Positions 1 to 64,000 of a DNA stretch of 64,000 bases are shown here, in pieces. Position 1 is the stretch's first letter. Each line of letters begins with the position of its first letter. Both the position numbers and the translations under genes were made by a program. The DNA is from Halichondria panicea. Taxonomy: Eukaryota > Porifera > Demospongiae > Suberitida > Halichondriidae. The stretch lies in contig NC_087386.1 in NCBI RefSeq assembly GCF_963675165.1, positions 5,839,566 to 5,903,565 on the forward strand, in the 5' to 3' direction. Below the pieces are notes generated by a model. The model saw only the letters and a program-made list of their open reading frames with translations. It had not been told where the DNA came from and made no database searches.

Positions 1-22
1 GAAAGTAGGAGAACGAAACAAT
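1..22 (-). pseudogene. SLC27A-like exon fragment cut by window edge
   Basis: These bases match the 5' end of the SLC27A-like exons at 25573-25774 and 29438-29639, including the acceptor (CACAG read on the minus strand) and the first codons L-F-R-S-P. The rest of the exon lies outside the window, so its integrity cannot be judged. Confidence 0.6.
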
Positions 23-315
23 CTGTGAGAGAGAGGGACGGGATTAGTACACTCTGATACTCAAGATGTGTGTGTGTGAGGTATCTAGTGGTGGGGTAGC
101 TGAGATAATAAGGTGCAATTCTGTACACAATAATAACAGACTGAAATGATAAAATCCACAGATATATGCAGCTAGCTAGCTAGATGGCCGTTGAAAGGTA
201 CGTGACTTAGAAGATGTGACACCTCTGAGATCCAGACACATGAGAGTAGTGAGAATGATATCTTAGCCAGCTGATGGAGGTATCTATTGTAGGGTGGGAG
301 GGTACTCACACTCAC

Positions 316-365
316 CATGAATTGTGTTGCCTATACAGTAGGTCTTTAGATTCTCCATTCGCCAT
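316..365 (-). other. Small exon-like segment, copy 1 (unassigned)
   Basis: On the minus strand an ATG in good Kozak context (accATGg) opens a 16-codon reading frame beginning MANGESKDLLYRQ and ends at a GT donor. The same segment recurs at 26068-26117 and 29933-29982, each time just upstream (minus sense) of SLC27A-like exons. Joining it directly to the next SLC27A exon makes TG|A, a stop, so it is not a simple first exon. I do not recognise the peptide. Confidence 0.3.
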
Positions 366-430
366 GGTCCAAGACACATCATGCGGTAAAGATCATTAAG
401 CCTCTGAAATACACCGTGGTTACTGAATAC

Positions 431-554
431 CTAGATTGTTGTTGATTCTCAGTCACATCTTGAGGTAGGTTGCCATCACAATCTGCAATGTCTGTTCTTG
501 CTTTGGCCACTTGCAGTAGATAAGAGATGACAGCATGATGATCACATGACACAG
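431..554 (-). pseudogene. ACBD6: ACBD6-like ankyrin exon (last repeat), copy 1
   Basis: This 124-bp exon is bounded by CTACAG and GTATTC on the minus strand. It encodes an ankyrin helix pair with HHAVISYLLQ, then DIADCDGNLPQDVTE. That resembles the final ankyrin repeat of acyl-CoA-binding domain protein 6 (LLQ..ADP..D.DG.LPEEVT). Its phase fits the preceding ankyrin exon type at 28111-28230 (HY|AVSCDHH). It is an isolated exon here, with no neighbouring ACB domain, so it is probably a segmental-duplication remnant. Confidence 0.55.
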
Positions 555-579
555 CTGTAGAGGAAGTACGATCAATCAA

Positions 580-1165
580 CCAAAATTCCTTCTGAAATTA
601 TAATTATGTAAGTACAAAATTAAATTTACCGGAAGAGGACCCGGTGGATTACACATTCCCCCTCCCCACTAAACCATGTGTGATTACCATTCTGCTTTCC
701 CAGTGAAGTGACACCATCCATCTGATCTCTGGTTACAGCAGTCTCCTTCATTAGCCTGTATGCATGGAAGCAAAACAGTTAGAGAGTTGTTCATGTGTTG
801 TACCAAAACAGAAGATGACAAATCTGACATCTTCGGGTACAATAGTATGGTAATCACTGATCTAATTTAACACAATAGATACCGTACAGCGGGAAAATTT
901 CGTGACTATGTGGTACAGCAAAGAAAGTAGAGCTAAAAAGAAAGGGGGATCTGTATTACTAGAATATTTTATTGGCCTTTACAAATGAGCATACCCTTTG
1001 CTAGATCTAACTATTGCGTTCTGGCAAAGATAGCGTGTATTTACTTAGGTTTTGCGATTTTATTGTTGCGAATTGATAAACCCTCGCAAAGTTCGCATAA
1101 TTATGTTTGATGCTCACAAAACCTTAGTGATACAGAGAGTGTCTAGTGGGCAAGTAGTGGCTTAC
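580..1165. repeat. Non-coding duplicated intronic block
   Basis: No exon is visible. The block is repeated with small changes at about 26370-26967. It contains a short stretch beginning ATACCGTACAGC (880-920), related to MITE ends at 19.6 and 20.6 kb. It also contains a segment around 990-1120 with the phrase TTTTGCGATTTTATTGTTGC that recurs at 20440-20540 and 26800-26900, so it is an interspersed repeat. Confidence 0.6.
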
Positions 1166-2435
1166 CAAGGTTGTCCAGCTTAAAGTGCAGGCAGGGTGGT
1201 CCAGGCTCTCATAGTCCAGGCTCTCATAGTCCTCTGAACCCAAACACCTCGGTGTTCAGAATGTGCATAGGCAGATCTACAGTGGAGGGAAGGGGACAAT
1301 TCAAACTTGTTCTACATGTACATACATGTACCATAATAAAGTGCACAGGTCAGCAAATAATGTATTCAGTGCAAGCCTCGTACATATAGACAAGTTATCC
1401 CCTCCCTATGGACTGTACATGCACTGACTTACCTTTGCTGATCCATCAGAATCCGTAGTGTCCTGTTGTTCACCAGAAAGTTGTCACAGTCTAGCCGCTG
1501 GATAAACAACAATTGTATAGTTAATCTGAGCTAGATACTGTGGATACCAAAATTGCAATAACTAAAACTGTATCTACTACTGTCTTGGGCAGACTAACAG
1601 TGGTTGAAATAAAGAGGTGGCCTGCTAACACAGGTCCAAACACATGCTATGGAGACTTTGGGCCCCATTAACCTGGCTGTATTATAGAGGGTGGTCTGCT
1701 TACAGGGTGACCACTATAGACAGGTTTCACTGTATCATAATGGTACGTCTAGAGATAGCCTAGCTAGGTCGTTACAATAGATGGGCCGGGAACGAGGCTA
1801 GAGATGGTCACACTGATAACTCACAAAGAGGTAGTCTGCCCCTGAACGCCTGGCCGCCTCCAGACCTTCCTGTCTCAGCTGGGCAACATGGACGAACCTC
1901 TCGTCATGCTCCTCGAAGGGGTCAAGGTTCGGATACAGCCACTCGTCTGATGACTTCAAGTCCACCGATTTGTACAAGAGCTTAACGTTTTCTGCCCACT
2001 CAGCAAGTATTGCCGTGGTGTTGTCACCGTTATGGTCTGTTCTGATCCTACAGTGTAGTTAATGATATTCATAGGTGGGTGGGGCTGGTACAAACACAAT
2101 AAGGTTTTGTTTGCATGCAAGAAACAGAAATAGAAATTCTGCAAACTATTGCATCTGATATAGAGTAACATCTAATTATGATGCATAGTGGCAGGTGCAA
2201 CTTACCACAATGAAATCCTGTCTTTAGGATAGTCCAAGTTCTCCAGATAACCGAGAAAGTTGGGTAGCATGTGAGCTGAATTTCTAGCCAGAATAGCAAG
2301 GAAGACACTCGGCAGATCTTCAGCTGCTTCTAACGAGGAGTCTCCATTGTCCAACGTGTATACAGACGGTATGGCAGTCACTAGGAGAGCTATGCACACA
2401 GCAAGTGCAGTCCAGTGTATCGAGAGACTATTCAT
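1166..2435 (-). pseudogene. COLGALT: Procollagen galactosyltransferase-like 5' exons, broken copy 1
   Basis: The minus-strand exons are 2206-2435, 1825-2047, 1433-1497 and 1166-1276. The first encodes a signal peptide (hydrophobic ALAVCIALLVTAI), then the GT25-family start ARNSAHMLPNF and LDYPKDRISLW. The second encodes DHNGDNT and ADYLF, and the third DCDNFLVNNRTLRIL. The family transfers galactose to hydroxylysine of collagen in the ER. Exons 4 and 5 (present at 43.7-44.3 kb) are absent. The last exon has an 11-bp deletion after GFG/F and a 15-bp internal duplication, giving in-frame stops. The start is 244 bp from the kinase A ATG, head to head. Homology is clear, and the copy is almost certainly non-functional as assembled. 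Confidence 0.8.
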
Positions 2436-2678
2436 AGATGATCCGTGGAGCTGGGAATTTGATGGATATTTCTGACTGGTAATTATTTCACTGCTTCTGG
2501 AGCCTTACTCCTTCCTTAATCTACGCTCTCAGAGTCTGTGTGGCAGCCTCGCTTCTTTGATGGAGAACTGTGCTTCTTTATCTTGACAAGAGAAGGATGT
2601 TATTGCTAACTGCCATTCTTGGACATCTGAGCATGCGCAGTAAGCACGTGTCATGCCCCTTATATGTAAACTGTGCAA
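2436..2678. promoter_or_regulatory. Bidirectional promoter between COLGALT-like copy 1 and kinase A
   Basis: This 243-bp interval separates two divergent ATGs. It holds GCATGCGCAG at 2631-2640, an NRF1-like palindromic core, followed by GCACGTG. The same GCATGCGCAG stands at 46051-46060, in front of the paralogous pair C. A degraded form (GGCATGTGCAG) precedes gene B. The promoter role is inferred from position and conservation. Confidence 0.55.
2631..2640. promoter_or_regulatory. NRF1-like site GCATGCGCAG
   Basis: This near-palindromic GCATGCGC core lies 39 bp upstream of the kinase A ATG, in the shared divergent promoter. It is preserved at the same relative place before gene C. NRF1 sites are typical of animal bidirectional promoters. 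No binding data are available from sequence. Confidence 0.45.
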
Positions 2679-2683
2679 ATGGC

Positions 2684-2691
2684 TACAAGAT
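2684..2691. repeat. 8-bp target-site duplication, left copy
   Basis: TACAAGAT stands immediately before the left TIR and again immediately after the right TIR (11484-11491). Removing the element and one copy restores a kinase start in frame with genes B and C (MATRS-RSD against MATRSD). Confidence 0.95.
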
Positions 2692-2797
2692 ACAAGTGGC
2701 TAAATGCAGTACGTTAGCCTGTGTAGAAAGGGTTAAAATGACCGTGAATCTCATTATAATTGCACCGTAGCTAGCCTAGGGGGCGGCTAATAATAAT
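2692..2797 (+). repeat. Left terminal inverted repeat (106 bp)
   Basis: It is identical to the reverse complement of 11378-11483 over all 106 bases. After a small indel the match resumes in GTGTCGCGCAGTCCAGCG on the inner side, so the true inverted repeat extends into the arrays. Confidence 0.95.
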
Positions 2798-2825
2798 ATT
2801 ATCACGAATACGCTGTGTCGCGCAG

Positions 2826-3985
2826 TCCAGCGAGTCCTGGCCCTGAGGAGCCCTGAGGAGTCCTGGGAGTCTGGAGAGTCCTGCGAGTCCTGCGAGTCTG
2901 GAGAATCTGGAGAGTCCGGAGAGCCCTGAGAGTCCTGGGAGTCTGGAGAGTCCGGAGAGTCCTGAGAGTCTGGAGAGTCCTGAGAGTCTGGAGAGTCTAG
3001 CGAGTCCTGAGAGTCTGGAGAATCTGGAGATTCCTGAGAGTCTGGAGAGCCCTGGGAGTCTGGAGAGTCTGGCGAGTCCGGAGAGTCTGGAGAGCCCTGA
3101 GAGTCCTGAGAGTCTGGAGAGTCCTGCGAGTCTGGCAAGTCCTGAGAGTCTGGCGAGTCTGGAGAGCCCTGGGAGTCTGGAGAGTCTGGCGAGTCCTTAG
3201 AGTCCTGCGAGTCTGGAGAGTCCTGAGAGTCTGGCAAGTCCTGAGAGTCCTGAGAGTCTGGGAGTCCTGAGAGTCCGGAGAGCCCTGAGTGTCCTGAGAG
3301 TCCTGCGAGTCTGGAGAGTCCTGCGAGTCTAGCTATAGTCCGGAGAGTCTAGCGAGTCCTGAGAGTCCTGAGAGTCCCGAGAGTCTGGAGAGTCTAGCGA
3401 GTCCTGAGAGTCTGGAGAGTCTTGAGAGTCCTGAGAGTCTGGAGAGCCCTGGGAGTCTGAAGAGTCTGGCGAGTCCGGAGAGTCCGGAGAGTCTGGAGAG
3501 CCCTGAGAGTCCTGAGAGTCTGGAGAGTCCTGCGAGTCTGGCAAGTCCTGAGAGTCTGGCGAGTCTGGAGAGCCCTGGGAGTCTGGAGAGTCTGGCGAGT
3601 CCTGAGAGTCCTGCGAGTCTGGAGAGTCCTGAGAGTCTGGCAAGTCCTGAGAGTCCTGAGAGTCTGGGAGTCCTGAGAGTCCGGAGAGCCCTGAGTGTCC
3701 TGAGAGTCCTGCGAGTCTAGAGAGTCTGGAGAGTCCTGCGAGTCTGGAGAGTCTGGAGAGTCCTGCGAGTCTAGCTATAGTCCGGAGAGTCCTGAGAGTC
3801 CTGAGAGCCCTGAGAGTCCCGAGAGTCCCGAGAGTCCTGAGAGTCTGGAGAGTCTAGTGAGTCCGGAGAGTCTGGAGAGTCCTGAGAGTCTGGAGAGTCT
3901 GGAGAGTCCGGAGAGTCTGGAGAGTCCGGAGAGTCCGGAGAGTCTGGAGAGTCTGGAGAGTCTAGCGAGTCTGCTGAGTCGAGTT
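2826..3985. repeat. Left subterminal 9-bp tandem array
   Basis: About 1.15 kb of degenerate 9-mers such as GAGAGTCTG, GAGAGTCCT and GCGAGTCTG, in the region of 125 units. Blocks of several units are themselves repeated (for example around 3030-3290 and 3440-3700). Long open frames across it (Asp-Ser-Pro-Asp-Ser-Gln on the minus strand) follow from the 9-bp period and need not be genes. It probably serves as a transposase-binding platform. Confidence 0.9.
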
Positions 3986-4119
3986 AGTCTTATAATTAAA
4001 TTTGTCAATTCAATGCATGCATGGTAGAACGTAACGACAACAGATTGATTATAACAAAACAACACATTTCGTGCACTTATATATAATTTAGCGCACTGAA
4101 TAATATTCAACCAGTATTG

Positions 4120-7100
4120 TTAGTAAATATTGTTCCCCTTGCAAAGTCTTTTGGAAAAAGGAGGCACAATAGTCGAGGATCTTGTAGCACGTTTCTTGTC
4201 CCCATCATCGACAGATCCATCAGTAGATGTACCGTCTGTTTCAGTCAGTGATGTTGTTACAGTAGCATGTTTCTTGTCCCCATCGACAGCTTCTGTTTCA
4301 GTAGTTAAGCCTGGCCCACTGTTTTCCTCTTCCTCACTGCATGGAGTTTTTTCAGCCACTTCCAGCCCACACTTAATTACTTCAGCCAATGGAGTCTCAG
4401 GGTCGGTCACTGCGTGTGTACACAATGTTTATTCTGTGACACTGATACTATAAACAAAATAGGTAAAGACAAACTTACCCCTTCTAAGTACATCGTGAAG
4501 ATTTTTAGGAAGTTTGTTAAGAAAGATGTTGGCAGCTCTTACGCGATCACTTGTTTTCCTATTTATTAACGTCCCACTATGTTTGGTAGGATTCAGGAAA
4601 TCTTTGCTGTCCGTGCCTTTCCCCCACTCAAGTTGGTCGACAGCATTTCTAATTTCATCAAGGGAATGAGTAAATTTCAGCCCGTTGTGAGAAAGATGGA
4701 TTGCCACAACTTCTTGGTTGCTTACCATCAACCTTGTTCTGACAAAGGTGAGTACCTGTATATATATATGTATGTTACAGTGTATGCATATTATTATGTA
4801 AGAGTGCAAGCCATTCAGAGCACCAATATGAGTGGTTAGAAACACCTTTAATTAAGTAAACAGAAACCATGCAAGTGGAATTAGGTATCACCACAGCACA
4901 CTCAATTACTAACAGTATTATTACCTGTCTTATGACTTTTCCATTGCAGTACTCAAGCACTTCCCTGACTGTGTCAGTCACAACACTTTCAAGAGAACTA
5001 GTTTTGTCAGTACCTTCCTCAGTTGCAGTGCTATTTAGAGTTACACACGCCATTATTTCATTCTCCAGCTCATCCTTCCCACAGGCGCGTACCATCTTGA
5101 TTTCATGTATGGTTCAATAACAATCAACAAATGCGCACTAATTAATAAACTTACCTTGAATGTAAAGTAAAGAATAAGAGCCCAGCTTTGCGCTAGTCTG
5201 GGTTGTTCACTAAACTGAGGCAGCTGAAGGATCTGCTGCAAAATCCTCTCCACCTCTGCCTCTCCATCTTTTTCGAGGTCTTGTCTTAGAGAAATCACCC
5301 AGTGAAGAATGCCAGAAGGCGTTCCGTTAATGATTGAACTCTCTAAGTCACGTCTCGACTTTCTTTCCTCAACGGTAGAGGGACCAACTTTTGGCCTTCG
5401 GAAGGAAATTTCCACACATCTGCTCTTCACTCTGTGATTAAAGTTTAAAGTGCAGGTATAAATAGCTGTATATAATTATATGAAAATTGTGGTGTATAAC
5501 ATTCTAATTATGTACACACCTTGGATCATCCTTCAATTTGTCATTGGTTGCTATGACAGGTACAGACAGTGGAAGAAACGCACCACGACGCAAATTGGCT
5601 GTTTTAGCCGCTCCATGAAGGTCGACAATGAGCTTGACAACATCCAACTGCTTGCTGTGTGCAGTGGCCTCATCAATACCATATGGCATACACGAGAGGG
5701 CACTTCTTTCCATAAAATAAGCATTGGAACCTTCAACGTAAAAGGTATCTTTGGCCATCCCAAAAATACTCAGGGCAGCCTTTAGAGCAGTTGACTTGCC
5801 AGTCTCAGTTGGTCCGACAGCAAGCACAATTGGAAATCCTCCATACTTCGCAGCAATGTGGGTGTAGTGACAAGACATTATGGTTCCACCAAGAACAAGG
5901 AGAGCACGCGGATAATTGTGCTTGGTGGCTATCTGTAGGCCGTCGAGGAGATCCTTCAAAGGTTCCATTGAGCTGCTTTGGATGGAAAGTTTCGGCACAA
6001 GCTCATTGAAGCTGACTTTGTCACACTGTGCCATTATGCAATTGGGTGACCACACATAGGGACTTTCCGTTGCAGATATGCACTCTCCGTTAGACTTGAT
6101 ATGGATGTCATCACCAAACACCCATACATCGCTACCAGGCTGGCATCCTATAACGGTGGTTCCCTTGGAGATCTTAATTTCCGAAGCATGCTCTCGTTTG
6201 AGAAACTGGAGAAATCTGGTGAGTTCGGAGTCTGAAAAAGCACAGTTTAGTAGCATATTGCATTGGTAGCACGTCCTGCATGTGCTCTAAAACAATAATA
6301 TTTTTCTGCACACATGACAGTAGAAAAATGATGTGAGAAAACTATGCTCTGGTGATATCAGATATCCCACAGTCACAACTTCAGCCTATTGTTGGAACCA
6401 CAACTATACTTATTTGTGGGTTCCAAACTCTACATTTTTAATATCATTTATATAGGCACATGGCTGAGCTATAAGTCAGTGGAAAGTATGTTTTAATAAT
6501 TTTTATTGCACTATAATGGAAAATGGAAATACCCATGCAGTTGACCAGCTATAATTATACAAATCCCTCAAAGATAAAGTATGTATACATACAAGATGTA
6601 TGCAGTATATTATACAGATTGAGGTATTGCACACCCATGCACTTAACAAGCTACAAGGTGTGTCACATGTGCTGTAATTAACTGTATATAGTTAGAGGGA
6701 GGGTTAGATGTACCTGCTAACACCATCCATTTCGCGTTTCACTTCACAGTAAAACCCAGTCAATTCTCTCGCTTCCACTAGTGTCTTCAGCCTGATTGCA
6801 AAATCACACATGGCCTTATCTTCTCCTTTTGCTGATTTCCCAGCAGTTCCGAGTTCCCAATTAATAAAAAATTCTCCCTTTCCAGAATCCTGAAAGAATA
6901 TACATGCAGCACAATAATTAAACTGAATTTTCTCAAACTGCATGTGGCTTCAACAATTAATATGTGCAATGAAATGTGAGCTCTGCATGCTCACCTGTGA
7001 GCTTGTGGAATTAGAATCCCCGAAAATACTACTGCTGTCTCCATCAGTCTCTCGTGATGCACACATGGTTATATGGCACAATGATACAATGATGAGCTTG

Positions 7101-7132
7101 TTCTTCGAACTGGTTCTTCTTTGGAACAACAA
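4120..7132 (-). CDS. Transposon-encoded P-loop ATPase (seven exons)
   Basis: Exons I can join by GT-AG and phase are 6995-7132, 6714-6889, 5520-6275, 5155-5431, 4925-5095, 4479-4755 and 4120-4409, about 694 codons. The small introns are 59-105 bp. The third exon holds a Walker A (GPTETGKS, after GGFPIVLAV), followed by GIDEAT as a possible Walker B and VPVIATND as a sensor-like strand. The layout resembles DUF927/primase-helicase-type ATPases, but I cannot place it in a named family with confidence. The C-terminus is acidic and Ser/Thr-rich with KKRATRSS and SKRLCKG, possible nuclear signals. The start is uncertain: M at 7132 or at 7066. It is divergent from the transposase, with about 147 bp between. 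It may help target choice or strand transfer. Confidence 0.75.
6276..6713 (-). other. Longest intron of the ATPase gene
   Basis: This 438-bp AT-rich stretch sits between the second and third ATPase exons. Boundaries read GTACAT at the donor and CATGCAG at the acceptor on the minus strand, and they preserve phase (VSR|TCYQCN). I see no coding signal inside. Confidence 0.6.
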
Positions 7133-7278
7133 TTAGGTACTCGCAGCGAAATTAATACTTAATTGATGATTACGCGCATGTGCTGTACATAATTACAGTC
7201 TATAATAGCCTGAACAAGCGGGAGAAGTCTCAACAAAATCATAGTTTGCTCTGTGTATAATATTCTGGATTTGGCTCA
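7133..7278. promoter_or_regulatory. Internal bidirectional promoter of the transposon
   Basis: About 146 bp lie between the divergent ATPase and transposase starts. No other promoter-like interval exists between the two genes, so both are probably driven from here. I see no motif I can name. Confidence 0.4.
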
Positions 7279-9956
7279 ATGTCGCTCTATATTTGCAAGT
7301 CTTGCTCAAGCAGTTATGCACACAGCAGTAGTCTAGCTCGACATGTAAGGAAGCAACACAGAGAAAAGGCTCTAGGGAAGAGTCTAGATCTGACCCAAGA
7401 AATCTCTTCACAAGAAACATCAGAAATTGGATATATCTGCTGTATTACTTGTGACTCCAGGTTAGATCGATTGAATACTTAATGGCACATGATTACACAG
7501 ATCATGCAACTGCAACTTCCACATTATTATTAGTTTCTTTCTTACAGATTTCGTTTCGTACAAGAGTTAATCCAACATCTAACACAAGCTCACGAAACAA
7601 CTGTTTATACAGAGAAACATGAGTTTTCTGGCTTTTCAGAGTTTTTAAGATGGAAGGAGGGTGAAGAAACTCGAACCTGCACACAGTATGTGCAGCCGTG
7701 TGGATCCCGTGTCCGCTGTGGAGTACGTACTTGGTACTACTATTGTAACAGATCAGGAAAATCTAGATCAACCACAAAAGGCCTCAGAAATTCGAAGTTG
7801 CAGGGCTCGGAAAAATTAGGTGTCTACTGTACAGCTCACCTAATTGTAAGTCAGCACACAGGAGGAAATGTGCTGGTTAACTTTTGTTCCACGCATTATG
7901 GCCACACTCCAGAAGAAGATGTAATGCATTTACGACTCCCTAAGGACTTCAAGCTAGCTGTATTCAACAAACTGTTGCAAGGGGTGACGATAGATCGAAT
8001 TCTAGATGACATTAGAGACAGTGTCGATGAAGGTGGCCTGAAACGGTGTCATCATAGCACAAAAAAAGATATCCAGAATATCAAAAGAGTGTGCAATGTG
8101 GATGGAGTACAAAAGCACTCAAACGACTACACAAGTGTTGCTGCATGGGTCGAAGAGCTGAAAAGCATGGAATTTTGTCCAGTTATTGCTTTCAAACCGC
8201 AAGGGGTGTCTAGTGAAAGAGAAGGTGTGAAAGACAACGATTTTTTGTTGGCACTTCAAACCCAGTTTCAGCTCGAGATGATGAAAGCTTTTGGAGGAAA
8301 TGTAATTTGTGTAGATGCCACCCATTCAACTAATTATTACGAATACCTGCTGGTAACTGTTATGGTAGTTGACGATTTTGGGGAAGGAATTCCAGTTGCG
8401 TGGGCTATAACTACACGAGAAGACACTTGTATGCTGGCCTATTTTTTCCTAGAATTAAGGAAAAGAACTGGTCCCCTTTCCACACAAGTGTTCATGTCAG
8501 ATGATGCGACGCAGTACTGGAGTGCTTGGACAGCTGCGTACAGCAGTATCAACACCACAAAACTGCTGTGTGCCTGGCACGTAGATCGTGCTTGGAGAAA
8601 AGCTCTTAAGGAGCGTATTCCTCTCAATGAAAATCGAATTGACGTATATCACCATTTGAGAACTTTACTGACAGAACTGCAACCTGACAAATTCCGAAGT
8701 TTGTTGCAGAAATTTATCAAATTGTCACCCACAATTTTGCTCTTACTTTCAAAGAAATTACACGCCAAGGGTGGAAGAGTGGGCAACCTGTTACAGAATA
8801 GGCAAGTTTGTGAACACAAACATGTATTTGGAATCTTTTCATCGAGTACTGAAAATTGTGTATCTAGAAGGAAAGAAGAATCGACGACTTGATCAACTTA
8901 TACATATTCTTTTGAAGCTTGCTCGTAATAAGGCCTTTGAACAAGTACAAAAAGTTCATAAAGGGAAAACAACTTATCGTATTAATGAAATAAATCGAAG
9001 GCACAAAGAAAGTTCTAAGATGATTTCTGAAGGCTGTCATCTCCAATCGATTTCAAACAAAGAATGGAAGATAAGTTCTCAGACAACCTCCGGAAGAATG
9101 TACACTGTTCATTTGGAGAATCAGTCCTGTCCTTTCTCTTGCAAACTGAGGTGCGCAGCATGTGATGTATGCATCCACATGTACAATTGTTCATGTGTTG
9201 ACTCGGTTGTACATACTACAATATGTAAACACATCCATGCTACATGCTTTCTGGCCAAATCCACGAACAATGCAACAAGTGCATGCAGACTCAGCCACTG
9301 AAAGTCATTCTTTAACTACAGCTTCAGACAAAACGGATAGGTCAGAGATTTCTAATTCTATAGATGATTTATCAGGCTCAGACATTTCTCCTGAAATAAG
9401 CACTGAGGAATCGAGACAAAAAGCTATTTCCCTCATTAATGATCCTACACACTTAAGTACCATCCTCTCCAATGCTGGAGGTCAAATTGATATGCTGAAG
9501 AAAAGTGCATTTGATCATTTGCACCAGTTGCACACTCTACTCACATCTTCTGACAGTAATGATGCAGTTCGAAGTGTCACTGAGCATATCAAAAGCGGTA
9601 TTAATGTTCTTAAGGCATATGAAACAAGGAAAGAGCATCCCACCTTACCAATCAAAAGCCGTTCTTCACCTAATGCGCTTAATGAAACTCAAATCAGATT
9701 CCAGTCAATAAAGAACAAGAGGCCGCGACATACAGGGATTGCTAAACTGTCAGTTGCTGCTATGGCTAACTGTAAAGAAAATCTGTCTAAAGTGGACATT
9801 AATGTATGTGTTGTTTGCTACAAAGAAGATGACAGGCAATATGGTACATCTGATCGAGTTCATTGGGCTCAATGTTCGAAGTGCAATCTGTGGCTCCACA
9901 CTTTGTGTGGGAGACCTGTAAACGAAAACTCTTTTCTCTGTAACCTTTGTACATAG
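7279..9956 (+). pseudogene. C2H2-DDE-SWIM-PHD transposase with two frameshifts
   Basis: Exon 1 (7279-7460) and exon 2 (from 7548) are joined across an 87-bp GT-AG intron. The join completes a second C2H2 finger (CITCDSRF...H...H) after the first (CKSCSSSY...H...H). The RNase-H-like DDE core follows: D in CVDATHSTN (about residue 317), D in FMSDDATQYW (about 379), CAWH (about 402-405), and E in NTNMYLESFH. Next come a SWIM finger (C-S-C...C-K-H, 9188-9232), a linker, and a C-terminal C4HC3 PHD finger (about 9805-9955). The reading frame shifts near 8767-8771 (one surplus G in AAGGGTGG) and again between about 9240 and 9300. These are either mutations or base-calling errors. The core resembles MULE and vertebrate ZSWIM1/3 proteins. 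Confidence 0.85.
7461..7547 (+). other. Transposase intron 1 (87 bp)
   Basis: The donor is CCAG|GTTAGA and the acceptor TTCTTACAG|ATTTC. Splicing joins D-S-R to F-R-F and completes a second C2H2 zinc finger, which supports the intron strongly. Confidence 0.85.
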
Positions 9957-10091
9957 TAAATACATGTCTGAAAAAAAATAATAATATATCTTTTCTGATC
10001 AAAACCATTTATTATGAAATTATTATGTGCTTGTGATATACAATCATGATTAGAATTCATAGTACTCTACTCTATAGAGAACACTATAGCA

Positions 10092-11365
10092 GACTCTAGA
10101 CTTTCAGAACACGCTAAACTCTCTGGACTCTCATCATTATCTAGGACTTACCAGACTCTCAGGACTCTCAGGACTCGCTAGACTCTCCGGACTCTCAGGA
10201 CTCTCCGGACTCGCTAGACTCTCCAGACTTGCTAGACTCTCCAGACTCTCCGGATTCTCCAGACTCTCCGGACTCTCCGGACTCGCCAGACTCTTAGGAC
10301 TCGCCAGACTCTCAGGACTCGCCAGACTCTCCGGACTCGCTAGACTCTCCAGACTCTCCAGACTCTCAGGACTCTCAGGACTCCCTGGACTCTCAGGACT
10401 CCCTGGACTCTCCAGACTCTCCAGACTCTCAAACTCTCAGGACTCTCCAGACTCTCCAGTCTCTCAGGACTCGCTAGACTCTCAGGACTCTCAAGACTCT
10501 CCAGACTCTCAGGGCTCGCTAGACTCCAGACTCTCCAGACTCTCAGGACTCGCCAGACTCTCAGGACTCTCCGGACTCGCCAGACTCTCAGGACTCGCTA
10601 GACTCTCAGGACTCGCCAGACTCTCAGGACTCTTAGGACTCGCCAGACTCTCAGGACTCGTCAGACTCTCCGGACTCCCTAGACTCTCCAGGCTCTCCAG
10701 ACTCTCGTGACTCGCTAGACTTTCAGGACTCTCAAGACTCTCCAGTCTCTCAGGACTCGCTAGACTCTCAGGACTCTCAAGACTCTCAGGGCTCGCTACA
10801 CTCTCCAGACTCTCAGGACTCTCAAGACTCTCCAGACTCTCAGGACTCGCTAGACTCCAGACTCTCCAGACTCTCAGGACTCTCAAGACTCTCAGGGCTC
10901 GCTAGACTCTCCAGACTCTCAGGACTCTCCAGACTCTCCAGTCTCTCAGGACTCGCTAGACTCTCAGGACTCTCAAGACTCTCCAGTCTCTCAGGACTCG
11001 CTAGACTCTCAGGACTCTCAAGACTCTCAGGGCTCTCCAGACTCCATCCAGACTCTCAGGACTCTCAAGACTCTCAGGGCTCGCTAGACTCTCCAGACAC
11101 TCCAGACTCTCAGGACTCGCCAGACTCGCAGGACTCTCCAGACTCTCAGGGCTCGCTAGACTCTCCAGACTCTCCAAACTCTCCAGTCTCTCAGGACTCG
11201 CAAGACTCTCAGGGCTCTCAGGGCTCTCCAGACTCCATCCAGACTCTCAGGACTCTCAAGACTCTCAGGGCTCGCTAGACTCTCCAGACTCTCAGGACTC
11301 TCAGGACTTGCCAGACTCGCAGGTCTCTTAAGACTCTCCAGACTCTCCAGACTCGCTGGACTGCG
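10092..11365. repeat. Right subterminal 9-bp tandem array
   Basis: This is the mirror image of the left array: pyrimidine-rich on the plus strand, with units such as CTCTCAGGA, CTCTCCAGA and CTCGCTAGA. It is about 1.27 kb and is followed directly by CGCTGGACTGCGCGACAC, the complement of the left inner end. It makes the effective inverted repeat more than 1 kb long. Confidence 0.9.
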
Positions 11366-11377
11366 CGACACATTATA

Positions 11378-11483
11378 ATTATTATTAGCCGCCCCCTAGG
11401 CTAGCTACGGTGCAATTATAATGAGATTCACGGTCATTTTAACCCTTTCTACACAGGCTAACGTACTGCATTTAGCCACTTGT
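11378..11483 (-). repeat. Right terminal inverted repeat (106 bp)
   Basis: A perfect reverse complement of 2692-2797. It is followed immediately by TACAAGAT, the second target-site duplication (11484-11491), and then by the kinase A coding sequence. Confidence 0.95.
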
Positions 11484-11996
11484 TACAAGATCAAGAAGTG
11501 ACCTTGATGCTCTGGTGGTCCAGGTGGAAGGATTGAATCTAGAGGAGAACAAAGCTGGCTCAGGGGCTTATGGCTGTGTCTTTAGAGTGACGGTGAATGG
11601 AAGACACTGCATTGCTAAGAAGCTCCACTCCATATTGCTCCAAGAGCGATCCCTTGGACAGAGGGGGAACATTGTGACAAAGTTCAGAAATGAATGTCAT
11701 ATTCTGAGTGTTTTACATCACCCCAACATAGTCGGTTTCATTGGAGTCCATTACGGCCGCGATAAGAACGACATCAGTCTAATAATGGAGAGGCTTCATT
11801 CTGACTTGGCTGATTTCGTTGAAACCCATCGAGACACGAATATCGCCACTAGAATCCATATCCTGTATGATGTAACCAAAGGCCTTCACTATCTCCACTG
11901 TCTGACCCCTCCCCTCATCCATCGTGACCTCACTGCTCCCAACATCCTGCTCACTGAGGACCTCACTGCCAAGATTGGAGACCTGGGTGTCTCCAG

Positions 11997-12112
11997 GTAT
12001 GTTTGTTTGTTTGTTTGCAACAAAGGAAACTGTTGTTTTTTAGAGACAAAATGAGAATTACTTAATGTGGGAAAACAAAGGCAGAAATGTAAAAACTAAT
12101 GTTCATTTGCAG
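11997..12112 (+). other. Kinase intron present in A and C, absent in B
   Basis: This is a 116-bp intron. CAGGTATGT occurs at both its edges (TCCAGGTATGTTTG and TTGCAGGTATGTGG). Gene B reads CCAGGTATGTGG straight through at the same codon. Gene C has a 113-bp version at 46655-46767. Confidence 0.85.
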
Positions 12113-13111
12113 GTATGTGGATCTGGAGAGATTGACTCACGTTCTGACGAATATCCCGGGAAATCCAACCTACATGCCTCCCGAGTGTCATGTGGAGCCA
12201 CCCACCTACACTACCAAGCTGGACATCTTCTCATTCGGTCATCTCATCATTCACACTCTTATCGGTGATTTCCCTAAAGTCTCTTACTTTACTCCTGAGG
12301 TTATCAAGCACGTGGATGATGGGAAGATGGAGCTGATGCGTCGAAGCACTGCTGTCCATGGTGACAAAATGGGGGAGAAACACGCTCTTTATCCTCTTGT
12401 TGTTAGCTGCCTCCATGACCGACCTCAACAGAGACCATCAATTGACGAAGTGATTGTCTCACTCAGAAAGCTGTGTCTACAGCACCCCAGGATGGTACGT
12501 GAGTGAGTGGGTGGAGGTATCAAATGTGCATTGTCAGCTTATATAGTGTTAGTGTCGACTGTATGGTACTTCTGTGTGTGTGGCTATAGAATCTTGAACA
12601 GTATATAACACGTACATACAATTTTTATCATTCCATCTTTTGGGTGTGTTTTACTGATAATGTATTTTCTCCCAGGCATTTCTGGATGCTTGTAAGACGG
12701 GTGATGTGGGTGTGGTTCTGGAGCTACTGAAGTGTGGGGCTGATCCCAACCAGGCAGACAAGGTGAGGGGAATACTGTCTACAGTGCCAATATGTCCGTT
12801 GGTTGATGATATTGTCTCTACAGAATGATGCAACTGCTCTTTACTGGGCCAGTGACAAGGGACATGATGAGATAGTGAGGGTCCTCTTAGCAGCCAAGGC
12901 TACAGTCAACACTCAGACCAAGGTTGGTTTTGTTGTACAAACACATTTCCCACAACATGCTGTTTACATTGTTTTCCTCCTATATACAGTCGGGACAGAC
13001 CCCTCTTTGGACAGCCAGTTTCTATGGTCACCAGAAATGTATCGAGCTCCTAATTGATGCTGGGGCCAATGTTGATGTACCCAAAGGGGTGAGTGTAAGT
13101 AGCTGTACACA

Positions 13112-13632
13112 TAGCCTCGATTCCAGGCCAATTCAAGTACAGCCTGGTACTTATTGCATGGTGATAGTGAGCATGTGATAGTTTATTCTCCAGAATCTGG
13201 GGAATCCCCTCTTTTCTTTCTTTCTATCTATGTACATCAGCTTAGCTCTCCATTGCGTTGTTCCAGAAGGCTTTCACACTAGTCTGAAGCCAAAAGAGGC
13301 TCTCATCCACCTCTATGGCGGCTGTATGGTCAGGATATCTTAGCTTATATCTGTACAGGCTATGGGAAGTGTATGGTGCCTCTTGACTGCTTCTTGCGAA
13401 GACAACCTGGCTATAGGACCATCGTAGACGTAGATAGAGCCTCCAAACTAGTGTTCAAGCCTTTTAATCAATAGATACAGCTTCACGGAACTCAGTATGG
13501 AGATAAAATATTACGGAACATATTCTTAGTAAAGGGACTAAATTACGGGTACTAAGGTTTTACGTTCGTAGTACGATTACCCATATTCTGAAGGTACCAG
13601 GCAGTATTTAATGCGGCCTGGAATCGAGGCTA
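13112..13632. mobile_element. Non-autonomous element, 9-bp TSD group 1 (copy in gene A)
   Basis: The ends are TAGCCTCGATTCCAGGCC and its complement GGCCTGGAATCGAGGCTA. The flanking nonamers are CTGTACACA and CTATACACA, a target duplication with one change. Paralogous introns at about 19030, 35955 and 58868 read AGCTGTACACACATCTC without it, so empty sites exist. Related copies are at 31680-32270, 47777-48275 and 53386-53884. I see no transposase. Confidence 0.8.
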
Positions 13633-13986
13633 CTATACACATATCTCAGAGGCCACTAGCCACAGAGCCTCCCCATGTTCTGTTGACCTGGTCCATTAGA
13701 CACCAGAGCTAGTCATGTTTGTGTAGAGAGCACTGGTAGTTGGTGTACCGAGGTACGACACGCATCTCGTGATCTATCCAAACAATTTTTATGTTGTTTT
13801 CAATATAATGTGTTCCCAAAAATAACTCTGTTATTCTGTGACTAAGGCTCAATGGTAGTATAGTTTAGACCTAGATCTAACTGTTTATGTCGCTGAACCC
13901 GTAAACGTCATCACAATGGAATATTCAATTAAAAAACAATGTCGTACCTCCTCTGCCCTGACATTAGAGGAAGTACGACTATAGCC

Positions 13987-14099
13987 TGCCTCGATTAGGC
14001 TAATTGCCTCTGCAAAATCGTTGAGCGTGGGTGTAACCACGCCTCGATTATCCGCCCACGCTCAACGGTATTGCAGAGGCAATTAGCCTAATCGAGGCA
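13987..14099. repeat. 45-bp-arm hairpin insert
   Basis: The two arms (13987-14031 and 14055-14099) are reverse complements with two mismatches (TGCCTCGATTAGGC...GAGCGTGGG), separated by a 23-bp loop. It is present only in gene A. It lies in a spot where other copies read continuously from GTCGTACCTCC to TTAGTGTAGATAG. Confidence 0.85.
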
Positions 14100-14308
14100 C
14101 GCGTGTCGTACCTCTTCTGCCCTGATAATTATTAGTGTAGATAGTCATGTGATATTGTATGAGTGATATTGTGTAATGAGTGGATCTGTATTATCTTGAC
14201 TCTGTACAGGATGGGACCACTGCATTGTGGGTAGCTGCTCAGAATAGTCATGTGAGGGCAGTGGAATTATTGATTGCTGCCAAGGCTGGAGTTGACATTC
14301 AAAATAAG

Positions 14309-16625
14309 GTGAGATTTACTAGAGTAGTGGATTAGCTGGTCCAGTTGCGGGTTAGTGTAAAGTTGGAATGCGGAATAGAACGGAATATGGAATGACTAAA
14401 AAGAGAGCTGCTGATGGTGCTCTGTATTTTTTTAGTGTAGTATGACTTAAATACTTGTTAAACTGCTACAGAATCCTTTTATAGACACAAAGCTAATTTT
14501 AGAAGACTATTATGTAAAAAAATTAGACTGAGTATAATTATAGTAGCAACATTGAACATTACAAATACACATAATTATACGTGTCTATAGACTTAGCGAA
14601 GTAATTATGTTGTGCCCAAAGTAAGGTGGAGTGTGAAGTCTATAGCTATACAGGACACTCCAAAGCTATACCTTTCTTCTATCTGAATGCCTGCAAAGTT
14701 TTGACCCTCGGTGAAACTTTAAACGATTTGTGTGTGTTGAAGAGACACACTGACCAAGCCTTTTGCCATTGATTTCCACACACATTGGGTTGTGGAGTCA
14801 GCAAATTCCACATTTATACTCTCAACAATGAAACTGTTATCTCAATATCTACCACTGTGCAACAGTGTGTGTAAGTTGTTGATCCTCTTTCCAATAACAG
14901 GTGTCATGTGATGATTACAGCCAGCTACATGTTCCGTTCCATATCTGCATTCCAGCTTTTACACTAACCCTCCAGTTGCTGTTATACATAATTATAATTA
15001 TGGTTTATGGTCTATATAACACAGGACAACCAGACAGCTCTGTATGCATGTAGCCAGTAACAACAGCATTGTGATCTCTCTTTTAATTGCATTCCAATCT
15101 TTTTTACATTGGTTTTCAATGTAGTGTGTTCCCTACAATAACTCTGTTATTCTGTGACTAAGGCTCAAGGGTAGTATAGTTTAGACATAGATCTAACTGT
15201 TTCCGTCGCTGAACCCCAGTGAACCCTATTCAGTTAGGAGATATGCTTGCTACAAATGTTGAGAGCACTGCACCTTTCACATACATCTGGACGAGTTCTA
15301 ACCAGGACCTCAACAGTGTGTGTAAGTTGTTGATCCTCTTTCCAATAACAGGTGTCATGTGATGATTACAGCCAGCTACATGTTCCGTTCCATATCTGCA
15401 TTCCAGCTTTTACACTAACCCTCCAGTTGCTGTTATACATAATTATAATTATGGTTTATGGTCTATATAACACAGGACAACCAGACAGCTCTGTATGCAT
15501 GTAGCCAGTAACAACAGCATTGTGATCTCTCTTTTAATTGCATTCCAATCTTTTTTACATTGGTTTTCAATGTAGTGTGTTCCCTACAATAACTCTGTTA
15601 TTCTGTGACTAAGGCTCAAGGGTAGTATAGTTTAGACATAGATCTAACTGTTTCCGTCGCTGAACCCCAGTGAACCCTATTCAGTTAGGAGATATGCTTG
15701 CTACAAATGTTGAGAGCACTGCACCTTTCACATACATCTGGACGAGTTCTAACCAGGACCTCAGCTGGAGAAACACTATAGCTAGCCATAGACCTTGAGC
15801 AACGTACAGAGCTAGCTAAACAGCTAGTTACAAGCGTTGTACAGGCCTATAGAGTTTGTCGTGACAAGGTCGCGGTTAAGGTTACAGTTGAATGATTCAT
15901 AAGATATTTATTTCTCATCACAACGTTATTTTTGTAATTTGCAACGATTATCAATGGAAAGAGAACATGGAACAATGCTAGCTACAATAATAACTCAGAG
16001 TTTATATGTCTTGTAATCCAATGAAGTGGTCTGAGGTCAGCTGGAAAAACTGAGTATCTTGTCGTCAAATTTTGTTGACTGCATAGCTTCTAGGTTGTCT
16101 TTCTGACCAGTATTCGATGCCTGAAGACTTACTGGAGGGAGACTCGAAGAGATCTTGTTCATAGAGACCTTACAGCAAAAAATATATCCTTGTTACTACT
16201 CTACAGTCGCCATATTAGCCTACAAAAACAGCTAGAAAAATAGCCGTAACTTTGTTGTAACTTACTCTCTTGGGAAAAACTCTTCGAGTCACCTGCCCCT
16301 TTATTCCGTATAATACGAAACAGCAGAGTATACGGTAAGGAGGGGTTTCCTGGTGCCTGGAATTAACGCAGAGTAACCATTGCCAGATGAGAGCCGTTTT
16401 ACTAGCTGAACTACATTGAACACCCACGCAGATTTGAGCGTGGGTGGAACAGTATACCGTAACCTTAACTACCAGCTAAACAAACGTCATCACAAATAAA
16501 GATTCAATTAAATAAGTGTCGTACCTCCTCTGCCCTGACATTAGTGTAGATAGTCATGTGATATTGTATGAGTGATAATATTATTTGTGTAATGAGTGGA
16601 TCTGTACTATCTTGACTCTGTACAG
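14309..16625 (+). repeat. Intronic duplicated block with decayed ankyrin exons
   Basis: No intact exon. A 451-bp unit (14861-15310) is repeated directly at 15312-15761. Each unit holds an ankyrin-like exon remnant (15025 and 15476, starting DNQTALYA) that runs into a frameshift and a stop. The ASNNSIVISLLIA half is in another frame. The block recurs in the same position in genes B (33116-34838) and C (48989 onward). Confidence 0.7.
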
Positions 16626-16802
16626 GATGGAGTCACAGCATTGTACAAGGCCAGTCAGAAGGGTCACTGTGGAGTTGTTAGAATGTTGTTGGAGGCCAAG
16701 GGTGGCGTTCACAACAAGAATAGTGTGAGTCACGCTGCATGGTGGTGTTTGTGTACTCTGCTGATTCCATGGGGTTGAGTGTGTGTACTGTCACCTCTGT
16801 GT

Positions 16803-17364
16803 TAGTCTCGTTCCTAGGCCGCTTTTTTCGAAGGGGAAAAGGCCTGGTGTCCATTGCTTGGGTGTTAGTGCGCATGGTAATCGTGCACTAATGTAAAACT
16901 TTTGCAAACTAGTCCGTTTACTAGGAATATGTTCCGTAATACGTACTTCCATACTGAAGCTATGGCTTATGCCCTCTATTGCGTTGGCCAAGAAAGCTGG
17001 TACCCTTAGTCTGAGGCCAGTAGTCTCTAGTTCTACGATGGTCGTATAGTTGTCTTCTTAAGCAGCAGTTAGAAGTACCATAGGAAGCATGCACAATGAC
17101 TTGCTCTATAGCCAGTCCTTCCAAGCTCAGACATTCCGACCATACGACTGTCGTGAAGTAGACGAGAGGCTCTTCTGGCTTCAGACTAGTGTGCAAGCCT
17201 TCTTGATCAACATAATAGAAACACAGCATGGTAGATAGGGGGAAAAGAAGGGGATTCCCCATATTTTACAGCATAACTAAGCGCATGTGCACTATCAGTA
17301 GACACCAGGCCGCATTTTCCTCCCTTCCATTCCATACAAAAGAATTGGCCTGGGAACGAGGCTA
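16803..17364. mobile_element. Non-autonomous element, 9-bp TSD group 2 (copy in gene A)
   Basis: The ends are TAGTCTCGTTCCTAGGCC and GGCCTGGGAACGAGGCTA, 16 of 18 complementary. CCTCTGTGT flanks both sides exactly (16794-16802 and 17365-17373). Copies are at 35014-35582 and, truncated, at 58174-58725. The ends resemble group 1, so both probably belong to one family. Nine-bp duplications are usual for Mutator-like elements. Confidence 0.8.
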
Positions 17365-17373
17365 CCTCTGTGT

Positions 17374-18039
17374 ATGAGTGGACTAACAGAGGAGTAGGAA
17401 GATGTTTTTGTAAGGGGGTGCTTTACAAATCTGGGGGTCCGGGGGCTTGCCCCAGGAAAATTTTGGCACTCTACATTCCCGGAGATTAATTCTGAGCAAA
17501 TTTGGTATAAAATGATCAGTATCAAAATTTTTATGCTATATACTTTAAATCTATAGAATCTGTTAAGTGGGTATGAATATACAATAAAAAATATTGCATT
17601 GCATTGCATGTGTCATTGTACTTCGGAGGAAGGTTTCAATCTTCGCTGTGAAGAAAACGAACGTTTTAACTACAGCATGTCTATTTTAGGATCCAATTAC
17701 ACTTAATCTATAGTCTAGCTACCCTCTTTAGTAGCTGTTCATGGCTACCATTGATGTCAAAAATGAGAGGAGACTTGCTTGTTGCAGATTCGCAATGTGC
17801 TTGCTCTTTATAAGAGATATCTACGATGTGGTTCATCTAGCTGACCTTTGTACTGTGTACGTAACTATGCTAGTATAGCTATATAGCTTAGTAACTAATA
17901 GCTAGCTAGCTACTAGCCTCGATCCCAGGCCGCACTTCCCGCTTTCAAAGGCCGGTGAAGGAGGCTAGCTAGCTACTAGCTTGACTTCTAGCTAGCTGCT
18001 CTGAACTTCATGGAGCAAGTAGGTAAGGTAGCTTGAGAT
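17374..18039. other. Intergenic/intronic stretch, nothing identified
   Basis: A large intron of gene A. A short TCGATCCCAGGCCGC fragment of the group 1 elements lies at 17920-17935. Runs of GCTAGCTAG are frequent. I see no exon or named repeat otherwise. Confidence 0.5.
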
Positions 18040-18330
18040 AAGGGGGTGCTCCAGCACCCCGTGCAAGCGAGGTATACGGTAGTGTGTGTGTGTGTGTGTG
18101 TCTGTTCTGTGTAGAGTATTTCAGCTGCTCAATGATCAATGAAGTGCAAGTAAGAGTTTCTATAGGCTTCTTGTCATGTTTTCTTGGCTTTCTATTTGTG
18201 GATTTGCAAAATAAAGCTTCGTTCTCGAGTTATGCCTTAGTTTTGCTTACTTGGAATGCCATTGCAGCTTTTTCAGAAGAGCACGTAGCAAAACTTGTTT
18301 ACCAAGTGTTGCTACTCTACTTATAGTAGT
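18040..18330 (+). repeat. GT-microsatellite-headed interspersed repeat, copy 1
   Basis: It starts at GCGAGGTATACGGTAGTGTGTG, then carries a body with CTATAGGCTTCT, TTCTCGAGTTATG and CAAACTT. The same succession, diverged, is at about 50345-50700 and 55954-56309 (GCACGAGGGATACGGTA then (GT)n). An 80-codon open frame across it is not conserved in the other copies. It could be a SINE-like or MITE-like family. Confidence 0.5.
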
Positions 18331-18916
18331 TAGCTCTGCACTAGAACACTAGATATTGGTAGCTGCAAGAGTGAGAAGAGAGCTACAAGGCTCTACTGAT
18401 GGCAGCCATTAATTTTAGACTTGAATTTTTGGTATCGATCATTTTTAAACAATCATGGTCGATCATTACCCACTATTTGAGTTTCCCTGTGATTGCATGC
18501 AGCAAAATTAAAAATGTTCATCATGATATAAATTATAATCAATGTGTGTATAAAAGCTAGCTATTAGTAGCTTTATGTTATGTAGCTTTGGCACCTCCAC
18601 CTGTGGTGCTTTCATTTATTCGGTTTTCAATGTAGTGTGTTCCCCACAATAACTCTGTTATTCTGTGACTAAGGCTCAAGGGTAGTATAGTTTAGACATA
18701 GATCCGTCGCTGAACCCGTAAACGTCATCACAATGGAATATTCAATTAAAAAACAATATCGTACCTCCTCTGCCCTGACATTAGTGTAGATAGTCATGTG
18801 ATATTGTATGAGTGATATTGTGTAATGAGTGGATCTGTACTATCTTGACTGTTGTTATTTTTGTTGTACACATTTCCCACAACATGCTGTTTACATTGTT
18901 TTCCTCCTATGTACAG
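18331..18916. other. Gene A intron, no exon seen
   Basis: The proximal part is unique AT-rich sequence. From about 18620 it joins the intron block seen before other ankyrin exons (TCAAGGGTAGTATAGTTTAG, then GTACCTCCTCTGCCCTGACA). Confidence 0.5.
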
Positions 18917-19628
18917 TCAGGAGAGACCCCTCTTTGGGTAGCCAGTTTCAATGGTCACCAGAAATGTATGGAGCTCCTAATCAATGCTGGGGCCAATGTT
19001 GATGTACCCGAAGAGGTGAGTGTAAGTAGCTGTACACACATCTCAGAGGCCACTAGCCACAGAGCCTCCCCATGTTCTGTTGACTTGGTCCATTAGACAC
19101 CAGAGCTAGTCATGTTTGTGTAGATAGCACTGGTAGTTGGTGTACCGAGGTACGACACGCATCTCGTGATCTCTCTTTTAATTGCATTCCAATGTAATGC
19201 ACAATAACTTTGACTAAGGTTCAAGGGTAGACCTAGATCTAACTGTTTCCGTCACTGAACCTCAGCCATGATAAGGCCTGCTACTGTTTGCGCATGGATA
19301 TTATTCCTGTAAATCCCTATTTTAATATCCTGACCAAGAATACAATTTGAAAGTCATACACAGAGCTATATATAGCTAGCTAGCTAGCTGGAGACAGAGC
19401 TATAGGCTTGTTGTACAGCTATTTTCTTTCAGTAGCAGTAGTATAGTAGACTTTCATCGAAGTTAGTATTAGATGGGCGTGGCTTGTCCATATAGGCTAT
19501 TGTCAGCCTTCACTCCTTTCAGACGATTGTCATCCACACTGTTGCTGGTTATGAGTATTTTGTTAACATAGCAGGCTAGGGGTAGCTATCAGAATGCTAT
19601 CAGATGGCAACCTTCCATCTAACTTTCT

Positions 19629-19843
19629 ATACCGTATAGCACGAAATTTTCGCGAGTTTCGGTGGTTAGCGATCCGACACGAAAATTAAGTCCACGAAAA
19701 TTGTTCTTTAATTACTATAACGTGCAAAAATTAAAAGACGTGTCTTCCTGTAAGCAGTCATTCCACGAACATTGTGCAACGAAATGGTTTTGAGGCCATT
19801 CCAAGAAATATAAGTGCCTCGAAAATTTCGCGCTATACGGTAT
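19629..19843. mobile_element. 215-bp MITE with ATACCGTATAGC ends
   Basis: The left end ATACCGTATAGCACGAAATT pairs with the right end AATTTCGCGCTATACGGTAT over about 26 bases with very few mismatches. It lies in a gene A intron and has no coding capacity. It is related by its ends to 20589-20761. Confidence 0.75.
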
Positions 19844-20387
19844 GTGACATCATTACTGATCATACACGTTGTTATCCTGTGTTAGCCGATATCTGGCTCT
19901 CAGAGGAAGTGCGGCCTGGCTAGTGTATCCCCTGACATTAGTGTAGATAGTCTTGTGATACTGTATAATGAGTGGGTCTGTGATAAGTGATGGTTCACCT
20001 GCTCACACTATCTTGACTCTGTACAGACTGGAACCACTGCATTGTGGATAGCTGCTCAGAATGGTCATGTGAGGGCAGTGGAATTGTTAATTGCTGCGAA
20101 TGCTCAAGTTGAAATTCAAGAGAAGGTGAGATTTACTGCTTATAATTATCTGTATTAATAATTATTTGGTCTTATTGAGAAGGGACAGCATTGCACATTG
20201 CCAGCTATTATTACTAGCTGTTTGTTTGTTTAAAAATATTTGGATGTTTACAGGATGGTTGGACGGCATTGCACAAGGCCAGTCAGAAGGGTCACTGTGG
20301 AGTTGTTAGAATGTTGTTGGAGGCCAAAGCTGACGTCCACATCAAGACTAATGTGAGTCACGCTGCATGATTGTAATCACTATACGT

Positions 20388-20553
20388 ATTACTAGAATAT
20401 TTTGCGAATTAACCAAGTCAGCCGAAAAATTGACCCTTTGCGATCACTATTGCGTTCTGGCGAGGATCGTGTGTATTTACCTAGGTTTTGCGATTTTATT
20501 GTTGCGAATTGATCAACCCTCGCAAAGTTGGCGTATGTTTGATGCATTCTAGT
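20388..20553. repeat. Short interspersed repeat with TACTAGAAT ends
   Basis: Short inverted ends (TACTAGAAT and ATTCTAGTA) enclose GCGTTCTGGC and TTTTGCGATTTTATTGTTGC, which also occur at about 960-1110 and 26750-26900. It is probably a small non-autonomous element. Confidence 0.5.
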
Positions 20554-20588
20554 ATATAGTACAGTAGTTAGGTATACCTTAATGTTAC

Positions 20589-20761
20589 TACCGTATAGCC
20601 GGTAATTTTCGTGGGGCAAAAAATTCGTAATTTTCGAGGGCAAGCTAGCTGACCTCCACGAAATTTTAACGTAGGCGTGGCTTACCGGAACGTATGAATG
20701 CAGTGCAGGCAATGAGACTAAACAAATTATTTACCCCACAAAAATTACCCGCTATATGGTA
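20589..20761. mobile_element. 173-bp MITE with TACCGTATAGC ends
   Basis: The left end TACCGTATAGCCGGTAATTT is complementary to the right end AAATTACCCGCTATATGGTA with a few mismatches, and a GTGGGG/CCCCAC extension follows. No coding sequence. Confidence 0.65.
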
Positions 20762-21479
20762 CATGTATGTATTATAAACGAGTACTAATTTTAGCGAATT
20801 TGTTATTAACGCTAAATTAAGACCTCGCTAATAATTATTATTATAACGCATTATGAATTTCAAAAAAGTTCTCTTGAGAGTAAGCTATAGCAAGCTAGCC
20901 CCTGTATCTGACTCAAAACTTTCCTTTCAAGCTTAAAACTGGCTTAATCAGTGGACTGGCCGACTGGACTGGACTGGACTTTGACCTGACTGTTGCAACA
21001 CCAATTACATTCCTTTTCCTCCAAGACCACAATGACAAAATGATCTGACCATTTTGACAAATAATTATTGTGCTAATGAATTTTCCATGGCAACAGTGTT
21101 CTACTGGTTATGTATTGCTGTCCACTGTTAAAATTCCTTATTTTCCTTCATCACTAACTGCTCACATACCCACTATACAGGCTGGGAATACTGCCTATGA
21201 TATGGCTAGGAGGAATGGACACACTCAAGTGTGTGAACTACTACACTGACTCTGTACCTTATTAACTGTACTGTTACCATGGCAGCTAGCCTCTGATAGA
21301 TACGTAGATTGCTTTACACTAGCTACATCATTTTGTCTTTTTTGTCTACAGTTTCACCACATTTTATTACAGTTACATTTGAATTTTCTTTGATCATGTA
21401 AAACTTGAAATTTGGTCAATAATGGGAGCGATATGCAAAATTAATAGATTGTTCGATTAAAAAGTTTGTCTGCTAGCTA

Positions 21480-21989
21480 TAGCTATAAGTGTTTGATTCT
21501 CAATCACATCTTGAGGTAGCTATAGGAATCTGCAATGTCTCCACTTGCAGTAGATAAAAGATGACAGCATGCATGGTGATCACATGACACAGCTGTAGAG
21601 GAAATAAAATCAATAAATCAAAAAGAGAAAATAATTATTACCACGAATAATTTAAATCTAATTCATCAACCAGCTCAACTTCTATAGCTATAGGGTATGT
21701 TTCTTCGATCACTATCATTAATGCAAATACAAGATCTCACAGGTTACCATAGATACACAGCCAAACTGACTTCCCTCACTATTCCGTAGAGGGGACTCAA
21801 ACAAAGATCTACAAACGGACAGCTAGCTTCAACATGTATTAACACACAAGCACCCTCTGTAAAGGAATACTCCATCTCTCACCATAATGAAGAGGTGTCT
21901 GATTGTCTGTGTCCTCAATATTAACATCTGCTCCCCTCTACAAGTAGTTTCACCATGTTCAGGTTGCCACGGTCACAGGCCCAGTGAAG
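21480..21989 (-). pseudogene. ACBD6: ACBD6-like ankyrin remnants downstream of gene A
   Basis: Two decayed pieces of the minus-strand ankyrin exons appear. About 21490-21600 matches the last-repeat exon with internal deletions. 21886-21989 matches the HWACDRGNLNMVKLLV exon, but its 5' part is replaced at 21989 by the 52-bp minisatellite. It lies convergent to gene A, as the equivalent pieces do behind genes B and C. Confidence 0.6.
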
Positions 21990-23780
21990 GGAGACAACAC
22001 GCACACTAGTGCAGTATAGGGGGGGTGGTCCACTGTGTGGGGGGAGACAACACGCACACTAGTGCAGTATAGGGGGGTGGTCCACTGTGTGGGGGGAGAC
22101 AACACGCACACTAGTGCAGTATGGGGGGGGTGGTCCACTGTGTGGGGGGAGACAACACGCACACTAGTGCAGTATAGGGGGGTGGTCCACTGTGTGGGGG
22201 GAGACAACACGCACACTAATGCAGTATGGGGGGGGTGGTCCACTGTGTGGGGGGAGACAACACGCACACTAGTGCAGTATAGGGGGGTGGTCCACTGTGT
22301 GGGGGGAGACAACACGCACACTAGTGCAGTATAGGGGGGGGTGGTCCACTGTGTGGGGGGAGACAACACGCACACTAGTGCAGTATAGGGGGGTGGTCCA
22401 CTGTGTGGGGGGAGACAACACGCACACTAGTGCAGTATAGGGGGGTGGTCCACTGTGTGGGGGAGACAACACGCACACTAGTGCAGTATAGGGGGGGTGG
22501 TCCACTGTGTGGGGGGAGACAACACGCACACTAGTGCAGTATAGGGGGGTGGTCCACTGTGTGGGGGGAGACAACACGCACACTAGTGCAGTATAGGGGG
22601 GTGGTCCACTGTGTGGGGGGAAACAACACGCACACTAGGTCCACTGTGTGGGGGGAGACAACACGCACACTAGTGCAGTATAGGGGGGATGGTCCACTGT
22701 GTGGGGGGAGACAACACGCACACTAGTGCAGTATAGGGGGGTGGTCCACTGTGTGGGGGGAGACAACACGCACACTAGGTCCACTGTGTGGGGGGAGACA
22801 ACACACACACTAATGCAGTATAGGGGGGTGGTCCACTGTGTGGGGGGAGACAACACGCACACTAATGCAGTGTAGGGGGGTGGTCCACTGTGTGGGGGGA
22901 GACAACACGCACACTAGTGCAGTATAGGGGGGTGGTCCACTGTGTGGGGGGAGACAACACGCACACTAATGCAGTATAGGGGGGTGGTCCACTGTGTGGG
23001 GGGAGACAACACACACACTAATGCAGTATAGGGGGGTGGTCCACCGTGTGGGGGGAGACAACACACACACACTAATGCAGTATAGGGGGTGGTCCACTGT
23101 GTGGGGGGAGACAACACACACACTAATGCAGTATAGGGGGGTGGTCCACTGTGTGGGGGGAGACAACACACACACTATTGCAGTATAGGGGGGTGGTCTA
23201 CTGTGTGGGGGGAGACAATACGCACACTAATGCAGTACAGGGGGGTGGTCCACTGTGTGGGAGGAGACAACACGCACACTAATGCAGTACAGGGGGGTGG
23301 TCCACTGTGTGGGGGGAGACAACACGCACACTAATGCAGTACAGGGGGGTGGTCCACTGTGTGGGGGGAGACAACACGCACACTAGTGCAGTATAGGGGG
23401 GGTGGTCCACTGTGTGGGGGGAGACAACACGCACACTAATGCAGTATAGGGGGGTGGTCCACTGTGTGGGGGGAGACAACACGCACACTAGTGCAGTATA
23501 GGGGGTGGTCCACTGTGTGGGGGGGAGACAACACGCACACTAATGCAGTATGGGGGGGGTGGTCCACTGTGTGGGGGGAGACAACACACACACTAATGCA
23601 GTATAGGGGGGTGGTCCACTGTGTGGGGGGAGACAACACACACACTAGTGCAGTATAGGGGGGTGGTCCACTGTGTGGGGGGAGACAATACACACACACA
23701 AATGCAGTATAGGGGGGGTGGTCCACTGTGTGGGGGGAGACAACACGCACACTAGTGCAGTATAGGGGGAGTGGTCCACT
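21990..23780. repeat. 52-bp minisatellite array 1 (about 34 units)
   Basis: The unit is GGGGGGTGGTCCACTGTGTG, then GGGGGAGACAACACGCACAC, then TAATGCAGTATA (or TAGTGCAGTATA). Two units (near 22636 and 22776) lack 17 bp so that CACACTAG runs into GTCCACTG. Left of the array is a broken ankyrin exon. Right of it is COLGALT intron sequence with an internal deletion relative to 43366. Confidence 0.95.
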
Positions 23781-23884
23781 GTGTTCACAGCAACAATGGA
23801 GCTACATCAGCACACACTGAGATGGCTACTGGCTATACTAACAAAGAGCAGATGACACCGCAGCCTTAAGGGGGAAGGACTTAC

Positions 23885-25346
23885 CAAGGTTGTCCAGCTT
23901 AAAGTTGAGGAAGTCCTGAGCAGCGTGGTCCAGGCTCTCATAGTCCAGGCTCTCATAGTCCTCTGAACCCAAACACCTCGGTGTTCAGAATGTGCATAGG
24001 CAGATCTACAGTGGAGGGAAGGGGACAATTCAAACTTGTTCTACATGTACATACATGTACCATAATAAAGTGCACAGGTCAGCAAATAATGTATTCAGTG
24101 CAAGCCTCGTACATATAGACAAGTTATCCCCTCCCTATGGACTGTACATGCACTGACTTACCTTTGCTGATCCATCAGAATCCCTAGTGTCCTAGCTGTT
24201 GTTCACCAGAAAGTTGTCACAGTCTAGCCGCTGGATAAACAACAATTGTATAGTTAATCTGAGCTAGATACTGTGGATACCAAAATTGCAATAACTAAAA
24301 CTGTATCTACTACTGTCTTGGGCAGACTAACAGTGGTTGAAATAAAGAGGTGGTCTGCTAACACAGGTCCAAACACATGCTATGGAGACTTTGGGCCCCA
24401 TTAACCTGGCTGTATTATAGAGGGTGACCTGCTTACAGGGTGACCACTATAGACAGGTTTCACTGTATCATAATGGCACAGTGCATCCAGCTTAGAGAGT
24501 AGATTACCACAAATTTGTGAGTAGCTGTACTTAAATGTAAATCTCTTTTGATTGGAACCTTTCTAAGAAATTGTGCTGATACTAATGTGTAGGTGAATGA
24601 CCAAGCTACAACATACTCAAAAATGTTTCCATGGAAACATAAGGTGGTGGGTTTGTGGTGATTAATAGAACAACAACAAATTGTTATAGTGATTGATAAA
24701 GGGCATTGGTTTGTGGTTTTCAGCTGCTGATGTCATCAAAACAGTAGAAAATAGTAATTATGTAGCTTTTCAGTGTTATCTCAACAATGGGATATAGGAT
24801 GTTCTTGGTATCAAAATGTAGCCCATTTATCCGTTAACTTACTACAAAAATTTGAAAGCTAAGCTATTAATTTGTCAGAAGTTATTACTCTAACCAAAAG
24901 TGTACCTGAAAACCAGTAAATCATGAATTATAAACACTATGAACATAATGTAACACCCATAAAGGGATAGTCAGGATACCTAAACCATTAAACAACTATG
25001 TGAGGAAGTCTAGGACCTTAGCTGTACAAGATTACTGTTTTCATGGTCATTCACCTACACATTGGTATCAACACCATTTCTTAGAAATGTTCCGATCAAA
25101 AGATATTTACATTTAAGTACAGCTACTCACAAATTTGTGGTAATCTACTCTCTAAGCTGGATGCACTATAGGTCGTTACAATAGATGGGCCAGGAACGAG
25201 GCTAGAGATGGCGACACTGATAACTCACAAAGAGGTAGTCTGCCCCTGAACGCCTGGCCGCCTCCAGACCTTCCTGTCTCAGCAGGGCAACATGGACAAA
25301 CCTCTCGTCATGCTCCTCGAAAGGGTCATGGTTCGGATACAGCCAG
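23885..25346 (-). pseudogene. COLGALT: COLGALT-like fragment, copy 2 (chimeric)
   Basis: Exon remnants are 25229-25346 (FEEHDERFVHVA and ADYLF), 24162-24230 (DCDNF exon with a 4-bp insertion) and 23885-24005 (NTEVFGF exon with the shared 11-bp deletion and 15-bp duplication). The 5' edge at about 25346 passes directly into SLC27A-like coding sequence. Exons 4 and 5 are missing, and a 689-bp inverted-repeat element sits in the intron. Confidence 0.75.
24480..25168. mobile_element. 689-bp inverted-repeat element in a COLGALT-like intron
   Basis: AGTGCATCCAGCTTAGAGAG at the left is matched by its reverse complement at the right end. The similarity runs inward for about 130 bp with scattered changes (TTACCACAAATTTGTGAGTA, TGTGTAGGTGAATGACCA). 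The core between has no reading frame of note. A truncated copy lies at 27542-27940, and another begins at 63969 and leaves the window. Confidence 0.8.
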
Positions 25347-25774
25347 GGGGTTGGGCCAACACGTAGCGATTCAACTCCCCAATCGTGCACACCATCTGCA
25401 CAGTGGGGGAGTAAGTGGATATAAATGAAGTGATGTCACCCGTACACAGTGATACATAGCTCAAGTTGTGTAGTGAAAGCAAAGGCAAGAATAGCTGAAA
25501 TCATAACAACACGTACTGTCTATCTAAGACATTAATGTAAGTGGGTCAGCCCCAGTCAATTAGCCAACTCACAGTGCAGTTGTACTTTGCACTATCGGTC
25601 CAAAAGTGTTTGGCAGAGAACTTCTTCCTAATGACGAGAATGGCTCCTGTGTAGATCATAGGCCCTCCACCGTGTGCGAGGCCGTGGGAATGGTAGAGGG
25701 GCAGGACAGAGTACACACAGTCACTGTCAGTCACTCCTCCGGCAATCACAAAGAAAGTAGGAGAACGAAACAAT
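25347..25774 (-). pseudogene. SLC27A: SLC27A-like exons, copy 2 (fused to COLGALT)
   Basis: Exon 25573-25774 encodes DCVYSVLPLYHSHG and VIRKKFSAKHFW, the acyl-CoA synthetase/fatty-acid transporter core between the AMP-binding motif and the GEL.RY block. The next exon piece, 25347-25395, encodes MVCTIGELNRYVLAQPP. It then switches within the exon to COLGALT sequence (WLYPN). The enzyme activates long and very long fatty acids at membranes. This copy lacks both ends. Confidence 0.7.
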
Positions 25775-26067
25775 CTGTGAGAGAGAGGGACGGGATTAGT
25801 ACACTCTGATACTCAAGGTGTGTGTGTGTGAGGTATCTAGTGGTGGGGTAACTGAGATAATAAGGTGCAATTCTGTACACAATAATAACAGACTGAAATG
25901 ATAAAATCCACAGATATATGCAGCTAGCTAGCTAGATGGTCGTTGAAAGGTACGTGACTTAGAAGATCTGACGCCTCTCAGATCCAGACACATGAGAGTA
26001 GTGACAATGATATCTTAGCCAGCTGATGGAGGTATCTATTGTAGGGTGGGAGGGTACTCACACTTAC

Positions 26068-26117
26068 CATGAACTGTGTTGCCTATACAGTAGGTCTTTA
26101 GATTCTCCATTCGCCAT
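26068..26117 (-). other. Small exon-like segment, copy 2
   Basis: Same 16-codon segment as 316-365 (MANGESKDLLYRQ), with the same ATG context and a GTAAGT donor. Function unknown. Confidence 0.3.
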
Positions 26118-26216
26118 GGTGGTCCAAGACACATCATGCAAGTCCTTGAATTTATTTACGTGTCTGATTTGGTAAAGATCATTAAGCCTCTGAAATGCAC
26201 TGCGGTTACCGGATAC

Positions 26217-26340
26217 CTAGATTGTTGTTGATTCTCAGTCACATCTTGAGGTAGGTTGCCATCACAATCTGCAATGTCTGTTCTTGCTTTGGCCACTTGC
26301 AGTAGATAAGAGATGACAGCATGATGATCACATGACACAG
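26217..26340 (-). pseudogene. ACBD6: ACBD6-like last ankyrin exon, copy 2
   Basis: A 124-bp exon nearly identical to 431-554 (VISYLLQVAKARTDIADCDG, then NLPQDVTE). The frame is open. It could splice from the ankyrin exon at 28111-28230, but COLGALT remnants lie between them, which makes a working gene doubtful. Confidence 0.55.
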
Positions 26341-26967
26341 CTGTAGAGGAAATACAATCAATCAACCAAAATTCCTTCTGAAAATTAATTATGTCAGTAC
26401 AAAATTAAAATTTACCAGAAGAGGACCCGGTGGATTACACATTCCCCCCCTCCCCACTAAACCATGTGTGATTTACCATTCTGCTTTCCCAGTGAAGTGT
26501 AACCATCCATCTAAGCTGGTCTCTGGTTACAGCAGTCTCATTCATTAGCCTGTATGCATGGAAGCAAAACAGTTAGAGAGTTGTTCATGTGTTGTACCAA
26601 AACAGAAGATGACAAATCTGACATCTTTGGGTACAATAGTATGGTAATCACTGATCTAATTTAACACAATAGATACCGTACAGCGGGAAAATTTCGTGAC
26701 TATGTGGTACAGCAAAGAAAGTAGAGCTAAAAAGAAAGGGGGATCCATATTACTAGAATAATTTATTGGCCTTTACAAATGAGCAGACCCTTTGCGATCT
26801 AACTATTGCGTTCTGGCAAAGATAGTGTGTATTTACTAGTAATAATTTAGGTTTTGCGATTTTATTGTTGCGAATTGATCAACCCTCGCCAAGTTCGCAT
26901 AATTATGTTTGATGCTTGCAAAACATTAGTGATACAGAGAGTGTCTAGTGGGCAAGTAGTGGCTTAC

Positions 26968-27295
26968 CAAGGTTGTCCAGCTTAAAGTGCAGACAGCGTA
27001 GTCCAGGCTCTCATAGTCCTCTGGTTTGACCATGAACCCAAACACCTCGGTGTTCAGAATGTGCATAGGCAGATCTACAGTGGAGGGAAGGGGATAATTC
27101 AAACTTGTTCTACATGTACATACATGTACCATAATAAAGTCCACAGGTCAGCAAATAATGTATTCAGTGCAAGCCTCGTACATATAGACAAGTTATCCCC
27201 TCCCTATGGACTGTACACGCACTGACTTACCTTTGCTGATCCATCAGAATCCGTAGTGTCCTGTTGTTCACCAGAAAGTTGTCACAGTCTAGCCG
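26968..27295 (-). pseudogene. COLGALT: COLGALT-like fragment, copy 3
   Basis: Exon 27231-27295 is intact (DCDNFLVNNRTLRILMDQQ). Exon 26968-27074 retains NTEVFGFMVKPEDYESLD but is about 10 bp shorter than the open version at 63386-63502, so its end is out of frame. Exons 1, 2, 4 and 5 are absent. Confidence 0.7.
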
Positions 27296-28110
27296 CTGGA
27301 TAAACAACAATTGTATAGTTAATCTGAGCTAGATACTGTGGATACCAAAATTGCAATAACTAAAACTGTATCTACTACTGTCTTGGGCAGACTAACAGTG
27401 GTTGAAATAAAGAGGTGGTCTGCTAACACAGGTCCAAACACATGCTATGGAGACTTTGGGACTCATTAACCTGGCTGTATTATAGAGGGTGACCTGCTTA
27501 CAGGCTGACCACTATAGACAGGTTTCACTGTATCATAATGGCACAGTGCATCCAGCTTAGAGAGTAGATTACCACAAATTTGTGAGTAGCTGTACTTAAA
27601 TGTAAATCTCGGAACGTTTCTAAGAAATTGTGCTGATACTAATGTGTAGGTGAATGACCAAGCTACAACATACTCAAAAATGTTTCCATGGAAACATAAG
27701 GTGGTGGGTTTGTGGTGATTAATAGAACAACAACAAATTGTTATAGTGGTTGATAAAGCTGCATTGGTTTGTGGTTTGCAGCTGCTGATGTCATGAGTAA
27801 TTATGTAGCTTTTCAGTGTTATCTCAACAATGGGATATAGGATGTTCTTGGTATCAAAATGTAGCCCATTTATCTGTTAACTTACTACAGAAATTTGAAA
27901 GCTAAGCTATTAATTTGTCAGAAGTTATTACTCTATTAATGCAAATAGAAAAAGATCTCCAAGGTTACCATAGATACACAGCCAAACTGACTTCCCTCAC
28001 TATTCAGTAGAGGGAGCATTGGACTCAAACAAAGATCTACAAACAGACAGCTAGCTTCAACATGTATTAACACACAAGCACCCTCTGTAAAGGAATACTC
28101 CATCTCTCAC

Positions 28111-28230
28111 CATAATGAAGAGGTGTCTGATTGTCTGTGTCCTCAATATTAACATCTGCTCCCCTCTTCACAAGTAGTTTCACCATGTTCAGGTTGCCAC
28201 GGTCACAGGCCCAGTGAAGAAGACCATCCC
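28111..28230 (-). pseudogene. ACBD6: ACBD6-like ankyrin exon (LLHWACDRG)
   Basis: It encodes LLHWACDRGNLNMVKLLVKR and GADVNIEDTDNQTPLHY, close to the ACBD6 ankyrin LLHWACDRGHKELV.VLL. One G is missing near its 5' edge (GGATGGTC, against GGATGGGTC at 37.57 kb), so joining from the exon ending at 28459 loses frame by one base. Confidence 0.6.
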
Positions 28231-28458
28231 CTGTATCATGAAATGCATCTCTATAATTATACATGTGCAAGTATGTGTACAGCATTCTACAATTAGCATT
28301 AGTCTCAAACATTCAACACGCTCAGTTAGTTCAAATTATACAGCAATTTTCTTATAATTGGAGAGTCTTTTCAGAATGTGTATATCAACTATATAACTAT
28401 TTTGGCACATAATTACAGGAATAAACTATATTATAACATTATTAACCTGTCTACTCAC

Positions 28459-29258
28459 CTCTTGGTCAGTTTGATTGACATTGGTGTCAGAGAGTAGAGA
28501 TCGTAATTTCTTTTCATTCCCCTCCTTACACCAGTCGAACATTGTTGTCTTGTCGTCAGTTAGTGCCTCCTCTGTGTCTCATCCAGCCAGAGTGCTTCCC
28601 TGCATGACCAGAGTCCCCACAATGGCAGCCATTCCAGCACGCCCCTCGTTACCAGGCACCTCAACACCGTATACCACCACATCCGTCAACTTCAACACAG
28701 TAGCAATACGAGTCTCAACCTCTGCCGTGGATACGTTCTCCCCCTTCCAACGAAACGTGTCCCCAGATCGATCACACAAATACACCAAATCTTCCTCGTC
28801 AATGCGCATTATGTCTCCAGTTCTGAAAAAGCATCTCCTGCTTTGAAACAATTCCTAAGAATTTTTTTGCCGAGTTCTCTTTGTTTCGATATCCGTAGAA
28901 AGGAAGACTTTAGTAGGTTCGCTCACACCACACTCGACACAGAAACCATTCTCATCTCTTAGGTAATCGCCAGTCTCCGGATGAAGCTTCAGGATAGTGA
29001 CGTTTTGAAGGGATGGTACAAACAGTGGGAGAGCTCCAACAGATTCTGGCTTGTTGTCAATGTTGATAATACCAAAGTTGCCCTCAGTAGAGCCATAAAC
29101 TCGATAATGTGATCCACTTCAAATCGTTTCTGGAATTCCAGCCACAGCTATTTTCTGATCCCTGCAGTGATGATTAGACGTACTTTGTGTTGTGTGTCAG
29201 TGGGTTGAGGGGGTTGGGCCAACACGTAGCGATTCAACTCCCCAATCGTGCACACCAT
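28459..29258 (-). pseudogene. SLC27A: SLC27A-like C-terminal half running into ankyrin sequence
   Basis: One 800-bp intronless stretch encodes, in order, GELNRYVLAQPP, the EF(Y)GSTEGNFG adenylation motif, TGDYLRDENG, and TGDIMRIDEED. It continues with SGDTFRWKGENVSTAEVE and VVVYGVEVPGNEGRAGMAA, the FATP signature region. The same frame then has a TGA near 28596-28600, followed by MFDWCKEGNEKKL, which resembles the ankyrin entry of ACBD6. Lesions are a stop at 29148-29150 and one-base losses near 29099, 28900 and 28826, all in A/T runs. It reads as a truncated FATP pseudogene joined to an ACBD6-like piece. Confidence 0.75.
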
Positions 29259-29437
29259 CTGCACAGTGGGGAAGTAAGTGGATATAAATGAAGTGATGTC
29301 ACCCGTACACAGTGATACATAGCTCAAGTTGTGTAGTGAAAGCAAAGGCAAGAATAGCTGAAAGCATATAACAATACGTACTGTCTATCTAAGACATTAA
29401 TGTAAGTGGGTCAGCCCCAGTCAATTAGCCAACTCAC

Positions 29438-29639
29438 AGTGCAGTTGTACTTTGCACTATTGGTCCAAAAGTGTTTGGCAGAGAACTTTTTCCTAATGAC
29501 GAGAGTGGCTCCTGTGTAGATCATAGGCCCTCCACTGTGTGCGAGGCCGTGGGAATGGTAGAGGGGCAGGACAGAGTACACACAGTCACTGTCAATCACT
29601 CTTCCGGCAATCACAAAGAAAGTAGGAGAACGAAACAAT
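29438..29639 (-). pseudogene. SLC27A: SLC27A-like central exon, copy 3
   Basis: A 202-bp exon with an open frame: LFRSPTFFVIAG, DCVYSVLPLYHSHG, VIRKKFSAKHFW, YNCTV. It corresponds to the FATP region DIVYDCLPLYHS...VIRKKFSASRFW...YNCTIV. It would splice to the 28459-29258 exon (YNCT|MVCTIGEL). The N-terminal third of the enzyme, including the TSGTTG motif, is not found upstream. Confidence 0.7.
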
Positions 29640-29932
29640 CTGTGAGAGAGAGGGACGAGATTAGTACACTCTGATACTCAAGATGTGTGTGTGTGAGGTA
29701 TCTAGTGGTGGGGTAGCTGAGATAATAAGGTACAATTCTGTACACAATAATAACAGACTGAAATTATAAAATCCACAGATATATGCAGCTAGCTAACTAG
29801 ATGGTCGTTGAAAGGTACGTGACTTAGAAGATCTGACACCTCTCAGATCCAGACACATGAGAGTAGTGAGAATGATATCTTAGCCAGCTGATGGAGGTAT
29901 CTATTGTAGGGTGGGAGGGTACTCACACTTAC

Positions 29933-29982
29933 CATGAATTGTGTTGCCTATACAGTAGGTCTTTAGATTCTCCATTCGCCAT
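29933..29982 (-). other. Small exon-like segment, copy 3
   Basis: Same as 316-365. Its ATG (29980-29982) is 187 bp from the kinase B ATG, in the head-to-head position that COLGALT exon 1 takes beside genes A and C. Confidence 0.3.
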
Positions 29983-30169
29983 GGTCCAAGACTCATCATG
30001 CAAGTCCTCTCTGGTCCTCTCTGCATTTATTGATTTGGTAAAGATCATTTAGTTTCTGAAATACACCGCGGTTACTGAACACCAATTATTTGGGCATGTG
30101 CAGTAAGAAAATGTGTCATAAGACCAACGAACACAACGAGATACTCCCCTTTTTCTGTAAAACTCCAAA
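29983..30169. promoter_or_regulatory. Upstream region of kinase B
   Basis: A short interval before the gene B ATG. It contains GGGCATGTGCAGTAAG, a one-base variant of the NRF1-like site found before genes A and C. Confidence 0.35.
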
Positions 30170-33100
30170 ATGGCTACAAGAAGTGACCTTGATGCTCTGG
30201 TGGTCCAGGTGGAAGGATTGGGTCTACAGGAGAACCAAGCTGGTCATGGGGCTTATGGCTGTGTCTTTAGAGTGACGGTGAATGGAAGACACTGCATTGC
30301 TAAGAAAATCCACACTATATTGCTCCTACAAGATCAAGAGAGGATTTTAACAAATTTCTGCAATGAATGTCGTATTCTGAGCGGTCTGGATCACCCCAAC
30401 ATAGTCAACTTTGTTGGCGTCCATTACGGCCGCGATAAGAACGACATCAGTCTAATAATGGAGAGGCTTCATTCTGACTTGGCTAATTTTGTTGAAACCC
30501 ATCGAGACACGAATATCGCCACTAGAATCCGTATCCTGTATGATGTATCCAAGGGCCTTCACTATCTCCACTGTCTGACCCCTCCCCTCATCCATCGTGA
30601 CCTCACTGCTCCCAACATCCTGCTCACTGAGGACCTCACTGCCAAGATCGGAGACCTGGGTGTCTCCAGGTATGTGGACCTGGACAGATTGACTCATGTT
30701 CTGACAAGTGTCCCGGGAAATCCAACCTACATGCCTCCCGAGTGTCATGGAGAAGAGCCAACCTACACTACCAAGCTGGACATCTTTTCATTCGGTCATC
30801 TCATCATTCACACTGTTATCGGTGATTTCCCTAAAGTCAACGACGTTCCTCAAAGTCTTTACAACTATATCAACTCTTTCTGGGGACAGGTGGAGCTCAT
30901 GCGTCGAAGCACTGCTGTCCATGGTGACAAAATGGGGGAGAAACACGCTCTTTATCCTCTTGTTGTTAGCTGCCTCCATGATCGACCTCAACAGAGACCA
31001 TCAGTTGACGAAGTGATTGTCTCACTCAGAAAGCTGTGTCTACAGCACCCCAGGATGGTACGTGAGTGAGTGGGTGGAGGTATCAAATGTGCATTGTCAG
31101 CTTATATAGTGTTAGTGTCGACTGTATGCTGGTACTTTTGTGTGGTTGGCTATAGAATCTTGAACAGTATATAACATGTACATACAATTTGTGTCATTCC
31201 ATCTTTTGGGTGTATTTTACTGATAATGTATTTTCTCCCAGGCATTTCTGGAAGCTTGTAAGACGGGTGATGTGGGTGTGGTTCTGGAGCTACTGGAGTG
31301 TGGGGCTGATCCCAACCAGGCAGACAAGGTGAGGGGAATACTGTCTACAGTGCCAATATGTCCGTTGGTTGATGATCTTGTCTCCACAGGATGGTGTAAC
31401 TGCTCTTCACTGGGCTAGTAATAATGGACATGATGAGATAGTGAGGGTCCTCTTAACAGCCAAAGCTACAGTCAACACTCAGACCAAGGTTGGTTTTGTT
31501 GTACAAACACATTTCCCACAACATGCTGTTTACTTTGTTTTCCTCCTATGTACAGTCGGGACGGACCCCTCTTTACACCGCCAGTTTCAATGGTCACCAG
31601 AAATGTATGGAGCTCCTAATCGATGCTGGGGCCAATGTTGATGTACCCAGAGAGGTGAGTGTAAGTAGCTGTACACACATAGCCTCGATTCCAGGCCGAT
31701 TAAAGTACGGCCTGGTACTTATTGCATGGTGATAGTGAGCATGTGATAGTTTATTCTCCAGAATCTGGGGAATCCCCTTTTTTCTTTCTTTCTATCTATG
31801 TACATCAGCTTAGCTCTCTATTGCGTTGTTCCAGAAGTCTTTCACACTAGTCTGATGCCAGAATAGGTTCTCATCCACCTCTATGACGGCTGTATGGTCA
31901 GGATGTCTTAGCTTAGATCTGTACAGGCTATGGGAAGTGTATGGTGCCTCTTGACTGCTTCTTGCGAAGACAACCTGGCTATAGGACCATCGTAGACGTA
32001 GATGAGAGCCTCCAAACTAGTGTTCAAGCCTTCTAAGCAATAGATACAGCTTCACGGAACTCAGTATGGAGATAAAATATTACGGAACATATTCTTAGTA
32101 AAGGGACTAAATTACGGGTTCACAGAACTCAGTATGGAGATAAAATATTACGGAACATATTCTTAGTAAAGGGACTAAATTACGGGTACTAAGGTTTTAC
32201 GTTCGTAGTACGATTACCCATATTCTGAAGGTACCAGGCTGTATTTTAATGCGGCCTGGAATCGAGGCTACTATACACACATCTCAGAGGCCACTAGCCA
32301 CAGAGCCTCCCCATGTTCTGTTGGCCTGGTCCATTAGACACCAGAGCTAGTCATGTTTGTATAGAGAGCACTGGTAGTTGGTGTACTGAGGTACGACACG
32401 CATCTCATGATCTATTCAAAAAAATTTTACGTTGTTTTCAATGTAGTGTGTTCCCCACAATAACTCTTACTAAAGCTCAAGTATAGTATATACAGTTTAG
32501 ACCTAGATCTAACTGTTTCCGTCGCTGAACCTGTAAACGTCATTACAATGGAATATTTAAGTAAAAACAGTGTCATACCTCCTCTGCCCTGACATTAGCG
32601 TAGATAGTCATGTGATATTGTATGAGTGATATTGTGTAATGAGTGGATCTGTACTATCTTGACTCTCTGTACAGGGTGGAGGCACTGCATTGATGGTAGC
32701 TGCTCAGAATGGTCATGTGAGGGCAGTGGAAGTCTTGATTGCTGCCAAGGCTGGAATTGACATTCAAAATAAGGTGAGATTTACTAGAGTAGTGGATTGA
32801 GTAGTGGATTAGCTGGTCCAGTTGCCGGTTAGTGTAAAGCTGGAATGCGGAATAGAACGGAATATGGAATGACTAAAAAGAGAGCTGCTGATGGTGCTCT
32901 GTATTTTTTTAGTGTAGTATGACTTAAATACTTGTCAGGGTGTCATACAGGGGGGGAAAGGGGGGGATAGCTCCAATTCCCCCCCCCTTTCAATTATGAC
33001 TGAGTGTCCATAGCTGGGTATTGAAATAACGGTTGACCTTTTTTTAGCAACATTTTCTGGTTACTTTTCTCATTTCCCCCCTCTACTTCAAAATCCTATA

Positions 33101-36100
33101 TGACACCCTGCTTGTAAAAAGTGCTACAGAATCCTTTTATAGACACAAAGCTAATTTTAGAAGACTATTATTATAGGAGTAAAATGTAGACTAAGTATAA
33201 TTATAGTAGCAACATTGAACATTACAAATACACATAATTATACGTGTCTATAGACTTAGCGAAGTAATTATGTTGTGCCCAAAGTAAGGTGGAGTGTGAA
33301 GTCTATAGCTATACAGGACGCTCCAAAACTATACCTTTCTTCAATCTGCATGCCTGCAAAGTTTTGGCCCTAGGTGAAACTTTAAACGATTTGTGCGTGT
33401 TGAAGAGACACACTGACCAAGCCTTTTGCCATTGATTTCCACACACATTGGGTTGTGGAGTCAGCAAATTCCACATTTATACTCTCAACAATGAAACTGT
33501 TATCTCAATAGCTACCACTGTGCAACAGTGTGTGTAAGTTGTTGATCCTCTTTCCAATAACAGGTGTCATGTGATGATTACAGCCAGCTACATGTTCCGT
33601 TCCATATCTGCATTCCAGCTTTTACACTAACCCTCCAGTTGCTGTTATACATAATTATAATTATGGTTTATGGTCTATATAACACAGGACAACCAGACAA
33701 CTCTGTATGCATGTAGCCAGTAACAACAGTATCGTGATCTCTCTTTTAATTGCATTCCAATCTTTTTTACATTGGTTTTCAATGTAGTGTGTTCCCAACA
33801 ATAAGTCTGACTAAGGCTCAAGGGTAGTATAGTTTAGACCTAGATCTAACTGTTTCCGTCGCTGAACCCCAGTGAACCCTATTCAGTTAGGAGATATGCT
33901 TACTACAAATTTTGAGAGCACTGCACCTTTCATATACATCTGGACGAGTTCTAACCAGGACCTCAGCTGGAGAAACACTATATAGCTAGCCATAGAGACC
34001 TTGGGCAACGTACAGAGCTAGCTAAACAGCTAGTTACAAGCGTTCTACAGGCCTATAGAGTTTGTCGTGACAAGGTCGCGGTTAAGGTTACAGTATACTA
34101 ATTGCTCATGAATGATTCATAAGATATTTATTTCTCATCACAACGTTATTTTTGTAACTTGCAACGATTATCAATGGAAAGAGAACATGGAACAATGCTA
34201 GCTACAATAATAACTCAGAGTTTATATGTCGTGTAATCCAATGAAGTGGTCTGAGGTCAGCTGGAAAAACTGAGTATTTTGTCATCAAATTTTGTTGACT
34301 GCATAGCTTCTAGGTTGTCTTTCTGACCAGTATTCGATGCCTGAAGACTTACTGGAGGGCGACTCGAAGAGATCTTGTTCATAGAGACCTTACAGCAAAA
34401 AATATATCCTTGTTACTACTCTACAGTCGCTATATTAGCCTACAAAAACAGCTAGAAAAATAGCCGTAACTTTGTTGTAACTTACTCTCTTGGGAAAAAC
34501 TCTTCCAGTCACCCTGCCCCTTTATTTGTATAATAAGAAACAGCAGAGTATACGGTAAGGAGGGGTTTCCTGGTGCCTGGAATTAACGCAGAGTAACCAT
34601 TGCCAGATGAGAGCCATTTTACTAGCTGAACTACATTGAACACCCACGCAGATTTGTGCGTGGGTGGAACAGTATACCGTAACCTTAACTACCAGCTAAA
34701 CAAACGTCATCACAAATGAAGATTCAATTAAATAAGTGTCGTACCTCCTCTGCCCTGACATTAGTGTAGATAGTCATGTGATATTGTATGAGTGATATTG
34801 TGTAATGAGTGGATCTGTACTATCTTGACTCTGTACAGGATGGAGTCACAGCATTGTACATGGCCAGTCAGAATGGTCACTGTGGAGTTGTTAGAATGTT
34901 GTTGGAGGCCAAGGCTGACGTTCACAACAAGACTAATGTGAGTCACGCTGCATGGTGGTCTTTGTGTACTCTGCTGATTCCATGGTTGAGTGTGTGTACT
35001 ATCACCTCTGTGTTAGTCTCGTTCCTAGGCCGCTTTTTTCGAAGGGGGAAAAGGCCTGGTGTCCATTGCTTGGGTGTTAGTGCGCATGGTAATCGTGCAC
35101 TAATGTAAAACTTTTGCAAACTAGTCCGTTTACTAGGAATATGTTCCGTAATACGTAATTCCATACTGAAGCTATGGCTTATGCCCTCTATTGCGTTGGC
35201 CAAGAAAGCTGGTACACTTAGTCTGAAGTCTGAGGCCAGTAGTCTCTAGTTCTACGATGTTCGTATAGTTGTCTTCTCAAGCAGCAGTTAGAAGTACCAT
35301 AGGAAGCATGCACAAAGACTTGCTATAGCCAGTCCTTCCAAGCTCAGACATTCCGACCATACGACTGTCATGAAGTAGACGAGAGGCTCTTCTGGCTTCA
35401 GACTAGTGTGCAAGCCTTCTTGATCAACACAATAGAAGCACAGCATGGTAGATAGGGGGAAAAAGAAGGGGATTCCCCATATTTTACAGCAAAACTAATT
35501 GCATGCGCACTATCAGTAGACACCAGGCCGCATTTTCCTCCCTTCCATTCCATACAAAAGAATCGTGCTGGGAACGAGGCTACCTCTGTGTATGAGTGGA
35601 CTGAGTAGTGGAGAGTGTACAATTAGCTGGTCCAGTTGCTGTGATATATAATTATATGGTTTATGGTCTATAACAGAACAACCAGACAGCTCTGTTTGTA
35701 GCCTCTCACCAGGGACATGATGAGATAGTGAGGGTCCTCTTAGCAGCCAAGGCTACAGTCAACACTCAGGAGAAGGTTGGTTTTGTTGTACAAACACATT
35801 TCCCACAACATGCTGTTTACATTGTTTTCCTCCTATGTACAGTTGGGAGTGACCCCTCTTTGGACAGCCAGTTTCAGTGGTCACCAGAAATGTATGGAGC
35901 TCCTAATCGATGCTGGGGCCAATGTTGATGTACCCAAAGAGGTGAGTGTAAGTAGCTGTACACACATCTCAGAGGCCACTAGCCACAGAGCCTCCCCATG
36001 TTCTGTTGACCTGGTCCATTAGACACCAGAGCTAGTCATGTTTGTGTAGAGAGCACTGGTAGTTGGTGTACCAAGGTACGACACGCATCTCGTGATCTCT

Positions 36101-36799
36101 CTTTTAATTGCATTCTAAAAATATTACAATGTAATGCACAATAACTTTGACTAAGGCTCAAGGGTAGTATAGTTTAGACCTAGATCTAACTGTTTCCGTC
36201 CCTGAACCAGTAAACGTCATCACAATTTAATGGAATATTCAATTCAAAAACGATGTCGTACCTCCTCTGCCCTGACATTAGTGTAGATAGTCATGTGATA
36301 TTGTATGAGGTAATTTGTGTAATGAGTGGATCTGTACTATCTTGACTCTGTACAGACTGGATCCACTGCGCTGATTGTAGCTGCTCAGGAGGGTCATGTG
36401 AGGGCAGTGGAAATATTAATTGCTGCAAAAGCTAAAATTGACATTCAAAAGAAGGTGAGATTTACTATTTGTCTGTTAGTAATTATTTGGATCTGTACAC
36501 AGAACGGAGCCACGGCATTGTACATGGCCAGTCAGGATGGTCACTGTGGAGTTGTTAGAATGTTGTTGGAGGCCAAGGCTGACGTTAAAATCAAAACTAA
36601 TGTGAGTCACGCTGCATGATTGTATATAATTATAATACTGTATATCACCATGGCAACATTAAATCCTGTGGTTTTGTGATAAATTCCTTATTTCCCTTCA
36701 TCACTAACTGCTCACATACCCACTATACAGGACGGACGTACTGCCTATGATATGGCTAGTGAGAATGGACACACTCAAGTGTGTGAACTACTACACTGA
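30170..36799 (+). CDS. TKL-type kinase with ankyrin repeats, gene B (intact)
   Basis: Exons are 30170-31057, 31242-31328, 31390-31488, 31556-31654, 32675-32773, 34839-34937, 35677-35775, 35843-35941, 36356-36454, 36503-36601 and 36731-36799. They give 1,836 nt, or 611 residues, open throughout. The kinase has G25-V32 loop GHGAYGCV, K46, C-helix E66, catalytic loop HRDLTAPN (D144, N149), DLG at 162-164 instead of DFG, and MPPE. Nine full ankyrin repeats and a short capping repeat (AYDMASENGHTQVCELLH) follow. All ankyrin exons but the first and last are exactly 99 bp and phase 0. No signal peptide or membrane segment is visible, so it is likely cytosolic. Kinase plus ankyrin architecture resembles RIPK4/ANKK1-type or integrin-linked-type signalling kinases, but the order and sequence do not allow an orthologue call. 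The exon 1-2 intron of A and C is absent. Confidence 0.88.
31680..32270. mobile_element. Group 1 non-autonomous element, copy in gene B
   Basis: Same ends as 13112-13632 (AGCCTCGATTCCAGGCCG...GGCCTGGAATCGAGGCT). It has an internal direct duplication of a stretch of about 60 bp with GGAGATAAAATATTACGGAA, so it is longer than the gene A copy. Confidence 0.75.
32936..33110. mobile_element. 175-bp MITE with CAGGGTGTCATA ends
   Basis: Perfect 12-bp terminal inverted repeats, CAGGGTGTCATA and TATGACACCCTG. CTTGT lies on both sides (32931-32935 and 33111-33115). The same intron in genes A (about 14455) and C (about 49130) lacks it. The interior has long G and C runs. Confidence 0.8.
33116..34838 (+). 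repeat. Intronic block with decayed ankyrin exon, gene B
   Basis: Paralogous to 14470-16625, without the 451-bp tandem duplication. The remnant exon starts at 33688 (DNQTTLYACS then stop). No intact exon. Confidence 0.65.
35014..35582. mobile_element. Group 2 non-autonomous element, copy in gene B
   Basis: Ends as at 16803-17364, flanked on both sides by CCTCTGTGT. It shows the same insertion in the ancestral intron, duplicated with the gene. Confidence 0.75.
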
Positions 36800-37084
36800 C
36801 TCTGTACCTTATTAACTGTACTGTTACCATGGCAGCTAGCCTCTGATAGATACGTTGATTGCAAATTTATACACTACATCATTTTGTCTTATAATTAAAT
36901 TTTTTTCTATATACGGTTTCTCATGTATTTCACCAAGTTACATTCTGATCATGTAAAACTTGAAAGTTAATTGGTCAATAATGGGAAATGTGCAAAATTA
37001 ATAACCTGAAACTAGATTGAATTGTTTGTCTAAAGGTGCGGCCTGGAATCGAGGCTATATAATTATATAGGTGCTTGATTCTCA

Positions 37085-37600
37085 ATCACATCTTGAGATA
37101 GGAATCCCACTTGTAGTAGATAAGAGATGACAGCATGATGATCACATGACACAGCTGTAGAGGAAATACAATCACGAATATAATTATAAGGAATTCAAAA
37201 AAAGACAATAATTATTACCGCGAATAAATCTAATAACCAGCTCAACTTCTATAGCTATAGGGTATAATATGTTTCCTCGATCACCATCATTAATGCAAAT
37301 ACAAAAAGATCTCCAAGGTTACCATAGATACACAGCTAACTGACTTCCCTCACTATTCAGTAGAGGGAGCATTGGACTCAAACAAAGATCTACAAACAGA
37401 CAGCTAGCTTCAACATGTATTAACACACAAGCACCCTCTGTAAAGGAATACTCCATCTCTCACCATAATGAAGAGGTGTCTGATTGTCTGTGTCCTCAAT
37501 ATTAACATCTGCTCCCTCTTCACAAGTAGTTTCACCATGTTCAGGTTGCCACGGTCATAGGCCCAGTGAAGAAGACCCATCCCCTGTATCATGAAATGCA
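37085..37600 (-). pseudogene. ACBD6: ACBD6-like ankyrin remnants downstream of gene B
   Basis: About 37085-37165 is a shrunken last-repeat exon. About 37470-37590 is the LLHWAYDRGNLNMVKLLVKR exon. In the latter a G is missing after VKR, so the frame breaks into EQMLIL. The entry side has the G that the 28-kb copy lacks, so the two copies have complementary lesions. Confidence 0.6.
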
Positions 37601-38036
37601 TCTCTATATACAACAATCTAGCGTTAATTTGTTGTAAGTTGGACAATCCAAACTAGCATGGTTATAGTTCAAGGAAATTAGACAGCAATTTTCTTACTTC
37701 TAGACTACTGTCAGCTGATTATAAGGTGTGCCTTATTTATGGTGTTGCACTGAACTATTTGTAAGCAAAGATTGGTCTAACGAGATACGAACATTGCGTA
37801 TAATAATAGACTGTATATCTCCAGAGCTCTCACATGAGGTCCCAGTTTGGTGTGATCCGATTGGACTCTTCCAGCACTCTAGTGAGGTCATGTCGGAAGT
37901 AGGGCTCAAACACGACATCATCCTCCAGAATCAGGATTTGATCCAGACCCTCCGTCATCATCTGGGGGGCAAGAGAGGTACAGTAAGACTTGTCTATACT
38001 GGTCACCCTTGGACAGACCAACAGTGGCTATTATAA

Positions 38037-38430
38037 CAAGATGCTCAGTAGAGCATTCATCTCGTGCGTTGACATAACGGACACGCAATCAACTTTTTAT
38101 CGTAATAACTTTAACATTATGGGGATTCTACAAAGCAACGATTGGATCGATTAGAAAATAGTGTTTTTTGTCACCTTTGAAGACAAGTAGTTTATTATTT
38201 TTCAACCACTGTCTCATTATCAGTTAAAGCAATTCATGAAAGTGTCTAGTTTGCTCAAACAGCTAATGTTTGTGTCCGCACACAGGAGACTTAGGAGCAC
38301 ATTAACCTGGCTGTACTATTATAGAGGGTGACCACATTAGACAGGTTTCACACAGTTACAAGTGCCCACAATGCAACAGGTAGCAATACTTTCTGTACAC
38401 ATCAACAAGTGTCCACAAACGCCCACTCAC
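38037..38430. other. COLGALT intron, nothing identified
   Basis: AT-rich sequence between exons 9 and 10. A short CAACCTGGCTGTATTATAGAGGGTG-type phrase, seen in other introns here (1670, 24400, 45010), recurs at about 38300. Confidence 0.4.
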
Positions 38431-39084
38431 CTGCTGCCATATCGTGTGGTGACTAAGGAAACAGCCGACCTCTCCAAAGCTCATAGGTCGTTCTCTCCAA
38501 GGGTCCTTCCAGCCAGGTAGGTACTTGATGCCCATACTGTCCAGGTAGCTCTGATTCAACTGTCTGTAGTGGCCTGGGATAAAATAAACAAAAGAGGTTC
38601 TTTTAAACATGAGTTCCCCACCACATCGTTGTGTATCAATTAGTGTGTATTGTCTCCTCCCCCATCCCTCTGTATTGTACAGCCAGTTATGTCTCCCCTC
38701 ACACACAGTGAACCTATACTCTACACCATGCAGTACATCTCAAGACTACCCTCTCTCAATGGCAATTTGGGGTTGGACGTGATAAGCCACTATCTAAAAC
38801 CTTACTCCATACGATGTATGATTATTAATTTTCTCTCACCTTCCATCGACAGCATCAAAGAGGGTGTAGTTGAAGTTGAGCTCGTCCAGGCTTAAAATCA
38901 TCCAGTTTCTTCTTTCTGGCCTCCGTACTAGCCCAATCATGAACACCTACCAAATATTGTTTGGAAATTATCAGTGAACTTTTATGATTTCCGTACACAT
39001 ACAACATAACTGTAATAGTAGAGACAGCTTACCGCGTCCAACCCCAAGTTGTTCTTGACAGGGGGTGGTCTGGAGATGTACTGA

Positions 39085-42000
39085 CTGTACAGTATAGGGG
39101 GGTGGTCCACTGTGAGGGGGGAGACAATACACACACTAATGCAGTATAGGGGGGTGGTCCACTGTGTGGGGGGAGACAATACGCACACTAATGCAGTATA
39201 GGGGGGTGGTCCACTGTGTGGGGAGAGACAACACGCACACTAATGCAGTATAGGGGGGTGGTCCACTGTGTGGGGGGAGACAACACACACACTAATGCAG
39301 TATAGGGGGGTGGTCCACTGTGTGGGGGGAGACAACACACACACTAATGCAGTATAGGGGGGTGGTCCACTGTGTGGGGGGAGACAACACACACACTAAT
39401 GCAGTATAGGGGGATGGTCCACTGTGTGGGGGGAGACAACACGCACACTAATGCAGTATAGGGGGGTGGTCCACCGTGTGGGGGGAGACAACACACACAC
39501 TAATGCAGTATAGGGGGATGGTCCACTGTGTGGGGGGAGACAACACACGCACACTAATGCAGTATAGGGGGGTGGTCCACTGTGTGGGGGGAGACAACAC
39601 GCACACTAATGCAGTATAGGGGGGTGGTCCACTGTGTGGGGGGAGACAACACGCACACTAATGCAGTATAGGGGGGTGGTCCACTGTGTGGGGGGAGACA
39701 ACACGCACACTAATGCAGTATAGGGGGGTGGTCCACTGTGTGGGGGGAGACAACACGCACACTAATGCAGTATAGGGGGGTGGTCCACTGTGTGGGGTGG
39801 AGACAACACACACACTAATGCAGTATAGGGGGGAGGTCCACTGTGTGGGGGGAGACAACACACACTAATGCAGTATAGGGGGGTGGTCCACCGTGTGGGG
39901 GGAGACAACACACACTAATGCAGTATAGGGGGTGGTCCACTGTGTGGGGGGAGACAACACGCACACTAATGCAGTATAGGGGGGTGGTCCACTGTGTGGG
40001 GGGAGACAACACGCACACTAATGCAGTATAGGGGGGTGGTCCACTGTGTGGGGTGGAGACAACACACACACTAATGCAGTATAGGGGGATGGTCCACTGT
40101 GTGGGGGGAGACAACCCACACACTAATGCAGTATAGGGGGGTGGTCCACTGTGTGGGGGGAGACAATACGCACACTAATGCAGTATAGGGGGATGGTCCA
40201 CTGTGTGGGGGGAGACAATACGCACACTAATGCAGTATAGGGGGGTGGTCCACTGTGTGGGGGGAGACAACACGCACACTAATGCAGTATAGGGGGGTGG
40301 TCCACTGTGTGGGGGGAGACAACACGCACACTAATGCAGTATAGGGGGGTGGTCCACTGTGTGGGGGGAGACAACACGCACACTAATGCAGTATAGGGGG
40401 GTGGTCCACTGTGTGGGGGGAGACAACACGCACACTAATGCAGTATAGGGGGGTGGTCCACTGTGTGGGGGGAGACAACACGCACACTAATGCAGTATAG
40501 GGGGGTGGTCCACCGTGTGGGGGGAGACAACACACACACTAATGCAGTATAGGGGGGTGGTCCACTGTGTGGGGGGAGACAACACGCACACTAATGCAGT
40601 ATAGGGGGGTGGTCCACTGTGTGGGGGGAGACAACACGCACACTAGTGCAGTATAGGGGGGGTGGTCCACTGTGTGGGGGGAGACAATACACACACACTA
40701 ATGCAGTATAGGGGGGAGGTCCACCGTGTGGGGGGAGACAATACACACACTAATGCAGTATAGGGGGGTGGTCCACTGTGTGGGGGGAGACAACACACAC
40801 ACTAATGCAGTACAGGGGGGTGGTCCACTGTGTGGGGGGAGACAATACACACACTAGTGCAGTATAGGGGGGTGGTCCACTGTGTGGTGGAGACAACACA
40901 CACACTAATGCAGTATAGGGGGGTGGTCGACAACACGCACACTAATGCAGTATAGGGGGGTGGTCCACTGTGTGGGGTGGAGACAACACACACACTAATG
41001 CAGTATAGGGGGGTGGTCCACCGTGTGGGGGGAGTCAACACGCACACTAGTGCAGTATAGGGGGTGGTCCACCGTGTGGGGGGAGACAACACGCACACTA
41101 GTGCAGTATAGGGGGGTGGTCCACCGTGTGGGGGGAGTCAACACGCACACTAGTGCAGTATAGGGGGTGGTCCACCGTGTGGGGGGAGACAACACACACT
41201 AATGCAGTATAGGGGGGTGGTCCACCGTGTGGGGGGAGTCAACACGCACACTAGTGCAGTATAGGGGGTGGTCCACCGTGTGGGGGGAGACAACACGCAC
41301 ACTAGTGCAGTATAGGGGGTGGTCCACTGTGTGGGGGGAGACAACACGCACACTAGTGCAGTATAGGGGGTGGTCCACCGTGTGGGGGAGACAACACGCA
41401 CAGTAGTGCAGTATAGGGGGTGGTCCACCGTGTGGGGGAGACAACACGCACACTAGTGCAGTATAGGGGGATGGTCCACCGTGTGGTAGGAGACAACACG
41501 CACACTAGTGCAGTATAGGGGGGTGGTCCACCGTGTGGGGGGAGACAACACGCACACTAGTGCAATATAGGGGGGTGGTCCACCGTGTGGGGGGAGACAA
41601 CACGCACACTAATGCAGTATACGGGGGTGGTCCACCGTGTGGGGGGAGACAACACGCACACTAATGCAGTATACGGGGGTGGTCCACCGTGGGGGGGAGA
41701 CAACACGCACACTAATGCAGTATAGGGGGTGGTCCACCGTGGGGGGGGAGACAACACGCACACTAATGCAGTATAGGGGGGTGGTCCACCGTGTGGGGGG
41801 AGACAACACGCACACTAATGCAGTATAGGGGGTGGTCCACCGTGTGGGGGGAGACAACACGCACACTAATGCAGTATAGGGGGGTGGTCCACCGTGTGGG
41901 GGGAGACAACACGCACACTAATGCAGTATAGGGGGGTGGTCCACCGTGTGGGGGGAGACAACACGCACACTAATGCAGTATAGGGGGGTGGTCCACCGTG

Positions 42001-43366
42001 TGGGGGGAGACAACACGCACACTAATGCAGTATAGGGGGGTGGTCCACCGTGTGGGGGGAGACAACACGCACACTAATGCAGTATAGGGGGGTGGTCCAC
42101 CGTGTGGGGGGAAGACAACACGCACACTAATGCAGTATAGGGGGGTGGTGCACCGTGTGGGGGGAAGACAACACGCACACTAATGCAGTATAGGGGGGTG
42201 GTCCACCGTGTGGGGGGAGACAACACGCACACTAATGCAGTATAGGGGGGTGGTCCACCGTGTGGGGGGAGACAACACGCACACTAATGCAGTATAGGGG
42301 GGTGGTCCACCGTGTGGGGGGAGACAACACGCACACTAGGTCCACTGTGTGGGGGGAGACAACACGCACACTAGTGCAGTATAGGGGGGTGGTCCACTGT
42401 GTGGGGGGAGACAACACGCACACTAATGCAGTATAGGGGGGTGGTCCACTGTGTGGGGGGAGACAACACACACACTATTGCAGTATAGGGGGGTGGTCTA
42501 CTGTGTGGGGGGAGACAATACGCACACTAATGCAGTACAGGGGGGTGGTCCACTGTGTGGGGGGAGACAATACGCACACTAATGCAGTACAGGGGGGTGG
42601 TCCACTGTGTGGGGGGAGACAACACGCACACTAATGCAGTACAGGGGGTGGTCCACTGTGTGGGGGGAGACAACACGCACACTAATGCAGTACAGGGGGG
42701 TGGTCCACTGTGTGGGGGGAGACAACACGCACACTAGTGCAGTACAGGGGGGTGGTCCACTGTGTGGGGAGAGACAACACGCACACTAGTGCAGTATAGG
42801 GGGGTGGTCCACTGTGTGGGGGGAGACAACACGCACACTAGTGCAGTATAGGGGGGTGGTCCACTGTGTGGGGGGAGACAACACGCACACTAGTGCAGTA
42901 TAGGGGGAGTGGTCCACTGTGTGGGGGGAGACAACACGCACACTAGTGCAGTATAGGGGGGGTGGTCCACTGTGTGGGGGGAGACAATACACACACACTA
43001 ATGCAGTATAGGGGGGAGGTCCACCGTGTGGGGGGAGACAATACACACACTAATGCAGTATAGGGGGGTGGTCCACCGTGTGGGGGGAGACAATACACAC
43101 ACTAGTGCAGTATAGGGGGGTGGTCCTCTGTGTGGGGGGAGACAACACGCACACTAATGCAGTATAGGGGGGTGGTCCACTGTGTGGGGGGAGACAACAC
43201 ACACACTAATGCAGTATAGGGGGGTGGTCCACTGTGTGGGGGGAGACAACACACACACTAATGCAGTACAGGGAGGTGGTCCACTGTGTGAGGGGAGACA
43301 ACACACACACTAATGCAGTATAGGGGGGTGGTCCACTGTGTGGGGGGAGACAATACACACACTAAT
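39085..43366. repeat. 52-bp minisatellite array 2 (about 82 units)
   Basis: It starts directly at the acceptor of COLGALT exon 7 (39084) and runs 4.3 kb. Unit variants form zones: GTCCACTGTG in the proximal and distal parts, GTCCACCGTG in the middle (about 41.0-42.3 kb). A 17-bp-deleted unit lies at about 42338. The order of variants around 42232-42540 is repeated in array 3. Confidence 0.95.
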
Positions 43367-44262
43367 GGATACACAGTCAAGGATGTTGTGGGAACACTAT
43401 TAAAAGAGCACCTCTTTATATGACCTGCACTAATTATACCCGCCCACACACATTGTTCACAGCAACAATGGAGCTACATCAGCACACACTGAGATGGCTA
43501 CTGGCTATACTAACAAAGAGCAGATGACACCGCAGCCTTAAGGGGGAGAGGCTTACCAAGGTTTTCGTGGTCCAGGCTCTCATAGTCCAGGCTCTCATAG
43601 TCCTCTGAACCCAAACACCTCGGTGTTCAGAATGTGCATAGGCAGATCTACAGTGGAGGGAAGGGGACAATTCAAACTAGTTATGGTTTGGGTAATTTGA
43701 TAAGCTTGAAGAGTCTGTCCAATACAGTACCTGCCATTTTTGCCGAGTATGCCAAGTGTGTGACCTCATCCATGGGTCCAGTGAACCCGTCCAGTGCCGG
43801 CCAGTGTTGGAGCCTCTCTGACCCCGCCCACCTCAGGTCAACGAGGAGGGCGGAGTGAACCACAGGGACTGGGATACAGCCCACCTGCGTCCCTTGGAGG
43901 ATAGGGATATAGTCAGGGGTACGTTTGTAGTAGCCCTGAGGGGAAACAGTCAAAAGATGAAAACGCATTATTTTTTCAAGTTGTCAGACACAGGTCACAC
44001 TTGATTGACACTTGACATTGGGAATGACTTAATTTGTACACAGTGCATTGGCACAGTACAGCTTGTGGGCATGTTCATGATAGAGAGGCAGACTTTACAC
44101 AAAAGTACAGTGCGACAGTATGGTATAATCCATGAAATGGAGTACCCTCCACTCCACTAGATCTAGACCTCCTTAGCTCAACTCACCCGGCTGTCTATTC
44201 CACACCAGAAGTTGGAGTAAGCAGCATCCTTGCCCGACTTTAGCATCGGAGCCACTATTGCC

Positions 44263-44772
44263 CTGTGTGTGGTGTGTGTGTGATGTGTGTGTGGGTGTGG
44301 GGGGGACCATACAATGTTGACTATGTAATCAATGTGAGAGTGTTGATGAATGGTAATAGCGACTAAATGCTGTGTGTCTATATGTTAAGACAATAAGAGT
44401 ATTTTTTGAGACAATGGCTTTAGCCTACACGCTGTATTTATCGCTATAGTAACACACAGGAAAAGGTCAGCTGACTCTCAGAGTACGTTGTCTGACTCTC
44501 ACTCTATTACAGACAAATCAAATAGTTCAACAATGGAGAAAAAATAAACAGTAATCCAATGTCAGCCATAACTAAGGACCAGGCACTCACAGACAGAGGA
44601 AACTCTTAATGCTTTACACTGTACATATCTGAGCAGAGCTACAGTGTGGTCACCCTCTAATAATACAGACAGGTTAAAAAGCCCCAAAGTCTCCATAGCA
44701 TGTGTTTCAATCAACCTGTGTTACTGCCCAAGGGGGATCCCCTCCCTATGGACTGTACATGCACTGACTTAC
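44263..44772. other. COLGALT intron 3, no feature
   Basis: A TG-rich start (GTGTGTGGTGTGTGTG at about 44265-44300), then unique sequence. I see no exon or inverted repeat. Confidence 0.4.
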
Positions 44773-45778
44773 CTTTGCTGATCCATCAGAATCCGTAGTG
44801 TCCTGTTGTTCACCAGAAAGTTGTCACAGTCTAGCCGCTGGATAAACAACAATTGTATAGTTAATCTGAGCTAGATACTGTGGATACCAAAATTGCAATA
44901 ACTAAAACTGTATCTACTACTGTCTTGGGCAGACTAACAGTGGTTGAAATAAAGAGGTGGCCTGCTAACACAGGTCCAAACACATGCTATGGAGACTTTG
45001 GGCCTCATTAACCTGGCTGTATTATAGAGGGTGACCTGCTTACAGGGTGACCACTATAGACAGGTTTCACTGTATCATAATGGTACGTCTAGAGATAGCC
45101 TAGCTAGGTCGTTACAATAGATGGGCCGGGAACGAGGCTAGAGATGACCACACTGATAACTCACAAAGAGGTAGTCTGCCCCTGAACGCCTAGCCGCCTC
45201 CAGACCTTCCTGTCTCAACTGGGCAACATGGACAAACCTCTCGTCATGCTCCTCGAAGGGGTCAAGGTTCGGATACAGCCACTCGTCTGATGACTTCAAG
45301 TCCACCGATTTGTACACGAGCTTAACGTTTTCTGCCCACTCAGCAAGTATTGCCGTGGTGTTGTCACTGTTATGGTCTGTTCTGATCCTACAGTGTAGTT
45401 AATGATATTCATAGGTGGGTGGGGCTGGTACAAACACAATAGGGTTTTGTTGAAACAGAAATAGAAATTCTGCACACTATTACATACAATGCATCTGATA
45501 TAGAGTAACAACCTCTAATTATGATGCATAGTGGCAGGTGCAACTTACCACAATGAAATCCTGTCTTTAGGATAGTCCAAGTTCTCCAGATAACCGAAAA
45601 AGTTGGGTAGCATGTGAGCTGAATTTCTAGCCAGAATAGCAAGGAAGACACTCGGCAGAACTTCAGCTGCTTCTAACGAGGAGTCTCCATTGTCCAACGT
45701 GTATACAGACGGTATGGCAGTCACTAGGAGAGCTATGCACACGGCAAGTGCAATCCAGTGTATCGAGAGACTATTCAT

Positions 45779-46142
45779 AGATGATCCGTGGAGCTGGGAA
45801 TTTGATGGAGTTTATCTTAACATCTGACTGGTGATTATTTCACTGCTTCTCGAGCCTTACTCTGTGTGACAGCCTCGCTTCTTTGATGGAGAACTGTGCT
45901 TCTTTATCTTGACAAGAGGAGGATGTCCCTAGGCCCTATTGTTAATGTTATCATGTTATTGCTTAATTAAATAGTCAGCATGCTCGTTTAACTATTATAT
46001 TGAGTTTGTTTCATTAATGATCTTTTCCATTCTCTGCTAGATCTATCTGAGCATGCGCAGTAAGCATGTGTTTTGCCCCTTATTATGTAAACCCCAGAGT
46101 AAACAGTAAGAATGTGCCCTGCCCTTTATGTAAACTGTGTAA
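45779..46142. promoter_or_regulatory. Bidirectional promoter between COLGALT and kinase C
   Basis: 364 bp between divergent ATGs. It carries GCATGCGCAG at 46051-46060 and is partly colinear with 2436-2678, with about 120 bp of extra AT-rich sequence in the middle. Confidence 0.5.
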
Positions 46143-49100
46143 ATGGCTACAAGAAGTGACCTTGATGCTCTGGTGGTCCAAGTGGAAGGATTGAATCTAG
46201 AGGAGAACAAAGCTGGCTCAGGGGCTTATGGCTGTGTCTTTAGAGTGACGGTGAATGGAAGACACTGCATTGCTAAGAAGCTTCACTCCATATTGCTCCA
46301 AGAGCGATCCCTTGGACAGAGGGAGAGCATTGTGACAAAGTTCAGAAATGAATGTCATATTCTGAGTGTTTTACATCACCCCAACATAGTTGGTTTCGTT
46401 GGAGTCCATTACGGCCGCGATAAGAACGACATCAGTCTAATAATGGAGAGGCTTCATTCCGACTTGGCTGATTTCGTTGAAACCCATCGAGACACGAATA
46501 TCGCCACTAGAATCCATATCCTGTATGATGTATCCAAGGGACTGCACTATCTCCACTCTCTGACCCCTCCCCTCATCCATCGTGACCTCACTGCTCCCAA
46601 CATCCTGCTCACTGAGGACCTCACTGCCAAGATCGGAGACCTGGGTGTCTCCAGGTATGTTGTTGTTTTTGCAACAAAGGAAAATGTTTGTTTTAATGAG
46701 TTAGAAACAAAAATGAGTAATATGGGAAAACAAAGGCAAAAATGTAAAACCTAATGTTCATTTACAGGTATGTTGATCTGGAGAGATTGACTCATGTTCT
46801 GACAAACGTCCCAGGAAATCCAACCTACATGCCTCCCGAGTGTCATGTGGAGCCACCCACTTACACTACCAAGCTGGACATCTTCTCATTCGGTCATCTC
46901 ATCATTCACACTGTTATCGGTGATTTCCCTAAAGTCAAGATTGTACCTCATAGTATTCGCAACTATTTCAAGTCCATCGGAGGAAAGGAGGAGCTCATGC
47001 GTCGAAGCACTGCTGTCCATGGTGACAAAATGGGGCAGAAACACGCTCTTTATCCTCTTGTTGTTAGCTGCCTCCATGACCGACCTCAACAGAGACCATC
47101 AGTTGACGAAGTGATTGTCTCACTCAGAAAGCTGTGTCTACAGCAGCCCAGGATGGTACGTGAGTGAGTGGGTGGAGGTATCAAATGTGCATTGTCAGCT
47201 TATATAGTGTTAGTGTCGACTGTATGCTGGTACTTCTGTGTGGGTGGCTATAGAATCTTGAACAGTATATAACATGTACATACAATTTTTGTCATTCCAT
47301 ATTTTGGGTGTGTTTACTGATAATGTATTTTCTCCCAGGAATTTCTGGATGCTTGTAAGACGGGTGATGTGGGTGTGGTTCTGGAGCTACTGGAGTGTGG
47401 GGCTGATCCCAACCAGGCAGACAAGGTGAGGGGAATACTGTCTACAGTGCCAATATGTCCGTTGGTTGATGATCTTGTCTCTACAGAATGGTTGGACTGC
47501 TCTTTACTGGGCCAGTAGGAATGGACATGATGAGATAGTGAGGGCCCTTTTAGCAGCCAAGGCTACAGTCAACACTCAGATCAAGGTTGGTTTTGTTGTA
47601 CAAATACATTTCCCACAACATGCTGTTTACATTGTTTTCCTCCTATGTATAGGAGGGAGAGACCCCTCTTTGGACAGCCAGTTTCCATGGTCACCAGAAA
47701 TGTATGAAGCTCCTAATCGATGCTGGGGCCAATGTTGATGTACCCAATGAGGTGAGTGTAAGTAGCTATATACACATAGCCTCGATTCCAAGCCGATTAA
47801 AGTACGGCCTGGTACTTATTGCATGGTGATAGTGAGCATGTGATAGTTCGTTCTCCAGAATTTGGGGAATCCACTTTTTTCTATCTATGTACATCAGCTT
47901 AGCTCTCTATTGCGTTGTTCCAGAAGGCTTTCACACTAGTCTGAAGCCAGAAGAGGCTCTCATCCACTTTTATGACGGCTGTGTGGTCAGGATATCTTAG
48001 CTTGGATCTGTACAGGCTATGGGAAGTGTATGGTGATTCTTGCATAGACAACCTGGCTATAGGACCATCGTAGACGTAGATGAGAGCCTCCAAACTAGTG
48101 TTGAAGCCTTCTAAGCAATAGATACAGCTTCACGGAACTCAGTATGGAGATAAAATATTACGGAACGTATTCTTAGGGACTAAATTACGGGTACTAAGGT
48201 TTTACGTTTGTAGTACGATTACCCATATTCTGAAGGTACCAGGCAGTATTTTAATGCGGCCTGGAATCGAGGCTACTATACATACATCTCAGAGGCCACT
48301 AGCCACAAAGCCTCCTCATGTTCTATTGACCTGGTCCATTAGACACCAGAGCTAGTCATGTTTGTGTAGAGAGCGCTGGTAGTTGGTGTACCGAGGTACA
48401 ACACGCATCTCGTGATCTATCCAATCTTTTTTACATTGGTTTTCAATGCAATGTGTTCCCCACAATAACTCTGTTATTTTGTGACTAAGGCTCAAGGGTA
48501 GTATAGTTTAGACCTAGATCTAACTGCATGTTTCCGTTGCTGAACCCCAGTGAACCCTATTCAGTTAGGAGATATGCTTGCTACAAATGTTGAGAGCACT
48601 GCACCTTTCATATACATCTGGACGAGTTCTAACCAGGACCTCAGCTGGAGAAACACTATAGCTAGCCATAGAGACCTTGAGCAATGTACAGAGCCAGCTA
48701 AATTGTCAGTTACAAGTGTTGTACAAGCCTAGAGTTTGTCGTAGCAAGGTCACGATAAACTGCCAGCTAAGCAAACGTCATCAATTAAAAAAGTGTCCTC
48801 TGCCCCTGACATTAGTGTAGATAGTCATGTGATATTGTATGAGTGATATTGTGTAATGAGTGGATCTGTACTATCTTGACTCTGTACAGACTGGAACCAC
48901 TGCATTGTGGGTAGCTGCTCAGAATGGTCATGTGAGGGCAGTGGAATTGTTGATTGCTGCCAAAGCTAGAGTTGACATTCAAAATAAGGTGAGATTTACT
49001 AGAGTAGTGGATTGAGTAGTGGATTAGCTGGTCCAGTTGCGGGTTAGTGTAAAGCTGGAATGCGGAATAGAACGAAAGATGGAATGACTAAAAAGAGAGC

Positions 49101-52100
49101 TGCTGATGGTGTTCTTAGTCTTAAATACTTGTGCTACAGAAACCTTTTATAGACACAAAGCTAATTTTAGAAGACTATTACTATAGGAGTAAAAAAATTA
49201 GACGGAGTATAATTATAGTAGCAACATTGAACATTACAAATACACATAATTATACGTGTCTATAGACTTAGCGAAGTAATTATGTTGTGCCCAAAGTAAG
49301 GTGGAGTGTGAAGTCTATAGCTGTACAGGACACTCCAAAGCTATACCTTTCTTCAATCTGCATGCCTGCAAAGTTTTGGCCCTTGGTGAAACTTTAAACG
49401 ATTTGTGCGTGTTGAAGAGACACACTGACCAAGCCTTTTGCCATTGATTTCCACACACATTGGGTTGTGGAGTCAGCAAATTCCACATTTATACTCTCAA
49501 CAATGAAACTGTTATCTCAATATCTACCACTGTGCAACAGTGTGTGTAAGTTGTTGATCCTCTTTCCAATAACAGGTGTCATGTGATTATTACAGCCAGC
49601 TACATGTTCCGTTCCATATCTGCATTCCAGCTTTTACACTAACCCTCCAGTTGGTGTTATACATAATTATAATTATGGTTTATGGTCTATATAACACAGG
49701 ACAACCAGACAACTCTGTATGCATGTAGCCAGTAACAACAGCATCGTGATCTCTCTTTTAATTGCATTCCAATCTTTTTTACATTGGTTTTCAATGTAGT
49801 GTGTTCCCTACAATAACTCTATTATTCTGTGACTAAGGCTCAAGGGTAGTATAGTTTAGACCTAGATCTAACTGTTTCTGTCGCTGAACCCCAGTGAACC
49901 CTATTCAGTTAGTACAGGCTATGGGAAGTGTATGGTGCCTCTTGACTGCTTCTTGCGAAGACAACCTGGCTATAGGACCATCATAGACGTAGATGAGAGC
50001 CTCCAATCTAGTGTTCAAGCCTTCTAAGTAATAAATACAGCTTCACAGAACTCAGATGGAGATAAAATATTACAGAACATATTCTTAGTAAAGGGACTAA
50101 ATTACGGGTACTAAGGTTTTACGTTCGTAGTACGATTACCCATATTCTGAAGGTACCAGGCCGTATTTTAATGCGGCCTGGAATCGAGGCTACTATACAC
50201 ACATCTCAGATCAGAGGCCACTAGCCACAGAGCCTCCCCATGTTCTGTTGACCTGGTCCATTAGACACCAGAGCTAGTCATGTTTGTGTAGAGAGCGCTG
50301 GTAGTTGGTGTACCGAGGTACAACACGCATCTCGTGATCTATCCAATCTTTTTATGCCTCGAGGCGTAGCCGCACGAGGGATACGGTAAAGCTGACTGTG
50401 TGTGTGTGTGTGTGTGTGTGTGTCTGTGTGTCTGTGTGTCTGTGTGTCTGTGTGTCTGTTCCAGCTGTAACTGCTCAACGGTTGCAATGCGACGAAAACT
50501 AACAGCTTCTATAGGCTTCTAGCCACGTTCTCTTGGATTTTGATTCGTGGATTAGCAAACTAAAGCTTCTTTCTCGAGTTATGGCTAGTTTGACTCACAT
50601 TGAAGGCTGTTGCAGTCTCTTCAGAATCTTTCATAGCATCATCTGTCCACACAAACTTTCTATTCAACATATGAGTTAGCCTTGCACTAAAGCGCTAGCT
50701 TTTTGTTAGCTACAAGACTCAGAAAATACCTGTTAAAACAGCTAGCTAGCAGTAGCCATTTGTGAAATTGATCTCTTTGGACACACCCTTTAATTATTCC
50801 TATAGATGTAATGCGCATGCGCGCTCATTCCCCAGATCCAGATCCTCCTGGCAGAATCATATTTTTCTTGAGGGCCTGGTAAGCCACAAAACACTACTAT
50901 AGATAACAATATGTATGTACACAAGTCTTTTCTTCTTAAATATTATAATTATACACTGCATGAACTACAGATCCAATTTTCTTCTTTCTTGAGGTCCTGG
51001 TATTAAAGCCACATAATACAACAATAGATGCATGTAATAAGTCTTTTCTTCTCAGTGACTTTATATAGATAAGCTAACTTTATGAAATAATTATGCACTT
51101 CCGCTTATAATTAATTGAAAACAAAATCTTATTCTTTGTTGCTTCCTAGATCCTTGAGGTCCTGGTATAAGCAGCCACAAAACACAACAATGATACCATA
51201 ATTATACAATTGCAAGTCAGTTTTAGACAGATTATTTTATACACTTTTTCCTCTTCTATACTTTCTCTTTTATACTTTTGAGCGAAAGCAAAAACATGGC
51301 GAGAGGCATTAGCACAGCGCCAGCTTGAACACTAGTTTACATTGGTTTTCAATGCAATGTGTTCCCTACATACAATAACTCTATTATTCTGTGACTAAGG
51401 CTCAAGGGTAGTATAGTTTAGACATAGATCTAACTCTTTCCGTTGCTGAACCCCAGTGAACCCTATTCAGTTAGGAGATATGCTTGCTACAAATGTTGAG
51501 AGCACTGCACCTTTCATATACATCTGGACGAGTTCTAACCAGGACCTCAGCTGGAAAAACACTATAGCTAGCCATAGAGACCTTGAGCAACGTACAAGCG
51601 TTCTACAGGCCTATAGAGTTTGTCGTGACAAGGTCGCGGTTAAGGTTACAGTATACTAATTGCTCATGAATGATTCATAAGATATTTATTTCTCATCACA
51701 ACGTTATTTTTGTAACTTGCAACGATTATCAATGGAAAGAGAACATGGAACAATGCTAGCTACAATAATAACTCAGAGTTTATATGTCGTGTAATCCAAT
51801 GAAGTGGTCTGAGGTCAGCTGGAAAAACTGAGTATTTTGTCGGCAAATTTTGTTGACTGCATAGCTTCTAGGTTGTCTTTCTGACCAGTATTCGATGCCT
51901 GAAGACTTACTGGAGGGCGACTCGAAGAGATCTTGTTCATAGAGACCTTACAGCAAAAAATATATCCTTGTTACTACTCTACAGTCGCTATATTAGCCTA
52001 CAAAAACAGCTAGAAAAATAGCCGTAACTTTGTTGTAACTTACTCTCTTGGGAAAAACTCTTCGAGTCACCTGCCCCTTTATTCGTATAATAAGAAACAG

Positions 52101-55100
52101 CAGAGTATACGGTAAGGAGGGGTTTCCTGGTGCCTGGAATTAACGCAGAGTAACCGATGAGAGCCATTTTACTAGCTGAACTACATTGAACACTCACGCA
52201 GATTTGAGCGTGGGTGGAACAGTATACCGTAACCTTAACTACCAGCTAAACAAACGTCATCACAAATGAAGATTCAATTAAATAAGTGTCGTACCTCCTC
52301 TGCCCTGACATTAGTGTAGATAGTCATGTGATATTGTATGAGTGATACACACACTAATGCAGTATAGGGGGGTGGTCCACTGTGTGGGGGGAGACAACAC
52401 GCACACTAATGCAGTATAGGGGGGTGGTCCACTGTGTGGGGGGAGACAACACGCACACTAATGCAGTATAGGGGGGTGGTCCACTGTGTGGGGGGAGACA
52501 ACACGCACACTAATGCAGTATAGGGGGGTGGTCCACTGTGTGGGGTGGAGACAACACACACACTAATGCAGTATAGGGGGGTGGTCCACCGTGTGGGGGG
52601 AGACAACACGCACACTAATGCAGTATAGGGGGGTGGTCCACCGTGTGGGGGGAGACAACACGCACACTAATGCAGTATAGGGGGGTGGTCCACCGTGTGG
52701 GGGGAGACAACACGCACACTAGGTCCACTGTGTGGGGGGAGACAACACGCACACTAGTGCAGTATAGGGGGGTGGTCCACTGTGTGGGGGGAGACAACAC
52801 GCACACTAATGCAGTATAGGGGGGTGGTCCACTGTGTGGGGGGAGACAACACACACACTATTGCAGTATAGGGGGGTGGTCTACTGTGTGGGGGGAGACA
52901 ATACGCACACTAATGCAGTACAGGGGGGTGGTCCACTGTGTGGGGGGAGACAATACGCACACTAATGCAGTATAGGGGGGTGGTCCACTGTGTGGGGGGA
53001 GACAACACGCACACTAATGCAGTATAGGGGGGTGGTCCACTGTGTGGGGGGAGACAACACACACACTAATGCAGTATAGGGGGGTGGTCCACTGTGTGGG
53101 GGGAGACAACACGCACACTAATGCAGTATAGGGGGGTGGTCCACTGTGTGGGGGGAGACAACACACACACTAATGCAGTATAGGGGGGTGGTCCACTGTG
53201 TGGGGGGAGACAATACATTTCCCACAACATGCTGTTTACATTGTTTTCCTCCTATGTATAGGAGGGAGAGACCCCTCTTTGGACAGCCAGTTTCCATGGT
53301 CACCAGAAATGTATGAAGCTCCTAATCGATGCTGGGGCCAATGTTGATGTACCCAATGAGGTGAGTGTAAGTAGCTTTATACACATAGCCTCGATTCCAA
53401 GCCGATTAAAGTACGGCCTGGTACTTATTGCATGGTGATAGTGAGCATGTGATAGTTCGTTCTCCAGAATTTGGGGAATCCACTTTTTTCTATCTATGTA
53501 CATCAGCTTAGCTCTCTATTGCGTTGTTCCAGAAGGCTTTCACACTAGTCTGAAGCCAGAAGAGGCTCTCATCCACTTTTATGACGGCTGTGTGGTCAGG
53601 ATATCTTAGCTTGGATCTGTACAGGCTATGGGAAGTGTATGGTGATTCTTGCATAGACAACCTGGCTATAGGACCATCGTAGACGTAGATGAGAGCCTCC
53701 AAACTAGTGTTGAAGCCTTCTAAGCAATAGATACAGCTTCACGGAACTCAGTATGGAGATAAAATATTACGGAACGTATTCTTAGGGACTAAATTACGGG
53801 TACTAAGGTTTTACGTTTGTAGTACGATTACCCATATTCTGAAGGTACCAGGCAGTATTTTAATGCGGCCTGGAATCGAGGCTACTATACATACATCTCA
53901 GAGGCCACTAGCCACAAAGCCTCCTCATGTTCTATTGACCTGGTCCATTAGACACCAGAGCTAGTCATGTTTGTGTAGAGAGCGCTGGTAGTTGGTGTAC
54001 CGAGGTACAACACGCATCTCGTGATCTATCCAATCTTTTTTACATTGGTTTTCAATGCAATGTGTTCCCCACAATAACTCTGTTATTTTGTGACTAAGGC
54101 TCAAGGGTAGTATAGTTTAGACCTAGATCTAACTGCATGTTTCCGTTGCTGAACCCCAGTGAACCCTATTCAGTTAGGAGATATGCTTGCTACAAATGTT
54201 GAGAGCACTGCACCTTTCATATACATCTGGACGAGTTCTAACCAGGACCTCAGCTGGAGAAACACTATAGCTAGCCATAGAGACCTTGAGCAATGTACAG
54301 AGCCAGCTAAATTGTCAGTTACAAGTGTTGTACAAGCCTAGAGTTTGTCGTAGCAAGGTCACGATAAACTGCCAGCTAAGCAAACGTCATCAATTAAAAA
54401 AGTGTCCTCTGCCCCTGACATTAGTGTAGATAGTCATGTGATATTGTATGAGTGATATTGTGTAATGAGTGGATCTGTACTATCTTGACTCTGTACAGAC
54501 TGGAACCACTGCATTGTGGGTAGCTGCTCAGAATGGTCATGTGAGGGCAGTGGAATTGTTGATTGCTGCCAAAGCTAGAGTTGACATTCAAAATAAGGTG
54601 AGATTTACTAGAGTAGTGGATTGAGTAGTGGATTAGCTGGTCCAGTTGCGGGTTAGTGTAAAGCTGGAATGCGGAATAGAACGAAAGATGGAATGACTAA
54701 AAAGAGAGCTGCTGATGGTGTTCTTAGTCTTAAATACTTGTGCTACAGAAACCTTTTATAGACACAAAGCTAATTTTAGAAGACTATTACTATAGGAGTA
54801 AAAAAATTAGACGGAGTATAATTATAGTAGCAACATTGAACATTACAAATACACATAATTATACGTGTCTATAGACTTAGCGAAGTAATTATGTTGTGCC
54901 CAAAGTAAGGTGGAGTGTGAAGTCTATAGCTGTACAGGACACTCCAAAGCTATACCTTTCTTCAATCTGCATGCCTGCAAAGTTTTGGCCCTTGGTGAAA
55001 CTTTAAACGATTTGTGCGTGTTGAAGAGACACACTGACCAAGCCTTTTGCCATTGATTTCCACACACATTGGGTTGTGGAGTCAGCAAATTCCACATTTA

Positions 55101-58100
55101 TACTCTCAACAATGAAACTGTTATCTCAATATCTACCACTGTGCAACAGTGTGTGTAAGTTGTTGATCCTCTTTCCAATAACAGGTGTCATGTGATTATT
55201 ACAGCCAGCTACATGTTCCGTTCCATATCTGCATTCCAGCTTTTACACTAACCCTCCAGTTGGTGTTATACATAATTATAATTATGGTTTATGGTCTATA
55301 TAACACAGGACAACCAGACAACTCTGTATGCATGTAGCCAGTAACAACAGCATCGTGATCTCTCTTTTAATTGCATTCCAATCTTTTTTACATTGGTTTT
55401 CAATGTAGTGTGTTCCCTACAATAACTCTATTATTCTGTGACTAAGGCTCAAGGGTAGTATAGTTTAGACCTAGATCTAACTGTTTCTGTCGCTGAACCC
55501 CAGTGAACCCTATTCAGTTAGTACAGGCTATGGGAAGTGTATGGTGCCTCTTGACTGCTTCTTGCGAAGACAACCTGGCTATAGGACCATCATAGACGTA
55601 GATGAGAGCCTCCAATCTAGTGTTCAAGCCTTCTAAGTAATAAATACAGCTTCACAGAACTCAGATGGAGATAAAATATTACAGAACATATTCTTAGTAA
55701 AGGGACTAAATTACGGGTACTAAGGTTTTACGTTCGTAGTACGATTACCCATATTCTGAAGGTACCAGGCCGTATTTTAATGCGGCCTGGAATCGAGGCT
55801 ACTATACACACATCTCAGATCAGAGGCCACTAGCCACAGAGCCTCCCCATGTTCTGTTGACCTGGTCCATTAGACACCAGAGCTAGTCATGTTTGTGTAG
55901 AGAGCGCTGGTAGTTGGTGTACCGAGGTACAACACGCATCTCGTGATCTATCCAATCTTTTTATGCCTCGAGGCGTAGCCGCACGAGGGATACGGTAAAG
56001 CTGACTGTGTGTGTGTGTGTGTGTGTGTGTGTCTGTGTGTCTGTGTGTCTGTGTGTCTGTGTGTCTGTTCCAGCTGTAACTGCTCAACGGTTGCAATGCG
56101 ACGAAAACTAACAGCTTCTATAGGCTTCTAGCCACGTTCTCTTGGATTTTGATTCGTGGATTAGCAAACTAAAGCTTCTTTCTCGAGTTATGGCTAGTTT
56201 GACTCACATTGAAGGCTGTTGCAGTCTCTTCAGAATCTTTCATAGCATCATCTGTCCACACAAACTTTCTATTCAACATATGAGTTAGCCTTGCACTAAA
56301 GCGCTAGCTTTTTGTTAGCTACAAGACTCAGAAAATACCTGTTAAAACAGCTAGCTAGCAGTAGCCATTTGTGAAATTGATCTCTTTGGACACACCCTTT
56401 AATTATTCCTATAGATGTAATGCGCATGCGCGCTCATTCCCCAGATCCAGATCCTCCTGGCAGAATCATATTTTTCTTGAGGGCCTGGTAAGCCACAAAA
56501 CACTACTATAGATAACAATATGTATGTACACAAGTCTTTTCTTCTTAAATATTATAATTATACACTGCATGAACTACAGATCCAATTTTCTTCTTTCTTG
56601 AGGTCCTGGTATTAAAGCCACATAATACAACAATAGATGCATGTAATAAGTCTTTTCTTCTCAGTGACTTTATATAGATAAGCTAACTTTATGAAATAAT
56701 TATGCACTTCCGCTTATAATTAATTGAAAACAAAATCTTATTCTTTGTTGCTTCCTAGATCCTTGAGGTCCTGGTATAAGCAGCCACAAAACACAACAAT
56801 GATACCATAATTATACAATTGCAAGTCAGTTTTAGACAGATTATTTTATACACTTTTTCCTCTTCTATACTTTCTCTTTTATACTTTTGAGCGAAAGCAA
56901 AAACATGGCGAGAGGCATTAGCACAGCGCCAGCTTGAACACTAGTTTACATTGGTTTTCAATGCAATGTGTTCCCTACATACAATAACTCTATTATTCTG
57001 TGACTAAGGCTCAAGGGTAGTATAGTTTAGACATAGATCTAACTCTTTCCGTTGCTGAACCCCAGTGAACCCTATTCAGTTAGGAGATATGCTTGCTACA
57101 AATGTTGAGAGCACTGCACCTTTCATATACATCTGGACGAGTTCTAACCAGGACCTCAGCTGGAAAAACACTATAGCTAGCCATAGAGACCTTGAGCAAC
57201 GTACAAGCGTTCTACAGGCCTATAGAGTTTGTCGTGACAAGGTCGCGGTTAAGGTTACAGTATACTAATTGCTCATGAATGATTCATAAGATATTTATTT
57301 CTCATCACAACGTTATTTTTGTAACTTGCAACGATTATCAATGGAAAGAGAACATGGAACAATGCTAGCTACAATAATAACTCAGAGTTTATATGTCGTG
57401 TAATCCAATGAAGTGGTCTGAGGTCAGCTGGAAAAACTGAGTATTTTGTCGGCAAATTTTGTTGACTGCATAGCTTCTAGGTTGTCTTTCTGACCAGTAT
57501 TCGATGCCTGAAGACTTACTGGAGGGCGACTCGAAGAGATCTTGTTCATAGAGACCTTACAGCAAAAAATATATCCTTGTTACTACTCTACAGTCGCTAT
57601 ATTAGCCTACAAAAACAGCTAGAAAAATAGCCGTAACTTTGTTGTAACTTACTCTCTTGGGAAAAACTCTTCGAGTCACCTGCCCCTTTATTCGTATAAT
57701 AAGAAACAGCAGAGTATACGGTAAGGAGGGGTTTCCTGGTGCCTGGAATTAACGCAGAGTAACCGATGAGAGCCATTTTACTAGCTGAACTACATTGAAC
57801 ACTCACGCAGATTTGAGCGTGGGTGGAACAGTATACCGTAACCTTAACTACCAGCTAAACAAACGTCATCACAAATGAAGATTCAATTAAATAAGTGTCG
57901 TACCTCCTCTGCCCTGACATTAGTGTAGATAGTCATGTGATATTGTATGAGTGATATTGTGTAATGAGTGGATCTGTACTATCTTGACTCTGTACAGGAT
58001 GGGACCACAGCATTGTACATGGCCAGTAGGAATGGTCACTGTGGAGTTGTTAGAATGTTGTTGGAGGCCAAGGCTGACGTTCACAATAAGAATAATGTGA

Positions 58101-59704
58101 GTCACGCTGCATGGTGGTCTTTGTGTACTCTGCTGATGCCATGGTTGAGTGTGTGTACTGTCACCTCTGTGTTAGTCTCGTTCCTAGGCCGCTTTTTTCG
58201 AAGGGGGAAAAGCCTGGTGTCCATTGCTTGGGTGTTAGTGCGCATGGTAATCGTGCACTAATGTAAAACTTTGGCAAACTAGTCCGTTTACTAGGAATAT
58301 GTTCCGTAATACGTACTTCCATACTGAAGCTATGGCTTATGCCCTCTATTGCGTTGGCCAAGAAAGCTAGCACACTTAGTCTGAAGTCTGAGGCCAGTAG
58401 GCTCTCATCTACCTCTAGTTCTACGATGGTCGTATGGCCGGATTGTCTTCTCAAGCAGCAGTTAGAAGTACCATAGGAAGCATGCACAAAGACTTGCCCT
58501 ATAGCCTGTCCTTCCAAGCTCAGGCATCCCGACCATACGACCGTCGTGAAGTAGACGAGAGCCTCTCTGGCTTCAGACTAGTGTGCAAGCCTTCTTGATC
58601 AACACAATAGAAGCACAGCATGGTAGATAGGGGGAAAAGAAGGGGACTCCCCATATTTTACAGCATAACTAAGCGCATGCGCACTATCAGTAGACACCAG
58701 GCCGCATTTTCCTCCCTTCCATTCCAATTGTTTTCCTCCTATGTACAGTGGGGAGAGACCCCTCTTTGGACAGCCAGTTTCCATGGTCACCAGAAATGTA
58801 TGGAGCTCCTAATCGATGCTGGGGCCAATGTTGATGTACCCAAAGAGGTGAGTGTAAGTAGCTGTACACACATCTCAGAGGCCACTAGCCACAGATCCTC
58901 CCTATGTTCTGTTGACCTGGTCCATTATACACCAGACCTAGTCATGTTTGTGTAGAGAGCACTGGTAGTTGGTGTACCGAGGTACGACACACATCTCGTG
59001 ATCTATTCAAACTACGTTGTTTTATATAATGTGTTCCCAACAATAACTCTTATTCTGTGACTAAGGCTCAAGGGTAGTATAGTTTAGACCTAGATCTAAC
59101 TGTTTCCGTCGCTGAACCCGTAAACGTCATCCCAATGGAATATTCAATTCAAAAACAATGTCGTACCTCCTCTGCCCTGACATTAGTGTAGATAGTCATG
59201 TGATATTGTATGAGTGATATTGTGTAATGAGTGGATCTGTACTATCTTGACTCTGTACAGGATGGATCCACTGCGTTGTCGGTAGCTGCTCAGAATGGTC
59301 ATGTGAGGGCAGTGGAAATATTAATTGCTGCAAAAGCTAAAATTGACATTCAACAGAAGGTGAGATTTACTATTTGTCTGTTAGTAATTATTTGGATCTG
59401 TACACAGAACGGAGCCACGGCATTGTACATGGCCAGTAAGAATGGTCACTGTGGAGTTGTTAGAATGTTGTTGGAGGCCAAGGCTGACGTTAAAATCAAA
59501 GCTAATGTGAGTCACGCTGCATGATTGTATATAATTATGATACTGTATATCACCATGGCAACATTAAATCCAGTGGTTTTATGATAAATTCCTTATTTCC
59601 CTTCATCACTAACTGCTCACATACCCACTATACAGGACGGACGTACTGCCTATGATGTGGCTAGTGGGAATGGACACACTCAAGTGTGTGAACTACTACA
59701 CTGA
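46143..59704 (+). CDS. TKL-type kinase with ankyrin repeats, gene C
   Basis: Exons are 46143-46654, 46768-47155, 47339-47425, 47487-47585, 47653-47751, 48890-48988, then duplicated 53262-53360 and 54499-54597, then 57998-58096, 58749-58847, 59261-59359, 59408-59506 and 59636-59704. They total 1,947 nt (648 residues) if all are used, in frame. Kinase motifs are as in gene B (GSGAYGCV, IAKK, HRDLTAPN, GDLG, MPPE). The two duplicated ankyrin exons result from a 5.6-kb tandem duplication that also brought in minisatellite array 3. Since every repeat exon is 99 bp and phase 0, the duplication adds two repeats without a frameshift. Decayed exons are at 49700 and 55309. Confidence 0.82.
46655..46767 (+). 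other. Kinase intron 1, gene C
   Basis: 113 bp, homologous to 11997-12112, with AGGTATGT at both edges. Gene B is uninterrupted at this codon. Confidence 0.85.
47777..48275. mobile_element. Group 1 non-autonomous element, gene C (and its duplicate)
   Basis: Same ends as 13112-13632. The tandem duplicate lies at 53386-53884. A third, partial copy with only the right half lies at 49916-50192 and again at 55525-55801. Confidence 0.7.
48989..50345. repeat. Intron block with decayed ankyrin exon, gene C
   Basis: Paralogous to 14309-16625 and 33116-34838. The remnant exon starts at 49700. Repeated at 54598-55954 in the tandem duplicate. Confidence 0.6.
50346..50700. repeat. GT-headed interspersed repeat, copy 2
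   Basis: GCACGAGGGATACGGTA, then (GT)n and GTGTGTCT repeats to about 50460, then a body homologous to 18120-18320. The tandem duplicate is at 55955-56309. Confidence 0.5.
50860..51200. repeat. Three diverged direct repeats (CTTGAGGTCCTGGTA)
   Basis: CTTGAGG(G/T)CCTGGTA, then GCCACAAAACAC-like phrases, recur at about 50868, 50990 and 51152. They are AT-rich and non-coding. The same three are in the tandem duplicate at about 56477-56809. Confidence 0.5.
52348..53211. repeat. 52-bp minisatellite array 3 (about 17 units)
   Basis: It sits exactly between the two copies of the 4.7-kb duplication. It includes one 17-bp-deleted unit at about 52720 and the neighbouring variants TATTGCAG and GGTCTACTG, in the same order as at 42338-42540. 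Confidence 0.95.
53212..57956. repeat. 4.7-kb tandem duplication, second copy
   Basis: Duplicate of 47603-52347. It begins inside ACAATACATTTCCC, where minisatellite and intron share CAATACA-like bases. It ends at GAGTGATA, after which the normal intron sequence (TTGTGTAATGAG) continues. Confidence 0.9.
58174..58725. mobile_element. Group 2 non-autonomous element, truncated copy in gene C
   Basis: Left end as at 16803. The right end is missing: sequence jumps from CTTCCATTCCA into the next ankyrin intron (ATTGTTTTCCTCC). It contains the VDESLLASD-type open segment also seen, diverged, in group 1 elements. Confidence 0.65.
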
Positions 59705-59936
59705 CTCTGTACCTTATTAACTGTACTGTTACCATGGCAGCTAGCCTCTGATAGATACGTAGATTGCTTTAATTACACATTTCTTTTCTAATTTTTGTGT
59801 CTACTGTTTCTCAACCATTGCCATGCATTTCACCATACAGTTACATTCTCTTTCATCATGTAAAAACTATATTTGAAAATAATACAAAAGTAGATTGTTC
59901 AATTAAAAAAGTTGTTGATAGTCACATAATTATATT
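59705..59936. other. 3' flank of gene C
   Basis: AT-rich sequence similar to the flanks after 21249 and 36799. AATAAA-like signals are not clear, so I cannot place a polyadenylation site. Confidence 0.35.
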
Positions 59937-60055
59937 TTGAGGTAGGTTGCCATCACAATCTGCAATGTCTGTTCTTGCTTTGGCCACGTCACTTGCAGTA
60001 GATAAGAAATGACAGCATGATGATCACATGACACAGCTGTAGAGGAAATACAATC
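59937..60055 (-). pseudogene. ACBD6: ACBD6-like last ankyrin exon remnant behind gene C
   Basis: It matches 431-554 from the TCAAGATG side (AATATAATTATGTGAC replaces its 3' part). It has a 3-base insertion (GGCCACGTCACTTGCAG). The LLHWACDRG exon does not follow. The neighbouring minus-strand sequence is COLGALT instead. Confidence 0.5.
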
Positions 60056-60308
60056 AATCAATCAATCGCGAAAATCAAGGAATTTAAAAATATTATTATC
60101 ACTAATTCATCAACCAGCTCAACTTCTATAGCGCTAGCTACATTAGACAGGTTTCACACACAGGAGACTTAGGAGCACATTAACCTGGCTGTACTATTAT
60201 AGAGGGTGACCACATTAAACAGGTTTCACACAGTTACAAGTGCCCACAATGCAACAGGTAGCAATACTTTCTGTACACATCAACAAGTGTCCACTAACGC
60301 CCACTCAC

Positions 60309-63300
60309 CTGCTGCCATATCGTGTGGTGGCTAAGGAAACAGCCGACCTCTCCAAAGGTCATAGGTCGTTCTCCCCAAGGGTTCTTCCAGCCAGGTAGGT
60401 ACTTGATGCCCAGACTGTCCAGGTAGCTCTGATTCAACTGTCTGTAGTGGCCAGGGATAAAAGAGGTTCTTTTAAATATGAGTTCCTCACCACATCCTTG
60501 TGTATCAATTAGTGTGTATTGTCTCCTCCCCCATCCCTCTGTATTGTACAGCCAGTTATGTCTCCCCTCACACACACTGAACCTATACTCTACACCATGC
60601 AGTACATCTCAAGACTACCCTCTCTCAATGACAATTTGGGGTTGGACGTGATAAGCCACTATCTAAAACCTTACTCCATACGATGTATAATTATTAATTT
60701 TCTCTCACCTTCCATCGACAGCATCAAAGAGGGTGTAGTTGAAGTTGAGCTCGTCCAGGCTTAAAATCATCCGGTTCCTTCTTTCTGGCCTCCGTACTAG
60801 CCCAATCATGAACACCTACCAAATATTGTTTGGAAATTATCAGTGAACTTTTATGATTTCTGTACACATACAACATAACTGTAATAGTAGAGACAGCTTA
60901 CCGCGTCCAACCCCAAGGTGTTCTTGACAGGGGGTGGTCTGGAGATGTACTGACTGTACAGTATAGGGGGGTGGTCCACTGTGTGGGGGGAGACAATACA
61001 CACACTAATGCAGTATAGGGGGGTGGTCCACTGTGTGGGGGGAGACAACACACACACTAATGCAGTATAGGGGGGTGCTCCACTGTGTGGGGGGAGACAA
61101 TACACACACTAATGCAGTATAGGGGGGTGGTCCACTGTGTGGGGGGAGACAACACACACACTAATGCAGTATAGGGGGGTGGTCCACTGTGTGGGGGGAG
61201 ACAATACACACACTAATGCAGTATAGGGGGGTGGTCCACTGTGTGGGGGGAGACAACACGCACACTAATGCAGTATAGGGGGGTGGTCCACTGTGTGGGG
61301 GGAGACAACACGCACACTAATGCAGTATAGGGGGGGTGGTCCACTGTGTGGGGGGAGACTATACACACACTAATGCAGTATAGGGGGGTGGTCTACTGTG
61401 TGGGGGGAGACAACACACACACTAATGCAGTATAGGGGGGTGGTCCACTGTGTGGGGGGAGACAACACGCACACTAGTGCAGTATAGGGGGGTGGTCCAC
61501 TGTGTGGGGGGAGACTATACACACACTAATGCAGTATAGGGGGGTGGTCTACTGTGTGGGGGGAGACAACACACACACTAATGCAGTATAGGGGGGTGGT
61601 CTACTGTGTGGGGGGAGACAACACACACACTAATGCAGTATAGGGGGGTGGTCCACTGTGTGGGGGGAGACAACACGCACACTAATGCAGTATAGGGGGG
61701 GTGGTCCACTCTGTGGGGGGAGACTATACACACACTAATGCAGTATAGGGGGGTGGTCCACTGTGTGGGGGGAGACAACACACACACTAATGCAGTATAG
61801 GGGGGTGGTCCACTGTGTGGGGGGAGACAACACACACACTAATGCAGTATAGGGGGATGGTCCACTGTGTGGGGGGAGACTATACACACACTAATGCAGT
61901 ATAGGGGGGTGGTCCACTGTGTGGGGGGAGACAACACACACACTAATGCAGTATAGGGGGGTGGTCCACTGTGTGGGGGGAGACAACACACACACTAATG
62001 CAGTATAGGGGGGTGGTCCACTGTGTGGGGGGAGACAATACGCACACTAGTGCAGTATAGGTGGGTGGTCCACTGTGTAGGGGGAGACAACACACACACT
62101 AATGCAGTATAGGGGGGTGGTCTACTGTGTGGGGGGAGACAACACACGCACACTAATGCAGTATAGGGGGGTGGTCCACCGTGTGGGGGGAGACAACACA
62201 CACACTAATGCAGTATAGGGGGTGGTCCACTGTGTGGGGGGAGACAACACGCACACTAATGCAGTATAGGGGGGTGGTCCACTGTGTGGGGGGAGACAAC
62301 ACACACACTAGTGCAGTATAGGGGGGTGGTCCACTGTGTGGGGGGAGACAACACACACACTAGTGCAGTATAGGGGGGTGGTCCACTGTGTGGGGGGAGA
62401 CAATACACACACTAGTGCAGTATAGGGGGGTGGTCCACTGTGTGGGGGGAGACAACACACACACTAATGCAGTATAGGGGGGTGGTCCACTGTGTGGGGG
62501 GAGACAATACACACACTAATGCAGTATAGGGGGTGGTCCACTGTGTGGGGGGAGACAACACACACACTAATGCAGTATAGGGGGGTGGTCCACTGTGTGG
62601 GGGGAGACAATACACACACTAATGCAGTATAGGGGGTGGTCCACTGTGTGGGGGGAGACAACACACACACTAATGCAGTATAGGGGGGTGGTCCACTGTG
62701 TGGGGGGAGACAACACACACACTAATGCAGTATAGGGGGGTGGTCCACTGTGTGGGGGGAGACAACACACACACTAATGCAGTATAGGGGGGTGGTCCAC
62801 TGTGTGGGGGGAGACAATACACACACTAGTGCAGTATAGGGGGGGTGGTCCACCGTGTGGGGGGAGACAACACACACGTTAATGCAGTATAGGGGGGTGG
62901 TCCACCGTGTGGGGGGAGACAACACACACACTAATGCAGTATAGGGGGGTGGTCCACCGTGTGGGGGGAGACAATACACACACTAATGCAGTATAGGGGG
63001 GTGGTCCACTGTGTGGGGGGAGACAATACACACACTAATGCAGTATAGGGGGGTGGTCCACCGTGTGGGGGGGAGACAATACACACACTAATGCAGTATA
63101 GGGGGGTGGTCCACTGTGTGGGGGGAGACAATACACACACTAATGCAGTATAGGAGGGTGGTCCACTGTGTGGGGGGAGACAATACACACACTAATGGAT
63201 ACACAGTCAAGGATGTTGTGGGAACACTATTAAAAGAGCCCCTCTATTATGACCTGCACTAATTATACCCGCCCACACACATTGTTCACAGCAACAATGG

Positions 63301-63723
63301 AGCTACATCAGCACACACTGAGATGGCTACTGGCTATACTAACAAAGAGCAGATGACACCGCAGCCTTAAGGGGGAAGGGCTTACCAAGGTTGTCCAACT
63401 TAATGTTGAGGAAGTCCTGAGCAGTGTGGTCCAGGCTCTCATAGTCCTCTGGTTTGACCATGAACCCCAACACCTCGGTGTTCAGAATGTGCATAGGCAG
63501 ATCTACAGTGGAGGGAAGGGGACAATTCAAACTTGTTCTACATGTACATACCTGTACCATAATAAAGTGCACAGGTCAGCAAATAATGTATTCAGTGCAA
63601 GCCTCGTACATATAGACAAGTTATCCCCTCCCTATGGACTGTACATGCACTGACTTACCTTTGCTGATCCATCAGAATCCGTAGTGTCCTGTTGTTCACC
63701 AGAAAGTTGTCACAGTCTAGCCG
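60309..63723 (-). pseudogene. COLGALT: COLGALT-like gene, copy 4
   Basis: Exons are 63659-63723 (DCDNF), 63386-63502 (the only fully open version of the NTEVLGFMVKPEDYESLD exon, continuing AQDFLNIKLDNL), 60902-60953, 60709-60815 (VFMIGLVRRPERR, FDAVDG) and 60309-60441 (LPGWKNPWGERP, FGEVGCFLSHHTIW). Exons 4 and 5 are missing between 63502 and 63659. The catalytic LILEDDVVFEP exon found at 37834 is absent downstream. The 5' exons would lie beyond the window. Confidence 0.75.
60954..63196. repeat. 52-bp minisatellite array 4 (about 43 units)
   Basis: It starts at the exon 7 acceptor, as array 2 does, and ends at the same flank (ACTAATGGATACACAGTC) as 43366. Units here mostly carry ACACACAC, with GACTATACAC variants at about 61370, 61515, 61735 and 61880. 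The 17-bp-deleted unit was not seen. Confidence 0.95.
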
Positions 63724-63968
63724 CTGGATAAACAACAATTGTATAGGTAATCTGAGCTAGATACTGTGGATACCAAAATTGCAATAACTAAAACTGTATC
63801 TACTACTGTCTTGGGCAGACCAACAGTGGTTGAAATAAAGAGGTGGTCTGCTGACACAGGTCCAAACACATGCTATGGAGACTTTGGGCCTCATTAACCT
63901 GGCTGTATTATAGAGGGTGACCTGCTTACAGGGTGACCACTATAGACAGGTTTCACTGTATCATAATG

Positions 63969-64000
63969 GCACAGTGCATCCAGCTTAGAGAGTAGATTAC
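63969..64000. mobile_element. Start of a 24480-type inverted-repeat element
   Basis: The last 32 bases match the left end of the 689-bp element (AGTGCATCCAGCTTAGAGAG). The rest is outside the window. Confidence 0.6.

Follow-up and report, generated by a model that had tools for sequence, protein, structure and literature searches.

A two-gene Mutator-like transposon with repeat-array ends in the sponge Halichondria panicea and the probable primase-helicase affinity of its ATPase

In the usual view, a eukaryotic cut-and-paste transposon requires little beyond a transposase and the element ends, and the locus described here raises the question of what a second gene, encoding an ATPase, does in an element with long tandem arrays at both ends. 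We studied a window of 64,000 nucleotides from Halichondria panicea (assembly GCF_963675165.1, NC_087386.1, positions 5,839,566 to 5,903,565, forward strand). Positions 2692 to 11483 of this window are a single transposon with terminal inverted repeats (TIRs) and exact boundaries (Table 1). The original prediction had described perfect 106-bp TIRs, mirror-image 9-bp arrays of more than 1 kb each and two divergent spliced genes, and all of these were recovered: the TIRs are exact, the arrays measure 1.1-1.2 kb each with motif and period mirrored between the sides, and the transposase (2 exons) and the ATPase (7 exons) point away from each other. The left array's inner edge is reached 0.16 kb past the ATPase stop codon. 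Rfam at gathering scores gave no match anywhere in the window.

Table 1. Features of the transposon, in window positions.
Feature	Position	Strand	Remark
Left target-site duplication TACAAGAT	2684..2691	.	8 bp
Left TIR, 106 bp	2692..2797	+	perfect match to right end
Left array, ~124 units of 9 bp, AGAGTC-type core	2842..3962	+	
ATPase exon 7, C-terminal	4120..4409	-	
ATPase exon 6	4479..4755	-	
ATPase exon 5	4925..5095	-	
ATPase exon 4	5155..5431	-	comparable open frame in family A
ATPase exon 3, central	5520..6242	-	weak DUF927; 5' end missing (115-bp deletion)
Walker A GPTETGKS in ATPase exon 3	5792-5815	-	read from sequence
ATPase exon 2	6714..6889	-	comparable open frame in family A
ATPase exon 1, proposed start	6995..7066	-	start codon inferred
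Transposase exon 1, C2H2-like finger	7279..7460	+	start codon inferred
Transposase exon 2: MULE DDE, SWIM-like motif, C-terminal PHD-like finger	7548..9956	+	
MULE DDE domain inside transposase exon 2	~8302-8583	+	
Right array, ~134 units of 9 bp, mirror of left	10153..11354	-	
Right TIR, 106 bp	11378..11483	-	
Right target-site duplication TACAAGAT	11484..11491	.	8 bp

Based on a search of the source genome with the TIR we obtained 17 rows, corresponding to seven long TIR-bounded copies (14 rows) and two remnants, a single end at C12:3232496 and a 67-bp end-to-end remnant at C16:1621032-1621098 (2 rows). The ATPase gene was kept in all seven long copies, and the pair recurs in other families, in agreement with the expectation that the two genes travel together. 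The predicted 8-bp target duplication is present on both sides of the window copy but does not hold for the family, in which five of the seven long copies have a perfect 9-bp duplication and copy C7:2254075 has none. Both genes of the window copy are damaged. A frameshift near 8715 in transposase exon 2 is common to four of the seven copies, the window copy included, and the 115-bp deletion at about 6242, by which the central ATPase exon has lost its 5' end, is confined to the window copy. Open models were derived from copy C2a for the transposase (865 aa) and from copy C2b for the ATPase (692 aa); the whole ATPase model was read in C2b alone, where all six introns are GT-AG. In 5/7 copies the region of the central ATPase exon has an uninterrupted frame over its full 855 nt. 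For transposase exon 2, among the listed pairs (those with at least 4 differences), the ratio of nonsynonymous to synonymous substitutions was 0.18-0.33 in the nine pairs without copy C7a and 0.67-1.25 in the six pairs with C7a, which carries a 1.15-kb deletion.

The transposase had been predicted to combine DDE, SWIM and PHD parts. Its MULE domain was confirmed by Pfam (PF10551, 1.6e-11, above the cut-off), with a ZSWIM1/3 RNaseH-like match at 5.7e-11, and all four aligned transposases have in common the D, D and E positions and C-x-W-H. The other two parts are fainter: the SWIM-like motif was seen by eye only, with no match to Pfam SWIM in two Pfam searches, and the PHD-like C-terminal finger is weak (Pfam PHD, E 0.11). 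A second C2H2-like finger is completed across the splice, as read by eye. An affinity to Zisupton/KDZ elements, which the original prediction had named for comparison, was dropped: two Pfam searches of the transposase, one with E up to 1 and one with E up to 0.01, gave no KDZ match, although the KDZ model finds 59 rows elsewhere in the genome, and the mostly 9-bp duplications fit Mutator-like elements (MULEs) and not Zisupton/KDZ. The element has the DDE domain, the TIRs and the duplication within 8-11 bp (none in one copy) of the MULE superfamily, and its mostly 9-bp duplications and its arrays beside the TIRs resemble those of Rehavkus, whose PHD finger has a weak counterpart here. We are almost certain that this is a MULE-superfamily transposon with TIRs and two genes, whose ends are Rehavkus/foldback-like. 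One scan of viral contigs for relatives of the transposase gave 8 pattern matches and none confirmed, and the PDB gave no match for transposase exon 2.

Sequence comparison gives good support for the detectable relatives of the ATPase: the helicase region, of the DUF927 type, in primase-polymerases of cyanobacterial plasmids and, at a weaker level, primases of phages. We consider the ATPase very likely to be of the primase-helicase type. In tblastn searches the spliced 692-aa protein matched, across the whole plasmid collection, a Nostoc plasmid (8e-12) and a Gloeothece plasmid (1e-6), and, across the whole phage collection, Vibrio phages (5e-7); the central exon of the window family found just four phage records, all weak (0.08-0.2). 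The span aligned with the cyanobacterial plasmid primase-polymerases is about 440-520 residues. The ATPase of family A matched the Gloeothece plasmid primase-polymerase at 2e-5 (tblastn) and that of family F matched the same record at 3e-7, the latter with no phage match at E up to 1. With hhalign, three eukaryote against three cyanobacterial sequences gave a probability of 99.6 across 288 columns, and four unrelated control pairings all stayed below 0.5. Pfam DUF927 (PF06048) scored 17.8 bits with the window ATPase, below the curated cut-off of 22.6, as did the best relative (family F, 21.3) and the Gloeothece protein itself (17.1). With its Walker A motif and its homology to an ATPase region linked to primase, the protein falls within the wider DUF927-type primase-helicases; Pfam found no primase domain in it. 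Searches of NCBIfam, PHROGs and Pfam with an E limit of 0.1 returned no family of the TnsC/MuB/IstB type for it, and the parallel with Tn7, Mu and IS21, offered in the original prediction as a functional analogy, gains no sequence support from these family searches. Pfam DUF927 gave no matches in the sponge's own genome and a signal in one of 14 control genomes, and scanning genome contigs for the Gloeothece domain yielded 16 pattern matches and 1 relative. The PDB had no match for the spliced ATPase; a 9-row ATPase alignment retrieved one row, the PilB pilus ATPase, weakly (E 0.89), and the predicted structure (pLDDT 32) is too poor for fold evidence.

Four other families, two with a MULE transposase and two with an unclassified putative transposase, hold diverged versions of the pair along with short-unit arrays. 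Family A, at an amino-acid identity of 38-39%, carries the divergent pair together with TIRs of its own, mirrored arrays and a duplication of 9 bp; in family B/C the divergent pair is decayed. Families I and F combine the ATPase with a different putative transposase, which has an OTU-like tail in family I, and have array units of 8 or 9 bp; hhalign of the MULE against the putative transposase of these two families gave a probability of 1.2, with no shared ancestry seen. One further repeat has the ATPase with a KDZ fragment, and at loci J and K there are ATPase rows with no transposase seen nearby. Divergence among the ATPases of families A, B/C, I and F and of the window element is 57-75%, apart from 18% between B and C. 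No ATPase was found at the MULE families D and E or the C11 remnant, and it is therefore not a constant partner of the MULE transposase; families D and E also gave no short array. The ATPase and transposase lineages match poorly, which suggests that ATPases have been exchanged between transposase lineages.

Array and ATPase occur together in five families and both are missing in two (Fisher p 0.048; the families were chosen after the fact, B/C, F and J showed an array on just one side, and that of B/C is degenerate). The association is weak because repeat G2, whose ends were looked for and not found, has the ATPase with no 8-10-bp array in the stretches read; with G2 included the p value is 0.107. 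In the families with two arrays, namely the window family (W), A and I, leading motifs and periods are equal on both arms and the unit differs among families.

On balance we lean towards the explanation that a MULE with foldback-like ends recruited a helicase of the replication-initiator type, perhaps acting on iteron-like arrays. The MULE DDE transposase with its zinc-finger motifs would cut and insert the element, while the ATPase would be a helicase that assembles on the end arrays, as Rep/initiator helicases do on iterons, and that melts the ends or replicates them locally; in this way the element could be copied or repaired at the time of transposition. What we observe is the anatomy, the structure of the copies, their coding capacity, the homology and the recurrence of the pair and of short-unit arrays, and from there we infer a helicase action on arrays and ends. 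That the ATPase serves the element is probable; that it acts on the arrays is an analogy which may hold, and we incline slightly against it. A precedent is the SaPI Rep helicase, whose recognised origin consists of short repeats immediately following the helicase gene, and Cch, which has DUF927, is described as related to SaPIBov1 Rep (PMC7581432); the left array here, close behind the ATPase stop, is placed in a comparable way. Arrays do not require such a helicase, since the descriptions of Rehavkus and Tm1 include arrays and mention none (PMC6446971, PMC3169594).

Alternatively, the transposase fingers could bind the arrays and the ATPase could be an AAA+ protein that regulates how targets are chosen or how the transpososome is taken apart, like TnsC, MuB or IstB. 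The layout of a transposase gene beside an ATPase gene, the C2H2-like fingers and the Galileo THAP domain, reported to bind sites within long TIRs (PMC3688188) and so a precedent for a transposase reading them, are in its favour, but the detectable relatives of the ATPase are primase-helicases, and we find this reading unlikely. Families D and E, which share the transposase type and in which neither ATPase nor short array was found, are compatible with either protein as the array reader. Somewhat less unlikely is that the arrays are a foldback-like by-product of slippage or post-excision gap repair with no specific reader, and that the ATPase aids repair or replication generally. Array length does vary among copies, several gaps being 18, 27, 36 or 63 bp, copies C10 and C2a differ at 2.2% of array positions and at 0.6% in transposase exon 2, and Tm1 arrays are described without an ATPase (PMC3169594); against this, the two arms in W, A and I have retained their leading motifs and periods, though the units differ between families. 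Gene capture by MULEs is documented (PMC6446971, PMC6431247), and the ATPase rows at J and K would suit a captured host gene carried as a passenger, as in Pack-MULEs. We judged this very improbable, since families A, B/C, I and F, with ATPases so far diverged, all show the two genes in divergent arrangement and the central exon is open in most copies.

Beyond the recruited helicase, we tentatively raise a broader reading, itself rather doubtful, of a modular eukaryotic class in which a primase-helicase-derived, Rep-like helicase and end iterons are joined to at least two transposase kinds (MULE, unclassified OTU-tailed and perhaps KDZ as a third). If true, the helicase would drive replication from the ends, and 'cut-and-paste' elements would be partly self-replicating. 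A recurrent replication-type ATPase, apparently swapped between transposase types, would connect these elements to bacterial replicons, and its frequent company of iteron-like arrays would offer a reason for foldback and minisatellite ends. It would also allow direct tests of whether the arrays are read by the ATPase and whether the element replicates.

Arrays and PHD fingers are already known from Rehavkus and Tm1; what appears new is an ATPase whose relatives, as far as detectable, lie in the helicase region of plasmid primase-polymerases, with no TnsC/IstB-type family among its matches in the family searches. Our literature search found no report of this helicase. Academ is a transposase superfamily other than MULE, and AcademH duplications are 9 or 10 bp. 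By its description AcademH, of the Academ lineage, is likewise a eukaryotic DNA transposon encoding a helicase (PMC10045372). Rehavkus, a MULE outgroup, shares 9-bp duplications, a MULE-like DDE transposase, a PHD finger (weakly matched here) and a minisatellite before its 3' TIR, but has one ORF and the minisatellite on the 3' side, compared with two genes and two arrays here, and the word 'ATPase' has 0 occurrences in the main text of PMC6446971. Tm1, a Phantom-type MULE of root-knot nematodes, has 8-10 bp duplications (mostly 9 bp) and composite foldback-like TIRs made of tandem repeats at both ends; it differs in its 496-aa transposase and units of 13-15 bp, with no second gene described (PMC3169594). 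The DUF927-type primase-helicases of plasmids and SaPI/SCC elements (PMC5862659, PMC7581432) resemble the ATPase, the sequence likeness being to cyanobacterial proteins only, and Cch and SaPI Rep, the latter with short repeats downstream of the helicase gene, are likened by description (PMC7581432); the window ATPase differs in having no primase domain by Pfam, and its element moves by a DDE transposase. The table entry for MuDR-6_HM of Hydra lists no ATPase or array but does list an OTU gene (PMC6446971), comparable, by description, with the OTU-like tail in family I.

The perfect 106-bp inverted repeats claimed in the original prediction were confirmed and bound the window element, and the mirror-image 9-bp arrays were also found, with the same motif and period from outside inwards on both sides (lag-9 autocorrelation 0.74 and 0.73; AGAGTC and GAGAGT were the top two 6-mers in each). 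The divergent pair of an ATPase gene (minus strand) and a transposase gene (plus strand) was located between the arrays, as anticipated. A search of the 131-Mb genome with the terminal inverted repeat (TIR) gave 17 rows: seven long TIR-bounded copies (14 rows), a degraded end on contig C12 (one row) and a remnant on C16 consisting solely of two TIR ends (two rows). The proposed 8-bp target duplication held for the window copy and not for the family, being a perfect 9 bp in five of the seven copies and lacking in one.

As to whether the two genes travel together, the ATPase was present in all seven long copies, and was retained even in a copy missing 1.15 kb of the transposase. The full 855 nt of the central ATPase exon region were open in five of the seven; 117 nt of this reference stretch were absent from the window copy (a 115-bp deletion in another comparison), and one other copy had a 1-bp deletion in the region. 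Transposase exon 2 was open in two of the seven (copies C2a and C8), and a single frameshift in this exon was common to four copies, the window copy included, so that damaged copies seem to have been mobilised by others. Among the listed pairs, the nonsynonymous/synonymous ratio of transposase exon 2 was 0.18-0.33 in the nine that exclude copy C7a and 0.67-1.25 in the six that include it; for the ATPase it was 0.29, from the sole pair with at least four changes.

The ATPase gene of copy C2b is predicted to have seven exons encoding 692 aa, and each of its six introns is bounded by GT-AG. This is the only full ATPase model read; in every one of the other six copies a marker motif for exon placement was not found. 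Two transposase exons in C2a predict 865 aa, and joining them completes what by eye is a C2H2-like finger. As the two full models come from different copies, no single copy is shown with both; their start codons are putative and their exon joins predicted from DNA. The transposase matched MULE (1.6e-11) and ZSWIM1/3 RNaseH-like (5.7e-11) domains, with a SWIM-like motif seen by eye and a weak PHD finger (0.11). Positions that we take to be the D, D, E and C-x-W-H motifs were invariant in four aligned transposases (window family and families A, D and E).

The ATPase matched Pfam DUF927 weakly (0.0028 for the window, 2.3e-4 for family F) and a PHROGs primase/helicase at 2e-4. In tblastn searches of 72,556 plasmid records with E limited to 1, the ATPase of family A (2e-5) and that of family F (3e-7) matched a single record each, and this was one and the same primase-polymerase of a Gloeothece plasmid. 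Alignment by hhalign of three eukaryote sequences (window family, A and F) with three cyanobacterial ones gave a probability of 99.6 over 288 columns, and four unrelated control pairings all stayed below 0.5. The spliced 692-aa ATPase lengthened the match (Nostoc, residues 36-477; Gloeothece, 40-562; Symplocastrum, 52-502), with E-values of 9e-18, 1e-12 and 8e-12, respectively, that apply to this three-sequence set only; against the whole plasmid collection it found only two records, Nostoc (8e-12) and Gloeothece (1e-6). Among phages (E up to 0.1) it found six records, three Vibrio phages at 5e-7 and three others at 0.03-0.04; the central exon alone found four (0.08-0.2), and the family F ATPase none at E up to 1. 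Prim-Pol was detected in the Gloeothece and Symplocastrum relatives, Toprim_2 was matched by two phage relatives (one over and one under the cut-off), and a Pfam search with the Nostoc relative gave no match. From these similarities the domain is taken as a primase-associated helicase-type ATPase. In passages of PMC5862659, DUF927 domains are described as predicted helicases, a staphylococcal one being cited as proven.

MULE transposases, foldback-like arrays and accessory ORFs are known kinds; what is new is a predicted helicase-type ATPase that recurs alongside different transposases. No DUF927-type helicase in a eukaryotic DNA transposon was found among the titles and abstract openings listed by the literature searches. 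The word 'ATPase' is absent from the main text of a MULE survey (PMC6446971), excerpts of which report a second ORF, of unknown kind, in the MULE-Co group.

Whole-genome searches gave 37 rows with the window ATPase, 27 with the transposase and 31 with the family A ATPase. Most of the families and loci are listed in the table; ATPase rows at C10:4075268, C13:4146666, C7:4149093 and C1:9053769, those on C3 and further ones on C1 were left out.

Positions of the window element, related families and associated features (C, contig; L, stretch read)
Feature	Position	Description
Window element	window 2692-11483	flanks TACAAGAT
Left array	window 2842-3962	
Right array	window 10153-11354	
Kinase-like open frames	window 11476-12506	by eye
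Remnant	C16:1621032-1621098	67 bp end to end; flanking 8-bp repeat GAAAATGA
Family A	C12:1777432-1789279	TIR; 9-bp duplication TTCTTTTTG; mirrored arrays, period 20 and 10
Family B/C	C10 and C15	two decayed copies; divergent pair; degenerate array on transposase side
Gypsy-like retroelement	L013 ~3911-8950 (C15)	by eye
Family D		MULE, 6.3 kb; own TIR; two places, one duplication
Family I	C1:4676580-4690570 (L032, L029, L030)	14 kb; TIR ~65 bp at 94%; 8-bp duplication GGAAATTT
Family F	within C1:5238500-5255000	ATPase; putative transposase; 9-bp array after transposase
P-element-like insert	L018/L033 joined stretch	inverted repeats 4793-4825 and 9404-9435
ATPase row	C8:3567704-3570497	amid I-type transposase rows (coordinates only)
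Locus J		ATPase; 9-bp array on one side
Locus K		ATPase fragment, nothing else in 9 kb
Repeat G2	L036 (C8:4856500-4866499); C1:16743500-16760500	ATPase; KDZ fragment; PHD finger

Identity to the window transposase was 42-44% for C/B, 41% for D, 38% for A and 36% for E. The best short period of the B/C array was 8 (autocorrelation 0.41-0.44). Families D and E, the latter also MULE, had no ATPase row and no short-unit array at TRF score >100, and E had no TIR in the 9.5 kb read. None of the 12 rows of the family D TIR lay at an ATPase place, and no ATPase row from the window and family A searches was near a decayed MULE transposase on C11.

Family I combines an ATPase with mirrored 8-bp arrays totalling >5 kb and a putative transposase, encoded by a 903-aa ORF in which D/D/E-like motifs were seen by eye and for which a Pfam search matched no DDE family; its tail is OTU-like (Peptidase_C65 0.002, under the cut-off). 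The putative transposase of family F is 39% identical to that of family I, and its tail had no Pfam match. No transposase was found in 17 kb at locus J. Contig C17 holds a 92%-identical fragment of family A and an ATPase piece closely similar to that of family I. Repeat G2 occurs at eight places at 99-100% identity (0.7-kb probe); its KDZ transposase fragment was under the Pfam cut-off (3.6e-5), its ends were not found, and no 8-10-bp array was present in the stretch read. The genome is rich in KDZ transposases (59 rows, the G2 fragment not among them), and none of these rows lay within 20 kb of ATPase rows from the window and family A searches.

Identity to the window ATPase was 48% for the K fragment, 46% for J, 43% for I, 39% for A, 30-32% for B/C and 29% for F. 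AU tests of the ATPase tree rejected a single clade of I and F (p 0.003), did not reject one of window plus B/C (p 0.18), and gave p 0.032 for a clade of the four MULE-type rows; these groups were picked after viewing the first tree, and three of ten inner branches were starred. This favours, without proving, exchange of the ATPase between transposase types.

Array and ATPase occurred together in five families (window, A, B/C, I and F) and neither occurred in two (D and E; p 0.048); counting G2, p was 0.107, and the association across families is thin. Arrays without a helicase are described for Tm1 (passages of PMC3169594) and likewise for Rehavkus (sections of PMC6446971). In SaPI islands, according to extracts of PMC7581432, the Rep helicase recognises a short-repeat origin directly downstream of its own gene, and unwinding by Cch2 requires an iteron sequence. 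In the window element the ATPase stop lies at 4120, and the left array begins 0.16 kb further downstream, with its inner edge at 3962. From this precedent and position we propose, by analogy, that the ATPase could assemble on the arrays and would then open or copy the element ends.

Other insertions were also observed. The Gypsy-like retroelement separates the transposase gene from the ATPase gene in a decayed copy on C15, and in family F a nested P-element-like transposon (2.6e-24 for Pfam TNP-like RNase H) lies between the ATPase and putative transposase genes. The kinase-like frames start at the right end of the window element, which may have inserted in or beside a protein kinase gene.
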